From positions 1 through 64,000 of the forward strand of contig NZ_BONX01000023.1 of assembly GCF_016862935.1 (NCBI RefSeq): 64,000 bases of DNA. Direction: 5' to 3'. Below, one piece after another: positions 1-64,000 of the stretch; positions within the stretch are counted from its first letter, which is position 1; every line of letters begins with the position of its first letter. The notes beneath the pieces were generated by a model that was not told the DNA's origin, ran no database searches, and was given only the letters and a program-made list of their open reading frames with translations. The DNA comes from Plantactinospora mayteni. GTDB lineage: Bacteria > Actinomycetota > Actinomycetes > Mycobacteriales > Micromonosporaceae. Position numbers and translations under genes: made by a program.

Positions 1-96
1 CCGTGACCAGCCCGGACCGTGACCAGCCCGGACCGTGACCAGCCCGGACCGTGACCAGCCCGGACCGTGACCAGCCCGGACCGTGACCAGCCCCGA
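1..96. repeat. 16-bp tandem repeat, six copies, probably continuing left of the window
   Basis: Six head-to-tail copies of ccgtgaccagcccgga start at base 1. The first five are identical and the last has one change. The array stops 12 bp before the stop codon of the leftward MOSC gene, so it lies in that gene's 3' flank. There are no spacers, so it is not a CRISPR array. Confidence 0.95.
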
Positions 97-107
97 ATCG
101 TTGCCGG

Positions 108-953
108 TCAGTCCAGTACCTCCACGGTGTCACCGACGCTGACCGTCCGACCTTCGTCGGAAGGTCCGCCCGGTTCGGTCCGGACCGTCATCTGGAGCCC
201 GAAGCGGAGCTTCTGGCCGATGTTCCGCCGTGCGGCGAGCATCCGTAGCGGCTCCCGCCCCCGCTGCCCGGTCTCCTGGTCGATCGTCGCGATCAGACAG
301 CGGCCACACTCGTCGGCGCCCTGGAACACCGCCCCGCCGATCCTGATCCGCCGCCCGACCCACTCGGCCTCGGCCCAGGGCGCGGCGCCGCTGATCACCA
401 CGTTGGGGCGGAACTGGACCATCGGCAACGGCCCCTCGGCGCTACCCGACTCCCGCAACCAGTCATTGAACGCATCCAACGACGCGGTGTTGCCCAGCAG
501 CAACGGAGTACCGTCGGCGAAGCTCACCTCGGCGCCGACCCCGACCGGAACCGGCCAGGGAACGAGATTCCGAGCGGGGTCACCGAGCCAGACCAGCCGG
601 ACGGCACGCCCCAACAGCCGCTTGAGCCAGTCGTCCGCCTCCGAACCGGCAGCGCGTACCGGTGCGGGCGGCCGCGCCCGATACACCCGAACCTGGATCG
701 CCTCGCCACCGGCCGGTTCGGCCAGATCGAGCGTCGGCATCCCCGGCGCGTCCAGGATCAGCCCACCCGGCCGGGACACCGCCCGCATCGTCACCAGTTC
801 CCGATGCTGCCGCTGGGACAGACCGAGCCCATGTTCGTCCACAATCAGCCAACGCCGGTCGCCATCCAGACCCCACGGCTCGACCCGCGCCGTGTCACGG
901 TCCATCCGGCGACACCCCTTCACCGGGTACGTGTAAATGGAGGTGACTCGCAT
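108..953 (-). CDS. MOSC domain protein with N-terminal beta-barrel (mARC/YcbX-like)
   Basis: A 281-residue protein. The N-terminus (SIYTYPVKGCRRM, then GLDGDRRWLIVDEHG) is the MOSC_N beta-barrel signature. The C-terminal half carries CGRCLIATIDQETG, the conserved cysteine motif that binds the molybdenum cofactor in mARC and YcbX proteins. Family members reduce N-hydroxylated compounds with an electron donor; the substrate here is unknown. The open frame extends upstream to 1100, but the ATG at 953 matches the family start exactly, so it was chosen. The next gene upstream (1125-1787) is a second, shorter MOSC protein on the same strand, 171 bp away. A cytoplasmic Moco enzyme is inferred. Confidence 0.85.
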   Translation of the reverse strand: MRVTSIYTYPVKGCRRMDRDTARVEPWGLDGDRRWLIVDEHGLGLSQRQHRELVTMRAVSRPGGLILDAPGMPTLDLAEPAGGEAIQVRVYRARPPAPVRAAGSEADDWLKRLLGRAVRLVWLGDPARNLVPWPVPVGVGAEVSFADGTPLLLGNTASLDAFNDWLRESGSAEGPLPMVQFRPNVVISGAAPWAEAEWVGRRIRIGGAVFQGADECGRCLIATIDQETGQRGREPLRMLAARRNIGQKLRFGLQMTVRTEPGGPSDEGRTVSVGDTVEVLD

Positions 954-1124
954 CCGGTCAGGATGACACGACACGGCGTGACGGGGGTAACCGCGCGTCG
1001 GCGATCGCCCGTCACCCTCAACCGCGCGGTGTCGGAGCGCGGGGGCCAAGCCCCATACGGTACGGCTGCGGGCGCTGATCGACCCGAGCGTGCCGGTCAA
1101 CAGCGTCGGCCACCCGATCAGGAG

Positions 1125-1787
1125 TTACCGCCGCTGGGGAAGCCGCTCGGCGAGGGTCTCGCGCAGATCCTCGGGCAGCCCGTCGATCTCGACCAGCTCC
1201 GGCAGCAGCTCCGGCTCGGTCATGTACGCCCGAAACGCCTGCGCGATCGTCACCCCGTGCGCCGGACGGTCCTGCACCGTCACCGGATCACCGGCCCACA
1301 CCTCGCCCTGCTCCAGCACCCGCAGGTACGCGCCCGTCCGGTTCGCCCGGGTGAAGGTCTTCACCCAGCGCGGCTCGGCCATCTTGCGCTGGAACGTGAC
1401 GCACGGGATGCGGCCGAATGTCGGCTGGAGGACCAGCCGTGGACCGATGCGCCACCGCTCGCCGATGACCGCGCCGTTGACGTCGACTCCCTCGGTCGTC
1501 AGGTTCTCGCCGAAGAGCCCGTTGACCAGCCGGCGACTCAGCCGCGCCTGCCACCAGTCGTAGTCCTCCCGCGCGTACGCGTAAACGGCCTGGTCGTCGC
1601 CGCCGTGGTGCGCGATGTCGAAGATCTGGTCACCGACCAGGCCGCTGTGCAGCCCGGTCGTCTTGGGCCCCGGCGCCCGCACCATGACCAGGTGATCGAC
1701 CGGCTGCTTGTTGATGCCCGTGATGCCAACGCCCTTGGCCGGGTTGGGCTCCGGCACCGCCAGATTGACCGAAACAATCCTGCCCAC
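1125..1787 (-). CDS. MOSC domain protein, YiiM-like
   Basis: A 220-residue protein that begins IVSVNLAVPEP and continues with HHGGDDQAVYAYAREDYDWW, FGENLTTEGVDV and a QPTFGRIPC segment. This is the layout of the single-domain YiiM-type MOSC family (6-N-hydroxylaminopurine resistance proteins). The cysteine in RIPC is the expected Moco ligand. GTG at 1787 was chosen because it falls just before the conserved first strand; the frame stays open to a GTG at 1853. It is divergent from the kinase gene at 1897. Two MOSC proteins side by side may handle related N-oxygenated substrates, but that is inference. Confidence 0.8.
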   Translation of the reverse strand: MGRIVSVNLAVPEPNPAKGVGITGINKQPVDHLVMVRAPGPKTTGLHSGLVGDQIFDIAHHGGDDQAVYAYAREDYDWWQARLSRRLVNGLFGENLTTEGVDVNGAVIGERWRIGPRLVLQPTFGRIPCVTFQRKMAEPRWVKTFTRANRTGAYLRVLEQGEVWAGDPVTVQDRPAHGVTIAQAFRAYMTEPELLPELVEIDGLPEDLRETLAERLPQRR

Positions 1788-1896
1788 GCCCGGCAACCTA
1801 ACCACCCCAGCCACCGCACGCCACGCAATTTCCCCGCCACCGCCGAGGCGCACCTAAGATCTTGCGAACAAGCACCCGGACAAGGAGGAGCCGGTC

Positions 1897-2781
1897 GTGA
1901 CGCGCTCGGCACCGTTCCTGCGGGAATGCTTGCTCCGGGCCGGGATGCGCGATGTCGTCACGGTGGAGCCTGCGACGGGTGGGCTCGCGGCGCTCGCGGG
2001 CATAGCCACCCGGCGCGACGCTCCGTCGGTGTTCGTCAAGGCATTCGTCGACGCGCCGGCCGACGATGTCTTCGTCGCGGAGGCCGAAGGGCTGGCCGCG
2101 CTGCGCGAACTCGGCGGCGTGGTGACACCCGAGGTGATGCTGGCGGACCGAGAGCTGCTTGTGTTGTCGGTGCTGCGGCCGAGGCCGCGCAGCGAGACCT
2201 TTTGGGAGCAGTTCGCGCACATGCTCGCCCACCTGCATATGAGTACGACCCATCCGCGCTTTGGATGGCACCGCGACAACTGGCTGGGTCGCCGCCGGCA
2301 GACCAATACCTGGGAAGACGACGGCTTTGCATTCTTCGCACAGCACCGGCTGCTTCGGTGGCTCGGGGAGCCCCGCGTCGAGGCGGCACTCGACAGCGGA
2401 GACCGGACGGCGTTGGAGCGGCTGTGTCACCGGCTGCCCGACCTGCTGCCGGACCGCCCGGCCTGCCTGACACACGGCGACCTGTGGGCACAGAACGTCC
2501 TGGCCACTCCGGACGGGCAGCCCGCGCTGATCGACCCGGCGGTGTCCTACATGTGGGCCGAGGTCGACCTCGCCCATGTGTGGTCCACCTCGCCCCCGCC
2601 CGAGGCACAACGGTTCTTCGCGGTCTACGCGGAGCTGACCTCACTCGACAGCGACTGGCAGACCCGCATGCCAATTGTCCAACTGCGCCAACACCTCGCC
2701 GTGCTGGCCCAGTTCGACGACGACTGGGGCGCGGGCGACCAGATCCGTACCACCCTTGCCCCATTCCGGACGCGAACCTGA
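1897..2781 (+). CDS. Fructosamine kinase / ketosamine-3-kinase family protein
   Basis: A 294-residue protein of the aminoglycoside-phosphotransferase fold. Family marks are FGWHRDNWLGRRRQTNTW, the catalytic loop LTHGDLWAQNVL and the metal-binding segment LIDPAVSYMWAEVDLA. FN3K-like kinases phosphorylate sugar adducts on amines and trigger deglycation. GTG at 1897 has a strong aaggagg site 8 bases upstream. It is transcribed toward the antiporter operon, and the two convergent genes are separated by a hairpin at 2815-2839. Confidence 0.85.
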   Translation: MTRSAPFLRECLLRAGMRDVVTVEPATGGLAALAGIATRRDAPSVFVKAFVDAPADDVFVAEAEGLAALRELGGVVTPEVMLADRELLVLSVLRPRPRSETFWEQFAHMLAHLHMSTTHPRFGWHRDNWLGRRRQTNTWEDDGFAFFAQHRLLRWLGEPRVEAALDSGDRTALERLCHRLPDLLPDRPACLTHGDLWAQNVLATPDGQPALIDPAVSYMWAEVDLAHVWSTSPPPEAQRFFAVYAELTSLDSDWQTRMPIVQLRQHLAVLAQFDDDWGAGDQIRTTLAPFRTRT

Positions 2782-2814
2782 CCCGATTCCGGCACCGGAC
2801 CGGCCTTACCGGGA

Positions 2815-2839
2815 GCCTCGGCCTACCGCCGGCTGAGGC
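2815..2839. terminator. Convergent-gene hairpin
   Basis: Arms gcctcggcc and ggctgaggc form a 9-bp stem (one G-U) around a 7-base loop, between the stop codons of the kinase gene and mnhG. There is no T-tract, which is common for actinobacterial terminators. It could serve both strands. Confidence 0.5.
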
Positions 2840-2885
2840 GTACGCCAACTCGGCAGTGCCTTCGCGGGCCGGCAACCGGAGTTAC

Positions 2886-3248
2886 TCACTCGCCACGGTC
2901 ATGGGCGGTGCCGGACCGGTCGGCCAGCTCGTCGACGTCCAGCGACTCGCGGTGCACCCGCCCGGTGCGGTACGCGGCGCGGCCGATCATCTGGGCCGCC
3001 AGCGGGGCGGTGCTGAGCTGGAACCCGCCGATCAGCACCAGCGTGCCCAGGTCGGCGCCGTTGCGCAGGCTCATCGCCAACGCCAGCAGGATCAGCAGTA
3101 CGCCGAGCACCTGTGGCTTGGTCGCCGAGTGCATCCGGCTGAGCACGTCCGGGAAGCGGATCAGCCCGATCCCGGCGACCAGGCTCAGCAGCCCCCCGGC
3201 GACCAGGAAGATCCCGACCAGCACGTCGAGTACGACGTCGCCGTTCAC
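2886..3248 (-). CDS. mnhG: Na+/H+ antiporter subunit G
   Basis: A 120-residue protein with three hydrophobic helices. It carries the MnhG/PhaG signature GLIRFPDVLSRMHSATKPQ near residues 27-45, followed by GVLLILLALAM. It is a small integral subunit of the Mrp-type secondary antiporter complex, which exports Na+ (or K+) in exchange for protons. GTG at 3248 overlaps the mnhF stop codon as GTGA, which indicates translational coupling and fixes the start; the reading frame itself is open much further upstream. It is the last gene of the mnhABCDEFG-type operon. Confidence 0.92.
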   Translation of the reverse strand: MNGDVVLDVLVGIFLVAGGLLSLVAGIGLIRFPDVLSRMHSATKPQVLGVLLILLALAMSLRNGADLGTLVLIGGFQLSTAPLAAQMIGRAAYRTGRVHRESLDVDELADRSGTAHDRGE

Positions 3249-3505
3249 GCCTCCTCCCCGGAGGCGAACCGCACCAGGGCCACCGAGCCGACGAAGCCCA
3301 GTGTGCTGAGTACGACCAGGATCGGCAGCGTGGTGGCGTGCCGGTTCACGGCTGCCTCGGCACCGAGCGCGCCGATCATGATCGAGATCAGCACCTCGGC
3401 GGCGACGACCCGGTCCAACAGCGCCGGGCCGCGTACGACGCGGGTCAGGGCCAGCGCCGCCGCGGCGGAGAGCAGGACGGCGACGACAACGACGGCAACG
3501 GTCAC
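3245..3505 (-). CDS. mnhF: Na+/H+ antiporter subunit F
   Basis: An 86-residue protein with three membrane segments and the MnhF pattern RVVRGPALLDRVVAAEVL followed by ALVRFASGEE. It is a small membrane subunit of the Mrp antiporter. GTG at 3505 overlaps the mnhE stop by four bases (GTGA), and its own stop overlaps the mnhG start in the same way, so E-F-G are coupled. Confidence 0.92.
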   Translation of the reverse strand: MTVAVVVVAVLLSAAAALALTRVVRGPALLDRVVAAEVLISIMIGALGAEAAVNRHATTLPILVVLSTLGFVGSVALVRFASGEEA

Positions 3506-4167
3506 GATGGTCCTCCCGGTTCGGCGTTTCCCGTGGTCGGCGAGAGCATTCGCAGTTCCGCCTCGGAGCCAATGGTGCGGACGAGGCGGGCCTCCAGGGC
3601 CAGCACGCGTTCCCGGCTCCGGGCCAGGTCCTCGGCGCCGCGGATGTCCAGCACGTGCACGTAGAGCGTTCCGGTCTCCCGGTCCGCCTCCACGATCAGC
3701 GTGCCGGGGACCAGCGACAGCACCTCGGCGGTCAGCGCCAGGTTGAGGTCGGTACGCACTCGCAGCCGGACGGCGACGATCGCGTTCCGGGGCTGGCCGG
3801 GGCGTACCGCGACCCAGCCGACGTGCACGCTGGCGACCACGAGTTCGGCGACGAACCGTCCGACGAACCCGGCCAGCACCAGCGGCCGGAGCCGCCCCCC
3901 GAAGGTGACCCGGGGCAGCGGCAGGAAGACCAGGATCACCACGGCCACCAGTACGCCGCCGAGCAGGTTGCCGACGGTGAACTCGCCCCAGAGCAGACTC
4001 CAGACCGCGACCAGCCAGCCGACCGTGATCAGGTGGTCCCGCCAGCGTCGCCGGCCCGGCAGTCGGCCCCGCAGCGCCCGCCAGCCCGACCCAGCCCGGT
4101 CTGTCAGCCGACCTGACCCCAAGCGGCGCGACGGGTCCGGGCCGGCGGGCCGGGCGTCGCCGGTCAC
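3502..4167 (-). CDS. mnhE: Na+/H+ antiporter subunit E
   Basis: A 221-residue protein. A roughly 30-residue basic N-terminus (RWRDHLITV) precedes the MnhE core: hydrophobic helices, FTVGNLLGGVL, and the cytoplasmic part with RTDLNLALTAEVLSLVPGT and YVHVLDI, which is characteristic of the family. GTG at 4167 overlaps the mnhD stop (GTGA) and was chosen for this reason. It is a non-catalytic subunit needed for assembly and activity of the Mrp complex. Confidence 0.9.
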   Translation of the reverse strand: MTGDARPAGPDPSRRLGSGRLTDRAGSGWRALRGRLPGRRRWRDHLITVGWLVAVWSLLWGEFTVGNLLGGVLVAVVILVFLPLPRVTFGGRLRPLVLAGFVGRFVAELVVASVHVGWVAVRPGQPRNAIVAVRLRVRTDLNLALTAEVLSLVPGTLIVEADRETGTLYVHVLDIRGAEDLARSRERVLALEARLVRTIGSEAELRMLSPTTGNAEPGGPS

Positions 4168-5672
4168 GGCGGGCCGCCGGGGAAGACCGCCCGCACGTAC
4201 GGGACGCGTTGTCGCAGGTCGTCGGCTGCCTCGGTGCTGACCCCGAAGAGCGGGCCGGCGGCCACCGTCAGCCCCACCCCGAGCAGCACCAGTACGGTGG
4301 TGGCGCCCACCATCAGCCGGGGCAGCCGGGCCGGCGCCTCGGGGTCGACCAGCCGGGGCGGGCGCCAGAACGCCAGGCTCCACACCTTCGTCGTCGCGTA
4401 GAGGGTGAGCAGGCTGGTCAGGGTGCCGGCGACCACCACCAGCCAGGGCAGCACCCCGCCGGCCGACACCCCGGCCTGGAGCAGTCCGAGCTTGCCGAGG
4501 AACCCGGAGAACGGCGGGACGCCGGAGAGGTTCAGCGCCGGCACCAGGAACAGCACGCCGAGCAGCGGGGCGACCCGGGCCAGCCCGCCGATCCGGTCCA
4601 GGTTGGTGCTGCCGGCCCGCCGCTCGACCAGCCCGGCCGCCAGGAACAGGGTGGTCTGCACGGTGATGTGGTGCACCACGTAGAAGATCGCGGCGGCAAG
4701 CCCGGGCCCCGAGGTCAGCGCCACCCCAAAGAGCAGATACCCGATGTGGCTGACCAAGGTGAACGACAGCAGCCGCTTGATGTCGGACTGCGCGACCGCG
4801 CCCAGGATGCCGACCAGCATGGTCAGCAGGGCCAGCACCAGCAGCAGGTCGGCGGCGCGGCCGTCGGGGAAGAGCAGCGTCTCGGTCCGGATGATCGCGT
4901 AGATGCCGATCTTGGTCAGCAGGCCGGCGAAGACCGCGGTGACCGGGGCCGGAGCGGTCGGATAGGAGTCCGGGAGCCAGGCCGCCAGCGGGAAGACCGC
5001 CGCCTTGATGGCAAAGGCGAGCAGGAGTACGCCGTGCAGCGCCAGCCGCAGGTCGGCCGAGAGGGCGTCGAGTCGGCCCACCATCTGGGCGAGGTTCAGC
5101 GTGCCGGTGGAGGCGTACACCAGGCCGATCGCGGTGAGGAAGATCAGCGACGAGACCAGCCCGACCACGACGTACGTGGTGCCGGCCCGGATGCGCTCCT
5201 CGGTGCCGCCGATGGTGAGCAGCACGTAGCTGGCCGCCAGCAGCACCTCGAAGCCGACGAAGAGGCTGAACAGGTCGCCGGCGAGGAAGGCGTTGGTCAC
5301 CCCGGAGGTCATCACCAGATAGGTGGGGTGGTAGATGACCACCGGAGTGTGCTCGCCCGGATCCGCCCGCTCCTCCTCCCCGATCGAGTAGAGCAGCACG
5401 CAGAGCGTCACCGCCGCCGAGACCACCAGCATCAGCGCGGCCAACTGGTCGGCGACCAGCACGATGCCGAGCGGAGCCCGCCAGCCGCCGATGTGCACCA
5501 CCAGCGGGCCGTGCCAGTGCGCCCGCCAGAGCAGCAGGACCGCGACAGCGAGCGTGACCACCAGGGCGGTGACGCTGATCGCCCGCTGCGCGATCGGCCG
5601 GCGGCCCAGCACCAGCGCCAGCGCCGCGCCGAACAGCGGTACGACCACCGGCAGCGGTACCAGATAGCTCAT
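4164..5672 (-). CDS. mnhD: Na+/H+ antiporter subunit D
   Basis: A 502-residue polytopic membrane protein of the NuoL/M/N-like proton-translocating family, with about 14 predicted helices. Key segments are GDLFSLFVGFEVLLAASYVL, the lysine-bearing LLLAFAIKAAVFPLAAWLPD, LLTKIGIYAIIR and SDIKRLLSFTLVSHIGYLLF. ATG at 5672 begins MSYLVPLPVVVPLFGA, typical of MnhD. This ATG overlaps the stop of a 54-codon ORF upstream (ATGA), so mnhD translation is likely coupled to that ORF instead of directly to mnhC. It is one of the two large channel subunits of the antiporter. Confidence 0.93.
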   Translation of the reverse strand: MSYLVPLPVVVPLFGAALALVLGRRPIAQRAISVTALVVTLAVAVLLLWRAHWHGPLVVHIGGWRAPLGIVLVADQLAALMLVVSAAVTLCVLLYSIGEEERADPGEHTPVVIYHPTYLVMTSGVTNAFLAGDLFSLFVGFEVLLAASYVLLTIGGTEERIRAGTTYVVVGLVSSLIFLTAIGLVYASTGTLNLAQMVGRLDALSADLRLALHGVLLLAFAIKAAVFPLAAWLPDSYPTAPAPVTAVFAGLLTKIGIYAIIRTETLLFPDGRAADLLLVLALLTMLVGILGAVAQSDIKRLLSFTLVSHIGYLLFGVALTSGPGLAAAIFYVVHHITVQTTLFLAAGLVERRAGSTNLDRIGGLARVAPLLGVLFLVPALNLSGVPPFSGFLGKLGLLQAGVSAGGVLPWLVVVAGTLTSLLTLYATTKVWSLAFWRPPRLVDPEAPARLPRLMVGATTVLVLLGVGLTVAAGPLFGVSTEAADDLRQRVPYVRAVFPGGPP

Positions 5673-5833
5673 GCCGGCACTCCGCTGCGCTCCGCGCTGA
5701 CATGAGGCACAACCGCACTGAACTGGCCGACTCGCTCGCAACGCTGGCTCACGCCCGGCACTCCGCTGCGCTCCGTGCCGACACGAGACACAACCGCACT
5801 GAACTGGCCGACTCGCTCACGACGCTCGCTCAT
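5669..5833 (-). CDS. 54-residue repeat ORF inserted between mnhC and mnhD
   Basis: A 54-codon ORF made of two 27-residue imperfect copies, each with ERVGQFSAVV and ending ERSGVP plus one residue. Its ATG overlaps the mnhC stop (ATGA at 5833-5830) and its stop overlaps the mnhD start (ATGA at 5672-5669). There is no in-frame stop and no resemblance to any Mnh subunit. The DNA is an exact-length 81-bp duplication (5676-5756, 5757-5837). It may be a real small protein, or a mobile repeat that kept the translational relay between mnhC and mnhD intact. No function is assigned. Confidence 0.5.
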   Translation of the reverse strand: MSERRERVGQFSAVVSRVGTERSGVPGVSQRCERVGQFSAVVPHVSAERSGVPA

Positions 5834-5837
5834 GCCT
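5676..5837. repeat. 81-bp imperfect tandem duplication in the mnh operon
   Basis: Two adjacent 81-bp copies, about 90% identical by eye, both starting ggcactccgctgcgctcc and sharing aaccgcactgaactggccg. Because 81 is a multiple of three, the duplication preserves an open frame on the minus strand and the stop-start overlaps at both ends. Confidence 0.9.
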
Positions 5838-6327
5838 GGCCGCCCGGCTCGTCGTCGAGTCGGCGCGGTGCCGGCTCCGGATCGACCTGCTCGGGATCGG
5901 CGCCCACCACCCCGCCGGGCGGCGGCCAGGGCCCCTCGCCGGCGTTGTCATCCGGACCGGCGAGTTCGTGCCGCTTCGCCCGGCGCACGATCCGGCGGTC
6001 CTCCGGGTCGTCGCGTACCTCGTCGTGCCCGGTCAACTGCCAGCTCCGGTACGCCATCGCCAGCAGGAACGCGGTCAGGCCCAGGGTGATCACGATGGCG
6101 GTCAGCACCATCGCCTGGGCCAGTGGGTCGCTCATCTCCGCGTCCGGCGTGACCCCGAGGATCGGCGCCTCACCGGGCCGGCCGCCGAGCAGGAGCAGCA
6201 GGTTGGTGCCGTTGGTGAGCAGGATGATGCCGATCAGCACCCGGCTGAGGCTGCGCTCCAGCAGCAGGATGACCCCGCTGCCGAACAGCACCCCGACGAC
6301 CAGCGCCAGCACCAGGTTCGGAGTCAT
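5830..6327 (-). CDS. mnhC: Na+/H+ antiporter subunit C
   Basis: A 165-residue protein. The first ~110 residues are the NuoK-like MnhC core: three helices, with GSGVILLLERSLSRVLIGII, LLTNGTNLLLLL, then DPLAQAMVLTAIVITLGLTA. A hydrophilic acidic tail of about 55 residues follows. ATG at 6327 overlaps the mnhA stop (ATGA). Its own stop overlaps the start of the 54-codon repeat ORF instead of mnhD. It is a membrane subunit of the Mrp complex. Confidence 0.92.
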   Translation of the reverse strand: MTPNLVLALVVGVLFGSGVILLLERSLSRVLIGIILLTNGTNLLLLLGGRPGEAPILGVTPDAEMSDPLAQAMVLTAIVITLGLTAFLLAMAYRSWQLTGHDEVRDDPEDRRIVRRAKRHELAGPDDNAGEGPWPPPGGVVGADPEQVDPEPAPRRLDDEPGGQA

Positions 6328-9278
6328 CGCCGGCCCTCCGTACCGGCCACCCCGGAGTCCGTACCGGCCGATTCGGAGTCCGTGCCGGCCGATTCGGAGT
6401 CCGTGCCGCCCGGGGCGTCCGGCGCCCCCGCACCCGCCGCCGCCTGTCGTGCCGGTCCGGCCGGCCGGTCCGTACGCAGCCCGGTGCCCGGCTCGTCCTC
6501 CACCTCGATCTGCCGGTCCACCTCGGCGCCGAGGCTGCGCAGGATGTCCAGCACCAGGCCGACCACGACCAGGTAGACGCCGATGTCGAAGAAGATCGAG
6601 GTGACCAGGTGCAGTTCGCCGACGAGCGGCAACTCCGGCTCCAGCAGCGAACTGCGCAGCACCTCCCCACCCGTCGACATGGCCAGCAGACCGGTGCCGA
6701 CCGACACGAAGAGGCCGACCCCGAGCAGCATCCCGGCGTCGACCGGGGCAGCCTGGTCGAGTTCGTGCCGGCCTCCGGCGAGGTAGCGGACCGCGAGCGC
6801 GAGTCCGGCCACCAGGCCACCGACGAAGCCGCCGCCGGGGGCGTTGTGGCCGGAGAAGAGCAGGAAGATGGAGAAGAGCACGACCGTGTGGAAGATCAGC
6901 CGGACGACCACCTCGAAGACGATCGAGCGGCGCCGGGTCCGCAGCGTCGGGCCGGCCCGCAGCCAGACCCGCTCGGCTCCGGGCGGTGGCGGCAGGTCGT
7001 CCCGGCGAGGGCGGTCCGGGCCACGTCGACGCTGGAAGATCAGGCTGGCCACCCCGGTCGCCGCCACCACCAGTACGGCGATCTCGCCCATGGTGTCCCA
7101 GGCCCGGATGTCCACCAGGGTCACGTTGACGACGTTGCGGCCGTACCCGAAGGAGAGCGCCGGCCCGGGGAACTCGGCCGAGACCGGCGGTGCCCGCCGG
7201 GCCCCGGTCGCGGCCACGGCCATCGCGGTGACCACGGCCCCGACCGCCACCCCGAGGGCGAGCCGGGTCCACCGGCTGCGCCGCAGCGGTCGCACCGAGA
7301 ACCGGGCCGGCAGCCGGCGCAGCACCAACACGAAGATCACGATGGTGACGGTCTCCGCCAGGAACTGGGCCAACGCCAGGTCGGGCGCCCCGTGCAGCAC
7401 GAAGAGCACGGCGGTGCAGTAGCCGGTGACGCCGGCCAGGATCACCGCGGTGAGCCGGCTCCGGGCCCGGACGGTGAGCACCGCGGCGACCCCGAGCACC
7501 ACCCCGACGACGGCCTGGAGCGGGTTTCCCGACACGCCGATCCGGTCCGGCCACGGGCCGCGCAGCAGCGCGCCGCCGAGCACGAGCACCAGGGCGAACA
7601 GGATGACGCCGAGGTACTGCGGCAGCGAACCCCGCTGGGTCGCACCGGTGAGCGCCACGGCGAACCGGTCGAATCCCCGGCTCAGCACCTGGTAGGCGGT
7701 GTCCCCGTCGAACGGCGCCCGCAGCCGGGCCTGCACCGCGCCGACCGGAGTACGGAGCGCGAAGAGCAGCAGACCGCCGACCTGGGCCAGCGCCGACAGG
7801 CCCAGGACCAGCCCCGATGCCGGCACGAAGGTGAGTGGGTGCGCGATCGACCCGAACAGCCGGGGATATCCGGCGAGCGTCTCGCCGACCGGCCCGGCCA
7901 GGACCCCCAGTACCAGCCCGGCGACCGCGAGCAGGGCCGCCGGGGCGAGCAGGACGGTCTCGACCGGGCGGGTCGGCGTCGCCTCCCGGGGTGGTGGCCG
8001 GCCGGCGAACGCCCCCCGGACGAACCGGGCGCTGTAGGCGGTGGTCAGCACGGCGCCGAGCAGCAGCGCGGCGAGCAGCGGCGGGTCGCCGCGGAACGCA
8101 CCGAGGATCGCCTCCTTGGCGACGAACCCGAGCAGCGGCGTGACCCCGGCCATCGAGGCCGCGGCGAGCACGGCGGTCGCGCAGACCAGCGGCATCCGCC
8201 GCCACAGCCCGGAGAGCACGGTCAGGTCCCGGGTACCGGCCCGCCGGTCGACGATCCCGACCACCAGGAACAGGGCCGCCTTGAACAGGGCGTGCCCGAC
8301 CAGCATCGCCACGCCGGCGAGCGCGGCGTCCGGGGTGCCTGCGCCGACGAGTACGACCAGCAGCCCGAGCTGGCTGACCGTGCCGTACGCCAGCAGCAGC
8401 TTCAGGTCGACCTGGCGCAGCGCGGCCCAGCCACCGGCCAGCACGGTGACGATCCCGGTCACGTAGATCACCGGACGCCACGGGCCCACCTCCGCGTATA
8501 CCGGCGCGAGCAGCGCGACCAGGTAGACGCCGGCCTTCACCATCGCGGCGGCGTGCAGGTAGGCGCTGACCGGGGTCGGTGCGGCCATCGCGGCCGGCAG
8601 CCAGAAGCTGGTCGGGAAGATCGCCGACTTGCTCAGCGCACCGACCAGGATCAGCACCACCGCGATCCCGAGGTACCCGCCGGGCGGCGGCGGCCGGGCC
8701 GCGATCTCCGACCAGCGGTACGTGCCGGCGTGCTGGCCGAGCATGACGAAGCCGACCAGCATGACCAGCCCACCGAGGGTGGTCACCAGTAGCGCCTGGT
8801 TCGCCGACCGTCGGCTGGCCTGCTGCTCCGGGTGGTGCGCGATCAGCAGGTAGGAGAAGACGCTGGTCAGCTCCCAGCAGACGTAGAGCAGCAGCAGGTC
8901 GTCGGCGAGTACCACCCCGAGCATCGCTCCGGCGAAGCCGACGAAGACGGCGGCGAACCGGCCCAACCCGGGCTCGTCGGCGTCGAAGTAGCGGACGCAG
9001 TAGACCAGTACCAGGGCGCCGATCCCGCCGACCAGCAGGACCAGCAGCCAGGACAGGGTGGTGACCCGGAGCGCCAGCTCGATGCCCAACTCCGGCACCC
9101 ACGGGTACGCCTCGACGACCGCCCTCCCCTCCCGGACGGTGTCGGCGTACCCGAGCGCCCAGCCGAACGCGCTGGCCGGGGCGACCGCCAACGGCAGGAA
9201 GGCCCAGCGCCCCCACCGGTGCACCAACGCGGGTGCCAGCGCCGCAGCCACCAGGTGCAGCGCCAGCAGCATCAGCAT
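6324..9278 (-). CDS. mnhA: Na+/H+ antiporter subunit A fused to subunit B domain
   Basis: A 984-residue polytopic protein. Residues ~1-700 are the NuoL-like MnhA channel (CWELTSVFSYLLI, YLHAAAMVKAGVYLV, LLLAYGTVSQLGLL, GHALFKAALFLVVGIVDRRA). An MnhA C-terminal/MBH region follows (FLAETVTIVIFVLVLRRLP, DTMGEIAVLVVAATGVASLI). Residues ~790-930 form an MnhB domain (SGHNAPGGGFVGGLVAGLAL), so A and B are fused, as is usual in actinobacteria. The tail contains a three-fold GTDSESA-type repeat. ATG at 9278 has GGAG six bases upstream and begins MLMLLALHLVAAALAPALV. It is the first gene of the operon and the main ion-conducting subunit. Confidence 0.93.
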   Translation of the reverse strand: MLMLLALHLVAAALAPALVHRWGRWAFLPLAVAPASAFGWALGYADTVREGRAVVEAYPWVPELGIELALRVTTLSWLLVLLVGGIGALVLVYCVRYFDADEPGLGRFAAVFVGFAGAMLGVVLADDLLLLYVCWELTSVFSYLLIAHHPEQQASRRSANQALLVTTLGGLVMLVGFVMLGQHAGTYRWSEIAARPPPPGGYLGIAVVLILVGALSKSAIFPTSFWLPAAMAAPTPVSAYLHAAAMVKAGVYLVALLAPVYAEVGPWRPVIYVTGIVTVLAGGWAALRQVDLKLLLAYGTVSQLGLLVVLVGAGTPDAALAGVAMLVGHALFKAALFLVVGIVDRRAGTRDLTVLSGLWRRMPLVCATAVLAAASMAGVTPLLGFVAKEAILGAFRGDPPLLAALLLGAVLTTAYSARFVRGAFAGRPPPREATPTRPVETVLLAPAALLAVAGLVLGVLAGPVGETLAGYPRLFGSIAHPLTFVPASGLVLGLSALAQVGGLLLFALRTPVGAVQARLRAPFDGDTAYQVLSRGFDRFAVALTGATQRGSLPQYLGVILFALVLVLGGALLRGPWPDRIGVSGNPLQAVVGVVLGVAAVLTVRARSRLTAVILAGVTGYCTAVLFVLHGAPDLALAQFLAETVTIVIFVLVLRRLPARFSVRPLRRSRWTRLALGVAVGAVVTAMAVAATGARRAPPVSAEFPGPALSFGYGRNVVNVTLVDIRAWDTMGEIAVLVVAATGVASLIFQRRRGPDRPRRDDLPPPPGAERVWLRAGPTLRTRRRSIVFEVVVRLIFHTVVLFSIFLLFSGHNAPGGGFVGGLVAGLALAVRYLAGGRHELDQAAPVDAGMLLGVGLFVSVGTGLLAMSTGGEVLRSSLLEPELPLVGELHLVTSIFFDIGVYLVVVGLVLDILRSLGAEVDRQIEVEDEPGTGLRTDRPAGPARQAAAGAGAPDAPGGTDSESAGTDSESAGTDSGVAGTEGRR

Positions 9279-9592
9279 GCGTACTCCAGGTAGGTGTCGG
9301 CACGGCCCGGCCCGAGGACGTGGACTCAGACAGATCACACGGCAGAGTCCGGTCCGACACGCGGAATAGCCCGAAACCACCCGAGTGAGGACCAGGGTCA
9401 GCGATCCTGCCGGCCGATCGGCTCAGCACGGCGGTCCGGCCCGGCGGTCCGGCCCGGCGGGTCGCGCTGCCGGCGGGTGACGCTGCCGGCGGGTGACGCG
9501 GCCGGCGGGTGACGCGGGGGCGCTGCCGGCGGGTGACGCGGCAGGCGGGGGGCGGGGCTACCGGGCGGGCCGAGGCTCGCGGGTCGGGGGTG
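9279..9592. other. 314-bp intergenic region upstream of mnhA
   Basis: It lies between the mnhA start and the stop of the hypothetical gene at 9593. It must hold the mnh operon promoter, but no convincing -35/-10 pair was recognised. The half nearest the hypothetical gene is occupied by a 16-bp tandem array (9465-9550) and a gcggtccggcccg direct repeat at about 9431-9457. Confidence 0.6.
9465..9550. repeat. 16-bp tandem array in the mnhA upstream region
   Basis: Units of cgctgccggcgggtga (one variant cgcggccggcgggtga) run at 9465, 9481, 9497 and 9521, with an 8-bp interruption before the fourth and a degenerate fifth copy. The array ends about 45 bp beyond the stop codon of the leftward hypothetical gene. 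Confidence 0.85.
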
Positions 9593-10036
9593 TTACCCGA
9601 CGGTGCAGGCCGAGTCGACGCTGTGGGTCGGATCCTGGTCGAGGAGGGCCGGGGCCGTGCCACCGTCGAGGAGGGCGCGGGCGGCGGTGTCGTCCGCGGC
9701 GTCCGGTGTGGACGGCACCACCAGGTCGGGGCGGCCGAGTTGCCGGACGACCTGGTTGATCACCTGCTGGGCGGCGGCGAGGGAACGCCGGGGCAGCACC
9801 CGGCCGTGCGCCTCGCGGCGCAGCACCAGGGCGTGCACCGCGGCCCGGACCCGGGCCCGGTCCGCCGCGCTGGCGGTGGCGGTGGCCGCGACCAACTGCC
9901 GGAGGCAGTCGACGAGCCGCTCGGCGAGTTCGAGGTCGGCGCCGCGCAGACCGGCCCGCGCCACGGTCAGATAGGTCTCGACCCGACGGGTCAACACGTC
10001 CGTGGCGGCGGGGACGTCGCGCGGAACGCCGGTCAT
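9593..10036 (-). CDS. Hypothetical protein
   Basis: A 147-residue, alanine- and arginine-rich, mostly helical protein with no recognisable domain and no signal peptide or membrane segment. The central part (RRVETYLTVARAGLRGADLE, LVDCLRQLVAATATASAADR) looks like a helical bundle. It ends in CTVG. ATG at 10036 is preceded by AAGGGGG at good spacing; the frame is open upstream but the AT-richer sequence beyond 10050 looks non-coding. It is divergent from the Lhr helicase gene, with a 170-bp AT-richer region (10037-10206) likely holding both promoters. Confidence 0.6.
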   Translation of the reverse strand: MTGVPRDVPAATDVLTRRVETYLTVARAGLRGADLELAERLVDCLRQLVAATATASAADRARVRAAVHALVLRREAHGRVLPRRSLAAAQQVINQVVRQLGRPDLVVPSTPDAADDTAARALLDGGTAPALLDQDPTHSVDSACTVG

Positions 10037-10206
10037 CCGTACCCCCTTGCGCCGAGCTTGGGTTTCGGAGAAGTTACTGTATGTTGCACTTCGTTCGCAA
10101 GCAGTTAAGTAAGACTTAGCCCTCATCTCAGGCGAAAACAACGATCAGCGGGCATGCGGACAACCGTTCCGGTGAACCTGTCGGACCTACCGGGCACGAT
10201 GGGTCG

Positions 10207-13200
10207 GTGAGCGATGTGCTGGCGACGTTCGGCGTGGCGACCCGGGAGTGGTTCGGCGCCGCCTTCGCCGCGCCCACCGACGCCCAGGCCGGGGCGTGGC
10301 GGGCGGTCGGCGCCGGGCACAACGCCCTGGTGGTCGCCCCAACCGGCTCCGGCAAGACCCTCGCGGCGTTCCTCTGGTCGCTGGACCGGCTGGCCCGCGA
10401 GCCGGCCCCGGCCGACCTCCGGCAGCGCTGCCGGGTGGTCTACGTCAGCCCGTTGAAGGCGCTCGCCGTCGACGTCGAGCGCAACCTACGCGCCCCGCTC
10501 ACCGGCATCCGGCAGGCGGCGGCCCGGCTGGGCCTCCCGCCGCCCGAGATCACCGTCGGGATGCGGACCGGGGACACCCCGGCCGACGAGCGCCGGGCGT
10601 TCGCGCGTACCCCGCCGGACATCCTGATCACCACACCGGAGTCGCTCTTCCTGCTGCTCACCTCCGCCGCCCGGGACTCGCTGCGCGGCGTACAGACCGT
10701 GATCGTCGACGAGGTGCACGCGGTCGCCGGTACCAAACGCGGCGCACACCTGGCGCTCTCCCTGGAGCGGCTGGACGCCCTGCTGCCCGCCCCCGCGCAG
10801 CGGATCGGGCTCTCCGCCACCGTGCGCCCGATCGACGCCACCGCGCGGTTCCTCGGCGGCGCCCGGCCGGTGAGCGTGGTGCAGCCGGAGACCGCGAAGA
10901 CCATCGAGGTCAGCGTGCAGGTGCCGGTCGAGGACATGACCCGGCTGGACGAGCAGGAGGCGCCACCGGACGACGAGTTCGGCACCCCGCGCCGGGCGTC
11001 GATCTGGCCGGCGGTCGAGGAGCGGGTCTACGACCTGGTCCGGTCGCACCGGTCGACCATCGTCTTCACCAACTCCCGACGCGGTGCCGAGCGGCTCTGC
11101 GCCCGGCTCAACGAGCTGGCCGCCGACGAGGCGGAGTCGGCCCTCGGCCCGGCAGACGGTGCCGGGGACGGCCGTCCGCCCTTCGCCAGCCGGACCGGAG
11201 GCGACCAGGCCGGAGGCGACCGCGCCAGAGGCGACCGGACCGGAGGCGACCGGACCGGAGGCGACCGGACCGCAGGCGACCGGACCGCAGGCGACCGGAC
11301 CGCAGGCGACCGGGCCGGAGGCGACCGGGCCGCGCCGATCCGGCCGGCGGTGCCGCCTCGGCTGCCGGCGGAGATCATGGCGCAGTCCGGTGCGGCGACC
11401 GGGGCGGCGCCGGTGATCGCCCGGGCGCACCACGGCAGCGTCTCCCGGGAGGAGCGCCGGCACATCGAGGAGGCGCTCAAGTCCGGCCAGTTGCCGGCGG
11501 TGGTCGCCACCTCCAGCCTGGAGCTTGGCATCGACATGGGCGCCGTCGACCTGGTGGTGCAGATCGAGGCGCCGCCGAGCGTCGCCGCCGGCCTGCAACG
11601 GGTCGGCCGGGCCGGGCACCAGGTCGGCGCGGTCTCCCGGGGCGTGGTCTTCCCGAAGCACCGGGGCGACCTGCTCTCCTGCGCGGTGGTGGCCGAGCGG
11701 ATGACCGACGGTGCCATCGAGGAGCTGCACTATCCGCGCAACCCGCTGGACGTACTCGCCCAGCAGATCGTCGCGATGGTGGCCCTCGACGAGTGGCGGG
11801 TCGGCGACCTCACCGCCCTGATCCGCCGCGCCGCTCCCTTCGCCGAGCTGCCCGACTCGGCCCTGCACGCCGTACTCGACATGCTCTCCGGGCGCTATCC
11901 GTCCACCGCCTTCGCCGAGCTGCGTCCCCGGCTGGTCTGGGACCGGGCCGCAGACCTGCTCACCGGTCGACCAGGCGCGCAGCGGCTGGCGGTGACCAGT
12001 GGCGGCACCATCCCCGACCGGGGGCTGTTCGGGGTTTTCCTGGCGGGTGCGGCGACTACTCCGGGTCGCGGCGCGGCGTCAGACGCGCCGAGCCGGAGTA
12101 GTCGTAGGGCCGCCCGGGTGGGCGAGCTGGACGAGGAGATGGTCTACGAGTCCCGGGTCGGCGACGTCTTCCTGCTCGGCTCGTCGTCCTGGCGGATCGA
12201 GGACATCACCCCGGACCGGGTGCTGGTCTCACCCGCACCGGGCCAGGCGGCCCGGATGCCGTTCTGGAAGGGTGACCAGCTCGGCCGGCCGGTCGAGTTG
12301 GGCCGGGCCCTCGGCAACCGGCTGCGCGGACTGGTCCGGGCCGACGACGAGGCCGCCCGCGCCGCGCTCCGTTCCGGCGGGTTGGACGACTGGGCCGCCG
12401 GCAACCTGGTGGCATACCTGCGCGAGCAGCAGGCCGCCACCCGGTCGGTGCCGGACGACCGGACGGTGCTGGTCGAGCGCTTCCGCGACGAGCTGGGCGA
12501 CTGGCGGCTGGCCGTGCACTGCGTGCTCGGGGCCCGGGTCAACGGGCCCTGGGCGCTGGCCATCGCCCGCCGGCTCACCGAGCGGTACGGCGTCGACGCC
12601 CAGGTGGTCCCCTCCGACGACGGCATCGTCGTCCGGCTGCCCGACACCGCCGACGATCCGCCCGGCGCCGAGCTGGTGGCCTTCGATTCCGACGAGATCG
12701 CCACCCTGGTCGAGGAGTCGGTCGGCGGGTCCGCCCTGTTCGCCGCCAGGTTCCGGGAGTGTGCCGCCCGCGCCCTGCTGCTGCCCCGCCGCGACCCGCG
12801 CCGCCGCCAGCCACTCTGGCAGCAGCGCCAGCGGGCCGCCCAACTGCTCGACGTCGCCCGGGAATACGCCGATTTCCCGATCACCCTGGAGGCGGCCCGG
12901 GAGTGTCTCCAGGACGTCTTCGACCTGCCCGGCCTGGTGGCGCTGATGCGCGAGGTGGCCGCCCGCAAGGTCCGGCTGGTCGAGGTGGAGACGTCCCGGC
13001 CGTCGCCGTTCGCCCGTTCGCTGCTCTTCGGGTACGTCGGCGCGTTCCTCTACGAGGGTGACGCCCCGCTGGCCGAACGGCGGGCCGCCGCGCTGGCGCT
13101 CGACTCGGCCCTGCTCGGCGAGCTGCTCGGCCGGGTCGACCTGCGGGAGCTGCTCGACCCGACGGTGGTGGCCGAGACCGAGCGGCAGTTGCGCTGGCTG

Positions 13201-15039
13201 ACCGAGCAGCGCCGGCCCCGGGACGCCGAGGACGCGGTCGAGCTGCTCCGGCTGCTCGGCGACCTGTCCGACGCCGAGCTGGCCGAGCGCGGGGTCGCAC
13301 CGGAGTGGTTGACCGGGCTGGAGGCGGCTCGACGGATCCTCCGGATCCGGGTCGCCGGGCAGGAGCGCTGGATCGGCGTCGAGGACGCCGGCCGCTACCG
13401 GGACGCGCTCGGGGTGGCCCTGCCGGTGGGGGTGGCAGGGGCATACCTCGAACCGGCGGCCGACCCGCTCGGCGATCTCGTCGCCCGGTACGCCCGGACG
13501 CACGGCCCCTTCGCCGCGAGCACCTGTGCGGCCCGGTTCGGGCTCGGCGTCTTCGTACTGGAGCAGACGCTGCGCCGGCTCGGTGCCGACGGGCGGGTGG
13601 TCTCCGGCGAGTTCTCGCCGACCGGCGCCGGGCCGGAGTGGTGCGACGCCGAGGTGCTCCGGCTGCTGCGCCGCCGCTCCCTGGCCGCGCTGCGCCGGGA
13701 GATCGAGCCGGTACCGGCCCGGGCGCTGGCCACCTTCCTGCCCCGCTGGCAGCAGATCGGCGCGGCTGCCCGGGGTGTCGAGGCGGTTGCCGCCGTGGTG
13801 GAGCAGTTGCAGGGGGTGGCGGTGCCGGCGTCCTCGCTGGAGAGTCTGGTCCTGCCCAGCCGGGTCGCCGACTACTCCCCCGCCTATCTCGACGAGCTCT
13901 GTGCCAGCGGCGAGGTGGTGTGGGCGGGATCCGGCGCGATCGGCCGGGGCGACGGCTGGCTCACCCTGGCGTACGCCGACAGCGCGCCGCTGCTGCTGCC
14001 CGTACCCGACGAGGCGCTGGCGCTGACCCCGGTGCACGAGGCGGTGTTGGCCGCACTCGCCGACGGGCAGGCGCTGTTCTTCCGGTCGCTGGCCGAACGG
14101 GTCGCCGCCGACGAGCGGCTCGCCGGTTCGGCTGCCGGGCCGGTCGAGGACACGACGCTGGTCGGAGTGGTGTGGGAGCTGGTCTGGGCCGGCTGGTTGA
14201 CCAACGACACGCTCGCGCCGCTGCGCGCCGTACTCGGGGGTGGGGGCGCGCACCGGCCGCGTACCGGCGCGCCCCGGACCCGCTACCGGCGGCCGGGCCG
14301 CCCCGCACTGCCGGCCCGGGGTGGGCCACCGACGGTCGCCGGCCGCTGGTCCCGGCTCCCGGAGCGGGACACCGATCCGACCCGGCGGGCCGCCGCGCTC
14401 GCCGACGTGCTGCTGGAACGGCACGGGGTGGTGACCCGGGGAGCGGTGGTCGCCGAGGGGGTGTCCGGCGGCTTCGCCGCGGTCTATCCGGTGCTCTCCG
14501 CACTGGAGGAACGCGGGGCGGCCCGCCGCGGCTACTTCGTCGAAGGGCTCGGCGCGGCACAGTTCGCGGTCCCCGGCGCGGTGGACCGGCTGCGGGCGCT
14601 CGCCGAGCCGGAGGAGTTGCGCCGCCGGGCCGGCGGGGCCCGGGTGCTGGCCGCCACCGACCCGGCCAACCCGTACGGCGCCGCGCTGCCCTGGCCGGCC
14701 CGGGTGGTCGATTCGGGCGACGGCACCATCGACCCGGCCACGAGTACGAGCACCGGACACCGGGCGGGTCGCAAGGCGGGTGCCCTGGTGGTGCTGGTCG
14801 GCGGCGAACTCGTGCTGTACGTCGAGCGTGGTGGCCGTACGCTGCTCTCCTTCACCGACGACGCGGGGGCACTGGCCGCCGCCGCCCAGGCCCTCGGCTC
14901 GGCGAACCTCTCCGGTGCGCTCGGCATCCTCACGGTGGAACGCGCCGACGGCGCCTCGGTGCACGCGTCCCCGCTGCGCGACGCGCTCACCGCCGCCGGC
15001 TTCCGGACCACCCCGCGCGGCCTGCGCCTGCGCGGCTGA
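10207..15039 (+). CDS. lhr: Lhr-family ATP-dependent helicase
   Basis: A 1610-residue superfamily 2 helicase. The Walker A motif APTGSGKT is at residues 44-51, DEVH at 168-171, LSATVRP follows, and the second RecA domain has ATSSLELGIDMG and QRVGRAGHQVG. The long C-terminal part is the Lhr-CTD of bacterial Lhr, which mycobacterial work links to mutagen-inducible DNA repair. GTG at 10207 begins MSDVLATFGVATREWFGAAF, aligned with the family start. Between motifs IV and V, residues ~330-378 are a low-complexity insertion of GDRTG/GDRTA pentapeptides encoded by 15-bp repeats. A second low-complexity loop lies near residues 615-640. The Nei2 glycosylase gene follows 4 kb downstream; in mycobacteria the two are adjacent. 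Confidence 0.93.
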   Translation: MSDVLATFGVATREWFGAAFAAPTDAQAGAWRAVGAGHNALVVAPTGSGKTLAAFLWSLDRLAREPAPADLRQRCRVVYVSPLKALAVDVERNLRAPLTGIRQAAARLGLPPPEITVGMRTGDTPADERRAFARTPPDILITTPESLFLLLTSAARDSLRGVQTVIVDEVHAVAGTKRGAHLALSLERLDALLPAPAQRIGLSATVRPIDATARFLGGARPVSVVQPETAKTIEVSVQVPVEDMTRLDEQEAPPDDEFGTPRRASIWPAVEERVYDLVRSHRSTIVFTNSRRGAERLCARLNELAADEAESALGPADGAGDGRPPFASRTGGDQAGGDRARGDRTGGDRTGGDRTAGDRTAGDRTAGDRAGGDRAAPIRPAVPPRLPAEIMAQSGAATGAAPVIARAHHGSVSREERRHIEEALKSGQLPAVVATSSLELGIDMGAVDLVVQIEAPPSVAAGLQRVGRAGHQVGAVSRGVVFPKHRGDLLSCAVVAERMTDGAIEELHYPRNPLDVLAQQIVAMVALDEWRVGDLTALIRRAAPFAELPDSALHAVLDMLSGRYPSTAFAELRPRLVWDRAADLLTGRPGAQRLAVTSGGTIPDRGLFGVFLAGAATTPGRGAASDAPSRSSRRAARVGELDEEMVYESRVGDVFLLGSSSWRIEDITPDRVLVSPAPGQAARMPFWKGDQLGRPVELGRALGNRLRGLVRADDEAARAALRSGGLDDWAAGNLVAYLREQQAATRSVPDDRTVLVERFRDELGDWRLAVHCVLGARVNGPWALAIARRLTERYGVDAQVVPSDDGIVVRLPDTADDPPGAELVAFDSDEIATLVEESVGGSALFAARFRECAARALLLPRRDPRRRQPLWQQRQRAAQLLDVAREYADFPITLEAARECLQDVFDLPGLVALMREVAARKVRLVEVETSRPSPFARSLLFGYVGAFLYEGDAPLAERRAAALALDSALLGELLGRVDLRELLDPTVVAETERQLRWLTEQRRPRDAEDAVELLRLLGDLSDAELAERGVAPEWLTGLEAARRILRIRVAGQERWIGVEDAGRYRDALGVALPVGVAGAYLEPAADPLGDLVARYARTHGPFAASTCAARFGLGVFVLEQTLRRLGADGRVVSGEFSPTGAGPEWCDAEVLRLLRRRSLAALRREIEPVPARALATFLPRWQQIGAAARGVEAVAAVVEQLQGVAVPASSLESLVLPSRVADYSPAYLDELCASGEVVWAGSGAIGRGDGWLTLAYADSAPLLLPVPDEALALTPVHEAVLAALADGQALFFRSLAERVAADERLAGSAAGPVEDTTLVGVVWELVWAGWLTNDTLAPLRAVLGGGGAHRPRTGAPRTRYRRPGRPALPARGGPPTVAGRWSRLPERDTDPTRRAAALADVLLERHGVVTRGAVVAEGVSGGFAAVYPVLSALEERGAARRGYFVEGLGAAQFAVPGAVDRLRALAEPEELRRRAGGARVLAATDPANPYGAALPWPARVVDSGDGTIDPATSTSTGHRAGRKAGALVVLVGGELVLYVERGGRTLLSFTDDAGALAAAAQALGSANLSGALGILTVERADGASVHASPLRDALTAAGFRTTPRGLRLRG
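11191..11335. repeat. 15-bp in-frame repeat array inside lhr
   Basis: About nine 15-bp units of the form cggaccggaggcgac or cggaccgcaggcgac encode runs of GDRTG, GDRTA and GDRAG. They lie in an insertion of the second RecA-like domain, where family members usually have a short loop. Confidence 0.9.
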
Positions 15040-15137
15040 CCGGGACCAATTTGGTCGAACGGGTCGCCATCCGAGAACGTTGGGCTGGTCGATCATCCAC
15101 AGCCACGTGCCATCCAACTGCCGCGCGCGGTTGATGC

Positions 15138-15893
15138 CTACGCCACTCCTCGGCGACGACGGCGTGCCCGGCGACGGGCCTCGCCGCGTTCCAGCCACCA
15201 CTCGGCGACGAGCAGATTGACCACCCAGCTCATCCAGACACTGGCGCCGGCGGCCGCCTGGATCATCGCGTTCTCCTCCCCGCCGTACGTCGTGTCGACC
15301 TGAGGCAGCAGCAGGATGACGAAGAGCGTCGCCCACACCCGGTTCACCACGATCGATCCGGTCAGCGCGAAGCTGCGGATCATCCACCTGCGGTGCTCGA
15401 CGAACCGGCGTTGCCGCGCCATCCGGTATCCGGCGACGGACGTGGCGAGCCAGAGGATCGCCAGCATGGTGTTGCCGACCTGTGAGACGAAGCCGGTGGT
15501 GCTGAACGGTGTGACGCCGAGAACCGCGATCCCCGCCGGGAAGACTCCGCCGAAGAAGTACGCCCGGCCCATCCAGCGGTGCGCGGCCGGGTAACGCTGG
15601 CGAAACCATGGCCAGACCTGGAAGCAGCCGGTGAGCAGTGCGACCGAGCCGAAGACGATGTGCGCCACCAGCAGCGGGTAGTACTGCGGGAAGCCCTCCG
15701 GGACGGGCAGCCGTGCCCGGCTCGGATCGAACGTCAGGTACGGCGGCAGCGCGTACGCGACGAACGCGACCGCGAGCAGTGTCAGCGGTACCGCCCAGCG
15801 CAGTTGCCGCCGCACCCGGGCCCGACCCGCCGGCTGCCCGGCCGGTGCGCTGGCGGCGGGCGGGGTCGACGGGTTGTCGATCGTCGTGGGCAT
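15138..15893 (-). CDS. DUF2306 family membrane protein
   Basis: A 251-residue protein with a ~30-residue proline/alanine-rich N-terminus, then about seven membrane helices. The core has LLVAHIVFGSVALLTGCFQ, YPAAHRWMGRAYFFGGVFPA and FVEHRRWMIRSFALTGSIV, the histidine-containing pattern of the DUF2306 family, whose paired histidines resemble haem ligands of cytochrome b561-like proteins. ATG at 15893 has an agggaag site and was preferred to upstream in-frame starts. It is divergent from the siderophore-interacting protein gene, with the iron box at 16167-16185 between them. A role in redox or iron metabolism is inference from context. Confidence 0.75.
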   Translation of the reverse strand: MPTTIDNPSTPPAASAPAGQPAGRARVRRQLRWAVPLTLLAVAFVAYALPPYLTFDPSRARLPVPEGFPQYYPLLVAHIVFGSVALLTGCFQVWPWFRQRYPAAHRWMGRAYFFGGVFPAGIAVLGVTPFSTTGFVSQVGNTMLAILWLATSVAGYRMARQRRFVEHRRWMIRSFALTGSIVVNRVWATLFVILLLPQVDTTYGGEENAMIQAAAGASVWMSWVVNLLVAEWWLERGEARRRARRRRRGVA

Positions 15894-16166
15894 GTCGCTT
15901 CCCTGTCTCTCGGACCAGCTTGTCTTCCCGTTGACCGAGACCGTCTGACGGTCAACCCGCCCGGCCCGATCGGCCGCGATCGGCCGAGGACCGGGCGTGC
16001 CGCTTGGCACGTGTCGAACCGGATGAGACGAACTCTGCGCCGTGCCGGCCGTTGGGTCAGCGGTGCTAGGTCCCGCGCTTCTGTGGTGCTGGCCCTACCC
16101 CGAGGCGCGACAGCCATCGATCCTTCCTTCCCTCGGCGAGCGCAGTGGCTCCCGCTGACTTTCGAG

Positions 16167-16185
16167 CCAGGTTAGGCTAACCTAA
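16167..16185. promoter_or_regulatory. Iron box (IdeR/DmdR operator)
   Basis: The sequence ccaggttaggctaacctaa matches the IdeR consensus TWAGGTWAGSCTWACCTWA at 17 of 19 positions. It contains a perfect inverted repeat, aggttag-g-ctaacct. It lies 74 bp before the siderophore-interacting protein gene, which should therefore be repressed when iron is plentiful. The DUF2306 gene starts 274 bp away on the other side and may share the control. Confidence 0.88.
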
Positions 16186-16258
16186 CAACACGCCGCACTC
16201 GTCGAGCCTGTCGGCGTCGCGTACCGAAGAGGTGCGTCGCGTACCGAGAGGTTGGCCG

Positions 16259-17206
16259 ATGACCGAGCTTTCCACCGCCCCGTCGCTCGTCGCCCCGTGG
16301 CGGCTCTTTCCGGCCGAGGTCGTCCGGCTGCACCGGCTGAGCCCGTCCTTCCTCCGGGTGACCTTCACCGGCGACGACTTCGACACCTTCGCCGACCCCG
16401 GCTACGACCAGCGGATCAAACTCGTCTTCCCGATCCCGGTGCACGGCTTCCGCCACCTGCCGGACAGCACCGACTGGTACCCGCGCTGGCGGGCCCTCCC
16501 CACCGAGCTGCGCAACCCGTTCCGCACCTACACCACCCGGGCGGTACGCCGGGAGGTCCGCGAGGTCGACGTCGACATCGTGCTGCACCCCGACGGCGGG
16601 GCGTACGGCGCGCACGGGCCGGCGGCCCACTGGGCAAGGGCCGCCGCGCCGGGCGACCAGCTCGTCATCATGGGGCCGGACCACGGCTACCTCGGCGACC
16701 ACGGCGGCCGGGAGTTCCAGCCCGCGCTGGCCACCCGCACGCTGTTGGTCGCCGGCGACGAGACGGCGGTACCGGCGATCGCCGCGATCGTCGAACGGTT
16801 GCCGGCACACTGCCGGGGCGAGGTACTGCTGGAGGTGCCGGACCCGGCGGACGTGCTCGACCTGCCGGCCCCGCCGCTGGTGACCGTGACCTGGCTGCCC
16901 CGCTCGGGTGCGGCGCACGGCAGCCTGCTGGTCCCGGCGGTCCGGGCCGCCGCCGACCGACTCCTCCCGACGGAAAGACCGGCCCCGCACGACACCCCGC
17001 CCGACACCTCGGACGACGCCGTGGACGACGAACTGTGGGAGGTACCGGTCGGCCTGTCGAACGGCGGGCACTACGCGTGGCTGGCCGGCGAGTCCGGGGT
17101 GATCCGGACGCTGCGCCGGCACCTCGTCACCGAGCGCGGCCTCGACCGCGAGTCGGTCGCCTTCATGGGCTACTGGCGACTCGGCCGGGCGGACGATGCG
17201 GCCTGA
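16259..17206 (+). CDS. Siderophore-interacting protein (FAD-dependent ferric-siderophore reductase)
   Basis: A 315-residue protein of the ViuB/SIP family. An N-terminal FAD-binding barrel carries RTYTTRAVRRE (residues ~85-95) and a PGDQLVIMGPDHGY loop; the NAD(P)H domain has VAGDETAVPAI and ends FMGYWRLGRA. It should release iron from imported ferric siderophores in the cytoplasm. ATG at 16259 has gagagg upstream; this ribosome-site region is duplicated (16214-16233 and 16234-16252 are near copies). The iron box upstream predicts IdeR control. The linker near residues 240-260 is rich in acidic and proline residues. Confidence 0.9.
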   Translation: MTELSTAPSLVAPWRLFPAEVVRLHRLSPSFLRVTFTGDDFDTFADPGYDQRIKLVFPIPVHGFRHLPDSTDWYPRWRALPTELRNPFRTYTTRAVRREVREVDVDIVLHPDGGAYGAHGPAAHWARAAAPGDQLVIMGPDHGYLGDHGGREFQPALATRTLLVAGDETAVPAIAAIVERLPAHCRGEVLLEVPDPADVLDLPAPPLVTVTWLPRSGAAHGSLLVPAVRAAADRLLPTERPAPHDTPPDTSDDAVDDELWEVPVGLSNGGHYAWLAGESGVIRTLRRHLVTERGLDRESVAFMGYWRLGRADDAA

Positions 17207-17457
17207 CCCGCGGCTGTGACCGCGATCCGGTCGGCAGGCGGACGACACGGCCTGACCGCGGCCCATGCCGCGACCCGGCCAGGACCGCCGACCACGGCTC
17301 AGAGCCGAGGCGCCACCTCCCCGGCGATCCGGTCCGGGTCGTCCAGGTGGTCCAGGTCGGCGATGTCGAGGACCTGGAGGAGGACCCGGCGACGCTGATC
17401 GCCAGCTGTCCCGGCAGCCGGAACGTCGCCACGCCCGGCCGGGCTACCCTTCCGGCT

Positions 17458-18234
17458 GTGCCCGGTTACGCATGGCTCAGCCTGACCACCGACTACGGCC
17501 TCTCCGACGGGTTCGTGGCCGCCTGCCACGGGGTGGTCGCCCGGATCGCCCCGGCCGTCCGGGTGATCGACGTCAGCCATCTGGTCCCGGCCGGAGACGT
17601 CGCCCGGGGCGCCGCCGTACTGGCGCAGACCGTCGGACACCTTCCGCCGGCCGTACACGTGGCGGTGGTCGACCCGGGCGTCGGGACCGCGCGGCGCGGC
17701 GTCGCACTGGGTACCCCCGGCGGCCTGCTGGTCGGGCCGGACAACGGGCTGCTGCTCCGGGCCGCGAGCGCGCTCGGCGGGATCACCGAGGCGGTGGAGC
17801 TGACCAGCGCGGAATGGTTTCCCGACCCGTCCCGTACCTTCCACGGCCGGGACGTCTTCGCCCCGGCCGCCGCCCGGTTCGCGCTCGGCGCACCCCTGAC
17901 CGACGCCGGCCCGGCGGTCGACCCGGCGACCCTGGTACGGCTCCCCGAACCGGTGCTCGTGCAGGGCGACGGCTGGCTGGAGGCCGAGGTGCTGACCGTC
18001 GACCATTTCGGCAACGTCCAACTCGCCGCCGCCGGCTCCGTACTGCGGCAGCTCGGTCCGGTGCTCCGGATCGGCGGGCGGCGGGCGGTCCGGGGCGGCA
18101 CCTTCGGCGACGCCCCGACCGGCGAACTCGTCGTCTATCCGGACTCGGCCGACCACCTTGCGGTCGCGGTCAACGGGGGCCGCGCGGACGAACTCCTCGG
18201 CGTCACCTCGGGCGACGTGCTGCGACTGGAGTGA
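17458..18234 (+). CDS. SAM hydroxide adenosyltransferase (DUF62 / SalL-fold)
   Basis: A 258-residue protein. It begins YAWLSLTTDYGLSDGFVAAC, the signature of the SAM hydrolase/fluorinase superfamily. VIDVSHLVPAGDV, VHVAVVDPGVGT, LLVGPDNGLLL, FHGRDVFAPAAARFA and VLTVDHFGNVQLA also match. The Asp-Arg-His set typical of the hydrolases appears as the D in VDPGVG, the R in GRDVF and nearby polar residues; the 23-residue loop of fluorinases is absent, so hydrolysis of SAM to adenosine and methionine is the expected reaction. GTG at 17458 is the only start close to the motif. It follows the siderophore gene after 251 bp in which no gene was recognised. Confidence 0.85.
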   Translation: MPGYAWLSLTTDYGLSDGFVAACHGVVARIAPAVRVIDVSHLVPAGDVARGAAVLAQTVGHLPPAVHVAVVDPGVGTARRGVALGTPGGLLVGPDNGLLLRAASALGGITEAVELTSAEWFPDPSRTFHGRDVFAPAAARFALGAPLTDAGPAVDPATLVRLPEPVLVQGDGWLEAEVLTVDHFGNVQLAAAGSVLRQLGPVLRIGGRRAVRGGTFGDAPTGELVVYPDSADHLAVAVNGGRADELLGVTSGDVLRLE

Positions 18235-18331
18235 GAGCCCGCGCCGACCCCCTGGCCCGTCCTACGCACAGACTCGTCTGGCTACCGGACAGCGCCGAGA
18301 ATCGGCCGACGGAGCGGAACGGGAGGGCGAT

Positions 18332-18622
18332 ATGTCTACTGTGCCCGTGCCGGGCTGCTGTGAAATGCTTACCCGCGTGGGGAAACACACGATCGATGTC
18401 GCCGCCTGCCCATGTTGTGCACACCGGACCGGCGGCGGCACCTGTCCGGTCTGCTTCTGGACCGACGACGGTTCCACCGACCAGAATGCCGGCACCGCCC
18501 GGGGCGGCCCCAACGGTGACCTGAGCCTGTCAGACGCCCGGCTCAACTACGCCATCTACGGCGCGAGCCACCCGCGTTACCAGGAAGCGGTCCGCCAGCC
18601 CCGTCCCGAGGAGTTGCCCTGA
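18332..18622 (+). CDS. CPCC-type cysteine-rich protein
   Basis: A 96-residue protein. It has ACPCCAHRT and TCPVCFWTDDG (four zinc-ribbon cysteines), then the conserved GGPNGDLSLSDARLNYAIYG and HPRYQEAVRQP typical of the CPCC domain family, whose function is unknown. ATG at 18332 has a gggaggg ribosome site. It stands alone between the SAM hydrolase gene and nei2. Confidence 0.82.
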   Translation: MSTVPVPGCCEMLTRVGKHTIDVAACPCCAHRTGGGTCPVCFWTDDGSTDQNAGTARGGPNGDLSLSDARLNYAIYGASHPRYQEAVRQPRPEELP

Positions 18623-18630
18623 CCCTGGGT

Positions 18631-18669
18631 GGGCGGCGGTAGGGCGCGGGCTCCGCCTCCGCGCCGCCG
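18631..18669. terminator. Possible stem-loop after the CPCC gene
   Basis: The sequence starts ggcggcg and ends cgccgcc, with further internal pairing (ggcgcggg with ctccgcc). It lies just after the CPCC stop codon. There is no T-tract. Confidence 0.35.
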
Positions 18670-18742
18670 TCCACCTGACGGACGACGACCGTCGACCACT
18701 GGCCACCCGCAGCCACACCCCACCGGGAGCGCCTCCTTCCAC

Positions 18743-18805
18743 CCTCACCGGTTCCGGATGACTCCTCACCGGTTCCGGATGACGCCGCAGCGACTCCGGA
18801 CGACC
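18743..18805. repeat. 21-bp direct repeat upstream of nei2
   Basis: Two near-identical 21-bp units (ctcaccggttccggatga at their core) and a third degenerate copy lie in the 277-bp gap between the CPCC gene and nei2. Nothing else was recognised in this gap apart from the possible stem-loop. Confidence 0.75.
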
Positions 18806-18899
18806 AGCGGCGGCCCGAGCACGATCGACCAGCTCACGACCTGCGGCCGGATCGGCGCGTACGCGGCCGGCGGGCATGCGGCGGGAGGAGGATGGACGG

Positions 18900-19760
18900 G
18901 TGCCCGAAGGCGACACCGTGTGGAACACCGCCCGTGCACTGCACCGTGCCATGGCCGGTGACCGGCTGACCGCCACCGACTTCCGGGTGCCGCAACTCGC
19001 CACCACCGACCTGACCGGCGCGACCGTCCTCGAATCGGCTGCCCGAGGCAAACACCTGCTGCTCCGACTGCGTGTCCCGGACAGCGCACGGCAACCGAGC
19101 GGCAGCCCGGACGGCGAGGCACCGCTCACCCTGCACTCCCACTTGCGGATGGACGGCGCCTGGCGGGCGTACGCCCCGGGGGAGCGCTGGGCGGCCCGCC
19201 CCGCGCACACCATCCGGGTGGTGCTGCGTACCGCCGACGCGGTGGCGGTCGGCTATCACCTGCACGATCTTGCCCTGGTCCCGACCGCCGAGGAACCGTT
19301 GCTGGTCGGGCACCTCGGGCCCGACCTCCTCGGGGCGGACTGGGACTCGGCCGAGGCGGTACGCCGGCTCGCCGCCCAGCCGGGCCGGAGCATCGCCGAG
19401 GCGCTGCTCGATCAGGCCAATCTCGCCGGGATCGGCAATTTCTACAAGTCCGAGCTGCTCTTCCTGCGCGGGGTGTCGCCGTGGACGCCGGTCCGGGAGG
19501 TGCCGGACCTGCCGGGCATGGTGGCGCTGGCGCACCGGCTACTGATGGCGAACCGGGGGCGGTGGACGCAGAGTACGACCGGCTCGCTGCACCGGGGCCG
19601 GACCAGCTACGTCTACGGCCGCCGGGCCGAGCCGTGCCGCCGGTGCGGCGCGACGATCCGCAAACGGGAGCAGGACGAGCGGGTCACCTACTGGTGCCCG
19701 GTCTGCCAGCCCGAGCCCGGCCGGCGCCTCCCCGCCGGCCCCGGACGCCGCACCCACTGA
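18900..19760 (+). CDS. nei2: Endonuclease VIII-like DNA glycosylase (Nei2)
   Basis: A 286-residue Fpg/Nei glycosylase. After removal of the initiator residue it begins PEGDTVWNTARAL, so the catalytic N-terminal proline and the following glutamate are present. RGKHLLL supplies the conserved lysine. The H2TH region is LLDQANLAGIGNFYKSELLF, and the zinc finger is CRRCGATIRK ... WCPVCQ (CxxC...CxxC). It excises oxidised pyrimidines and nicks the abasic site. GTG at 18900 was chosen because the proline must be residue 2; gggaggagg lies upstream. Actinobacterial Nei2 genes commonly lie near lhr, as here. Confidence 0.92.
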   Translation: MPEGDTVWNTARALHRAMAGDRLTATDFRVPQLATTDLTGATVLESAARGKHLLLRLRVPDSARQPSGSPDGEAPLTLHSHLRMDGAWRAYAPGERWAARPAHTIRVVLRTADAVAVGYHLHDLALVPTAEEPLLVGHLGPDLLGADWDSAEAVRRLAAQPGRSIAEALLDQANLAGIGNFYKSELLFLRGVSPWTPVREVPDLPGMVALAHRLLMANRGRWTQSTTGSLHRGRTSYVYGRRAEPCRRCGATIRKREQDERVTYWCPVCQPEPGRRLPAGPGRRTH

Positions 19761-20046
19761 AGGTCACTCACCCGCCGGACGCCGCCACGCGCCAATCCGC
19801 GCCTCCCGCCGGCCCTGGCCGCCGCACGCGCTGACGGTCACTCCCATGGTCGGCGGCGCCGCCGTGTGCCAATCCGAAGTCGAGGCGCTTTCACCTGGCT
19901 GGCGACCGTATCCAACACTGGCCGTAAGCGGTTGACTGCTTACGGATCGTCAGCAGCTCACGGGCAGGTCGGGGCGGACCTGTCCCGGAACGTCGGGCGC
20001 TGGCGGGCGGAGCGATCCCTGATCTTCCCGGGGAAGGGGTGCGGTC

Positions 20047-23000
20047 ATGTTCAAGAGGTTCGTGGCAAGCCGGGCGGCCCGGGCGGAGCAGGCCAGGCGG
20101 CAGGGCGGGGCAGGCGGGGAGACCGGGACCGGCCGGGCGGGGGGTACGGTGGTGCCGGCCGCCCGGACCAGCACCGATCCGCTGCCGGCGACCGGCCTGG
20201 ACCCGACCGCCCCGCCGGACTACTTCGGATTCGTGCCGAACTTCGCCTACAGTCCGCTGCCGGTCTGCGACGCCGACGGGCGGGTGGCGCCGGGCACCGG
20301 GCTCCGGAAGTTCGTCACCTCGCTGCCCCGGGCCGGCGACACCCCCAACGAGCTGGGCAACCTGATCCCGGTCGCGGTGCCGGACACCACCACCTACCCG
20401 GGCTGCGACTACTACGAGATCGGCGTGCAGGAATACCACCAGCAACTGCACGCCGACCTGCCGCCGACCCGGCTGCGCGGGTACCGGCAGCTCAACAACG
20501 GGACGGACGCCACCGGGCACAACACGGTGACCCCGCCGGCCCGGCCGTACCATCTCGGGCCGCTGATCCTGGCCCAGCGGGACCGTCCGGTCCGGGTCAA
20601 GTACGTCAACCGGCTGCCGGTCGGCGACGCGGGCGCGCTCTTCCTGCCGGTGGACCCGACCCTGCCCGGCGCCGGTACGGGTCCACTCGGCGGCACCGAG
20701 CGCTATCCGCAGAACCGCTCCGCCGTCCACCTGCACGGCGGGCGTACCCCGTGGATCAGCAACGGTGGACCGGCCCAGTGGACGACCCCGGCCGGCGAGC
20801 CGACCTCGTACCCGCGCGGCGCCGGCCACGCCAGCGTGCCGGACATGCCCGAGCCCGGTGCCGGGGCGACCACCGCCTACTACCCCAACCAGCAGAGCGG
20901 CCGGCTGCTCTGGCTGCACGACCAGGCGGAGGGGATCGCCCGGCTCACCGTCTATTCCGGACAGATCGGCCTCTACCGGCTGGACGACCCGGTGCAGCGG
21001 CAACTCGTTGACGACGGCGTGCTGCCGGCCGAGGAGATCGTGCTGGTGCTCCAGGACAAGACCTTCGTACCGGACGAGACCCAGCTCGCCGCCCAGGACC
21101 CGACCTGGGACGTGTCCCGCTGGGGCGGCCCGGGCAGCCTCTGGTTCCCGCACGTCTACATGCCGAGCCAGAACCCCTACAACGAGTCGGGGACGAACCC
21201 GATGGGGCGGTGGGACTACGGTCCCTGGTTCTGGCCGCCGTTCACCGGGATCACCCACGGGGCGGCGCCGAACCCGTACTACGACCCGGCCACCCGGCCG
21301 TGGCAGCCGCCGGTCCAGCCGGGTACCCCCGCCCCGTCGGCGGTGCCGGACGCGTTCCTGGACACCCCGCTGGTCAACGGTGCCGGCTATCCCTACCTGC
21401 GGCTGCGGCCGGCGGCGTACCGGTTCCGGATCCTCAACGCCTGCAACGACCGCAGCCTGAACCTCCAGCTCTACTACGCGGCCTCGGACGCGCCGATGTG
21501 GCATCCGGACGGCACGCTGCGAGACGGCGACGCCGGTGAGGTACCGATGGTCGCGGCCCGGCCGAACCCGGACTTCCCGCCGAGTTGGCCGACCGACGGC
21601 CGGTGCGGCGGGGTGCCGGACCCGAACGCCGCCGGCCCGGACTGGATCCAGATCGGTTCCGAGGGCGGGCTGCTGCCGGCGGTGGCGGTGCTGCCGAGCC
21701 AGCCGATCAACTACCAGTACAACCGGCGGGACGTGACGGTGCTCAACGTCACCGAGCACGCCCTGCTGCTCGCCCCCGGTGAACGCGCGGACGTGGTCGT
21801 CGACTTCTCGTCCGTGCCGCCGGGCTCGAACCTGATCCTCTACAACGACTGCCCGGCGCCGATGCCGGGCTTCGACCCGCGCAACGACCACTACACCGGC
21901 GCCCCGGACCGGACCTCGTCGGGCGGGCCGCCGACCACCCGCCCCGGTTACGGACCGAACACCCGGACCCTGATGCAGATCCAGGTGGTCGGCACGCCGG
22001 CGCCGCCGTTCGACACCGAGCGGCTCCGGGTCGCGCTTCCCCGGGCGTACGGGCAGAGCCAGCCCCCGCCGATCGTGCCGCAGAAGGCGTACGACCCGGC
22101 GTTCGGCACCGCCACGCCCCGGAACACGTACGTCCCGATCGACGACACCTCGATCACCTTCACCCCGTACGGCGACAGCAGCCCGGTGACCCTGCCGTTG
22201 CGTCCCAAGGCGATCGTGGCCGAGTTCGACCCCGAGTACGGCCGGATGAACTTCCTGCTCGGCACCGAGTTGCCGAAGACCAGCTCGCTGATCCAGACCA
22301 CCATCCCGCTGACCCGGATCGACCCGCCGACCGAGGTACTGCTCCCCTCCGACCCGGCCGCCCCGGTCGGCTCCCCCGGCGACAACACCCAGCTCTGGCG
22401 GATCACCCACAACGGGATGGACACCCAGTCCGTCCACTTCCACCACGTCAACGTCCAGCTCGTCAACCGGGTGGGCCGGGACGGGGCGATCAAGCCGCCC
22501 GAGCCGAACGAGGTCGGCTGGAAGGACACCGTCCGGATGAACCCGTTCGAGGCGACGGTGGTGGCGATCCGGCCGGCGCTGCCCGAGCCGCTGCCGTTCA
22601 CCGTCCCGGACAGTACCCGGCTGCACGACCCCACCCGGCCGGTTGGGACGTCGGAGGGGTACACCCAGGTCAACCCGGAGACCGGCGAGCCGGCGGCGGT
22701 GACCAACCGGGTGCACAACTTCGGCTGGGAGTACGTCTGGCACTGTCAACTGCTCGGCCACGCCGATGCCCAGATGGCCCGGCCGATGGTGCTGCGGTTC
22801 GCTCCGGCGGCGCCGACCGGGCTCGCCGCCAGGCCGGAACCCGGCTCGGCGACCGTACTCCCGGCGATCGTGCTGGCCTGGACGAACAACTCCCGCCCGC
22901 CGACCGGCACCGGCACTGGTACCGCACCGCCGCGGGCCACCGGCAGCCTGGTGCAGCGGGCCACCGACGCCGGCTTCACCCGGGACGTACACACCTTCGC

Positions 23001-23712
23001 CGTCCCGGCCGGCGACAACCGGTACGTCGACTCGACCGTCACCCCCGGGCTCACCTACCACTACCGGGTCCGGGCCGAGAACAGCGTCGCCCACTCGGCG
23101 TACTCGAACAGCAGCAGCGCGATGGTGCAGTTGCGGGCGCCGACCGGGCTGGTCGCCACGGTGGCGAGCGGGTCGCCGCTGCGGGTCAACCGGGGCTGGG
23201 TGAACCGGTCCTTCGCCACCAGCGTGGAGCTGCAACGGGCCACCAACCCGACCTTCAGCAGCGGGCTGGTCACCAGCACCGTCCCGGTCACCGGAAGCTG
23301 CCCGGACCCCCGGGTCACCCCGGACACCACCTACTACTACCGGGTGCGTACCGGCTATCTCGGTGCCTCGTCACCCTGGTCGAACGTCTCCACAGTGGTC
23401 ACTCCGGCGGTGCCGGCGACGCCGACCGACCTCGCGGTGACGCCTGACGGAGTGGCCGGCCAGGACGGGGCCGGCGTGGTGCTGAGCTGGGCGGTCCCGC
23501 TGACCAGCGTGATCGCCGGCTTCACGCTGCACCGGGCCACCAACTCCGGCTTCACCACGGAGGTGGCGACGGTGCGGGTGCCGGGGGCGGCCCGCTCGTT
23601 CACCGACACCGGACTGGCCCGGGACACCGTCTACCACTACCGCATCCAGGCCGGCAACGCCGCCGGTACCTCCGTGGTCAGCCGCTCGGTCTCGATCCGT
23701 ACCCCGGCCTGA
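20047..23712 (+). CDS. Large multicopper-oxidase-like protein with fibronectin III-like repeats
   Basis: A 1221-residue protein. Residues ~55-920 contain cupredoxin domains of the large MofA/OmpB-like type, and ~925-1220 hold three fibronectin III-like repeats (VQRATDAGF, LQRATNPTF, LHRATNSGF). No signal peptide is evident. Copper motif 1 is intact (H228-L-H230-G). The other three each carry a His-to-Gln change: H291-D-Q293 where HxH is expected, Q794-S-V-H797-F-H799 where HPxHxH is expected, and H899-C-Q901-x3-H905-x4-M910 where HCHx3Hx4M is expected. Type 1 and type 3 centres are therefore each short of ligands, and ordinary oxidase activity is doubtful. ATG at 20047 has a ggggaagggg site. 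Confidence 0.8.
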   Translation: MFKRFVASRAARAEQARRQGGAGGETGTGRAGGTVVPAARTSTDPLPATGLDPTAPPDYFGFVPNFAYSPLPVCDADGRVAPGTGLRKFVTSLPRAGDTPNELGNLIPVAVPDTTTYPGCDYYEIGVQEYHQQLHADLPPTRLRGYRQLNNGTDATGHNTVTPPARPYHLGPLILAQRDRPVRVKYVNRLPVGDAGALFLPVDPTLPGAGTGPLGGTERYPQNRSAVHLHGGRTPWISNGGPAQWTTPAGEPTSYPRGAGHASVPDMPEPGAGATTAYYPNQQSGRLLWLHDQAEGIARLTVYSGQIGLYRLDDPVQRQLVDDGVLPAEEIVLVLQDKTFVPDETQLAAQDPTWDVSRWGGPGSLWFPHVYMPSQNPYNESGTNPMGRWDYGPWFWPPFTGITHGAAPNPYYDPATRPWQPPVQPGTPAPSAVPDAFLDTPLVNGAGYPYLRLRPAAYRFRILNACNDRSLNLQLYYAASDAPMWHPDGTLRDGDAGEVPMVAARPNPDFPPSWPTDGRCGGVPDPNAAGPDWIQIGSEGGLLPAVAVLPSQPINYQYNRRDVTVLNVTEHALLLAPGERADVVVDFSSVPPGSNLILYNDCPAPMPGFDPRNDHYTGAPDRTSSGGPPTTRPGYGPNTRTLMQIQVVGTPAPPFDTERLRVALPRAYGQSQPPPIVPQKAYDPAFGTATPRNTYVPIDDTSITFTPYGDSSPVTLPLRPKAIVAEFDPEYGRMNFLLGTELPKTSSLIQTTIPLTRIDPPTEVLLPSDPAAPVGSPGDNTQLWRITHNGMDTQSVHFHHVNVQLVNRVGRDGAIKPPEPNEVGWKDTVRMNPFEATVVAIRPALPEPLPFTVPDSTRLHDPTRPVGTSEGYTQVNPETGEPAAVTNRVHNFGWEYVWHCQLLGHADAQMARPMVLRFAPAAPTGLAARPEPGSATVLPAIVLAWTNNSRPPTGTGTGTAPPRATGSLVQRATDAGFTRDVHTFAVPAGDNRYVDSTVTPGLTYHYRVRAENSVAHSAYSNSSSAMVQLRAPTGLVATVASGSPLRVNRGWVNRSFATSVELQRATNPTFSSGLVTSTVPVTGSCPDPRVTPDTTYYYRVRTGYLGASSPWSNVSTVVTPAVPATPTDLAVTPDGVAGQDGAGVVLSWAVPLTSVIAGFTLHRATNSGFTTEVATVRVPGAARSFTDTGLARDTVYHYRIQAGNAAGTSVVSRSVSIRTPA

Positions 23713-23720
23713 CGGTCAGC

Positions 23721-23755
23721 GGCCCGGCCCGGTGGTACGACAACCGGGTCGGGCC
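23721..23755. terminator. Bidirectional terminator hairpin
   Basis: Arms ggcccggcccggt and accgggtcgggcc (13 bp, one G-U) flank a 9-base loop, exactly between the convergent stop codons of the multicopper-oxidase gene and pspM. Confidence 0.7.
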
Positions 23756-23765
23756 GACGGGCGGC

Positions 23766-24545
23766 TCAGGACATCGCCTGGGTCGGGCCGGTACGGGAGC
23801 GCAGGTCCGCCAGGCCACCCGCCACGCCCCGGAGCAGGTCGGTCGCCTCGGCGAGCCGGGTCACCGAGGAGTTGTCGTCGTACTCGCGGCCGTCCTCGGC
23901 CACGAAACTCGCCGCCGCCGCCACCAGCCGCTCGTACGCCGAAACACCGCTGTCGAGCTGCGTCGCCAGGTGCCGGTGCGCGGCGTCCAACTCGCCCCGG
24001 GCGTCGGCCGGGGCCACCCGTACCGCCCGGTCCACACTGGCCACCCGCTCGGCGAGGTCTCGCAGGGACTGCTCCGCCACCGCCGCCTCCAGCACCGCCG
24101 GGCCGGCGGGACCGGTCAGCCGGCCGGCGAGTCCGGCCATCGTCGTGGTGGCCCGGTCCAGCCGGGCCCACGGCTCGGCCGCGGACGAGCCGCGCAGGGC
24201 GACCCGGGCGCGCTGCCGGCGTACCTCGGCGAGGGCCTGACGCCCGGCGGGCAACCGCTCGACGGCGGCGACCAGCCGGGCGCGGACCTGGTCCGGGGTG
24301 ACCGGCTCGGGGGCCGGTGGCACCGGCTCGGCGGCCATCGCCCGCAGGTCGGCCCAGCGCCAGAGCGCCAGCATCACCGAACCGCCGGCCGCCGCCGCCC
24401 AGGCCGCGTCCGGCAGTCCCAGCCCCTGGTAGGGGGTGAGGACCGCCGCCGCACCGCCGAGGCCGCCCGCGAGCACGCTCCAGCGCCGGACCGACCGGCG
24501 CAGGCTCCGCAGCCGGCGCAGGTGGCGGGTGCGCAGATCCGCCAT
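23766..24545 (-). CDS. pspM: PspM-like phage-shock membrane protein
   Basis: A 259-residue protein. A basic N-terminus (LRTRHLRRLRSLRRSVRRW) is followed by two hydrophobic segments (~23-60) and a long helical, alanine-rich cytoplasmic region with a probable coiled coil (~85-255). It sits directly after pspA in the order clgR-pspA-pspM, the arrangement of mycobacterial Rv2745c-Rv2744c-Rv2743c, where PspM is a membrane partner of PspA. Sequence conservation in this family is low, so the call leans on position and architecture. ATG at 24545 begins MADLRTRHLRRL. A hairpin at 24566-24586 may lower read-through from pspA. Confidence 0.7.
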   Translation of the reverse strand: MADLRTRHLRRLRSLRRSVRRWSVLAGGLGGAAAVLTPYQGLGLPDAAWAAAAGGSVMLALWRWADLRAMAAEPVPPAPEPVTPDQVRARLVAAVERLPAGRQALAEVRRQRARVALRGSSAAEPWARLDRATTTMAGLAGRLTGPAGPAVLEAAVAEQSLRDLAERVASVDRAVRVAPADARGELDAAHRHLATQLDSGVSAYERLVAAAASFVAEDGREYDDNSSVTRLAEATDLLRGVAGGLADLRSRTGPTQAMS

Positions 24546-24565
24546 CTCGACCTCACTCCCCGACG

Positions 24566-24586
24566 GCCGCCGGCCCGGCCGGCGGC
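24566..24586 (-). terminator. GC hairpin between pspA and pspM
   Basis: Perfect 9-bp arms gccgccggc and gccggcggc with a 3-base loop, in the 105-bp gap between pspA and pspM. It could be an attenuator setting the PspA:PspM ratio. Confidence 0.4.
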
Positions 24587-24650
24587 TCCGCTCCCCCTAT
24601 GGTCGCCGGCCGGAACCGGCGGCATCCCGCGTTCGCCGGATCGCGCCGGC

Positions 24651-25517
24651 TCAGCTTGCGGCGCTACTGCCGCCGCCGGCCTGCTTGTCCCGGCCCAGGC
24701 TGGCCCGGATCTCGTCCAGTCGGGCCACCCCGGCCGGGTCGGCCGCCGGGGCCGCCGGCTCGACCGCCGGGGTGGCGGTCCCGCCGGCCAGCTTCTCCCC
24801 GGCCATGCTGGACCGGATCTGCTCCAGCCGGGACGCGCCGGCCAGGTCGAGGGTGGACTTCTGGATCTCCAGCATCCGGCCCTCGACGGAGTTGCCGGCC
24901 AGCTCGGCCCGACCCATCGCGTTGGCGTAGCGCCGCTCGATCCGGTCCCGCACCTCGTCGAGCGAGGGGGTGTTTCCCGGTGCGGCGAGCGCGGACATCG
25001 ACTCCAGCGACTTGGCCACGCTCTCCTGCATCTTGGCCTGCTCAAGCTGGCTGAGCAGCTTGGCCCGCTCGGCCAGCTTCTGCTGGAGGATCATCGAGTT
25101 GTTCTCGACCGCCCGGCGCGCCTGGGCGGCGGCACCGATCGCCTGGTCGTGCAGGGTCTTGAGATCCTCGGTCGACTGCTCGGCCGCGACGAGCTGGGTG
25201 GCGATGGTCTGCGCACTCTGCTCGTATTTCGTGGCCTCGGTCTCGTCACCGGCGGCCCGGGCCCGGTCGGCGAGCACCAGGGCCTGCCGGGCCATCCCCT
25301 GCAACCGCTCGACCTCGGACATCTGCCGGGACAGCCGCATCTCCAACTGGCGCTGGTTGCCGATCACCGCCGCGGCCTGCTGGACGAGCGCCTGGTGCTG
25401 GCGCTGCGCCTCCTCGACGGCCTGCTGGATCTGCACCTTGGGATCGGCGTACTCATCGATCTTGGCGCCGAACAACGCCATCATGTAGCGCCAGCCCTTG
25501 ACGAACGGGTTCGCCAT
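24651..25517 (-). CDS. pspA: Phage shock protein A (PspA/IM30, 35-kDa antigen)
   Basis: A 288-residue, almost entirely helical protein. It begins [20 protein letters not shown], the amphipathic PspA N-terminus, followed by long coiled-coil helices ([40 protein letters not shown]) to ~residue 190. The C-terminus ([17 protein letters not shown]) resembles actinobacterial PspA. It forms membrane-bound oligomers or rods that protect the cytoplasmic membrane under envelope stress. ATG at 25517 matches the family start; the open frame continues upstream without similarity. It is downstream of clgR, whose product activates pspA in mycobacteria. Confidence 0.93.
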
Positions 25518-25639
25518 CTCCCGGTATCCCCTCAGTGTCATCAGTCCAGTAGCCGTGTCGGCCGGCCCGAAAAGGCGCCCGCGCGACAGGATCTCCATCG
25601 TCCCAGGATCGCGCCACCCCGGCATACGACCTCAGGGGG

Positions 25640-25654
25640 ATATCCACCGGATAT
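25640..25654. promoter_or_regulatory. Inverted repeat upstream of pspA
   Basis: atatcc-acc-ggatat, an AT-rich 15-bp inverted repeat in an otherwise GC-rich 216-bp gap between clgR and pspA, 123 bp before the pspA start. It does not fit the published ClgR consensus (CGCT-N5-GCG type). It could be an operator of another regulator. Confidence 0.35.
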
Positions 25655-25733
25655 GCGGTTAGGGGCCCACCGTAACGCGGTCGGCCCCCGCCGAGCCACA
25701 CCTTCGTCGGCGCCGGGAGCCCTGACGGGCCGC

Positions 25734-26462
25734 TCAGCCGACGCAGACGACGTCCCGCTCGGGGTTGCTGCTCGGGCGGATCCGGCGGGTGGTCCGCAGG
25801 GTCGCCTTGAGCGGCGATTCCTGCCGTACCGTCACCGAAACGGTGCCATCGGTCGCGATCTGCCGTACCGGCTCGGCGCCGAGCTGGTGCACGCCGCCCT
25901 CGGTGAGGGTACGCAGGGCCCGGTCGGCCAGCGCCGGTCCGGCCAGGGACGCCTCGACCCGCGCTGACTGCGCGACGGGCTCGGTACGGGCCGGTTCGGC
26001 CGCCGCCGCCTGCCGGGCCGGCTCGGCGGCGCCGGACTGCCGTACAGGCTCGGCGGTGGCCGGCTGACGGGCCGGCTCGGTCGCGCCGGACTGCCGGGCC
26101 GGTTCCGGGTACGCCGGCAGGGCCCGCCCAGCCTCCTCGGCCGGTCCCCCGGACTCCGGACGCCTCGCCCCGTCCCGCCCGCCGGACAGCGGGCTCTCCT
26201 GGACCGGCACCAGCACCCCGGGCAGCCCCTCGGCCACCTCGACGGTGTCGCTGACGTCCCGGAGCAGCTCGGAGAGCCGGGCACCCAGCGCGTCGCAGAT
26301 GGCGGCCAGCAGCTCGCTCGACGCCTCCTTCTGGCCCCGCTCGATCTCGGAGAGGTAGCCCAGGCTGACGTTGGCGGCAGAGGAGACCTCGCGCAGGGTC
26401 CGGTGCTGCCCCTGCCGACGCGCCCGTAGCGCGTCACCGATCACCCGGCGTAGCAGGACCAT
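25734..26462 (-). CDS. clgR: Clp gene regulator ClgR (XRE-type HTH) with long C-terminal extension
   Basis: A 242-residue protein. Residues ~1-75 are the ClgR helix-turn-helix ([60 protein letters not shown]), which recognises clp and psp promoters. Typical ClgR proteins end soon after this domain. Here a low-complexity stretch with several EPARQ/EPVRQ units (~115-165) follows, then a further ~70 residues ending VVCVG. ATG at 26462 has a GGGAGGT site. It is the first gene of the clgR-pspA-pspM unit; a five-copy 25-bp array (26531-26655) lies upstream. Confidence 0.88.
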
Positions 26463-26530
26463 CGCACCTCCCGTGTCGCGGGCTCAGACCCTCCCGGACG
26501 TCGGACCGGCGCCGTCACCTGGACCCCGCC

Positions 26531-26655
26531 GCGCTGCGGCGACCTCGACCTCGCCGTGGTACGGCGGTCTCGATCCGCCCGCGCTACGGCGGTGTCGATC
26601 TGGCCGTACTGCGGCGATGTCGATCTGGCCGCCTTGCGGCGGTGACCGCGACGTC
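26531..26655. repeat. Five-copy 25-bp tandem array upstream of clgR
   Basis: Contiguous 25-bp units start at 26531, 26556, 26581, 26606 and 26631, sharing a core of the form tgcggcgatgtcgatctggc. They fill the gap between the cinA stop (26758) and the clgR start (26462), beginning 69 bp upstream of clgR. The rest of this 295-bp gap shows no recognisable promoter. Confidence 0.88.
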
Positions 26656-26757
26656 GACTGCCCGAGCCTTCCCGCAACCGTACCCGGTACGGCCGCCGAC
26701 GACATCCCGCCCCGCCAGTCCGATCTTCCCGCCACCCGCCCGCCGATGGCGCGGGAA

Positions 26758-27282
26758 TCAGCGTGGGCCGCCGACCGGGCGCTCGTCGGCCTCGGCGTGC
26801 AGCCGTTCGGCGAGCAGGTGCAGGGCGCCGCTCACCGCACCGATCCGGATCCGCAGCCGGTTGCCGTCGAGGTCGAGTCGGCGTACGACGGTGCCGGAGG
26901 GGCCGGCCGCCGCCACGAAGACGAGTCCGACCGGCTTGCCGTCCTGCGGTTCCGGGCCGGCGACCCCGGTGGTGGCGAGGCACCAGTCCGCGCCGCAGCG
27001 CGCCCGGCCACCCTCGGCCAGCGCCGCCGCCACGTCCGGATCGACCGGACCACGCTGGGCGAGCAGTTCGGCCGGTACGCCCACCAGCGACGACTTCAGC
27101 TCGGTCGCGTACGCCACCAGGCCGCCCCGGAACACGCTGCTGACCCCGGCGATGTCGACGATCGTCGCGGCCAGCAGGCCACCGGTGAGCGACTCCACCA
27201 CCGCCAGGGTGGCGCCCCGGTCGACCAGCGCGTGTACGACCGCCGCGGCCCCGTTGTCGGCCGCCCGTGCGGGGTCGTCCAT
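26758..27282 (-). CDS. cinA: CinA C-terminal domain protein (NMN amidohydrolase type)
   Basis: A 174-residue protein of the PncC/CinA-C family. It has LAVVESLTGGLLAATIVDIA, VFRGGLVAYATELKSSLVGV, CLATTGVAGPEPQDGKPVGL and a closing RLRIRIGAVSGALHLL. The N-terminal molybdopterin-binding half of full-length CinA is absent, as in stand-alone PncC enzymes that deamidate nicotinamide mononucleotide for NAD salvage. ATG at 27282 begins MDDPARAADNGAAAVV. It lies between pgsA and clgR, 87 bp after pgsA, an order conserved in many actinobacteria. Confidence 0.9.
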   Translation of the reverse strand: MDDPARAADNGAAAVVHALVDRGATLAVVESLTGGLLAATIVDIAGVSSVFRGGLVAYATELKSSLVGVPAELLAQRGPVDPDVAAALAEGGRARCGADWCLATTGVAGPEPQDGKPVGLVFVAAAGPSGTVVRRLDLDGNRLRIRIGAVSGALHLLAERLHAEADERPVGGPR

Positions 27283-27369
27283 CCGATCCTCCTCCGGTCA
27301 GCCGCGCTCTGCGGCCCGTCGATTCCTGGCCGGGGCCGGTCGGGGGGTGCTACTCGGCCGGTGCGCCGG

Positions 27370-28152
27370 TCAGGGTGCGGCGCGGCGCAGCCGCAGCGCC
27401 CGGACCACGTAGTCGAGCCCGGTCAGCACGGTCACCACCACGGCGACACCGAGGATCCACGGCCCGACCCAGGCCACGCTCTCCGGCACCGGCCAGAGGT
27501 ACCAGACGATGGCCAGGGTCTGGACGGCGGTCTTGGCCTTGCCGCCCCGGCTGGCCGCGATGACGCCGTACCTGATCACCCAGAACCGCATCAGCGTGAT
27601 GCCGAACTCGCGGACCAGGATGAGTACGGTGATCCACCAGGGGATCCGGTCATACCAGGACAGTAGGACCAGAGCGGTGCCGGTCAGCGCCTTGTCGGCG
27701 ATCGGGTCGGCCACCTTGCCGAACGAGGTGACCAGCGCCCAGCGCCGGGCGATCCAGCCGTCGACCAGATCCGTCGCCGCAGCGACGACGAAGGTCAGGC
27801 AGGCGGCCACCCGCCAGCCGGAGTGCACCATCTCGGAGCTGATCACCAGCCCGACGAAGACGGGTACCAGCGCCAGCCGGAGCGCGGTGAGCCCGTTGGC
27901 CGCGTTGACCACCGGGACCGGACCGACCCGACCGGAGGGCGCCGGCTCGACGGCCGACGCGGCCCGACCCGATCCGGCACCCGCGCCACTCCGGCCCGCC
28001 CCGGGCTCGACCGTGCCGGCCGGCGTCGGCGAGCCCGCCCCGGCCGGTACCGCATCCGCCGCCTCGGTCACGACGGCGTCCCGCCGCCAGCGGCGCACCG
28101 GTGGGGTGCCCTCGACGGGACCGTCGCTGCCACCCGGATCACCCCGCCCCAC
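27370..28152 (-). CDS. pgsA: CDP-diacylglycerol-glycerol-3-phosphate 3-phosphatidyltransferase family protein
   Basis: A CDP-alcohol phosphatidyltransferase with the full catalytic motif D-x2-DG-x2-AR-x8-G-x3-D-x3-D, seen in [10 protein letters not shown] and [11 protein letters not shown]. Six hydrophobic helices span residues ~80-250. The first ~80 residues are a low-complexity proline/glycine/alanine tail. GTG at 28152 overlaps the rimO stop by 14 bp; GTG at 28071 is an alternative that shortens only the disordered tail. It makes phosphatidylglycerophosphate, or a related lipid (mycobacterial PgsA3 paralogue), at the inner membrane. Confidence 0.87.
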
Positions 28153-29650
28153 GCGGCGCCGCCGAGACCATCTCCTCCGGTACGGCCACCAGGTCCACGC
28201 CCTCGGTGCCGGTGACTCTGGCCCGGACCAGGTCGCCCGGGCGTAACGCGGCCAGGTCGACCCCGCCGCCGACCGGGGCGACCAGGGTCGTCGAGCCGTC
28301 CACCTCCGGCGCCTGGTGGGCCGCCCGGCCCTCCACCACGCCGTCGTCCACCGAGTCGACCAGCACCTCGACGGCCGCGCCGAGCCGCTCCTCGGCGCGC
28401 TGCGAGCAGAGTTCGTCGGCGAGCGCGGAGAGCCGGTCGTAGCGCCGCTTGACGGTGGCCGCCGACACCTTGCCCGGCAGGGTGGCGGCCTCGGTGCCGT
28501 CCTCGTCGCTGTAGTCGAAGACGCCGATCGCGTCCAGCCGGGCGGCGGTGAGGAAGCGCTCCAGCTCCGCCACGTCCGCCCGGGTCTCGCCGGGGAAGCC
28601 GACGATCACGTTGCTCCGCGCCCCGGCGTCGGGGGCGAACTCCCGGACCGACCCGAGCAGTTCGAGGAACCGGTCGGTCGAGCCGAACCGGCGCATCCGG
28701 CGCAACACCGCCTCGCTGGAGTGCTGGAACGAGAGGTCGAAGTAGGGCGCGACGCCCGGCGTGCTGGCGATCACCTCGACCAGCCCGGGACGGGTCTCCG
28801 CCGGCTGGAGGTAGCTGGCCCGGACCCGGACGATGCCGTCGACGGCGGCGAGCTGCGGCAGCAGCTTCTCCAGCAGCCGGGGGTCGCCGAGATCCTTGCC
28901 GTACGAGGTGGAGTTCTCGCTGACCAGCACCAGCTCCCGGACGCCCGAGCGGGCCAGCCACTCCGCCTCGGCGAGCAGGTCGTCCGGGGTACGCGAGACG
29001 AAGGCGCCGCGGAAGGTCGGGATGGCGCAGAACGCGCAGCGCCGGTCGCAGCCGCTGGCCAGCTTCAGCGAGGCGACCGGGCCGGAGTCGAGCCGGTGCC
29101 GCAGCACCGGACGCAGGTGCGCCGGGGTGTGCGCGTCGGCCACCAGCGTGCCGCCGGCCGGGCGGGCGGGCGCCTCGCCGTGCCCCGGCACCACGACCGC
29201 GCCGCCGTGCCGGGCCACCGGGGTCAGCGGCAGCAGCTCGCGCCGGTCCCGGGGGGTGTGCGCGGGGAACTGCTTGCCGGCCAGCACGTCGTCCAGCCGG
29301 GCCGAGATGTCGGGATAGTCGTCGAAGCTGAGTACCGCGCCGGCCTCGGGCATGCCGTCGGCCAGCTCCCGGCCGTACCGCTCGGCCATGCAGCCCGCCG
29401 CCACCACCTTGGCCCCGGTGTCGGCGGCGGCCAGCAGCGTCTGGATCGAGTCCTGCTTGGCCTTCTCCACGAAACCGCAGGTGTTGACCAGCACCACGTC
29501 GGCACCCTCGCCGTCGGTGGTCACCTGCCAGCCGTCGGCGTCCAGCCGGGCGGCCAACTCCTCCGAGTCGACCTCGTTACGGGCACAGCCGAGGGTGAGC
29601 AGCGCGACCCGGCGGCCGGCGGTCGAGGAGGAGGAAGTGGCAGACACCAT
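28139..29650 (-). CDS. rimO: Ribosomal protein S12 methylthiotransferase RimO
   Basis: A 503-residue radical-SAM enzyme. The N-terminal UPF0004 domain has cluster ligands C22 ([10 protein letters not shown]), C58 (NTCGF) and C87 (AGCMAE). The radical-SAM site is C201-x3-C205-x2-C208 ([10 protein letters not shown]). The C-terminal TRAM domain runs from ~430. [10 protein letters not shown] and the FPGETRADV region favour RimO over MiaB. It methylthiolates an aspartate of S12. A stretch at ~145-190 ([19 protein letters not shown]) is a low-complexity insertion compared with most RimO proteins. It overlaps pgsA and is probably co-transcribed with it. Confidence 0.92.
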
Positions 29651-29772
29651 CCGAGCCTACCGGGAGGGCCGGACGGTCCCGGCATGGCGGCTGCCCCCGT
29701 GCCGGGCGCGTCACCCCGGCCCGGCACCCCGAACCGGCGGCGCCGCACCGGCCGGCTCGGCCGCCGCCCGGG

Positions 29773-30693
29773 TCAGCCGTCGGCCCCCGACCGGGTCAGC
29801 CGGTCGAGCAGGAACGCCTCGCTGCCGGCCAGGCCGACCGCGCAGAAGACCGTCACCTGGTCCGCCGTGGTCCGGCCCGGAAGCGCGCCGGCCAGCACCG
29901 CGCCCAGCCCCCGCAACCGCCCGGCGTACGCCCCGACGGTGGCGAGCATCGGCGGGTCGTACGCCCCGGCCTGGGTCAGCGAGTCGGTGACCAGCAGATC
30001 CGCCCGGTCCAGCAGGTCGGGGCCGAACTCCGCCCGGCCCACCTGCTTGTGCCCGACCGTGTTCAGGTGACTGCCGGGGCTCAGGTCGGCGGCCGAGATC
30101 ACCGGAGTGGGGCTGGTGGTGGCGAGCACCACGATGTCGCGGTCGCGTACCGCCGCCGGGGCGGTGGAGACCGGCCGGGCCGGGATGCCCAGTTCGGCCC
30201 GTACCCGGGCGGCGAACTTCTCCCGCCCGGCCGGAGTACGGCAGAAGACCGTCACCTCGCGCAGCCGGCGTACCGCCGCGATGGCCCAGACCTGTGCCCA
30301 CGCCTGGCCACCGGCACCGATCACCCCGAGCGTGGCCGCGTCCGGCCGGGCGAGCACGTCCACCGCCACCCCGCCGAGCGCCCCGGTACGCCGGGACCCG
30401 ATCTCCTCGCCGACCGCGATCGCCCGGACCCGCCCGGTACCGGCCTCGTGCAGCGCCACCACCTGCTCACCCTCGGCATGCCCGAAGGTGTCGTACGAGC
30501 GGAAGCCGTACCACTCGCCGGTGAGCTGCCCAGCGGTGAGGACCAGCCGGCCACCGGCCAGCGGTGCGGCCACCCGGGGCGGGGCGACGAGCCGCCCCCG
30601 GTACGCCGCCAGCAGGGCGTCCCGGATCGCCCTTACCGCCGTCGCGGGGTCCAACCGGGCCGCCACCTCGGCGTCGGTGATGAACTGGGTCAT
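29773..30693 (-). CDS. Ornithine cyclodeaminase / mu-crystallin family protein
   Basis: A 306-residue NAD(P)-dependent enzyme. It begins MTQFITDAEVAARL. Residues ~100-150 contain SRRTGALGGVAVDVLAR and the Rossmann motif LGVIGAGGQAWAQVWAI; the later VLATTSPTPVISAADLSPG and LNTVGHKQVGRAEFG are also typical. Family members include ornithine cyclodeaminase, alanine dehydrogenase and ketimine reductases, so the substrate is open. The ATG at 30693 was chosen because a promoter with MerR-type spacing (30700-30730) places transcription start at its A, giving a leaderless mRNA. It is not a clear part of the rimO or ftsK units. Confidence 0.82.
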   Translation of the reverse strand: MTQFITDAEVAARLDPATAVRAIRDALLAAYRGRLVAPPRVAAPLAGGRLVLTAGQLTGEWYGFRSYDTFGHAEGEQVVALHEAGTGRVRAIAVGEEIGSRRTGALGGVAVDVLARPDAATLGVIGAGGQAWAQVWAIAAVRRLREVTVFCRTPAGREKFAARVRAELGIPARPVSTAPAAVRDRDIVVLATTSPTPVISAADLSPGSHLNTVGHKQVGRAEFGPDLLDRADLLVTDSLTQAGAYDPPMLATVGAYAGRLRGLGAVLAGALPGRTTADQVTVFCAVGLAGSEAFLLDRLTRSGADG

Positions 30694-30699
30694 CAACGA

Positions 30700-30730
30700 A
30701 TTCTGATACTTCAACCGTGGTTGAGGTCAA
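30700..30730 (-). promoter_or_regulatory. MerR-type promoter and operator of the ornithine-cyclodeaminase-like gene
   Basis: On the minus strand TTGACC (30730-30725) and CAGAAT (30705-30700) are separated by 19 bp, the stretched spacing of MerR-family promoters. The spacer is largely an inverted repeat (acttcaacc-gt-ggttgaggt on the plus strand, one mismatch). Counting seven bases from the -10 lands on the A of the ATG at 30693. No MerR regulator gene is visible in the window. Confidence 0.65.
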
Positions 30731-30752
30731 CCGCCGGTCGGTAACGCCGCCT

Positions 30753-30837
30753 CCGGGCCGATCAGTCCACCGGGCGGACCAGTCGTCCGGGCCGATCAGT
30801 CCACCGGGCCGATCAGTCCACCGGGCCGATCAGTCCT
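30753..30837. repeat. 17-bp tandem array covering the ftsK stop codon
   Basis: Five contiguous copies of ccgggccgatcagtcca (three exact, one with one change, one with several) start at 30753, 30770, 30787, 30804 and 30821. The last unit contains the ftsK stop codon (30832-30830), so the array is an extension of the gene's 3' end. Confidence 0.92.
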
Positions 30838-33304
30838 CCGGGCGGAGCGCCGCCAGCGCCTCCTCCAGTTCGTCCGGCTTGACCAGCACGTCCCGGGCCT
30901 TCGAGCCCTCGGACGGCCCAACGATGCCCCGGGTCTCCATCAGGTCCATCAGCCGGCCCGCCTTGGCGAAGCCGACCCGCAGCTTGCGCTGGAGCATCGA
31001 GGTCGAGCCGAACTGCGAGGTGACCACCAGCTCGATTGCCTGCACCAGCAGGTCGAGGTCGTCGCCGATGTCCTCGTCGACCTTCTTCTTGGTGTCCTGC
31101 GCCGGGGTCAGCACGTCGGACCGGAACTCCGGCTCGCGCTGGTTCTTGCAGAACTTGACGATGTCGTTGATCTCGCCCTCGGTGACCCAGGCACCCTGGA
31201 TGCGTACCGGCTTGGAGGCGCCCATCGGCAGGAACAGGCCGTCGCCCCGGCCGATCAGCTTCTCCGCGCCCGGCTGGTCGAGGATGACCCGGGAGTCGGC
31301 CAGCGACGAGGTGGCGAAGGCGAGCCGGGACGGCACGTTCGCCTTGATCAGACCGGTCACCACGTCGACCGACGGGCGCTGGGTGGCCAGCACCAGGTGG
31401 ATGCCGGCGGCCCGCGCGAGCTGGGTGATCCGGACGACCGAGTCCTCGACGTCGCGCGGCGCCACCATCATCAGGTCGGCCAGCTCGTCCACGACCACCA
31501 GCAGGTACGGGTACGGCCGGATCTCCCGCTCGCTGCCCGGTGGCGGCTTGATCTGGCCGGTCCGGACCTTGCGGTTGTAGTCGTCGATGTGGCGTACCCC
31601 GGCGGCGGCCAGGTCGTCATAGCGCATGTCCATCTCGCGGACCACCCAGTCCAGCGAGTCCGCCGCCTTCTTCGGGTTGGTCACGATCGGTGTGACCAGG
31701 TGCGGGATCCCCTCGTAGTTGGTCATCTCGACCCGCTTCGGGTCGATCAGCAGCAGCCGTACCTCGTCTGGAGTCGCCCGGGTCAAGACGGACACAAGCA
31801 GACTATTCAGACATGAGCTCTTGCCGGCACCGGTTGCGCCGGCAATGAGGATGTGCGGCATCTTGGCGAGGTTGGCGACCACGAAGCCGCCCTCGATGTC
31901 CTTGCCGAGCGCCACCAGCATCGGATGGTGGTCGCCGGTCGCCGCCCGGGACCGGAGCACGTCGCCGAGCGCCACGTCCTCCCGATCGCTGTTCGGGATC
32001 TCCACACCGACCGCGCTCTTGCCCGGGATCGGGCTGAGGATCCGCACGTCCGGGGACTTGACCGCGTACGCGATGTTGCGGGAGAGCTGGGTGATCCGCT
32101 CGACCTTCACGCCGTGCCCGAGTTCGACCTCGTACCTGGTGACGGTCGGGCCCCGGGTGAAGCCGGTCACCGCCGCGTCCACGTCGAACTGGTCGAAGAC
32201 CCCGGTCAGCGCGGCGATCACCTCGTCGTTGGCCCGGCTGCGGGTCTTCGCCGCACCGCCGGGGCGCAGCAGGTTGGCCGGCGGCAGCGTGTAGTCGCCG
32301 GCCAGCCCGGTGATCGCCAACTGCTCCGCCCGGGTGGGTGCCGCCGAGTGCTCCGGCGGCTCCGGCGCCTTCCGGGCGGCCGGTACCTTCCCCTTCGGCT
32401 TGCGCGGCACCGGCACGGTCCCCTGCGCAGGGGTGTCGATCTCGTAGCCGGGCTCGTCTTCGTCGGCCGGGTCCGGCAGCGGCGACGGGCGGCGGCGCGG
32501 CGGCCGGCGGCCCTGGGTGCCCCGGGCCGACTCGGGCTCGGCGTCCTCCTCCGACTCCGGCCGGCCCAGTACCGCGCCGGCGAGCAGCCCGAGCCGCTCC
32601 GGCACCTTGTTGATCGGCGTCGCGGTCACCACCAGCAGCCCGAAGAGCAGCAGCAGCACCAGCAGCGGTACGGCGACCCAGGCGCTGACCGCGCTCTCCA
32701 GCGGGCCGCCGACCCCGGCCCCGATCAGGCCACCGGCGTAGTCCCGCTCGACGTTGTCCGCCGGATGCTGCCCGATGTGCAGCAGCGCCGCCGTGCCGAC
32801 GATCAGCGCGGTCCAGCCGACCAGCCCCCGGCCCCGGTGCTCCGGCTCGGCGGGCACGCGCATCAGCTTGACCGACCCGATCAGCAGCAGGATCGGTAGC
32901 ACGATCGAGATCGCCCCGAAGAACAGCCGGATGGTGTCGGCGAGTCGACCGCCCAGCGGCCCGGCGGAGGAGAACCAGACCGCCACGGCGCTGAGGATCG
33001 CCAGGCCGAGCAGGAGCAGACCGGCGCCGTCCCGGCGATGCTCCGGGTCGAGGTCGCGCGCGGTCGCCGCCTGCCGGCCGGCCGCCCGCATCGCCCAGCC
33101 GACGCCGTGGGCCAGCCCCATCCAGGTCGCCCCGAGCGCCCGGCCGACGTACGCCGCCGGAGTGGTCCGGGTCGGCCGGCGGGTGGCGGCGGTCCGGCTC
33201 CGGGCCGGCTGCCGCGCCCGGGTGTTGCTCGTCCGTGTACCGCCGGACCGGGTCGTGGACCCGCTCCGGCGCCGGTTCGCCTGAGAGGAGGCACGGCCCG
33301 CCAT
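30830..33304 (-). CDS. ftsK: DNA translocase FtsK/SpoIIIE
   Basis: An 824-residue protein. A basic N-terminus (~1-60) is followed by about four membrane helices (~90-240), a proline-rich linker, and the motor domain with Walker A GATGAGKSSCLNSLL (near residue 490) and Walker B YLLVVVDELADLMM. IDPKRVEMTNYEGIPHLVTP is diagnostic. The C-terminal gamma winged helix (DDLDLLVQAIELVVTSQFGS, TSMLQRKLRVGFAKAGRLMD) reads oriented sequences. It pumps chromosomal DNA through the septum during division or sporulation. ATG at 33304 (MAGRASSQANRRRSG) was chosen over further upstream starts. It is in the conserved ftsK-rimO-pgsA-clgR neighbourhood. Confidence 0.95.
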   Translation of the reverse strand: MAGRASSQANRRRSGSTTRSGGTRTSNTRARQPARSRTAATRRPTRTTPAAYVGRALGATWMGLAHGVGWAMRAAGRQAATARDLDPEHRRDGAGLLLLGLAILSAVAVWFSSAGPLGGRLADTIRLFFGAISIVLPILLLIGSVKLMRVPAEPEHRGRGLVGWTALIVGTAALLHIGQHPADNVERDYAGGLIGAGVGGPLESAVSAWVAVPLLVLLLLFGLLVVTATPINKVPERLGLLAGAVLGRPESEEDAEPESARGTQGRRPPRRRPSPLPDPADEDEPGYEIDTPAQGTVPVPRKPKGKVPAARKAPEPPEHSAAPTRAEQLAITGLAGDYTLPPANLLRPGGAAKTRSRANDEVIAALTGVFDQFDVDAAVTGFTRGPTVTRYEVELGHGVKVERITQLSRNIAYAVKSPDVRILSPIPGKSAVGVEIPNSDREDVALGDVLRSRAATGDHHPMLVALGKDIEGGFVVANLAKMPHILIAGATGAGKSSCLNSLLVSVLTRATPDEVRLLLIDPKRVEMTNYEGIPHLVTPIVTNPKKAADSLDWVVREMDMRYDDLAAAGVRHIDDYNRKVRTGQIKPPPGSEREIRPYPYLLVVVDELADLMMVAPRDVEDSVVRITQLARAAGIHLVLATQRPSVDVVTGLIKANVPSRLAFATSSLADSRVILDQPGAEKLIGRGDGLFLPMGASKPVRIQGAWVTEGEINDIVKFCKNQREPEFRSDVLTPAQDTKKKVDEDIGDDLDLLVQAIELVVTSQFGSTSMLQRKLRVGFAKAGRLMDLMETRGIVGPSEGSKARDVLVKPDELEEALAALRPED

Positions 33305-33505
33305 AAGTTCACACGTTAGCGGCGCGCGTTGAGGATTCCCCGCTTTTGCGCGTCGTGTCTGACCAGCTACCTTGCGGATCACACCCGACCGGCACCGTCC
33401 ACGCCCCCGGCGATCCCCGCCGTCGGCAGCCCGGCCTGTCCCGACAGTGGCGGCCGTGGTCCTACCATCACGGGCGGAGCCGCCAGCCGTCCAGGAGGGA
33501 CCCGC

Positions 33506-33973
33506 ATGCCCGTACCGGATGCCGTGGACGCCGCAGACCGGCCCGACGGTGGCCGGTCGGAGCGACTGCGACCGCTGACCGAGGAACTTCTCGGCAGCGT
33601 GCTCGGGGGCCGGGGGCACACCTGCTACACCGATCCGGACGGCGACCTGGTCGGCAGTTGGGACGGCAACCTGTTCTACTTCCTCCGGCTCGGCGAGGCC
33701 GGCGAGGTACTCCAGGTCCGCGCGATGGCGGCGAGCCGGTTCTCGGTCGACGACGTGCCCGCGCTGTACGCGTTCTGCAACGCCTGGAACCGCGACCGGC
33801 TCTGGCCGAAGGCGTTCGTGCAGGTCAACGACGACGGCAGCGCCCGGGTCTGCGGCGAGGTGGTCACCGACCTGGAGCGTGGGGTCACGGTGCGGCAGCT
33901 CGACCAGTTGCTCGACTGCGGCATCTCGACCGGCCGGCAGATGTGTGCCGCCGTGGCGGAGCTGCGACGCTGA
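33506..33973 (+). CDS. YbjN domain-containing protein
   Basis: A 155-residue protein. Residues ~20-155 form a YbjN domain: CYTDPDGDLVGSWDGNLFYF, ALYAFCNAWNRDRLWPKAFV and VTDLERGVTVRQLDQLLDCG. This fold is related to type III secretion chaperones; in actinobacteria the role is not established. ATG at 33506 has an aggaggg site six to seven bases upstream. It is divergent from ftsK (201 bp apart) and followed 87 bp later by a longer protein whose C-terminus is a second YbjN domain, so the two are tandem paralogues. Confidence 0.82.
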   Translation: MPVPDAVDAADRPDGGRSERLRPLTEELLGSVLGGRGHTCYTDPDGDLVGSWDGNLFYFLRLGEAGEVLQVRAMAASRFSVDDVPALYAFCNAWNRDRLWPKAFVQVNDDGSARVCGEVVTDLERGVTVRQLDQLLDCGISTGRQMCAAVAELRR

Positions 33974-34034
33974 GTAAACTCACCGGCGGCCGTCCCGCCC
34001 CGGGAAGCCGGCCCCGACCCCGGGAAGGAACCCG

Positions 34035-34064
34035 ATGACCCCACCCCGCGCGGCGACCGCGTGA
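34035..34064 (+). CDS. Possible 9-codon leader ORF coupled to the TPR-YbjN gene
   Basis: ATG at 34035, preceded by the only good ribosome site (ggaagg), opens a 9-codon ORF reading MTPPRAATA. Its TGA overlaps the GTG start of the next gene as GTGA. The main gene lacks its own ribosome site, so ribosomes probably arrive through this leader. Confidence 0.45.
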   Translation: MTPPRAATA

Positions 34065-35908
34065 CCCGGGACGAGTTGCTCGCCGCGCTGGCGGACGCCC
34101 GGGACCGGCCGGACGACGGGGCCAAGGTCGCCGAACTGGACCGGATCGTCGCGTACGCCGACGCCGGCCGGGACGTCCGGGTCGGCTTCGCGGCCCGGCT
34201 GGCCCTGGTCGAGGTGCACCGGCAGGTCGAACCGTGGCGGATGCTCTCGCCGGTGCGCTGGTGCCTCGACGTCGTCGACGGTGCACCGGGAAGGTTCGAC
34301 CCCACCGACACCGCCCGGCTGCCCGGCTACCACCGGGAGGCGGTGGCCGCGCTCTGCGGTACCTCCCGGATCGGGCTGGCCCGCGCCGGTGCCGCCCTCG
34401 ACGACCTGGAGCGGCGACTCGGGGCGGCCGGGCAGAGCCGGCGGCCGGCGTACGCGCTGCGCTGCCGGATCGCCGATCATGTCGGTGCCGAGTCGACCGC
34501 CCGACGGTGGCTGGTGCGGTGGCGGGCCGCACCCCGGGACGAGTTCGGGGGCTGCCTCGCCTGCGAGCCGGCCGACCAGGCGAGGCTGCTGACCGGCTGG
34601 GGCCGGTGGACCGAGGCGGTCGAGATCGTCGAGCCGGTGCTCGCCGGCACGCTGTGCTGCCCCGACCAGCCGGAGCGGGCGCTCGGCACGATCCAGTTGG
34701 CGTACCTGCGGCTCGGCCGTCACGACGAGGCCGCCGACGCACACGTACGCGCCTACCGGCGGCACCGGCGGGAGCGGGCCGGCTTTCCGTTCCTCGCCGA
34801 CCACCTGCGGTTCTGCGCGCTCGCCGGTCACCACGACCGTGGGCTGGAGATCCTCGCCCGGCACCTGCCCGAGCTGGACCGCCCACCCGACGAGGCGTCC
34901 GCGCTGGAGTTCGCCGCCGCCGGGGCGCTGCTCTGCCGGCTGGCCGGCCCGGCCGGCTTCGCACGACACCCGATCCACCGACCCGGGTACGCCGGGCGGC
35001 ACGCCGCCGAGCTGACCGTCACGGCGCTCGGCCGCGAGCTGACGGCCAGCGCCGAGGACCTGGCGGGCCGGTTCGACGCCCGCAACGGGACGAGCCACCA
35101 GTCCGGCCGGATCGCCTCCTGGCTGGCCGAACGCCCACTACCCGGCCCGATACCCCTACCGCCGGAGCCGGCGACCGAGCCGGAGCGAGCAATCGCCTCC
35201 GAGCCGGAGCCGGCGACCGAGCCGGAGCCGGCGACCGAGCCGGAGCCGGCGACCGAGCCGGAGCCGGCGGCGAACCCGGAGCCAGGGGCCGGGGCGAAGG
35301 CGACAGCGAAGCCGACAACGGCGACCGAGCGGAGAACGACGGCGAAGCCACCAGCCGAGCCGAGGACGGCAGTCGAGTTGGAGCGGACGGCCGGGCCGAC
35401 CGCGATCGAGCCGGCGAGCGAGCCTCGAAGGAGGGCTGACTTTCGAACGGCGGCCGAGCCGGAGCCGTTGGTGTGCCGAGGCCGGGGCGACGGGCTCGCG
35501 GTGGTCGGGCCGCTGACCGTGGCGGCGATCGTGGACGTGCTGCGGGACCGGGCGGACCAGCACGTACTCGGTCCGGCGGGCACGGTCGGCGGCCGGTGGG
35601 GCGACGCGCTGATCGAGTTCCAGCGGTTGGGTGAGCGGGGCGAGATCCTGCACGCCCGGGTGACCGCCGGGCGCCGGCTGCCGGCGGAGCGGCTCGCCGA
35701 GGCGTACGAGTTCTGCAACGCCTGGAACCACGACCGGCTGCTGCCCAAGGCGTACGTCCTCGATCTCGGTGCGGGGGAACTGGTGCTGGCCGGCGACGTC
35801 AGCACCGACCTGGAGCACGGCGTCGCCGCCGGTCAACTCGCCGTACTGGTCAACGCGACCCTCGCCAGCGGAGCCGCCTACGCTGCCGCGGTGGCCGCCC
35901 TGCCCTGA
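34061..35908 (+). CDS. TPR-like plus YbjN domain protein with PEPAT repeats
   Basis: A 615-residue protein. Residues ~1-350 are helical repeats of the tetratricopeptide type (GWGRWTEAVEIVEPVLAG, LRLGRHDEAADAHVRAYRRH, LAGHHDRGLEILARHLPELD). Residues ~365-470 are a charged low-complexity linker with EPEPAT hexapeptide repeats. Residues ~475-615 are a YbjN domain closely resembling the preceding gene (EAYEFCNAWNHDRLLPKAYV, VSTDLEHGVAAGQLAVLV). GTG at 34061 overlaps a 9-codon leader ORF. Its 3' end overlaps the convergent DUF2784 gene by 59 bp. The role is unknown; the architecture suggests a scaffold or chaperone. Confidence 0.75.
   Translation: MTRDELLAALADARDRPDDGAKVAELDRIVAYADAGRDVRVGFAARLALVEVHRQVEPWRMLSPVRWCLDVVDGAPGRFDPTDTARLPGYHREAVAALCGTSRIGLARAGAALDDLERRLGAAGQSRRPAYALRCRIADHVGAESTARRWLVRWRAAPRDEFGGCLACEPADQARLLTGWGRWTEAVEIVEPVLAGTLCCPDQPERALGTIQLAYLRLGRHDEAADAHVRAYRRHRRERAGFPFLADHLRFCALAGHHDRGLEILARHLPELDRPPDEASALEFAAAGALLCRLAGPAGFARHPIHRPGYAGRHAAELTVTALGRELTASAEDLAGRFDARNGTSHQSGRIASWLAERPLPGPIPLPPEPATEPERAIASEPEPATEPEPATEPEPATEPEPAANPEPGAGAKATAKPTTATERRTTAKPPAEPRTAVELERTAGPTAIEPASEPRRRADFRTAAEPEPLVCRGRGDGLAVVGPLTVAAIVDVLRDRADQHVLGPAGTVGGRWGDALIEFQRLGERGEILHARVTAGRRLPAERLAEAYEFCNAWNHDRLLPKAYVLDLGAGELVLAGDVSTDLEHGVAAGQLAVLVNATLASGAAYAAAVAALP
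35194..35280. repeat. 18-bp in-frame EPEPAT repeat in the TPR-YbjN gene
   Basis: Consecutive 18-bp units gagccggagccggcgacc encode EPEPAT four times, in the linker between the helical-repeat and YbjN domains. Confidence 0.9.
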
Positions 35909-36302
35909 GCCGCTGGAACAGGCCGAACCGCTGGAACAAGCCGAAACGTTGGAGCAGCCTGAGTCGCTGGAGCAGGCCGAGCCAGGAGAGCAGGACCAGC
36001 ACGGCGACCAGTGCCTGGGCGAGCGCGGCGTACCGCTCGGGGTAGATCACGCCCTCGATGTAGCGGTCGATGAAGCCCCGCCCGACGCCGGATTCGCCGG
36101 CCCGACGCCGCGCCCAGTGCTCGAGGTAGGTCAGCGGGCAGACCAGTTGGGCGGCGGTCACCAGCACGCCCCAGGCGGCGGCACCGAGATGCGCCCAGAT
36201 CGTCCTCGGCCAGCGCCAGGCGAGGAACCCGCCGAGCACCAGATAGGCCAGGAAGCCGAAGTGCAGCGTCAGGACCAGCGTGACCAACAACCGGTAACCC
36301 AT
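35850..36302 (-). CDS. DUF2784 family membrane protein
   Basis: A 150-residue protein. It has an N-terminal helix (LLVTLVLTLHFGFLAYLVLG), then WRWPRTIWAHLGAAAWGVLV, LVCPLTYLEHWAR and GFIDRYIEGVIYPERYAA, all hallmarks of DUF2784. The usual family ends after the next helix (AQALVAVLVLLSWLG). Here a tail of six-residue repeats (LLQRLR, LLQRFG, LFQRFG) and a basic end run into the 3' end of the convergent TPR-YbjN gene. ATG at 36302 begins MGYRLLVTLV. Function unknown. Confidence 0.78.
   Translation of the reverse strand: MGYRLLVTLVLTLHFGFLAYLVLGGFLAWRWPRTIWAHLGAAAWGVLVTAAQLVCPLTYLEHWARRRAGESGVGRGFIDRYIEGVIYPERYAALAQALVAVLVLLSWLGLLQRLRLLQRFGLFQRFGLFQRLRAGRPPRQRRRLRWRGSR
35907..35996. repeat. 18-bp tandem array at convergent gene ends
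   Basis: Five 18-bp units of the form gagccgctggaacaggcc start at 35907, 35925, 35943, 35961 and 35979. The array begins within the TPR-YbjN stop codon and is read through on the other strand as the six-residue repeats at the C-terminus of the DUF2784 protein. Confidence 0.9.
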
Positions 36303-36463
36303 CGCCGCCTCCCGGACAAAGGCTACCCAGCCGGGCGGCCGGCGGACCGGGTACGGATACTCAGCCCGCCGGCCGGCGCTCTCGACTCGTCGCCGCGCCC
36401 GGCTACCTCAGCCCAGGTCGGCTACTCAGTGCAGGTCGGCTACCTCGGTTCGGATCGGCTGCC

Positions 36464-38113
36464 TCAGCGCACCGAGAAGCCGAGGGTGTAGTCGCCGGAG
36501 CCGCGCCGGGCCTCCACCCGGTAGCGGTAGAAGCCGGCGCTGCCGCTGTAGGAGATCTGCTCGTCCGCGGTCGGCCCGTCGGAGACAGCGACGGTACGCC
36601 AGCCGCCCCGGCTCCACTTCTGGAGTACCAGGTCGAAGTTGGCCCCGGACGGCCCGTCCAGGCAGCCGACCTGCCGACCGTGCCCGGCCCGGAAGTAACG
36701 ACCGGCGGGCTGTACCTGCCGGCTCCCGGCCCCGAGGGTGGCGGCCTTCAGCGCCTTGTGCTCGGCGCACTCCGAACCCGGCGGCGGGCTCGGCGGCTCG
36801 GTCGCGGCCGGCGGCTCCGTCGCGGGCGGTTCGGTCGCGGCCGGCGGTTCGGTCGCGGGCGGCTCGGTCCCGGCCGGCGGGTCGGCCGGGGGTGCTCCCG
36901 GTCCGTTCGCCGTGGTGACCAGGGTGAGCTCGTTGACGTCGAGGATCTCGGTCAGCGGCTGGAAGAAGGTGGTGCCGCCGACGGTGCAGTCGCCGGAGCC
37001 GCCCGAGGTGACCCCCTGGGCCTGGTCGCCAGACATCCAGGAGCCGCCGGAGTCGCCCGGCTCGGCGCAGACGTTCGTCCGGGTCAGCCCGGTGACCGTA
37101 CCCTCCGGGTAGACGACCGTCGCGTTCAGCGCCTCGACGACCCCGCACCGGGCACCCGTGGTGGCGCCGAACCGGCAGATCGAGCTGCCGACCGGTGCCT
37201 CCTGCCCACCGGCGACGCTGATGGTGCCGCCGTCGAAGTCGTTGACCACCGGCTGCGGTACCCAGTCGTCGTTGGTCTCCACCACGCCCCAGTCGTCGCC
37301 GGGGAACGAGGAGGCCGAGACGACACCCTGGGCGACCCCGTCCGGGCTGCTGGTGGTGGCACCCGGCGCTCCACAGTGGCCGGCCGTGACGAATCCGCCG
37401 ACGACCGAGAAGCCGATCGAGCACCGGGCCCGGTCGTCGATCACGTACGGGTCACCGCCGCGTACGTCGATCAGCGGCACCGGGGCCTCCGCCGAGGCGA
37501 CCACCTCGACCGCGCCCGCCGGGGCACCACTGGTCCGGACGAACCGCCGCACGTCGGCTTCGGTACCGGGCTGGGCGCGTACCACGACGCGGTTGTTCGA
37601 CACGTCGACGTACCAGCCGGCGACGTCCGGGGTGGCCTCGTCGGCGATCCGGTCCAGACTCGCCTTGACCGTGTCGAGCTGTCCGGCGTTCCGGGTGACC
37701 ACCTTCGGTTCGGCTCCGGCGGCGCGTACCCGGTCGGCAGCCGCCTGGTCGGTCACCGCCACCATCAACTGGTTGCCGTCGGCGGCGAGCCAGGTGCCGC
37801 CGTAACCGGCCCCGAGTTCGGTACGCAGCCGCTGCGTGGTCCCGCGGGCCCACTGCTCCCGGTCCAGCCGGGCCCGCGCCTGGGCCTCGGTCAGCGACAG
37901 GTCCCGGGCCAGTGCGTCGACGATCTGCCGGGACGGCCCGGACGGCGTCCGCTCCGATCTCGGCGGGTCCTCCCCGGCCAGTGCCGGCCAGGTCACCGCC
38001 GCCAGACCGGCGACGGTCGCCACCGTCACGCCGATCGCGATTCCCCGCCGCTGTGCCGTACTCCGCCGACTGACCGTGCCTCGCCGGCTCCGCGTCGCGC
38101 GTCCGCGATCCAT
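36464..38113 (-). CDS. Secreted S1 family serine protease (streptogrisin-like)
   Basis: A 549-residue preproprotease. A basic N-terminus and hydrophobic segment (~22-46) form a signal peptide ending near ALA-GE. Residues ~60-205 are an alpha-lytic-type pro-domain. The mature protease has the triad H246 (VTAGHCG), D274 (PGDDWGVV) and S355 (EPGDSGGSW), with paired cysteines. A threonine/proline linker of EPPAT repeats (~415-445) joins a C-terminal ~100-residue beta domain. ATG at 38113 has a GGAGG site. It is predicted to be exported and self-processed. It interrupts the otherwise conserved ftsK-to-RNase J neighbourhood. Confidence 0.92.
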   Translation of the reverse strand: MDRGRATRSRRGTVSRRSTAQRRGIAIGVTVATVAGLAAVTWPALAGEDPPRSERTPSGPSRQIVDALARDLSLTEAQARARLDREQWARGTTQRLRTELGAGYGGTWLAADGNQLMVAVTDQAAADRVRAAGAEPKVVTRNAGQLDTVKASLDRIADEATPDVAGWYVDVSNNRVVVRAQPGTEADVRRFVRTSGAPAGAVEVVASAEAPVPLIDVRGGDPYVIDDRARCSIGFSVVGGFVTAGHCGAPGATTSSPDGVAQGVVSASSFPGDDWGVVETNDDWVPQPVVNDFDGGTISVAGGQEAPVGSSICRFGATTGARCGVVEALNATVVYPEGTVTGLTRTNVCAEPGDSGGSWMSGDQAQGVTSGGSGDCTVGGTTFFQPLTEILDVNELTLVTTANGPGAPPADPPAGTEPPATEPPAATEPPATEPPAATEPPSPPPGSECAEHKALKAATLGAGSRQVQPAGRYFRAGHGRQVGCLDGPSGANFDLVLQKWSRGGWRTVAVSDGPTADEQISYSGSAGFYRYRVEARRGSGDYTLGFSVR

Positions 38114-38260
38114 CGATCGCCTCCTTCACCATCGGGCAGCCCGCGGGAAGGTACGGCCGGCGGCCGGCCGACGATGAACGGATCGGTGATGGGCAATCTC
38201 ACAGCCGATCGGCTGAACCGGAGGCGGCTCTCGTCCGTATTACCCGGAACGGCGACGACT

Positions 38261-38300
38261 GTGCGGAAGGGCCCTTCCGCACGTTTTCCGCGCGGAAGGA
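38261..38300. terminator. Overlapping palindromes between the S1 protease gene and RNase J
   Basis: A perfect 22-bp palindrome (arms gtgcggaaggg and cccttccgcac, 38261-38282) is followed by gtttt and a second palindrome ttccgcgcggaa. The middle arm can pair with either side, so two alternative hairpins are possible. It lies in the 297-bp gap after RNase J and before the protease start; it may terminate the thyX-dapA-rnj transcript. Confidence 0.55.
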
Positions 38301-38305
38301 CCCGG

Positions 38306-38393
38306 CCCGACAAACTCGAAGCTGCTGGTGGCCCGACAACTCTCCCGACAACTCGAAGCCGCTGGTCTCCCGACGACTCGAAGCTGCTGGTCG
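38306..38393. repeat. 25-bp imperfect repeat next to the RNase J stop
   Basis: Units containing cgacaactcgaagctgctgg or close variants start at 38306, 38344 and 38369, with a truncated unit at 38332. The array ends 18 bp before the RNase J stop codon (38411). Confidence 0.82.
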
Positions 38394-38410
38394 ACGCTGT
38401 GCGGCGCGGG

Positions 38411-40099
38411 TCAGACCTCGACCACGGTCGGGACGATCATCGGACGCCGCCGGTACGCGTCGTTCACCCAGCGGCCCACCGTACGGCGGACGATCTGCTG
38501 CAACTGGTGCGGATCGGTGATGCCCTCGGTGGCCGCCCGGCCCAGCGCCTCGGTGATCAGCGGGATCACCGGGTTGAACGCGTCCGGGTCGTCGGAGAAG
38601 CCCTTGGCGGAGACGGTGGGACCGCCGACCACCTTGCCGGTGACCGAGTCGACCACCACGGTCGCCGAGATGAACCCGCCGTCGCCGAGGATGCGCCGCT
38701 CGGTGAGGAGCGACTCGCCGACGTCACCGACGGCGAGTCCGTCGACGTAGACGTACCGGCTCTTGAGGTGCCCGACCACCCGGGCGTGCCCCTCGACCAG
38801 GTCCACGACGTCGCCGTCCTCGCAGAGCACCACCCGGTCGGCGGCGACCCCGGACTCGATGCCGAGCCGGGCGTGCGCGCGCAGGTGCCGCCACTCGCCG
38901 TGTACCGGCATGAGGTTGCTCGGCCGGACCACGTTGAGCAGGTAGAGCAGTTCACCGGCCGGGGCGTGCCCGGAGACGTGCACCTTGGCCACGTCCTTGT
39001 GGATCACGGTGGCACCGGCCCGGGAGAGCTGGTTGATCACCCGGTAGACCGAGGTCTCGTTGCCCGGCACCAGCGAGCTGGCCAGCACCACCGTGTCGCC
39101 CGGGGCGACCGTGATGTGCCGGTGGTCGCCGGTGGCCATCCGGCCCAGCGCGCTCATCGGCTCGCCCTGCGAACCGGTCGACATCAGCACGATCTGGTCC
39201 GGCGGCAGCGCGGTCGCCTCGTCCAGCCCGACGACCAGGCCGGGCTCGATGCGGAGCAGCCCGAGGTCGCGGGCGATGCCCATGTTGCGGACCATCGACC
39301 GGCCGATGAAGGTGACCTTGCGGCCGTGCTCGGCGGCCGAGTCCAGCACCTGCTGCACCCGGTGCACGTGCGAGGCGAACGAGGCGACGATGATCCGGCC
39401 GCGCGCCTTGGCGAAGATCGAGTCGAGTACCGGCCCGATCTCCCGCTCCGAGCTGACGAAGCCGGGGATCTCGGCGTTTGTCGAGTCGGAGAGCAGCAGG
39501 TCGACGCCTTCCGCGCCGAGCCGGGCGAACCCGGCCAGATCGGTGATCCGGCCGTCCAGCGGGAGCTGGTCCATCTTGAAGTCGCCGGTGTGCAGCACCA
39601 GCCCGGCCGGGGTCCGGACGGCCACCGCGAGGGCGTCCGGGATCGAGTGGTTGACCGCGAAGAACTCGCACTCGAACGGGCCCAGCCGCTCCCGACCGCC
39701 CTCCCGCACCGTCAGCGTGTACGGCTCGATCCGCCGCTCGGCCAGCTTCGCCTCGACCAGGGCGAGGGTGAACTGCGAACCGACCAGCGGAATGTCCGGT
39801 TTGTGGGCGAGCAGGTACGGTACCGCCCCGATGTGATCCTCGTGCCCGTGCGTCAGCACGATCGCCTGTACGTCGGCGAGCCGGTCCAGGATCGGCGCGA
39901 AGTCCGGCAGGATCAGGTCGACACCGGGCTGCTCGACGTCGGGGAAGAGCACCCCGCAGTCGACGATCAGCAACTTGCCGTCGTATTCGAAGACGGTCAT
40001 GTTCCGCCCGATGGCGCCGAGCCCGCCCAGCGGCACGATCCGGAGCCCGCCCTCGGGCAGCGGCGGCGGCAGCTCCAGCTCAATTCCCGGCTGGCTCAT
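38411..40099 (-). CDS. rnj: Ribonuclease J
   Basis: A 562-residue metallo-beta-lactamase/beta-CASP nuclease. Zinc ligands are in H84-G-H86-E-D88-H89 (VLTHGHEDHIGA); further metal residues are in FAVNHSIPD and LHTGDFKMDQ. The beta-CASP part carries SDSTNAEIPGF, VASFASHVHRVQQ, MSTGSQGEPMSAL and HVSGHAPAGEL. It has both endonuclease and 5'-to-3' exonuclease activity in RNA processing and decay. ATG at 40099 (MSQPGIELELPPPLP) has GAGG upstream; ATG at 40114 is an in-frame alternative. It follows dapA by 82 bp, as in mycobacteria. Confidence 0.95.
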   Translation of the reverse strand: MSQPGIELELPPPLPEGGLRIVPLGGLGAIGRNMTVFEYDGKLLIVDCGVLFPDVEQPGVDLILPDFAPILDRLADVQAIVLTHGHEDHIGAVPYLLAHKPDIPLVGSQFTLALVEAKLAERRIEPYTLTVREGGRERLGPFECEFFAVNHSIPDALAVAVRTPAGLVLHTGDFKMDQLPLDGRITDLAGFARLGAEGVDLLLSDSTNAEIPGFVSSEREIGPVLDSIFAKARGRIIVASFASHVHRVQQVLDSAAEHGRKVTFIGRSMVRNMGIARDLGLLRIEPGLVVGLDEATALPPDQIVLMSTGSQGEPMSALGRMATGDHRHITVAPGDTVVLASSLVPGNETSVYRVINQLSRAGATVIHKDVAKVHVSGHAPAGELLYLLNVVRPSNLMPVHGEWRHLRAHARLGIESGVAADRVVLCEDGDVVDLVEGHARVVGHLKSRYVYVDGLAVGDVGESLLTERRILGDGGFISATVVVDSVTGKVVGGPTVSAKGFSDDPDAFNPVIPLITEALGRAATEGITDPHQLQQIVRRTVGRWVNDAYRRRPMIVPTVVEV

Positions 40100-40181
40100 G
40101 CCGTCGCCTCGCATCCCCGTCCGCCGGCACGAACCCGCTCCGGCACGATCTCTCCGACTCCCGTCCGGTCCCCGACTCTCG

Positions 40182-41105
40182 TCACGGCAGTTCCAGCCCG
40201 GCGGCGGCGCAGTCCGCCCGCAACTGGGCGATCTCGTCGGAGGTGGCCTCCACCAGCGGCGGGCGTACCGGCCCGGCGGGCAGGCCCCGCGCGGCCAGCG
40301 CCGCCTTGACCAGGATGGTGCCCTGGGTACGGAAGATCCCGGTGAACAGCGGCAGCAGCCGCCGGTGCAGGGCCAGCGCCTCGGCGGTGGCACCCCGGTC
40401 GTACGCCTCGATCATCTGCTTGGCCAGCGCCCCGGTCAGGTGGGTCGAGGTGCCGACCAGGCCGACCCCGCCGATCGCGAGCGTGGAGAGCGTCAACGCG
40501 TCCTCGCCGGAGTAGTAGGCCAGGTCGGTCCGGCTGGTCACCGTCGAGCTGGCGACCAGGTCGCCCTTGGCGTCCTTCACCGCGACGATCCGCTCGTGGT
40601 CGGCGAGTCGCAGCAGGGTCTCGGTGGCGATCGGCACGCCGCTGCGGTGCGGGATGTCGTAGAGCATCACCGGCAGCGCGGTGGCGTCGGCCACCTCGGT
40701 GAAGTGCCGGACCAGCCCGGCCTGCGGCGGCTTGTTGTAGTACGGCGTGACCACCAGCAACCCGTGCGCCCCGGCCTTCTCGGCGGCACCGGCCAGCTCG
40801 ACGGTGTGCCGGGTGTCGTTCGTGCCGACCCCGGCGACCACCCGGGCCCGGTCGCCCACCGCCTCGACCACCGTGCGGATCAGCCGCTCCTTCTCCGCGT
40901 CCGTGGTGGTCGGCGACTCGCCGGTGGTCCCGTTCACGACCAGCGCGTCGTTGCCCTGCTCGTCCACCAGGTGGGCCGCGAGGCGGGCCGCGCCGTCGAG
41001 GTCCAGCGAGCCGTCCGGGGTGAACGGGGTCACCATCGCGGTGAGCAGGCGCCCGAACGGGCGGGGCGCCGCCCGGTCGGCGTTGGCAGGGTGGTGGTGG
41101 GTCAT
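40182..41105 (-). CDS. dapA: 4-hydroxy-tetrahydrodipicolinate synthase
   Basis: A 307-residue class I aldolase-type TIM barrel. VNGTTGESPTTT carries the threonines at 60-61. Y149 (VMLYDIPHRSG) and the Schiff-base lysine K177 (IVAVKDAKGD) are in place. It condenses pyruvate with aspartate semialdehyde in the lysine/diaminopimelate pathway. ATG at 41105 begins MTHHHPANADRA; the first 17 residues precede the family core. It is in the order thyX-dapA-rnj, with 46 bp to thyX. Confidence 0.94.
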   Translation of the reverse strand: MTHHHPANADRAAPRPFGRLLTAMVTPFTPDGSLDLDGAARLAAHLVDEQGNDALVVNGTTGESPTTTDAEKERLIRTVVEAVGDRARVVAGVGTNDTRHTVELAGAAEKAGAHGLLVVTPYYNKPPQAGLVRHFTEVADATALPVMLYDIPHRSGVPIATETLLRLADHERIVAVKDAKGDLVASSTVTSRTDLAYYSGEDALTLSTLAIGGVGLVGTSTHLTGALAKQMIEAYDRGATAEALALHRRLLPLFTGIFRTQGTILVKAALAARGLPAGPVRPPLVEATSDEIAQLRADCAAAGLELP

Positions 41106-41151
41106 GCGAACAACCTATCGGACTGCCGCCGCCCGACCGGCGGGGAAGGGT

Positions 41152-41895
41152 TCAGGACAACTGGGCGTACGGGCTGGTGGCGATCTCGGTGCCGTCCGGC
41201 AGCGCGCTGATGGTGAAGTCGCCGAAGACGTTCGGCGCGACGCGCTGGAGCTGCCGCAGACACTCGACGGCCAGCTCACGAATCTCGACGTCGGCACCCT
41301 CGGTGGCCCGCATCGCCACAAAGTGCCGCCAGGCGCGGTAGTTGCCGGTGACCACGATCCGGGTCTCGGTGGCGTTCGGCAGCACCGCCCGGGCGGCCTG
41401 TCGGGCCTGCTTGCGGCGCAGTGTCGGATTCTCCACGTCGGCGAAGCGCCGCTCCAGCCCCTCCAGCAGGTCGTTGTACGCCCGCAGGCTCGCCTCGCTC
41501 GCCTCCACGAACCGCTTGTGCAGCTCGGCGTCCTCGGCGATCACCGAGGGCTCCACCATCGCGGCCTCCCGCTCCGGCACATAGCGCTGGGAGAGCTGGG
41601 AGTAGGAGAAGTGCCGGTGGCGTACGAGTTCGTGGGTGAACGAGCGGGACACGCCGGTGAAGTAGAAGGTGACGGTGCCGTGCTCCAGTACGGAGAGGTG
41701 CTGGCTCTCCAGGATGTGCGCGAGGTAGCCCGCATTGGTCGCGGTGGCCGGGTTGGGCTTGCGCCACGACTGGTAGCAGGCCCGGCCGGCGAACTCGGCC
41801 AGCGCCTGGCCGCCGTCCGCGTCGGTCGACCACGGTACGTCCTCCGGTGTCTCGAAGTGCGTCCACGCGATGACCTTGACCTGGGGGACCACCAT
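41152..41895 (-). CDS. thyX: FAD-dependent thymidylate synthase ThyX
   Basis: A 247-residue protein as called. The ThyX motif [14 protein letters not shown] is intact, and [30 protein letters not shown] and [15 protein letters not shown] agree with the family. It makes dTMP from dUMP with methylenetetrahydrofolate, FAD and NADPH. The start is uncertain. ATG at 41895 ([11 protein letters not shown]) has GAGGA nine bases upstream and matches homologues. ATG at 41904 is in frame. ATG at 41934 overlaps the stop of a 72-codon upstream ORF (ATGA). Confidence 0.94.
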
Positions 41896-41930
41896 CTCCG
41901 GCATTCCTCGGACTCTAGTCTCCTCCGGCG

Positions 41931-42149
41931 TCATCCCCGACGACCCCCTACCGGGCCGGGAGCGCCGGGCCGGCGGCGGTGCCGGGGCAGGGGCCGGCCG
42001 AGCCGCCCGCCCCGGGTCGGATCGTCCGGCCAGCGCAGGTGGCCCGCTGGTGGACGGCGTCGGCGGAGCCAGGCCCGGGCGGTCGCGGTCGCCACGGCGG
42101 TGCCGAGGAGCAGCAACCCGGTTCCCCACAGTCGGGCACGATGAGGCAT
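41931..42149 (-). CDS. Possible small membrane protein upstream of thyX
   Basis: A 72-residue ORF. It begins [20 protein letters not shown], giving one membrane helix, followed by an arginine/proline-rich tail. GGAAGG lies about 11 bases before the ATG at 42149. The stop codon overlaps an in-frame upstream ATG of thyX as ATGA. No family was recognised and codon bias in so short a GC-rich frame is a weak guide, so it may be spurious. Confidence 0.4.
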
Positions 42150-42393
42150 TCTGTCATCGACCTTCCACGATCAGTGATCTTCCTGACTGGTGGTCCTCCG
42201 CACCGACCTGGGCTTGCCGGCCGGCCGGTACGAAGGACCACGGCCCACCCGCCGGCCGGGAGGACCGGCGAGGAACCGCAGGTACTCTCGCCGGCCGGTC
42301 GACTGTCGGAAAAGAGCGCCGCCGCCCTACCCCCCGTGTTTCCGACAGGCACCGCCGCTGTCGGGTAACGCCCACCCGGCAAGGACGACCGAC

Positions 42394-43425
42394 ATGCCCC
42401 CCGGACCTCCCGGCATCGACGACGACACCATCCGCGCCCGCTGCGCCAGTCCCGAGGCGGTGGCGTACACGCTCTACGTCCGGCACCTGGTCGGCGGGCC
42501 GGAGCTGGCCGGTGGGCAGGCGGAAGTCCTGCGTACCGCCGCTGCCCGGGAGATCCTGCCGGCGCGTTTCACCCGGCAGACCCTCTCCGAGCACCTCTCC
42601 GGCCGGTACCGGCACGGGCCGCCGTGGAGTACTGCCGAGATGATCATCCGGTGCCTGCCGGAGCACGCGCCCCGGGAACGGATCCGGGCCGAGGCCGCCG
42701 CCCTGCACCGGGCCGCCGCCCGACAGGCCGCCCACCGGACGGGCCCGGGTCGGATCGGCTCCGACAACGTCAGTCCGGACAGCGGCACCGGTCCGGACAC
42801 CTCCGTCGACCGTCGCCCGGTCCGGGATCCGGCGGCCCTTCGGACGGTACGCCGACCGAACGCCCCCGGCCGGCACGGCACGGCCCAGCGTTGGCGTACT
42901 CCGAACACCCCGCCGGTCGCCGACGCCCGGCCGGACGCCAACCAGCCCCGGGGGCAGTACGGGCGCGGCGCCGGCCGGGGCTGGCCCGGTCGGGACGTCG
43001 CGCTCGACATCGCGGACCTGCGGGCCGACTGCGCCCGACTGACGGTGCAGGTGCTGCTGATCCGGGAGCCCGGCACCCATCCGGACCGGGCCGCCGAACT
43101 GTCGGCAGCCCTGGAACAGCGGCAACGCAGCCCGCTCGGGCAGCTCTCCCAGCACATCGACCCGACCGCGGCTCTGGCACACCGCGCGCTGGCGCAATAT
43201 CTGTGCGCGTACGCCGAACTCGGCCGCAGCACCGTCACCGAGCTGGCCATCCGGACCGGGCTGACCGCGGCCGTGGTGGCCGAGATCCTCACCGCCCGGC
43301 GGGTGCCCACCGAGGCAGAGTTGCGCGACCTGGGTGCCGTGCTCGGGGTGGACAACGCGGTCGTCTGGCAGCTCGCCGGGCACGCCCGGGGCGCCCGGCG
43401 CGGCATGCCGGGAAACCACCGCTGA
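42394..43425 (+). CDS. Helix-turn-helix (XRE-like) protein
   Basis: A 343-residue protein. Near the N-terminus, FTRQTLSEHLSGRYRHGPPW resembles the recognition part of actinobacterial XRE regulators (xxVSxxLSGRYxP). The middle (~135-205) is a low-complexity, arginine/proline-rich linker. The C-terminal ~120 residues contain a second HTH-like segment, STVTELAIRTGLTAAVVAEI ending LGVDNAVVWQLAGHARG. ATG at 42394 has aagga upstream. No target is suggested by the neighbours. A cytoplasmic DNA-binding role is inferred from the two HTH-like stretches. Confidence 0.65.
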   Translation: MPPGPPGIDDDTIRARCASPEAVAYTLYVRHLVGGPELAGGQAEVLRTAAAREILPARFTRQTLSEHLSGRYRHGPPWSTAEMIIRCLPEHAPRERIRAEAAALHRAAARQAAHRTGPGRIGSDNVSPDSGTGPDTSVDRRPVRDPAALRTVRRPNAPGRHGTAQRWRTPNTPPVADARPDANQPRGQYGRGAGRGWPGRDVALDIADLRADCARLTVQVLLIREPGTHPDRAAELSAALEQRQRSPLGQLSQHIDPTAALAHRALAQYLCAYAELGRSTVTELAIRTGLTAAVVAEILTARRVPTEAELRDLGAVLGVDNAVVWQLAGHARGARRGMPGNHR

Positions 43426-43517
43426 GCAGCACGAGCGAGCCCCCGTGCCGCGCCGAGCTGCCCGCCGGCACACCGCTGCCCGCCGCCCAGGCACTGCATG
43501 CCGCCCAGGCACTGCCT

Positions 43518-43614
43518 GCCGCCACGCGGTCAGTTCCGCCGTTACACGGTGAGTTCCGCTGTCACGCGGTCAGTCCGCCGAACGCGGTCAGTTCCGCCGT
43601 CACGCGGTCAGTCC
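43518..43614. repeat. 19-20-bp tandem array covering the SDR stop codon
   Basis: Five units of the form gccgtcacgcggtcagt(t)cc start at 43518, 43538, 43558, 43577 and 43596. The last contains the final codons and stop (43602-43600) of the leftward SDR gene, so the gene's 3' end has been copied outward. A pair of 18-bp repeats (gccgcccaggcactgcat) abuts it at 43482-43517. Confidence 0.9.
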
Positions 43615-44346
43615 GCCGTCCAGCGCGATGGTCACCCCGCCGAGGTAGTCGGCGCCGGGGCCGGCCAGGAAGAGCGTCGCCGCCGCCACGTCGGCCGCGG
43701 TACAGAGCCGCCGGGCCGGGATCGTCGGCAGCACGTGCGCCTCGACGTCCACCGCCGCCTGCACCGAAAACGACATCGGCCCGTCCAGCACCATGCCGGG
43801 GTTGACGCCGTTGACCCGGAGGCCCTGGGGGCCGTACTCGATAGCCCAGGTTCGGGTGAGGTTGTCCAGGGCCGCCTTCGAGGAGTTGTAGATCGAGGAG
43901 CCGGCCCAGCTCCTTGTCGTACCGATGGAGCTGATGTTGACGATCCGGCCGGCGCCGGAGCGCAGCAGGTGCGGCAGCGCGGCCTGGGTCAGGAAGTACG
44001 TCGCCCGGTAGTTGAGCCCGACGACCCGGTCGAACTCCTCCTCGGTGCTCTCGTGCGTCGGTCCGGCCGTGTACGCGGCGGCGTTGTTCACCAGGATGTC
44101 CAGCCCGCCGAACCGGTCGACGGTGGCCCGGAGTACCTCGTCGTGGCTCTGCCGCCGGCTCAGGTCGGCCGGTACGAAGAGTCCGTCGGGCAGTTCCGCC
44201 GCCACCGCCGTACCCAGGTCGGCGCGGCGGCCGACCACCGTCACCGCCGCACCCGCCCCGGCGAGTACCCGGGCGATGGCCGCGCCGATCCCGCCGGTGC
44301 CGCCGGTCACCAGTGCCACCTTGCCGCTCAGTTCGCGATCACTCAT
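43600..44346 (-). CDS. Short-chain dehydrogenase/reductase
   Basis: A 248-residue classical SDR. The cofactor motif is VTGGTGGIGAA (residues ~14-24), followed by NNAAAY, the catalytic serine in IVNISSIGT and the YxxxK pair in SIYNSSKAAL. It ends ALDGGLTA, typical of the family. It should oxidise or reduce a small alcohol or ketone with NAD(P)(H); the substrate is unknown. ATG at 44346 begins MSDRELSGKVALV. It is divergent from a LysR regulator 70 bp away, which probably controls it. Confidence 0.92.
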   Translation of the reverse strand: MSDRELSGKVALVTGGTGGIGAAIARVLAGAGAAVTVVGRRADLGTAVAAELPDGLFVPADLSRRQSHDEVLRATVDRFGGLDILVNNAAAYTAGPTHESTEEEFDRVVGLNYRATYFLTQAALPHLLRSGAGRIVNISSIGTTRSWAGSSIYNSSKAALDNLTRTWAIEYGPQGLRVNGVNPGMVLDGPMSFSVQAAVDVEAHVLPTIPARRLCTAADVAAATLFLAGPGADYLGGVTIALDGGLTA

Positions 44347-44378
44347 GCCTCGACGCTAGGAGCGGCACTTCATAGCGG

Positions 44379-44396
44379 TCAAAGACTCAGTTTTGA
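44379..44396. promoter_or_regulatory. Probable LysR-regulator site between the SDR and LysR genes
   Basis: The inverted repeat tcaaa-gactcagt-tttga lies in the 70-bp AT-richer divergent promoter region, the usual place for an autoregulating LysR operator. Confidence 0.5.
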
Positions 44397-44416
44397 TGAG
44401 TTGATAACGTCAGTGC

Positions 44417-45346
44417 ATGAACTTCGAGCTGCGCCAGTTGGAGGCGTTCGTCGCGGTGGCCGAGGAGTTGCACTTCGGCCGGGCCGCCGCCCGACTGCAC
44501 GTCGCGCAGCCCGCGCTCTCCCAGCAGATCCTCCGGCTGGAGGCCGCGCTCGGGGCGGACCTGCTGGTCCGGCAGCGCCGCCGGACGGCACTCAGCGAGG
44601 CCGGCCGGCTCTTCCTGGTCGAGGCCCGCCGGACCCTGGACCAGGCCCGGGTGGCGCGGACGGTGGCCGAGCGCGCCCAGCGCGGCGAGTTGGGCCGGCT
44701 GCGGATCGGCTACACCCCCACCGCATCGTCCCAGCAGTTCCTGCACATCCTCGGCGGATTCCAGCGGGACGCGCCCGAGGTCGACCTGAGCCTCGCGGAG
44801 CTGCCGATCGGCGCGATCGCCGAGCCGCTGCGCGGGGATGCCGTCGATGTCGCCTTCGTGGTCACCCTCGGCGAGTTCGACTGCGTCTGGCTGGGCGACG
44901 ACGTCGCGCTGCGACAACTCTCCCGGGAGGCGTTCGTGGCGGCGCTTCCGGCCGACCATCGGCTGGCCGGCAAGCCGGAGATCGATCTCGCCGACCTGGC
45001 GGCGGAGTCCTTCGCCTTCCTGGCCCGCGACCTCTGTCCACACTGGTACGACATGGTGCTGGAGGTCTGCCGGCAGGCCGGCTTCACACCCCGGCCGGTG
45101 CACGAGGCGGGTAGCGTCGGCACCCAGTTGACCCTGGCGGCGGCCGGCGTCGGCGTCGCCCTGGTGCAGGAGTCCGCCCGGCTGCTGCGCGCCGACGGGA
45201 TCGCCTATCTGCCGATCCGCCAGCCGGTGCCGCAGGTGACTTCCGGGGTCGCCTGGCGGGCCGACGACCCGTCCCCGGTGCTGCGCCGGTTCCGCGCGGC
45301 ACTCGCCACCGAGCCCGGGACGCGAAAGGCGCCGCGATCATGCTGA
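44417..45346 (+). CDS. LysR family transcriptional regulator
   Basis: A 309-residue protein. The N-terminal winged helix reads ELRQLEAFVAVAEELHFGRA, AARLHVAQPALSQQILRLEA, and the C-terminal ~220 residues form the periplasmic-binding-like effector domain (LRIGYTPTASSQQFLHIL, VAAAGVGVALVQESARLL in outline). ATG at 44417 begins MNFELRQLEAF. It is divergent from the SDR gene, and by family habit should control that gene and itself in response to a small-molecule effector. Confidence 0.93.
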   Translation: MNFELRQLEAFVAVAEELHFGRAAARLHVAQPALSQQILRLEAALGADLLVRQRRRTALSEAGRLFLVEARRTLDQARVARTVAERAQRGELGRLRIGYTPTASSQQFLHILGGFQRDAPEVDLSLAELPIGAIAEPLRGDAVDVAFVVTLGEFDCVWLGDDVALRQLSREAFVAALPADHRLAGKPEIDLADLAAESFAFLARDLCPHWYDMVLEVCRQAGFTPRPVHEAGSVGTQLTLAAAGVGVALVQESARLLRADGIAYLPIRQPVPQVTSGVAWRADDPSPVLRRFRAALATEPGTRKAPRSC

Positions 45347-45676
45347 CCGCGATGGCCGACCGACGGACCGCCCTGTCGGGCCCGCACTGCTTCGCGTTCT
45401 GACCGCACCACCCTGACAGCACCACCCTGACCGCACCACCCGCCAGCACTGCCCCGCCAGCACCAGTCCGCCAGCACTGCCTCGCCAGCACCGACCGTCC
45501 GTGCTGTCGGCCCAGGTCAGGCCCGGTCGACCCGGGCTGGCCGCTCCACTCTGGACTAGCCCATCCGGCCAGCGATCATCCCAATCTATGGACGTCTATG
45601 TTGCCGCCTCTCCGGCGATGTGTTTCGGTCGATGGGCAGGAGTGCCGGTATGACCGGTATCCAGGGGAGGCACACC
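45347..45676. other. 330-bp intergenic region before the subtilase
   Basis: It begins after the LysR stop. A seven-copy 14-bp array occupies 45401-45498. The rest (45499-45676) should hold the subtilase promoter; the AT-richer stretch around 45575-45605 with an imperfect palindrome around gacgtc is the best candidate but no -35/-10 pair is convincing. Confidence 0.6.
45401..45498. repeat. 14-bp tandem array, seven copies
   Basis: Exactly seven 14-bp units run from 45401 to 45498. The first three are gaccgcaccaccct-like, and the last four are ccagcactgccccg-like. The array starts 55 bp after the LysR stop codon. Confidence 0.9.
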
Positions 45677-48600
45677 ATGAATCCAGTTAAAAGGCTTACG
45701 TGGGGAGTAACGGGTCTCGCCCTGCTGCTCGCGTTCGCCGTACCGGGACCGCCGGCAGGCACGGCCGCCATGGCGGGACCGCCGGGCCTCGCCGGACCTG
45801 CGGTACCGGCCGAATCGTCGGCCCCGCCCGGTGCGCCCGGATCCGATCCGCCGGCGGGCGGCGGTGCCCGGACGGTCAGCCTGGTCACCGGTGACCGGGT
45901 CACCGTCGGCACCGACTTCAAGGCCAGCGTCGAGCCGGGACCCGGCCGGACCGGCATCGAGTTCCTGACCCGTCGGGTCGCCGACCGGCTGCACGTGATT
46001 CCAACCGACGCCCTCGCACTGGTCCGCAGCGGGCGGCTGGACGAACGGCTCTTCGACGTCACCGCCCTGCTGGAGTTCGGCTACGACCGGCGGGCAGAGC
46101 TGCCGCTGCTGGTGACGTACGCCGGTGCCGACGCCCGGGTGGGAGGAGAGCGCGCGGCCGTCGGGGCCGGCGCGCGACTGGTCCGGGACCTGCCCCCGGT
46201 CGCCGGGCAGGCCGTCGCGGTGGACCGGGCCGGGCTGCCCCGGTTCTGGACCGGGCTGACCGGGACGGAGCCGACCCGGCGCAGCATGGCCGCGACCGTC
46301 CGCACCGTCTGGCTCGACGGGCTGCGCCGGCCCGCCCTGGCCGAGAGCGTGCCGCAGGTCGGTGCGCCGGCCGCCTGGGCCGCCGGCTTCGACGGCAGCG
46401 GGGTGACCGTCGCGGTGCTGGACACCGGGATCGACGAGACCCACCCCGACCTCGCCGGACAGGTGACCGGCCAGCGCAACTTCACCGACGGCGTCGAGGA
46501 CGACCGGGACACCGCCGGACACGGCACGCACGTCGCCTCCACAGTGGCCGGTACCGGTGCGGCCCGGTTCAAGGGTGTCGCCCCCGGAACCCGGCTGCTC
46601 GACGGCAAGGTCTGCGCGGCCGGCGGCTGCGCCGAGTCGGCGATCATCGCCGGCATGCAGTGGGCGGCCGAGTCCGGCGCCCGGGTGGTCAACATGAGCC
46701 TGACCGGCGTGGACAGCCCGGTGGTGGACCCGATCGAGCAGGCGCTCGGCGAGTTGACCGACGCGCACGACACGCTCTTCGTGGTCGCCGCCGGCAACAT
46801 TCCGGGTACCGGTACCGTCGGCTCGCCGGCCACCGCCGACGCGGCGCTGGCGGTCGGCGCGGTCAGCAAGTCCGACGGGCTCGCCGGCTTCTCCAGCCAG
46901 GGCCCCCGGCTGGGTGACGGCGCCATCAAGCCCGACCTGACCGCGCCCGGCCTGGACATCGTCGCCGCCCGGAGCATCGACTCCGGGCCGGACGTGCCGG
47001 CGGGAAGCGGGATCAGCATGTCCGGCACCTCGATGGCCACCCCGCACGTCGCCGGGGCCGCCGCGATCCTGGCCCAGCGCCAGCCGGACCTGCCGGCGGC
47101 CACCCTGAAGGCCGCGCTGATGGCCACCGCCCGGCCCCACCCCGACCTCAGCGTCTTCGCCCAGGGCGCCGGCCGGCTGGACGTCGCCCGGGCGCTCGAC
47201 CAGCGGGTCACCGCCGACCCGCCGAGCCTGAGCTTCGGCCGCCAGTCCTGGCCGCACGACGACGACACCCCGGTCCGGCGTACGGTCAGCTACCACAACG
47301 CGGGCGGCGCGGCGGTGACGCTGCACCTCGGGGTACGGGCCGTCGCGCCGGACGGCACCGCCGTGCCGACCGGGATGTTCGCGGTAACGCCGACCAGCGT
47401 CACCGTGCCGGCCGGCGGCACCGCCGAGGCGACCGTCACCGCCGACACGGCCGGCAGCGGTGGCCCGCTGGGGCAGCTCACCGGGCATCTCACCGCGACG
47501 GTCGCCGGTGGCGGCAGTGTGCCCACCCCGCTGGCGGTCGACCGTGAGGTGGAGAGCTACGACGTCAAGGTGTCGCACCTCGGCCAGGCCGGCGAGCCGA
47601 CCACCGGCTACCTGACGATGCTGGCCGGGTTGGACAACGCACACTCGATCTCGATGCCGGTCACCGACGACGGCACGGCCACCCTCCGGGTGCCGAAGGG
47701 GCGCTACTCGGCACTCACCGCGATCACCAGCCCGCTGGACGGCACCTATCTGACCAGCGTGCTCGCCCAACCCGAACTCGACGTCAGCGGCGACCGGAGC
47801 GTGGTCCTCGACGCCCGGCTCGGTCGACCGCTCTCGGTGACCGTGCCGAACAGCGGCGCCCGACAGGTCTTCGCCGAACTGGCCACCAGCGTGCTGGCCG
47901 CCGGCCGTACCGTCGAGGTCGGCACCCTCGGCGGCACCTTCGAGCGGCTGCGTACCGGTCGGGTCGGCCCGGACCAGGCGACCGCCGGGTTCGTCTCCCG
48001 GACCACCGCCACCTTCGCCCCGGCCGACCCGGCGGACCAGTCATACGCGTACCTGCTGTGCTGGCTCGGCGAGGGGCGGATGGGCAGCGGCTTCAGCCGA
48101 CAGGTGACCGCCGCCGACCTGGCGACGGTCCGGGCCGACCACGGTCACGAGTCCTCCGGCAGCAGCGGCCGGAAACTCGCCTGGGCGGTACTGCCGGAGT
48201 CGGTGATGGGCGGGTTCGCGCACGCGATGACGTTCCCGCTGCCGTCGACCCGGACCGAGTACTACAACACCGACGGCCGGGCGCAGTGGTTCCGTTCGGT
48301 CGACGAGACGACCGGCTCCGGGGACGAGCAGGCGTACCTGACCAGCCTGGTGGCGCCACCGATGACGTACCGGCCCGGGCAGTCGTACCAGGAGCAGTGG
48401 AGTCGCGGGGTCTTCGGGCCGACGGTGGCGGCACCCCCGTACGAGCACCAGTGGGTGACCCGGCTCGGCGACACCCTCACCGTCCAGGCCCCGCTGTACG
48501 GCGACGGCGTCGGCCGGGCCGGCTTCTCGTCGATCGCCACCGGCCGGATCACCCTGGAGCGCGACGGCAAGGTACTGGCCGAACTCGACGGTGTGAACGG

Positions 48601-49051
48601 GACGACCGAACTGCCGCCCGAGGCCGGCGACTACCGGCTGACCATGACGGCGGAACGGGGCGGGCCGGCGACGCTCTCCACCCGGGTCGGCGTGACCTGG
48701 ACCTTCCGCTCCGAGCACGTCGACGGGGAGACGCCGGCCCGGCTGCCGATCTCCACGGTGCGCTTCTCGCCCCGGGTGGACAACGACAACAGCACCCCGG
48801 CCGGGCAGACCGGCACCGTCCCGGTGACCGTCACGGCCCAGCCGGAGTCGGGAGCCGGCGCCAACGAGAACCTGGTGGTGGAGGTGTCGTACGACGACGG
48901 GGTCAGTTGGGCTCCGGCGGAGGTGACGGCGGGGCAGGCGGTGCTGCGGCATCCGGCCGAGCCGGGGTACGTCTCGCTGCGGGCCAGCGCCACCGACACC
49001 GCCGGGAACACGGTGACCCAGACGGTGATCCGGGCGTACAAGATCGGTTAG
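45677..49051 (+). CDS. Secreted S8 family serine protease (subtilase)
   Basis: A 1124-residue exported protease. A signal peptide covers ~1-32 (MNPVKRLTWGVTGLALLLAF, cleavage near GTAA). A pro-region runs to ~225. The subtilase domain (~230-520) has D249 (VAVLDTGID), H282 (GHGTHVAS), N374 (VAAGN) and S452 (GTSMATPHVAG). The C-terminal ~600 residues are beta-rich modules of unknown role, ending in NENLVVEVSYDDGVSWAPA. ATG at 45677 has ggggagg seven bases upstream and gives a clean signal peptide; upstream in-frame ATGs do not. It is convergent with the CPBP protease gene. Confidence 0.93.
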   Translation: MNPVKRLTWGVTGLALLLAFAVPGPPAGTAAMAGPPGLAGPAVPAESSAPPGAPGSDPPAGGGARTVSLVTGDRVTVGTDFKASVEPGPGRTGIEFLTRRVADRLHVIPTDALALVRSGRLDERLFDVTALLEFGYDRRAELPLLVTYAGADARVGGERAAVGAGARLVRDLPPVAGQAVAVDRAGLPRFWTGLTGTEPTRRSMAATVRTVWLDGLRRPALAESVPQVGAPAAWAAGFDGSGVTVAVLDTGIDETHPDLAGQVTGQRNFTDGVEDDRDTAGHGTHVASTVAGTGAARFKGVAPGTRLLDGKVCAAGGCAESAIIAGMQWAAESGARVVNMSLTGVDSPVVDPIEQALGELTDAHDTLFVVAAGNIPGTGTVGSPATADAALAVGAVSKSDGLAGFSSQGPRLGDGAIKPDLTAPGLDIVAARSIDSGPDVPAGSGISMSGTSMATPHVAGAAAILAQRQPDLPAATLKAALMATARPHPDLSVFAQGAGRLDVARALDQRVTADPPSLSFGRQSWPHDDDTPVRRTVSYHNAGGAAVTLHLGVRAVAPDGTAVPTGMFAVTPTSVTVPAGGTAEATVTADTAGSGGPLGQLTGHLTATVAGGGSVPTPLAVDREVESYDVKVSHLGQAGEPTTGYLTMLAGLDNAHSISMPVTDDGTATLRVPKGRYSALTAITSPLDGTYLTSVLAQPELDVSGDRSVVLDARLGRPLSVTVPNSGARQVFAELATSVLAAGRTVEVGTLGGTFERLRTGRVGPDQATAGFVSRTTATFAPADPADQSYAYLLCWLGEGRMGSGFSRQVTAADLATVRADHGHESSGSSGRKLAWAVLPESVMGGFAHAMTFPLPSTRTEYYNTDGRAQWFRSVDETTGSGDEQAYLTSLVAPPMTYRPGQSYQEQWSRGVFGPTVAAPPYEHQWVTRLGDTLTVQAPLYGDGVGRAGFSSIATGRITLERDGKVLAELDGVNGTTELPPEAGDYRLTMTAERGGPATLSTRVGVTWTFRSEHVDGETPARLPISTVRFSPRVDNDNSTPAGQTGTVPVTVTAQPESGAGANENLVVEVSYDDGVSWAPAEVTAGQAVLRHPAEPGYVSLRASATDTAGNTVTQTVIRAYKIG

Positions 49052-49101
49052 CGGGCGTACGGGTGCGGTGGCCGGCCCGCCAGAGATCCGCGAGACAGCC
49101 C

Positions 49102-50130
49102 CTAAGCCGTGCAGCACGGTAGCGGGGACATGACCGGCGTGACCGTGACCACCGCGAGGTAGGCGCCGAGGAGCCACAGCGGAATGGCGGCGATGTCGAT
49201 CACGGTGTCGGTCCTGACCGCATCGTCGCCGGAGCCGTTCTGGACGCGGCGGCGGCGGGCCAGCCACAGCACCGCACCTCCGTACAACGCCACCATGGAC
49301 ATGTCGACGACCGCGGTGAGCGCGTGCACGTCGGTCGCCGTCTGCTGTGCCTCCAGCGTGCCCGTGATGACCGCCAGCCCGATCGCGGCCACGTTGTTGA
49401 CCACATGTAGCGCGATCGCGGCCTCCAGCCCGCCGGTCCGGATCGTCACCACCGCCGTCACCACGCCGAGGAAGATCAGGCTGGTCATGCCCCAGATGGT
49501 GCCGTAGCCGTGTGCCAGTCCGAACAACACCGCCGACACCACGATCCCTGGCCAGGGCGACCGGATCCAGGACCCGAACGCCTGGATCAGCCATCCACGG
49601 AACAGATACTCCTCGCCGGCCGCCTGTAGCGGCACCAGCAGCACCACCACGGCCAGGCCGAGCGCGAGTCGCTCCCAGCCCACCGAGTTGCTCTCCGGGC
49701 TGTCGCCGGGCAGGAGGCTCAACACCCCGAGATTCAGCCCCAGCGCCGGTACGGCGAGCAGGAGGCACATCGCCAGCCAGCGCCAGCGCAACCGGCCTGC
49801 CACCGATGACACCGTGCCGGCTGGGCGACGCTGTACCCACCAGGCGGCGATCAATGTCAGCGGAATCAGCAGGCCGAGCGAGACCATGGCGACCGCCAGT
49901 TCGGCTTCTGGGCCGCCGGCCAGAAAGTCCTCCGGTCCGTCCAGGATCGACACGACCGCGCTTGCCGCCCCGAACCCGCCCACCAGCATCACCGGCAGCC
50001 CAGCCAAGATCAGCAAGGTGCCGAGAATGGGCCGCCACCAGCGGTGCCGGTCGGTGCGGGCGAGCCGGTGATAGGGAATCGGTGCGACAGTCGGGGTGGG
50101 GGTCTGCGCGTCGGGAAGCGTCGTCGTCAT
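49102..50130 (-). CDS. CPBP family intramembrane metalloprotease
   Basis: A 342-residue polytopic protein with about eight helices and a ~30-residue cytoplasmic proline/threonine-rich N-terminus. The Abi/CAAX-protease motifs are complete: EEYLFR (E173, E174, R178), FGLAH (F203, H207) and HVVNN (H242, N246). It should cleave within or near the membrane. ATG at 50130 begins MTTTLPDAQTPTPT, with GAGAGG upstream. It is divergent (167 bp) from the small membrane-anchored protein gene at 50298 that heads the unusual two-component cluster, so its substrate may be a protein of that cluster; this is inference from position only. Confidence 0.9.
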   Translation of the reverse strand: MTTTLPDAQTPTPTVAPIPYHRLARTDRHRWWRPILGTLLILAGLPVMLVGGFGAASAVVSILDGPEDFLAGGPEAELAVAMVSLGLLIPLTLIAAWWVQRRPAGTVSSVAGRLRWRWLAMCLLLAVPALGLNLGVLSLLPGDSPESNSVGWERLALGLAVVVLLVPLQAAGEEYLFRGWLIQAFGSWIRSPWPGIVVSAVLFGLAHGYGTIWGMTSLIFLGVVTAVVTIRTGGLEAAIALHVVNNVAAIGLAVITGTLEAQQTATDVHALTAVVDMSMVALYGGAVLWLARRRRVQNGSGDDAVRTDTVIDIAAIPLWLLGAYLAVVTVTPVMSPLPCCTA

Positions 50131-50297
50131 GCCGGACAGCCTCTCGTTACACACCGCACGGATCATCTGTCGTGAGCATGAACCTTGGCGCTGACTATCG
50201 TCGTACCGCGTGAACTCCACGATCCAACGGACCACTGACGACTCACCCGTCGATTACCGGGAAGCTGAACACCTCCCATCACGACGAAGGAAGTGTC

Positions 50298-50666
50298 ATG
50301 CGAAAAGTTGGAATCGTAGTCGCCGTACTGGTCGTCGTCCTGTGCGGTGGCCTCGGATGGGCGGGCTACCAGACGTTCGCCCTGGGTAAGGAGATACTCG
50401 GGGCCGGCGTAACCCGGGAACAGTTCGACGCGCAAAAGGAGGGTACGCCGGAGGCGGACGTGCGTGCCGCACTGCCCGAGCCGCTGAGCAGCATGAACGA
50501 CAAGGATCTCTACCGCGGCGATCCTGGCAGGCACGGCATGCCGGCCGATGCCTCGTGCATCTACTACACGATCAAGCCGATCGAGGACAGCGGTCCGGAT
50601 CTGTGGCGGTTCTGTTTCGTCAACGGTGCACTTGCGGAGAAGAGCGCCATCACGATTCCCGAGTGA
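50298..50666 (+). CDS. Small membrane-anchored protein, paralogue of the adjacent kinase C-terminus
   Basis: A 122-residue protein. A single N-terminal membrane helix (residues ~4-28) leads to an external domain with GTPEADVRAALP, a cysteine in ASCIYY and another in WRFCFVNGALAEKSAI. The GTPEADVRAALP pattern recalls the first motif of BamE/SmpA-like domains, which is a weak fold guess. The same helix-plus-domain is repeated at the C-terminus of the histidine kinase encoded 520 bp downstream (IGQPEDEVRALLP, ATCVDY, YRFCFRDGILIDKQEI). ATG at 50298 has gaaggaag upstream. It is followed by a strong hairpin, so it is probably its own transcript. Confidence 0.72.
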   Translation: MRKVGIVVAVLVVVLCGGLGWAGYQTFALGKEILGAGVTREQFDAQKEGTPEADVRAALPEPLSSMNDKDLYRGDPGRHGMPADASCIYYTIKPIEDSGPDLWRFCFVNGALAEKSAITIPE

Positions 50667-50701
50667 CACCGACGGCTCGTGGAAGTCGTCTCGCGCGATT
50701 C

Positions 50702-50734
50702 ATGCCGCCCGGGTGTTCGCTACCCGGGCGGCAT
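50702..50734 (+). terminator. Strong hairpin after the small anchored-protein gene
   Basis: Perfect 13-bp arms atgccgcccgggt and acccgggcggcat with a 7-base loop, 35 bp after the stop codon. It separates this gene from the downstream small protein and kinase genes. Confidence 0.8.
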
Positions 50735-50835
50735 CGCGTGCGGGTACGTGTCAACGAAAGTGTGACGGCATCCTCGGCGCGATTCCGTCGTCCGCCGGAC
50801 GCGCACCTGGCCCGGCCGCAACCACACTGTCGGGC

Positions 50836-51096
50836 ATGACAGTGATAACTGCCCTCGTCATCGGTGTGGTCGGAGGCGTGATGCTCATCGTCGCGCAGTA
50901 TCTGCGTCGCCGGGCGTTGAGGATGACAGATCGTGGCGTGGCGGGGCGGGTGGCGCTGCACGCGGAGGTGATGGACACCCTCGACAGGGATGGCTGGATA
51001 GCATCGGTCAAGATCTACCGGAAGCGGACCGGTGCTGGGCTGCTGGAGGCGCACGAAGCGGTCAGCCGAATCGCCCGCGATGGCACTGAAGAGTGA
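50836..51096 (+). CDS. Small membrane protein with L7/L12-like C-terminal motif
   Basis: An 86-residue protein. An N-terminal helix (ITALVIGVVGGVMLIVAQYL) is followed by basic residues and then WIASVKIYRKRTGAGLLEAH with EAVSRIA. This matches the helix-turn pattern of the ribosomal L7/L12 C-terminal domain (IxVIKxxRxxTGLGLKEAKxLVE). In L7/L12 that surface binds translation GTPases; here it would sit on the cytoplasmic face of the membrane. ATG at 50836 has only a weak ribosome site. It lies 91 bp before the kinase gene and is probably co-transcribed with it. Confidence 0.68.
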   Translation: MTVITALVIGVVGGVMLIVAQYLRRRALRMTDRGVAGRVALHAEVMDTLDRDGWIASVKIYRKRTGAGLLEAHEAVSRIARDGTEE

Positions 51097-51187
51097 GGAC
51101 TACTCCGATGATCACGGCCGGTCTCAGGCAGATTTCCCGCCTTGCCGCCGCTGCGGCAGTGCGGGACGGCGGTCGGCGGGTCCAGTG

Positions 51188-52783
51188 GTGACGGTCAGGT
51201 GGGCGGCCCGATGGCGTGACCAGGCCCGCCGGGCGGGGGCGTGGCGTCTGGTCCACGAGATCTGCCTGGTGGTGCTGGTGACCATCGTGGCGGTGGTCGC
51301 GGCGGCCGTCGCCGGCTGGTATCCGTGGGCGCCGTGGCTGGTCGGGCTCTCCACGCCGATCCTGATCGCGCTGCGGCTGACGTACCCGCTGGTGGCGTAC
51401 CTCACCGCGGCGCTGGTCGGCCTGGGCACCGGTGGGCAGAACAGTCTCCTGCTGGTGCTGTTGAGCGCGTCGCTCAGTTACCGCGTCGCCCGGTGGTGGC
51501 AGGTCACCGCCGCGCTGGCCGTGGCGTGGGCCTGCTACGTGGCGTCGATCGTCTGGGAAGAACCGCTGAGCGTGGAGATGGCCGTCGTGCTCTCGGCGAT
51601 GTTCGCGTTGCTGGCGGTGCTACCGGCCGGCGTGGCGAGGCTGGTTCGGCGGCGGCGGACGCTGCTGGCGGCAATGCACCAACGCAATGTGCAACTGCAC
51701 AGTCAGCAGGGTGAGGTTGCCCGGCAGGCACAGACGCGAGAGCGGGCCCGCATCGCGCGGGACCTGCATGATTCGCTGGGGCACAAGCTGACCCTGATCT
51801 CCCTGTACGCCGGGATGGTGCGTACTGCCGACGAGGATCGGCGGTCCGAGGCCGCCGACCTGGTGCGGCAGACGTCCTCGGCGGCGATGACCGAGCTGCG
51901 TCAGATCCTCGGCATTCTCGGTGAGGGTGACGGCCAGTCCTCGGTGCGGCCGCTGTCCGGCTTGGACGAACTGGCCGAGCAGGCGCGTGCCTCCGGCGCC
52001 CAGGTGGAGGTCGTCCGGGAGGGGGAGCCACGGCCGCTGGCGGCGCTGACCGAACACGCGGCGTACCGGGTGATTCAGGAGGGCCTGACCAACGCGCTGC
52101 GGCACGCCCACGGCGGCGCGGTCGTGCTGCTGCTGCGGTTCGAACCGGACGCGTTGGTCGCCGGCGTGACCAACACCGCCGGGCAACGCATCGTGCGGTC
52201 CACGTCCGGGCAGGGGCTGCTGGGGTTGACCGAACGCGTCCGGATCGCCAACGGCGTGCTCTACCACGGCCCGACACCCGACGGAGGCTTCCGGCTGGCC
52301 GCAACACTGCCCTGTTCGGGCGACGAACACGCCACGTCCACCGCCGAGCATCGCCCACCGGAGCATCGCCCACCGCCGGCCACCGAGGCCCAGGCTGACT
52401 TCGCGGCCCTGATGGACCGTGACCGCCGCCGCTCCCGGCTCGTCCTCGCGGCCACCACGCTGTCCATCGCCGGCTTCCTGGCGCTGTGCCTGGCCGGGGT
52501 CTGGCTGATGATGGCCTTCGTCGTGGTGGACCGGAACACCTACGACGCCATCCACATCGGCCAGCCGGAAGACGAGGTACGCGCCCTGCTGCCCGACGCC
52601 GACGCCGCGGTCACCGGTGTCACCGGCGGCCGACCGGTGCCCGACGCCACCTGCGTCGACTACCCGGCGTCGATCCTGGACCAGGTGGGGCCCGACCCCG
52701 GTGCCGGCCGCGACATCTACCGGTTCTGCTTCCGCGACGGCATCCTGATCGACAAACAGGAAATTCACGAGCGGCGGCCATGA
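51188..52783 (+). CDS. Sensor histidine kinase with C-terminal transmembrane extracytoplasmic domain
   Basis: A 531-residue protein. About five N-terminal helices (~20-150) are followed by a HisKA_3 phosphoacceptor (RIARDLHDSLGHKL, H194) and an HATPase with VIQEGLTNALRHAHGG and GQGLLGLTERV. Unusually, the chain then crosses the membrane again (helix ~418-445) and ends in an ~80-residue external domain with two cysteines (ATCVDY, YRFCF), a close relative of the protein encoded at 50298-50666. The start is uncertain: GTG at 51188 (VTVRWAARWRDQARR) gives a sensible N-terminus, but the frame is open to 51032. It pairs with the response regulator 28 bp downstream. Confidence 0.88.
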   Translation: MTVRWAARWRDQARRAGAWRLVHEICLVVLVTIVAVVAAAVAGWYPWAPWLVGLSTPILIALRLTYPLVAYLTAALVGLGTGGQNSLLLVLLSASLSYRVARWWQVTAALAVAWACYVASIVWEEPLSVEMAVVLSAMFALLAVLPAGVARLVRRRRTLLAAMHQRNVQLHSQQGEVARQAQTRERARIARDLHDSLGHKLTLISLYAGMVRTADEDRRSEAADLVRQTSSAAMTELRQILGILGEGDGQSSVRPLSGLDELAEQARASGAQVEVVREGEPRPLAALTEHAAYRVIQEGLTNALRHAHGGAVVLLLRFEPDALVAGVTNTAGQRIVRSTSGQGLLGLTERVRIANGVLYHGPTPDGGFRLAATLPCSGDEHATSTAEHRPPEHRPPPATEAQADFAALMDRDRRRSRLVLAATTLSIAGFLALCLAGVWLMMAFVVVDRNTYDAIHIGQPEDEVRALLPDADAAVTGVTGGRPVPDATCVDYPASILDQVGPDPGAGRDIYRFCFRDGILIDKQEIHERRP

Positions 52784-52811
52784 CCCCACGACGCCAGCGA
52801 AGGACGACGCC

Positions 52812-53495
52812 ATGACCGATCCCCTGCGGGTCCTGCTGGCCGACGACGACTCCCTGATCCGTACCGCGATCAACGCGATCCTGCATCCGGAGGCCGACAT
52901 CGACCTGATCGCGCAGGCCGCCGACGGACGGGCCGCGGTCGACCTGGCCGTACGGCACCGGCCGGACGTCGCGTTGCTGGACATCCAGATGCCGGTCCTC
53001 GACGGCCTGGCGGCACTGCGGGAGATTCGTCGCCTTGTCCCTGCGGTCCAGACCGTGGTGCTGACCACCTTCGGCCAGGACGACTACGTCGCGCAGGCCC
53101 TCGCCGCCGGGGCGGCCGGTTTCCTGATCAAGGAATCGGCGGCCGACGAACTCGCCTACGCGATCCGCGCCGCCGCGGCGGGCAACGCCTACCTCTCGCC
53201 GAAGATCACCCGGCAGGTTCTCAACCGGCTGCCCACCGTGACCGTTCGACCCGAGGAGGACCTCGCCAAGGTCAGCATGCTCAGCGGCCGGGAACGCGAC
53301 GTCCTGATCCTGCTGGCCCAGGGACTCTCCAACGCCGAGATCGGTCAGCACCTGTTCGTCTCCGAAGGAACCGTCAAGACCCACGTGTACCGGGTGTTCG
53401 CCAAGCTCGGCTGTGAGAACCGGGTCCAGGCCGCCATGCTCGCCCAACGTGCCGGCCTGCTGGAGCCACCGAGCACCCCGACAACTGCCCGGTAA
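52812..53495 (+). CDS. NarL/FixJ-family response regulator
   Basis: A 227-residue protein. The receiver has acidic residues DDD at 11-13, phosphoacceptor D57 (VALLDIQMP), the TT of VVLTTFG and K107 (FLIKE). The C-terminal LuxR-type HTH reads LSGRERDVLILLAQGLSNAE and IGQHLFVSEGTVKTHVYRVF. ATG at 52812 has gaagga upstream and lies 28 bp after the kinase. It should be phosphorylated by that kinase. Direct targets are unknown; the neighbouring anchored-protein and CPBP promoter region is a natural candidate. Confidence 0.94.
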   Translation: MTDPLRVLLADDDSLIRTAINAILHPEADIDLIAQAADGRAAVDLAVRHRPDVALLDIQMPVLDGLAALREIRRLVPAVQTVVLTTFGQDDYVAQALAAGAAGFLIKESAADELAYAIRAAAAGNAYLSPKITRQVLNRLPTVTVRPEEDLAKVSMLSGRERDVLILLAQGLSNAEIGQHLFVSEGTVKTHVYRVFAKLGCENRVQAAMLAQRAGLLEPPSTPTTAR

Positions 53496-53655
53496 CCTCG
53501 GCAGAGCCGGATGCCCTGAACCGGGCGCGTCCGGTCCGGAAGGTCGGGGGCCGCGGGACGCGTGCGGGTTAGCGAACATGTCGGCTGGCCGAGGTACGGT
53601 CCCAGACGTCGCACCCGTCGACCCACGATGGCGACTCGACGACGTGGAGGACCGG

Positions 53656-54027
53656 ATGGCCGAGGAAGTCACCTTCGACCGGGTCGCCCCGGTGGTGCCC
53701 GTACGCGACCTGGGTGCCGCGCTCGACCGCTACCAACGGCTGGGCTTCAGTGTGGCCGGCGCGGAGGGATACGGCTTCGTCGAGCGCGGTCGCGTGTCCC
53801 TGCACGTCACCGAGTGGGCCGAGCACGATCCCGGCCGGACGGCGTCGACGGTCTATCTCTACGTCTCGGACGCGGACGCCCTGCACGTCGCCTGGGCGGG
53901 ATCAGGCGTCGAGGGCCGACTGGGCGAGGTGCAGGACACCCCCTACGGCCTGCGCGAGTTCACCTTCGTCGACCCGGACGGCACACTGCACCGGATCGGC
54001 TCCCCGGGCCAGACCCCGCAGACGTAG
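53656..54027 (+). CDS. VOC / bleomycin-resistance-like protein
   Basis: A 123-residue protein of the glyoxalase/bleomycin resistance/dioxygenase (VOC) fold: APVVPVRDLGAALDRYQRLG, RGRVSLHVTEWAEHDP and EFTFVDPDGTLHRIG. It resembles bleomycin-type drug-binding proteins in length and in the FVDPDGTLHRI end. ATG at 53656 has gtggagg. It is convergent with the DUF2752 gene. The ligand is unknown. Confidence 0.85.
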   Translation: MAEEVTFDRVAPVVPVRDLGAALDRYQRLGFSVAGAEGYGFVERGRVSLHVTEWAEHDPGRTASTVYLYVSDADALHVAWAGSGVEGRLGEVQDTPYGLREFTFVDPDGTLHRIGSPGQTPQT

Positions 54028-54089
54028 CCGGACGGACTCTGACCGGCGGCGGCCGTCGCGGCCGTACCGCAACATCCTAGGACCGGGCC

Positions 54090-54632
54090 TCAGACGTAGA
54101 ACAGGTCGAAGGGTGCCCACGGCAGGTTACGCAGCACCGAGAAGACTCCCCAGGCGGCGAGGAAGATGCCGATCATCTTCGGGGTGATCTCCAACTGCGG
54201 CAGTCGCCAGCCGAAGACCTGCCGCCCGGCCCAGGCGACGTAGAGGTAGAGCAGGAACGGCACGGCGAAGACGAAGAGCAGGTGGTGCCGGGCCGCCGCC
54301 GGCAGGTCGCCGTGCAGGAGGTACCAGAACGCGCGGGTGCCGCCGCAGCCCGGGCAGTCCAGCCCGGTGGTGAGCTTGAGGATGCAGGACGGTGCCGCGT
54401 CGGGCGCGCTGCGGGTCGGATCGGTCAGCAGGGTGTAGCCGACCGCGCCGGCCAGGCAGCCCAACGCCGCCACCGGGGCGAGCCAGCGCGGTGCCCGGGC
54501 CTGGATCCGGTTGACGAACCGGGTGAGCCGGTCGGGCTCGGGAGCCTGGTAGGGCGGCACCGGATAGCCCGGATAGGCGTTGGCCGGTGTCGGGCCGGGT
54601 CCGCCGGATCGGTTCTCGTCAACGCTCGTCAT
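54090..54632 (-). CDS. DUF2752 family membrane protein
   Basis: A 180-residue protein. A ~45-residue proline-rich cytoplasmic N-terminus (YPGYPVPPYQAPEPDRL) is followed by three or four helices. CPGCGGTRAFWYLLHGDLPA is the DUF2752 signature (C-P-x-C-G-x-TR), and LFVFAVPFLLYLY follows. ATG at 54632 was chosen; upstream in-frame ATGs at 54665 and 54686 would only lengthen the disordered tail. Function unknown; widespread as a small membrane protein in actinobacteria. Confidence 0.82.
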   Translation of the reverse strand: MTSVDENRSGGPGPTPANAYPGYPVPPYQAPEPDRLTRFVNRIQARAPRWLAPVAALGCLAGAVGYTLLTDPTRSAPDAAPSCILKLTTGLDCPGCGGTRAFWYLLHGDLPAAARHHLLFVFAVPFLLYLYVAWAGRQVFGWRLPQLEITPKMIGIFLAAWGVFSVLRNLPWAPFDLFYV

Positions 54633-54735
54633 TCCGCCCCACCCGTCGCCGATCGCGTCCGCCATGGCCCCGCCGTCGCTCGCCACCGCTCGCGACGCGT
54701 CGCCCGCCGGCCCGACGGTCGCCGGCCGGCTCGTC

Positions 54736-55965
54736 TCACCGTACCGCGAGCATGCCGGCGAGTGCGGTGGCGAGCGGCCCGGCGAGGTCTCCCCCGGCGG
54801 GGGCCGCCACCGCGCCCAGGCCGAGCCAGCCGGCCAGCCGGTGCAGCTCGGCGGCGAGTGCCTGGGCGGTCTCGACCGGGTCGGTGCCGGGCTCGGCCCA
54901 GGCCGCCGGCACCAGCAGCGTGCCGGCCTTGCGGTCGGCCTTCAGGTCGACCCGGGCGACGAACCGGTCGCCGAGCAGGAACGGCAGCACGTAGTAGCCG
55001 TGCACCCGCTGCGGCGCCGGCACGTAGATCTCGATCCGGTAGCTGAACCCGAAGAGGCGTTCGGTGCGGGACCGTTCCCAGATCAGCGGGTCGAAGGGGC
55101 TGACCAGGGTGCTGGCCCGGATCCACCGGGGCAGCCGGGCGTCCCGGTGCAGATAGCCGGGCAGCCGCCAGCCCTGCACCGTGACCGGGCGCAGCTCGCC
55201 CGCCTCGACCAGCTCGGCGAGGGCGGTGCGGGCGGCGGCGACCGGCAGCCGGAAGTAGTCCCGCAGCTCCGGCTCGGCCGCCACCCCGAGCGCCCGGGCG
55301 GCGATCTCGACCAGCGTGCGGTATGCCTCCGCCGGCTCCGGGGTCGGCGTGGCCAGTACGTCGGGCGGCAGCACCCGCTCCGGTATGTCGTAGACCCGGG
55401 CGAAGGAGCTGTTCCGGGAGGCGGCGGTCAGCTCACCGGCCCAGAAGAGGTACTCGCAGGCCCGTTTGACGGCCGACCAGTTCCAGCCCCAGTTGCCGGT
55501 CTCCCGGGGCGCGTCGTGCTCGATCTCGGCGGCGGTCATCGGGCCGCTGTCGCGTACCTCGTCGAGGACCCGGGCGACCAGCGCCGGCTGCTCGACGGCG
55601 ATCCGGCGCATCCCGCCCCAGGCGTCGGTCTGCGCGGCGGCCATTCGCCAGCGCAGCGCCGGTTGCAGGTCGACCCGGACCAACGACGCCTCGTGCCCCC
55701 AGTATTCGAAGACGTCCCGGGGGCGCCGGTAGGCGGCCCGGTCGAGCAGCTCGGCCGGATAGGGCCCGAGCCGGCTGTAGAGCGGCAGGTAGTGCGCCCG
55801 TTGCAGGACGTTGACCGAGTCCATCTGGAGCAGGCCGAGCCGGTCGAGCACCCGGCGCAGGTGTCGACGGGTCGGCACGGCGCCGGGTGCGGGGTCGGCG
55901 AAGCCCTGGGCGGCCAGCGCGACCCGGCGGGCCTGGGACAGCGACAACGATTCAGGTACGGCCAT
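54736..55965 (-). CDS. Winged-helix DNA glycosylase-like protein (AlkZ/YcaQ, HTH_42 family)
   Basis: A 409-residue protein. It begins SLSQARRVALAAQGF and continues LGLLQMDSVNVLQRAHYLPL, YWGHEASLV and, near the end, TLVSPFDPLIWERSRTERLF and YVLPFLLGDRFVARVDLKAD, the conserved landmarks of the YcaQ/AlkZ family. Family members are alkyl-purine or interstrand cross-link glycosylases. AlkZ relatives use a short QxQ or QxD active-site motif; DLK in VDLKADR lies in the matching region, so the exact class is unclear. ATG at 55965 begins MAVPESLSL. It is divergent from a GNAT gene 80 bp away. Confidence 0.85.
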   Translation of the reverse strand: MAVPESLSLSQARRVALAAQGFADPAPGAVPTRRHLRRVLDRLGLLQMDSVNVLQRAHYLPLYSRLGPYPAELLDRAAYRRPRDVFEYWGHEASLVRVDLQPALRWRMAAAQTDAWGGMRRIAVEQPALVARVLDEVRDSGPMTAAEIEHDAPRETGNWGWNWSAVKRACEYLFWAGELTAASRNSSFARVYDIPERVLPPDVLATPTPEPAEAYRTLVEIAARALGVAAEPELRDYFRLPVAAARTALAELVEAGELRPVTVQGWRLPGYLHRDARLPRWIRASTLVSPFDPLIWERSRTERLFGFSYRIEIYVPAPQRVHGYYVLPFLLGDRFVARVDLKADRKAGTLLVPAAWAEPGTDPVETAQALAAELHRLAGWLGLGAVAAPAGGDLAGPLATALAGMLAVR

Positions 55966-56045
55966 CGCCCCGGACCCTAGCCGACGGGTCCGACACGACA
56001 CGCGGGACCTGGACCTGACCAGCGAAACGGGATAAAACCATCGTG

Positions 56046-56621
56046 ATGCGAGCCATCGACCCCGAGGTCCCCGACGACGCCCTGGCCATCGCCGAGGTGC
56101 ACGTCCGGGGCTGGCAGGCGGGGTACGCCGAGATCATGCCGGCCGAGGTGCTGGAACGGCTGAACGTCGCCGCCTGGGCACAGCGCCGGCGGGACCTCGG
56201 CACCGCCGAGCCCGACCACCCGTTCCGGACCCTGGTGGCCCGCGGCGACGACGAGACCGTGCTCGGCTTCTGCACCGTCGGGCCGTACCGGATCGACCAG
56301 GACCCGGACCGCCTCGACCACCGGTACGCCGAGATCCTCGGCCTCTACGTCCGGCCCGAACAGTGGAGCACCGGGGTGGGGCGGCGACTGCTGGCCGCCT
56401 CGGTCGCCGAACTGACCTCTCTCGGCTGGACCGAGCTGCGGCTCTGGGTACTCGCCGACAACCTCCGGGCCCGCCGGTTCTACGAACGGGCCGGACTAGT
56501 CGCGGATGGTGAGCGGTCGACCTACGAACTGCAACGGTCGGGGGGACGGCCGGCGCTTGGGCTGGTCGAACTCCGCTACGCCGCCCGACTCGGCGAGCTG
56601 GCCGGGGCCCCGGACCGGTAG
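56046..56621 (+). CDS. GNAT family N-acetyltransferase
   Basis: A 191-residue protein. The GNAT core has AEVHVRGWQAGYAEIMPAEV, EILGLYVRPEQWSTGVGRRL (acetyl-CoA loop V-x-G-x-GRxL) and LWVLADNLRARRFYERAGL. It transfers an acetyl group from acetyl-CoA to an unknown amine. ATG at 56046 directly follows an in-frame GTG. Its last 126 bp overlap the convergent GT87 gene, so both proteins are encoded on opposite strands there. Confidence 0.88.
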   Translation: MRAIDPEVPDDALAIAEVHVRGWQAGYAEIMPAEVLERLNVAAWAQRRRDLGTAEPDHPFRTLVARGDDETVLGFCTVGPYRIDQDPDRLDHRYAEILGLYVRPEQWSTGVGRRLLAASVAELTSLGWTELRLWVLADNLRARRFYERAGLVADGERSTYELQRSGGRPALGLVELRYAARLGELAGAPDR

Positions 56622-57800
56622 CACGAACAGCAGCGCGACCCCGATCCAGACATAGGCGTTGCTGCCCAGGAAGCCGAGCAGGCCGTCGAAGCGGCGTTCC
56701 CAGATCCAGACCAGTCGACTGATCAGCACCAGGTACGCGAAGACCGCGAACCCCAGCAGCCAGCGCCGCCGCCGGCTGCCGGCCGGAGCGGCGTACGCGT
56801 TGTCGACCAGCAGGATCAGCGCGGGGATCAGCCAGACCAGGTGGTGTACCCAGGTCACCGGGCTGACCAGGCTCATCACCACACCGGTCAGCGCCAGCCC
56901 GGTCGCCTCGTCGCCGACCGCCGCCGTCGCCCGGACCCGCCAGATCCAGACCCCCACCGTCGCCGCCACCAGCACCAGCCAGAGCAGCGTGCTCGGATGG
57001 TCCGGATCGAGCCGGGCGACCACGCCCTGCCACGACTGGTTCGAGATGAACGACAGCGACCCGACCCGGTCGGTGTCCCACAGCGCGGTGGTCCAGAACT
57101 CCCGGGACGCGTCCGGGGCGATCCCGGCGGCCAGCAGGGTGACCGCGGTCGCGGTGCCACTGGCCACCAGCGCCGCCCGCCAGCGCCCGGTGACCAGCAG
57201 ATAGACGATGAAGATGCCCGGGGTCAGCTTGATCGCGGTGGCCAGCCCGACACCGATCCCGGCGAAGCGGCGGTAGCGCTGCGGCAGCCGGCGCCCGAAC
57301 GGGGTCACCGGGGCGACCAGCCAGAGCAGGTCGGCACCGACCAGGAAGAGCAGCAGCATGTTCACCTGGCCGAAGTTGACCGTCTCGCGCATCGGCTCGA
57401 AAGCCGCCGCCAGGCAGAGCGCGACGGCCAGGGCGAACCACCGGGTCCAGCCCGTCCGGCGGGCGATCGGGTCGACCAGCCACCAGATCAGCACCGCGCT
57501 GGTCAGCACGGTCAGGATGACGCTGATCACCATGGCCACCGGCCAGCTCAGGTACGCCAGCGGCAGCATCACCAGCGCCGCGAAGGGCGGATAGGTGAAG
57601 CCGTACTTGCTGTCCGGCTTGAGCCAGTCGTAGATCTCGCCGTCGGCGCGTACCCAGTGGTGCAGCGCCCCGTAGTAGACCCGGAGGTCGAAGAAGCCGT
57701 GCCGGGCCGCCGCCACCGAGAGGAACCCGGCGACCAGTACGGCCAGCGCGATCACGAACAGCACCTGGTACCGGGTACGCCAACCGGCACCCTGCGCCAT
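56496..57800 (-). CDS. GT87-type polyprenol-phosphate-dependent mannosyltransferase-like protein (DUF2029)
   Basis: A 434-residue membrane protein with about ten helices. HGFFDLRVYYGALHHWVR, the acidic loop DSKYGFTYPPFAAL, NFGQVNMLLLFLVGADLL and GLATAIKLTPGIFIVYLL are GT87 landmarks; the aspartate in FDLRVYY is the expected catalytic-loop residue of GT-C enzymes. Relatives add mannose to phosphatidylinositol mannosides or lipoglycans outside the membrane. ATG at 57800 has ggggggcgg upstream. The 3' end overlaps the convergent GNAT gene by 126 bp, and the start is 35 bp from a second, divergent GNAT gene. Confidence 0.88.
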   Translation of the reverse strand: MAQGAGWRTRYQVLFVIALAVLVAGFLSVAAARHGFFDLRVYYGALHHWVRADGEIYDWLKPDSKYGFTYPPFAALVMLPLAYLSWPVAMVISVILTVLTSAVLIWWLVDPIARRTGWTRWFALAVALCLAAAFEPMRETVNFGQVNMLLLFLVGADLLWLVAPVTPFGRRLPQRYRRFAGIGVGLATAIKLTPGIFIVYLLVTGRWRAALVASGTATAVTLLAAGIAPDASREFWTTALWDTDRVGSLSFISNQSWQGVVARLDPDHPSTLLWLVLVAATVGVWIWRVRATAAVGDEATGLALTGVVMSLVSPVTWVHHLVWLIPALILLVDNAYAAPAGSRRRRWLLGFAVFAYLVLISRLVWIWERRFDGLLGFLGSNAYVWIGVALLFVLPVRGPGQLAESGGVAEFDQPKRRPSPRPLQFVGRPLTIRD

Positions 57801-57835
57801 TACCGCCCCCCTTGCCCTGCGTAGGCTTCCCACTC

Positions 57836-58435
57836 ATGGCTCTCGGGTACGTTCGCCCGGCGCGTCCGTCAGACGCCGGCGAGATCGCACGCATCCAGCT
57901 CGCGACCTGGCGGGTCGCCTACCGCAGGATGCTGCCCAAGCACGTGCTCGACAACCTGGACGAGGAGTGGCTCGGTCGCCGGTGGAGTACGGCGGTCGAG
58001 GCGCCCCCGTCCGAACGGCACCGCGTCCTGGTTGCCGTCGAGCAGGCCGAACAATCGTATCTGGTGGGATTTGCCGCTTCCGGCCCCCCCGACGAGCAGG
58101 CGCTGGCTCCGGAGGAACCGGCCGAGGCGCTCGGTGCCGGCGTCGTCGCGGTGACGGACCTGCTGGTCGAGCCGAGGTGGGGCCGGCGCGGGCACGGCAG
58201 CCGGCTGCTCGCCGCCAGCGTCGACCTGTGGCGTACCGACGGCTTCGACACGGCGGTGGCCTGGGCCTTCGACGGCGACGCCGCGACCCGGAAGTTCCTC
58301 GGCGGCGCCGGCTGGGAGCCGGATGGGGCGGCCCGGGCGCTGGACGTTGACGACATGCTCGTCCCGCAGCTCCGGCTGCACGTCTCGATCGCCGCCGAGC
58401 CCGAGCCCGACCCCGAGCCGGCCGCCGGAGCTTGA
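57836..58435 (+). CDS. GNAT family N-acetyltransferase
   Basis: A 199-residue protein. The GNAT pattern is seen in AGEIARIQLATWRVAYRRML, VTDLLVEPRWGRRGHGSRLL (acetyl-CoA loop) and ATRKFLGGAGWEPDG. It ends in an acidic EPEPDPEP tail. ATG at 57836 begins MALGYVRPARPSD. It is unrelated in detail to the GNAT at 56046 but has a similar layout; the two flank the GT87 gene. The 67-bp gap to the next gene is rich in short gccgag/gagccgg repeats. Confidence 0.85.
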   Translation: MALGYVRPARPSDAGEIARIQLATWRVAYRRMLPKHVLDNLDEEWLGRRWSTAVEAPPSERHRVLVAVEQAEQSYLVGFAASGPPDEQALAPEEPAEALGAGVVAVTDLLVEPRWGRRGHGSRLLAASVDLWRTDGFDTAVAWAFDGDAATRKFLGGAGWEPDGAARALDVDDMLVPQLRLHVSIAAEPEPDPEPAAGA

Positions 58436-58502
58436 GCCGGTGCCGACGGCCGGAGCCGAGCCTGAGCCGGCGGCTGGCGCCGAGCCCGGGCAGGGTTGAG
58501 CC

Positions 58503-59423
58503 TCAGCCCTTCTCGGCCCCCTCGTTGGCGCCCCGGACGAAGTAGCGCTGGAAGACCACGAAGATGATCGCCACCGGGATGGTGGCCAGCAGCGCCGCCC
58601 CGAGCTTGAGCGGGTACTGACTGCCCTTGCCCAGCGAGCCGCTGACCAGGTCGGCCAGCCCGCGCGGCAGGGTGAACAGGGCGGGATCCTGCACCGCGAC
58701 CAGGGTGTGCGGCAGTTCGTTCCAGGAGCCCTGGAAGGACATGATGGTCACGGTGATCAGTGCCGGCCGGGCCATCGGCAGCACCACCGACCAGAACATC
58801 CGGAACGCGTTGACCCCGTCGATCCGGGCGGCCTCCTCGACGCTGACCGGGATCGACTCGAAGAACTGCTTCATCACGAAGACCCCGGTCGCGTCGACCA
58901 GTACCGGCACGATCAGCGCCGCGTAGCTGTTGTAGAGGCCGAGCTGGTTGAGTACCAGGAACTTCGGGATCAGCAGCACCACCGGCGGTACCGCCATCAT
59001 CGCCACTACCGCGCCGAAGACGACGCGCCGGCCGGAGAACTTCAGCCGGGCCAGGGCGTAGCCGGCCAGCGAGGCGAAGAAGACCCGGCCGAGCGTGACG
59101 ATGATGGTGACCAGGGTGGAGTTGCCGAGCCAGAGCGGGAAGTCGGTCCCGTCGAAGATCCGTTGCACGCTGTTCAGGTCGAGCACCGACGGGATCGGGG
59201 AGAGCGGGTTCGCCGCCGCGTCCGGCTCGGTCTTGAAGGCGTTGCCGAGCTGGATGACGAACGGATAGAGGAAGACCAGCGCGAAGAAGACCAGCACCGC
59301 GTACCCGGCGAAGGCGGCGGCCGGGTGGCCACCCCGCCGGCGGCGCCGCCTCGGCGGCTGCGGGTCGTCCTCGCCGGGCAGGTGGATCATCGGTCCCGAG
59401 CCGGGCTGGGTGAGTACGGCCAT
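58503..59423 (-). CDS. Carbohydrate ABC transporter permease (MalG-type)
   Basis: A 306-residue protein with six helices after a basic N-terminus. The ATPase-coupling EAA loop is SVEEAARIDGVNAFRMFWSV. LVFFALVFLYPFVIQLGNAF and GYALARLKFSGRRVVFG are typical of MalG-type permeases. It forms the channel with the permease encoded 2 bp upstream (59426). The energising ATPase is not encoded here; many actinobacterial sugar systems share one MsiK-type ATPase. ATG at 59423 begins MAVLTQPGSGPMIH. Confidence 0.92.
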   Translation of the reverse strand: MAVLTQPGSGPMIHLPGEDDPQPPRRRRRRGGHPAAAFAGYAVLVFFALVFLYPFVIQLGNAFKTEPDAAANPLSPIPSVLDLNSVQRIFDGTDFPLWLGNSTLVTIIVTLGRVFFASLAGYALARLKFSGRRVVFGAVVAMMAVPPVVLLIPKFLVLNQLGLYNSYAALIVPVLVDATGVFVMKQFFESIPVSVEEAARIDGVNAFRMFWSVVLPMARPALITVTIMSFQGSWNELPHTLVAVQDPALFTLPRGLADLVSGSLGKGSQYPLKLGAALLATIPVAIIFVVFQRYFVRGANEGAEKG

Positions 59424-59425
59424 CG

Positions 59426-60574
59426 TCAGGACCTCCGTCCGGTCTCGGCGCCACTCCGGTCGGCGCGGCGGCGGAGTCGTCGACCGGAGTCACGTTCCCG
59501 CAGCAGCCAGCGCTGGCCGAGGGTCAGCAGGATGATGATCAGGAAGAGCACGAACGAGATCGCCGCACCTGAGCCGTACTCGAAGTCCCGGAACGCGGTC
59601 CGGTAGGAGAGGTACGCCGGGGTCAGCGTGGTCTTCGCCGGATCGCCCTGGCTCATCACGTAGATCTGGTCGAAGACCTGCCAGCTACCGATCACGCCGA
59701 GCGCCAGCACCAGGAACATGGTCGGCCGCAACGACGGCAGGGTGATGAAGCGCAGCCGCTGCCAGCGGGTCGCCCCGTCCAGCTTGCCGGCCTCCTCCAG
59801 CGTCTCCGGCACCTGCTGCAAGGCGGCCAGGAACATCAGCATGAAGGTGCCGGAGGTGGTCCAGACGACCAGTATGATGATCGAGCACATCGCCACGCTC
59901 GGCCCGGAGAGCCAGTCCCACCAGGCCAGCCCGAAGGGTCCGCCCGAGGTCAGCGCCCTCGGTGGCTCGTCCATCCCGAGCGCGCCGAGCAGCAGGTGCA
60001 GTACGCCCCGGCTGTCCGCGAACCACTGCGGCCCGTCGATGCCGAAGAGCGCCAGCAGCCGGTTGACCGCCCCCGCGTTGGCGAAGATGAAGAGGAAGAC
60101 CACGCTGATCGCCACCGAGCTGGTGACCGACGGGAAATAGAACGCGGCCCGGAAGAATCCCCGCCCGCGCAGCATCCGGTTGTTCACCACCAGCGCGAGG
60201 AAGAGCGCCAGCGCGGTCTGCACCGGCACCACGATCCCGACGTAGTAGAGGTTGTTCCGGATCGAGGTCATGAAGTTCTGCCGGGCCAGCCCGTCCCGGG
60301 TGAACAGGTCGGTGTAGTTGTCCAGCCCGACCAGCGGCACCCGGGAGGTGAACGGGCTGCCCTGGCCGTTCCAGTCGGTCAGGCTCACCCAGAGCGCCAT
60401 CAGGATCGGCAGCAGCATGAACAGCCCGAGGATCACTATCACCGGCGCGACGAAGAGCCAGCCGGCGGCCGTCTCGCCGCTCCGGGTCCCGCCCCGTCGT
60501 CGGGTACGCCGGGGTGGCTCGGCGGGCGCGGCCCGCCGCGGGTCGTCCGGTCCGGCAAGTACGTCGGTCGCCAT
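59426..60574 (-). CDS. Carbohydrate ABC transporter permease (MalF-type)
   Basis: A 382-residue protein. A ~35-residue arginine-rich cytoplasmic N-terminus is followed by six helices. The EAA loop is TLEEAGKLDGATRWQRLRFI, and FRAAFYFPSVTSSVAISVVF and GSWQVFDQIYVMSQGDP are typical. The external loop after helix 3 is longer than usual (residues ~185-235). ATG at 60574 has GGAAGG upstream. It lies 103 bp after the binding-protein gene and 2 bp before the partner permease, in one operon. Confidence 0.92.
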   Translation of the reverse strand: MATDVLAGPDDPRRAAPAEPPRRTRRRGGTRSGETAAGWLFVAPVIVILGLFMLLPILMALWVSLTDWNGQGSPFTSRVPLVGLDNYTDLFTRDGLARQNFMTSIRNNLYYVGIVVPVQTALALFLALVVNNRMLRGRGFFRAAFYFPSVTSSVAISVVFLFIFANAGAVNRLLALFGIDGPQWFADSRGVLHLLLGALGMDEPPRALTSGGPFGLAWWDWLSGPSVAMCSIIILVVWTTSGTFMLMFLAALQQVPETLEEAGKLDGATRWQRLRFITLPSLRPTMFLVLALGVIGSWQVFDQIYVMSQGDPAKTTLTPAYLSYRTAFRDFEYGSGAAISFVLFLIIILLTLGQRWLLRERDSGRRLRRRADRSGAETGRRS

Positions 60575-60677
60575 GGTCCTTCCTTCGATCGCTGGGGTGG
60601 GGTGAGCCGAATGGGGCCGGCGGGGCTGGCCCCGGTCCGGTACGGGGGAAGACCGGAGCCGGGGCCAGCGGTCCGAC

Positions 60678-61922
60678 TCAGCCGGCGAGCGCGGCCTGGG
60701 TGTTCTTCTGTACCCGCTCCAGCAGCGCCTTCGGGTCACCCCGGTCCAGCCCCTGGAGGCCGGTGTCGAAGTCGGCCAGCACGCTGTCCATCTTCGGTGC
60801 GTTCACCGGACCCTGGGCGTACTCGGCGCCGTCGACGAACGCCTTGTCGGCCGGGAACGCCTGGGTGTACTGGTCCCGGGCGGCCTGCCGGGACGGCATC
60901 ACGCCGAACCCCTTGGCGAAGCTCATCTGCTGCTCCACCGAGACCATCGCCTCGACGAACTTGATCGCCTGGTCCTTGAACTTGCTCTTCGCCGCGATCC
61001 CCCAGCAGGTGGTGAAGGAGAGCGTCCCCTGGCCCTTCGGCCCGGCCGGCAACGGGTGCACGGTGTACTTCACGTTCGGGAAGTCGTTCTGTAGGGCGCC
61101 CTTGATCCAGTTGCCCTCGATCGTCATCGCCGCCGAGCCCTTGCCGAACGCCTCACCGGCCCAGCCCGCGTCGAGCTGCTTCGGGTAGCGGGCCAGGCCC
61201 TCGGTGAGCAGGCTCTTGACGTACTGGAGGGCTTGCAGGTTCTCCGGCGTGTCGGCGGTGGCCTGCTTGCCGTCCGGGCTGGTGATCCAGCCGCCGTTCT
61301 GCCTCATGAAGGCGCCGATCCGGTCCCGGGTGTCGCCGATGGCCAGCGGGGTGACGCCCTTCGCCTTGAGCTTGCGGGCGGTCGCGGTGAACTGGTCCCA
61401 GGTGGTCGGGATGTCCGCGTCGGTCAGTCCGGCCTTGGTCCACAGGTCGGTGTTGACCTGGAGGGCGAGCGTGGAGAAGTCCTTGGGGGCGCAGTAGAGC
61501 TTGCCGTCCCGGGTGAACGCGGTACGCAGGCTCGGGTAGAAGTCCCCGGCGTCGGCGAGCTTGTCCCCGTACGGTTCGAGCGCGCCCACGCTGGCGTAGT
61601 CGGCGAACCGGCCGGCGTCGACGTAGAAGACGTCCGGCGGGGCGTCCCCGGCCAGCGCCTGGCCGAGTTGCTGGACGAGGTCCTGGGCCGGGGTGACCGT
61701 CGCGGTGTTTCCGGAGGCGCTGGCCCAGCTCGCGGCGGCCTCCTGCACCGCCTTGGTCTCGGCCTCGCCGGACGAGCCGATCAGGATCTGCAACGCGGCC
61801 GGGCCGCTGGTCTGGCTGCTCTCGGCGTCGTCGTCGAAGCCGCTGCCGCAGGCGGCAGAGGTCAGCAGCGCCGTGGCGGCGATGCCCGCCACGGTCGCCC
61901 GGCGAAGGAATCGTCGTGCCAT
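60678..61922 (-). CDS. Sugar-binding lipoprotein of an ABC transporter
   Basis: A 414-residue extracellular solute-binding protein (family 1). The signal peptide ends in lipobox LLTSAAC, lipidated at C25. The body shows DVFYVDAGRFADYASVGALE, TTWDQFTATARKLKAKGVTP and AAMTIEGNWIKGAL, the usual sugar-binding fold. It delivers a carbohydrate to the two permeases downstream. ATG at 61922 begins MARRFLRRATVAG. The substrate is probably an oligo-glucoside, since the divergent gene encodes a debranching-type enzyme, but that is inference. Confidence 0.92.
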   Translation of the reverse strand: MARRFLRRATVAGIAATALLTSAACGSGFDDDAESSQTSGPAALQILIGSSGEAETKAVQEAAASWASASGNTATVTPAQDLVQQLGQALAGDAPPDVFYVDAGRFADYASVGALEPYGDKLADAGDFYPSLRTAFTRDGKLYCAPKDFSTLALQVNTDLWTKAGLTDADIPTTWDQFTATARKLKAKGVTPLAIGDTRDRIGAFMRQNGGWITSPDGKQATADTPENLQALQYVKSLLTEGLARYPKQLDAGWAGEAFGKGSAAMTIEGNWIKGALQNDFPNVKYTVHPLPAGPKGQGTLSFTTCWGIAAKSKFKDQAIKFVEAMVSVEQQMSFAKGFGVMPSRQAARDQYTQAFPADKAFVDGAEYAQGPVNAPKMDSVLADFDTGLQGLDRGDPKALLERVQKNTQAALAG

Positions 61923-62033
61923 CTCACTCTCCTGGTGGAATTTCGGGGTGTCACGGGTGGTCGGAAACGTCCTGGTCTCTGGTCTGCCCGGGTGGCTGTT
62001 GTCCGGCCGCGAGTCCGGCCGGCGGGCGGGCGG

Positions 62034-63131
62034 TCAGCCGCTCTGCCGCACCACCAGCGAGGGGCGCAGCAACACCTGCCCGGGTCCGCCGGCCGCCGGG
62101 TCGGACCGGCGGGAGCCGACCGGGCCGCCCCGCCGCCCCCCGTCGAGTACGTCGGCGAGCAGGTCCACGCAGCAGGCCGCGGCCTGGGCCAGCGGCTGGC
62201 TGACGCTGGTCAGCCCGATGGCCTGGGCCACCGGTGTGTCGTCGAAGCCGGTGACGGCGACCGGTGACCGGTGGTCCGACCCGGCCGCCGAGTCGCCCGG
62301 CCCCGGGACGGCCTGGAGCGCGCCGAGCGCCAGGGAGTCGCTGGCGCAGACGATCGCGGTCGGCGGCTCGGCGCCGGCGAGCAGGTCCCGGGCCGCCGCC
62401 TCGCCCTGGGCGAACCCGTCCGGGGCGGCCCGGTCCAGGCCGGTCGGGTCGAGTCCGGCCGACCGCAGGGTGTCCGCCCAGCCGGATCGCCGGTCGTCGC
62501 CGACACCGGAGCCGGTGGGCCAGCCGACGAAGCCGATCCGCCGGTGGCCGGTGTCGAGCAGTCGCCGGGTCGCCTGCGCGACTCCGTCGGCCCCGTTGAC
62601 GTCGACCCAGGGGTGCGGGGACGGCACCGCGGCCCGTCCAAGCGAGCGGGTCTGCGCCGGGTCGTCCCAGGGCCGGCCGAAGGTCACGAACGGTACGTTC
62701 CGCTCGGTCAGCCACGCGGCCCGGGCGTCGTCGTGCTCGGTGCCGGTGAGCACGAACGCGTCCAGGTCGTACGCGCCGAGCAGGCTGTCGTACGCGCCGA
62801 TCTCGCTCCGGGAGTCCGGCGCGGTGTAGAGCATCACCCGGTAGCCGGCGGCCTCGGCCGCCTCGGTCAGCCCGTGCAGGAAGCGGTCGAGCACCGAGCC
62901 GTTGACCCCGTCCCGGGTCGGCTCGATCCGCACCGCGATCAACCGCGACCGGCCGGTACGCATCTGCCGGGCGGCCTGGTTGGCCCGGTAGCCGAGTGCG
63001 CTGATCGCCTCCCGCACCCGTTCCCGGGTCTCCTCCCGGACGATGTGCGGGGCGTTCAGCACGTTGGAGACGGTCTGCCGACTGACCCGCGCCCGGCGAG
63101 CAACTGTCGCGATCGTCACTTTTTCCGCCAT
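62034..63131 (-). CDS. LacI family transcriptional regulator
   Basis: A 365-residue protein. The N-terminal HTH reads VTIATVARRARVSRQTVSNV with hinge GYRANQAARQMRTGRSRLIA, followed by the sugar-binding domain (TAIVCASDSLALGALQAV, VAVTGFDDTPVAQAIGLTSV). It heads the operon lacI-binding protein-permease-permease and is divergent from the debranching-enzyme gene. Paired operators at 63151-63164 and 63181-63194 between them suit control of both directions. ATG at 63131 begins MAEKVTIATVARRA. Confidence 0.93.
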   Translation of the reverse strand: MAEKVTIATVARRARVSRQTVSNVLNAPHIVREETRERVREAISALGYRANQAARQMRTGRSRLIAVRIEPTRDGVNGSVLDRFLHGLTEAAEAAGYRVMLYTAPDSRSEIGAYDSLLGAYDLDAFVLTGTEHDDARAAWLTERNVPFVTFGRPWDDPAQTRSLGRAAVPSPHPWVDVNGADGVAQATRRLLDTGHRRIGFVGWPTGSGVGDDRRSGWADTLRSAGLDPTGLDRAAPDGFAQGEAAARDLLAGAEPPTAIVCASDSLALGALQAVPGPGDSAAGSDHRSPVAVTGFDDTPVAQAIGLTSVSQPLAQAAACCVDLLADVLDGGRRGGPVGSRRSDPAAGGPGQVLLRPSLVVRQSG

Positions 63132-63150
63132 AGAATCCCTCGTCGCCCCT

Positions 63151-63194
63151 CTTGAACGATCCAAAAGAAGTAGGGCAGTATTGGATCGTTCAAG
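63151..63194. promoter_or_regulatory. Paired LacI-type operators in inverted orientation
   Basis: cttgaacgatccaa (63151-63164) and its exact reverse complement ttggatcgttcaag (63181-63194) are separated by 16 bp, giving a centre-to-centre distance of 30 bp, about three helical turns. Each arm has the central CG and TTG...CAA ends typical of LacI/CcpA-family half-symmetric operators. Confidence 0.78.
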
Positions 63195-63274
63195 TTGCTG
63201 GAATGTTTCGCACTTTGCACCCCACGCGACGATCTGTCAAGGCACCGCGTACCACCCCGGATCAGGAGTTCCCC

Positions 63275-64000
63275 GTGGCCGACCAGCACCTCCAACCGCT
63301 GTTACACGATCTCGTCGGAGTCGTGCTGGCCCCGACCAGCGCGTTGACCGACCCGGACGGGCAGCTCAGGCCCGTCGGCGTGCAGGGGGTCTTCCACGCC
63401 GACGCCCGGGTGCTGCGGCAGGCCGAGTTCCGGCTCGACGGCCGTGAGCTGGAGGCGATCGGCAACAGCCCGGACGGTCCGCACGGGGCGCGCTTCGTCT
63501 CGCTGGCCCGCTGGCTCGGCGACGACGGCCCCGACCCGACGGTACGGATCGACCGGGTCCGCCGGGTCGTCCCCCGTGGCCTCACCGAGGAGATCCACGT
63601 GGTCTCCACCGCCGCCGACCCGGTACGCGCCACCGCCACCCTCGACCTCGGCTGCGACCTGGCCCCGGTCGAGGCGGTCAAGTCGGGTCTGCCGACCACT
63701 CCGCTGGAGGCCAAGTCCGGCCAGCCCGGCCAGCTCGGTTGGACCGCCGAGGGGATCACCGTCACGGTCAGCGGCGAGGGTGCCGAGGTCGAGCCCGAGA
63801 CCGGCCGGCTCCGGTGGTCGATCGAGCTGCCGCCGCGCGGCCAGGTCGTGCTGCGCTGGCGCCTGGCGGTGGACGACCCCCGGGCGGTCGTGGTCACCCC
63901 GCCCCGGGAGCCCGCCTGGTCCCGGCCGGAGGTGTCGGCGGACGACCCCCGGCTGGCCCGGCTGCTCGACCGTTCCCTGGACGACCTGCGGGCGCTCCGA
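63275..64000 (+). CDS. Glycogen-debranching-type protein, N-terminal part (runs off the window)
   Basis: 242 codons are present and the frame is still open at the last base. The N-terminus (GVVLAPTSALTDPDGQLRPV, GVQGVFHADARVLRQAEFRL) is the amylo-alpha-1,6-glucosidase/GDE N-terminal domain found ahead of (alpha/alpha)6-barrel glycosidases. The catalytic barrel lies beyond the window. GTG at 63275 has aggag six bases upstream. It shares a divergent regulatory region with the lacI-ABC operon, which suggests it processes the imported sugar. Confidence 0.8.
   Translation, partial: MADQHLQPLLHDLVGVVLAPTSALTDPDGQLRPVGVQGVFHADARVLRQAEFRLDGRELEAIGNSPDGPHGARFVSLARWLGDDGPDPTVRIDRVRRVVPRGLTEEIHVVSTAADPVRATATLDLGCDLAPVEAVKSGLPTTPLEAKSGQPGQLGWTAEGITVTVSGEGAEVEPETGRLRWSIELPPRGQVVLRWRLAVDDPRAVVVTPPREPAWSRPEVSADDPRLARLLDRSLDDLRALR

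Follow-up and report, generated by a model that had tools for sequence, protein, structure and literature searches.

The Plantactinospora mayteni stretch analyzed here (64,000 nucleotides, hereafter the window) encodes a histidine kinase that continues past its ATPase region into a membrane helix and a small C-terminal domain, and an upstream gene of the same operon encodes a free, anchored copy of that domain. We lean slightly toward reading this as an AbsA1-like two-component system with an outward C-terminal sensor, in which the unfused copy would act as a homeostatic feedback partner. The kinase layout is already known; no title or abstract opening among the literature matches listed describes the twin copy with its shared promoter element.

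The genome around the window spans 9.84 Mb and contains 56 HisKA_3 matches. The original prediction had placed the kinase at 51188-52783 and the small protein at 50298-50666, and we confirmed these coordinates and their frames. Three proteins of 122, 86 and 531 aa, all on the plus strand, are encoded between a CPBP gene and a gene for a NarL-type regulator. The 122-aa protein (50298..50666) is the free copy, with a hydrophobic helix at residues 4-22, the domain at residues 38-118 and three cysteines (Cys16, Cys87 and Cys106). It is followed by a small membrane protein of 86 aa (50836..51096), which has homologues in part of the 80-locus set described below and a weak L7/L12-like stretch whose match to the NCBIfam L12 model (E 0.055) falls under the cut-off. 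The 531-aa kinase (51188..52783) has an AbsA1-like layout, as judged from motifs, Pfam and hydropathy; its start is provisional, an in-frame GTG further 5' at 51032 being an alternative candidate.

Within the kinase, about four N-terminal membrane segments (51260..51634, by hydropathy) precede a HisKA_3 domain at residues 185-245 (51740..51922; PF07730, E 1.1e-15), in which motif position marks His194 (51767-51769) as the phospho-acceptor. The ATPase region (52058..52312, extent set by eye) carries an N box, NALRH, and a G2 box, GQGLLGLTERV; its match to PF02518 (E 0.073) is under the cut-off, and the DxGxG box is absent both here and in 77 of 79 relatives. The C-terminal membrane helix follows at residues 416-450 (52433..52537; Cys434), seen in hydropathy and as helix 3-35 of the structure model, and leads into a probably outward domain of BLIP/BamE-type fold at residues ~447-526 (52526..52765; Cys489 and Cys514). 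The response regulator comes next on the same strand (227 aa, 52812..53495; Pfam Response_reg E 1.2e-25, GerE E 5.4e-20). On the minus strand, divergent from the free copy, lies the gene of a CPBP membrane protease (49102..50130; Pfam PF02517, E 1e-18), which scores 67.8 bits against a gathering cut-off of 22.4 and thus has an Rce1-like domain.

The homology of the free and fused domains is, at the level of sequence, far beyond chance. Blastp aligned the small protein with the kinase C-terminal domain at E 4e-11, with 34% over 87 columns, and the soluble parts aligned with a score of 108; across 2000 shuffles the mean was 26 and the highest score 50. The original prediction had named failure to align in a profile comparison as a possible refutation; profiles built separately from 12 free copies and 14 kinase domains matched with a probability of 99.3% (E 8e-21). 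Its claim that the kinase runs on into a helix and a domain like its small neighbor is thus borne out by blastp, shuffles and profiles alike, and the three motifs that it quoted are found in both proteins. These alignments support common descent of the two copies. The match had also been said to span the whole small protein including its helix: this holds for the domain (residues 38-118) and not for the rest, where the helix shares little beyond a cysteine. A cysteine lies within 34 residues before the domain in 12/12 free copies and 60/79 kinases. All 79 kinases of the locus set have exactly two cysteines in the soluble domain, which is compatible with the external disulfide once proposed and is not proof of one. 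The free copies also have a conserved stretch of their own, around LPEPL..dkdLY..DpgR.GmP, that is absent from the aligned kinase copies.

The C-terminal domain of the kinase probably lies outside the membrane, as originally predicted, because positive charge precedes the helix and because reviews report this topology for AbsA1. Lysines and arginines are more numerous before the C-terminal helix than after it in 69 of 80 cases, with the contrary in 11. The helix itself is supported. Hydropathy alone gives about four N-terminal segments and one C-terminal segment for the window kinase; in the 79 relatives the C-terminal segment is present throughout, and the N-terminal count is 4 in 40, 5 in 21, 3 in 14 and another number in 4.

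We compared structure models of the free and the fused domain each with the PDB; their input alignments overlap, so the two models are not independent. Both have helix-helix-three-strand order and a helix-helix-antiparallel sheet fold, and in fold and order they resemble the BLIP/BamE (SmpA_OmlA) superfamily of small envelope proteins. Profiles say less: neither the small protein nor the kinase C-terminal domain matched a Pfam family, the BLIP/BamE (SmpA_OmlA) profile was not matched, one of 33 members matched DUF3862 at E 0.069, and the only PDB profile match was 3d4e, at E 0.48. The models suggest this fold for such C-terminal sensor domains. Known members of the superfamily are described as binding proteins (PMC2954215).

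A C-terminal membrane helix with an external domain had been thought rare, and the layout new. We assembled 80 loci from Micromonosporaceae, Streptomyces, Kitasatospora, Lentzea and Allokutzneria, and in 79 the domain is fused behind a kinase, always with a helix between them; the set was found with peptide patterns of kinase copies, so this fraction is biased against free copies. Five of these loci (L051, L084, L091, L097 and L117) have less than 600 nt before the kinase frame. The sole non-fused locus, L087 from Streptomyces, has a free copy and lacks a kinase in the 12 kb examined. A response regulator gene lies within 600 nt downstream of the kinase in 74/79 loci, and it adjoins the kinase in the window as well. 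A single-query search of 200 family genomes detected the domain in 59. With a profile it was detected in at least 54 of the 394 class genomes and at least 225 of 392 Streptomyces genomes, both being lower bounds with 11 candidates scored per genome; the Streptomyces set is recognized as such by G620, whose match shares the coordinates of L064 (S. buecherae). The window genome itself has two further kinases with the domain, on contigs C47 and C15. Together with reports of the same layout in AbsA1 (PMC9739842, PMC3881020), this wide spread in actinomycetes rules out a rare or new topology.

The free copy occurs in 19 of the 200 family genomes, and the fused kinase is present in all 19; of the 59 family genomes with the kinase, 40 lack the free copy. 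In 17 of the 19 genomes the free copy shares the kinase's strand and sits immediately upstream, 1.2-1.8 kb ahead of the kinase's domain, with kinase and domain confirmed within the loci themselves. In G185 a contig end is 978 nt away, too near for linkage to be judged, and in G195 (locus L054) free copy and fused kinase are unlinked, on different contigs. Within the 80-locus set, the free copy adjoins the kinase in 11 of 18 Micromonosporaceae loci (at L056 in opposite orientation); none of the 62 others, some of them truncated close to the kinase, has it there. Co-occurrence, adjacency and the shared promoter element support a coupling of free and fused copies.

We built a tree on 91 columns, in which many forks are open, with 16 free rows that include duplicate records (L044 = L071, L039 = L061). 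Free copies from Micromonosporaceae fall into a single clade (support 100/96; 15 rows, of which 13 are distinct) that excludes the fused copies at these loci; a recent duplication in each locus is not borne out by the tree. The Streptomyces row L087 falls outside this clade, and a tree that unites all 16 rows is not rejected (p-AU 0.089).

The CPBP gene is an optional neighbor. It is found at 4 of the 11 loci with an adjacent free copy and at one of seven further such loci, so a place for CPBP as a core partner is not supported. In the window and at those four loci the gene runs divergently to the free copy, and both are served by a common promoter region. At L054, a protein with a peptidoglycan-binding domain is encoded across the element, with an FtsX/MacB permease further on. 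Among the literature matches listed, the free copy, the element and a BLIP/BamE-fold sensor are not described in any title or abstract opening, and none of the string matches listed is on actinomycetes by title.

The shared element reads ACTTTCGTCGTAC..., then GATCC and CTGACGA, and is placed ~100-115 nt before the start of most free copies. In the window (50192..50253, plus strand) it consists of the left arm ACTATCGTCG followed by GATCC and CTGACGAC, ~104 nt before the ATG of the free copy. A scan of the window's own genome with the element model gave one strong site only (best E 1.1e-9, next 1.3e-3). Across the 200 family genomes we found 22 sites in 18 genomes. Seventeen precede free copies, corresponding to 17 of the 19 free-copy genomes, and two precede domain-bearing kinases (G195:C22 and G087:C1:950048, the G087 kinase being confirmed). 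One site in G199, identical with that of L071, precedes an AraC-type gene behind the regulator, another (G199:C35) precedes a regulator-like gene, and one in G189 has no explanation. The scan found no site in the 40 genomes with the kinase and without the free copy; many of their kinases may belong to other paralogous groups. In G195, the unlinked free copy and kinase each have their own site, which speaks for a regulated pairing rather than a chance product of gene order.

The element also precedes the kinase in 3 of the 7 Micromonosporaceae loci without an adjacent free copy, all three sites lying outside the model's training set: L054 (E 1.3e-6), L058 (E 1.7e-6) and L060 (E 4.8e-4, inside the longest reading frame, before its likely start). 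No site at E 0.01 was found in L051, which is cut by a contig end, or in L052, L062 and L063. Streptomyces loci carry the same left arm ahead of the kinase, in many cases within an inverted repeat with a gap of 9-10 nt. Overall, the left arm lies upstream of 41 of 79 kinases, against about 2 expected (1.94, derived from the loci themselves); Lentzea loci with matches have the left arm only. Both arms were scored in 66 of the 79 kinase upstream regions, setting aside the 11 loci with a free copy and two more with little sequence before the kinase; 38 of the 66 reached at least 16/20, while shuffle maxima averaged 14.3. Seven of 12 free-copy promoters reached 15/20, and for L057, L071, L075 and the window at least 3 of 30 shuffles matched the score of the real promoter. 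The Micromonosporaceae arms are ~21 nt apart, and the window's right arm is not distinct from shuffles. The exact inverted repeat occurs in 9 of 16 genomes at 16 distinct sites (0-4 per genome), six of them at the kinase, and is absent from the window genome; its reversed control pattern had no sites. Several of the ten exact repeats away from the kinase sit inside reading frames. The simplest reading of these patterns takes the element for a candidate operator at which the regulator of this same system acts and whose regulon would be narrow; as such it marks the operon across genera.

For the favored feedback reading, architecture, homology, model fold, genomic coupling and shared element were computed, and from them we infer the signaling steps. 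The outward domain would bind an envelope ligand or protein and set the kinase/phosphatase balance; a role as a binder is suggested by known members of its fold (BLIP, BamE), which work by binding other proteins. The phosphorylated NarL-type regulator would then bind the ACTTTCGTCG element before its own operon and switch the operon on. As the first gene after the element encodes the free copy, an activated system should make more of the anchored free domain, which, presumably located on the side where the fused domain lies, would compete or pair with that domain and reset the signal. It is plausible that free and fused copies bind the same partner, and the lineage that has the domain as a separate small protein offers a natural bait for it. 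Envelope or antimicrobial stress is the likely context, given the genes found across the element (CPBP and, at L054, the peptidoglycan-binding-domain protein and FtsX/MacB permease).

The free copy could instead be the system's effector, an induced, anchored, BLIP-like inhibitor of a putative envelope enzyme whose unoccupied fraction the kinase domain gauges. We regard this as a possibility on the unlikely side: the fold and the binding habit proposed for BLIP-like proteins, the place of the gene directly after the element and the free copy's private conserved stretch all fit it, but the BLIP fold match is moderate. A more speculative and rather doubtful proposal extends to AbsA1-type kinases in general, which may sense cell-wall synthesis through a BLIP-fold domain docking on a penicillin-binding or similar envelope enzyme; the Micromonosporaceae free copy, made from the kinase's own operator, would titrate the same enzyme in a receptor-decoy loop that keeps the envelope in homeostasis.

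We consider a co-receptor role quite improbable, in which the free copy would be required, pair with the fused domain and act with positive sign. SafA, which enhances PhoQ through the PhoQ sensor domain (PMC8534201), offers a precedent, and adjacency and co-occurrence agree with it, but the kinase stands without a free copy in 40 of 59 genomes and the two genes are unlinked in G195. Homology and adjacency alone would even fit a non-functional relic of a domain duplication. That we think very hard to sustain, since in the tree the free copies group together and separately from their fused counterparts, 28 columns are invariant across 12 free-copy proteins, and the element and gene position are conserved.

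AbsA1 has long been known to switch antibiotic production, and our results bear on how widely the layout of such sensors is spread. It has 571 residues and is phosphorylated at His202, and AbsA2 is a NarL/LuxR-type regulator. This size would fit those among the Streptomyces relatives. AbsA1 of S. coelicolor is described with five transmembrane domains, one of them C-terminal, and with its C-terminal part, the probable sensor, outside the cell (PMC9739842, PMC3881020); one review calls its signal hitherto unidentified (PMC3881020), and AbsA1/AbsA2 is located in the CDA antibiotic cluster (PMC6457490). By layout only, as those accounts give it, AbsA1/AbsA2 (SCO3225/26) is like the window system in its four N-terminal segments and one C-terminal segment and in its adjoining regulator gene, whereas the window system also has the domain a second time in unfused form, and a CPBP gene in the vicinity. 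SafA is a small single-pass protein that enhances a kinase, PhoQ, by binding its outer sensor domain (PMC8534201), an action that we only propose for the window protein. The two differ in that SafA is not described in that source as a copy of the sensor domain, whereas the small protein of the window is one.

The promoter element conserved before free copies of the domain, a candidate operator of the NarL-type regulator, also occurs in other settings. At the named locus of genome G195 (L054:1582-4789), it lies between the kinase gene and a divergent gene for a PG_binding_1 protein, which by eye appears to be a lipoprotein and is followed on the same strand by an FtsX/MacB permease gene. Genome G199 carries extra copies of the element (loci L221 and L224), one preceding an AraC-type gene and the other a regulator-like gene.

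The gene at 50836-51096, between the free copy and the window kinase, encodes a small membrane protein, one stretch of which weakly resembles L7/L12. Its homologues hold a similar position at four loci (L049, L053, L057 and L059) and lie elsewhere at L052 and L062. The homologue of the divergent CPBP gene in Actinoplanes couchii (L055:3432-4426) is split across two reading frames. Adjoining the CPBP gene in the window is a large reading frame (45620-49051, 1143 aa) whose product, by eye, resembles a secreted subtilisin-type protease.

Streptomyces sp. NRRL F-6131 encodes an orphan free copy (L087:5875-6252), with no kinase found in the 12 kb of locus sequence covered. The Plantactinospora mayteni genome itself encodes two kinases besides the window kinase with the same C-terminal domain, located at 26137-26469 of contig C15 and 44773-45084 of contig C47 (L161 and L162). 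We found no strong copy of the promoter element for either, and the C15 kinase has RLCA in place of RFCF.

Among the 79 named domain-bearing relatives of the window kinase (51188-52783), 77 lack the ATPase DxGxG box; the window kinase has both the N box and the G2 box. A cysteine in or beside the membrane helix preceding the domain (52433-52537 in the window kinase, 50298-50366 in the free copy) is present in 60 of the 79 kinases and in every one of the 12 free copies; the N-terminal region gives an expectation of about 17%. In the window kinase, this helix belongs to an AbsA1-like layout, in which the domain that follows it probably faces outward.
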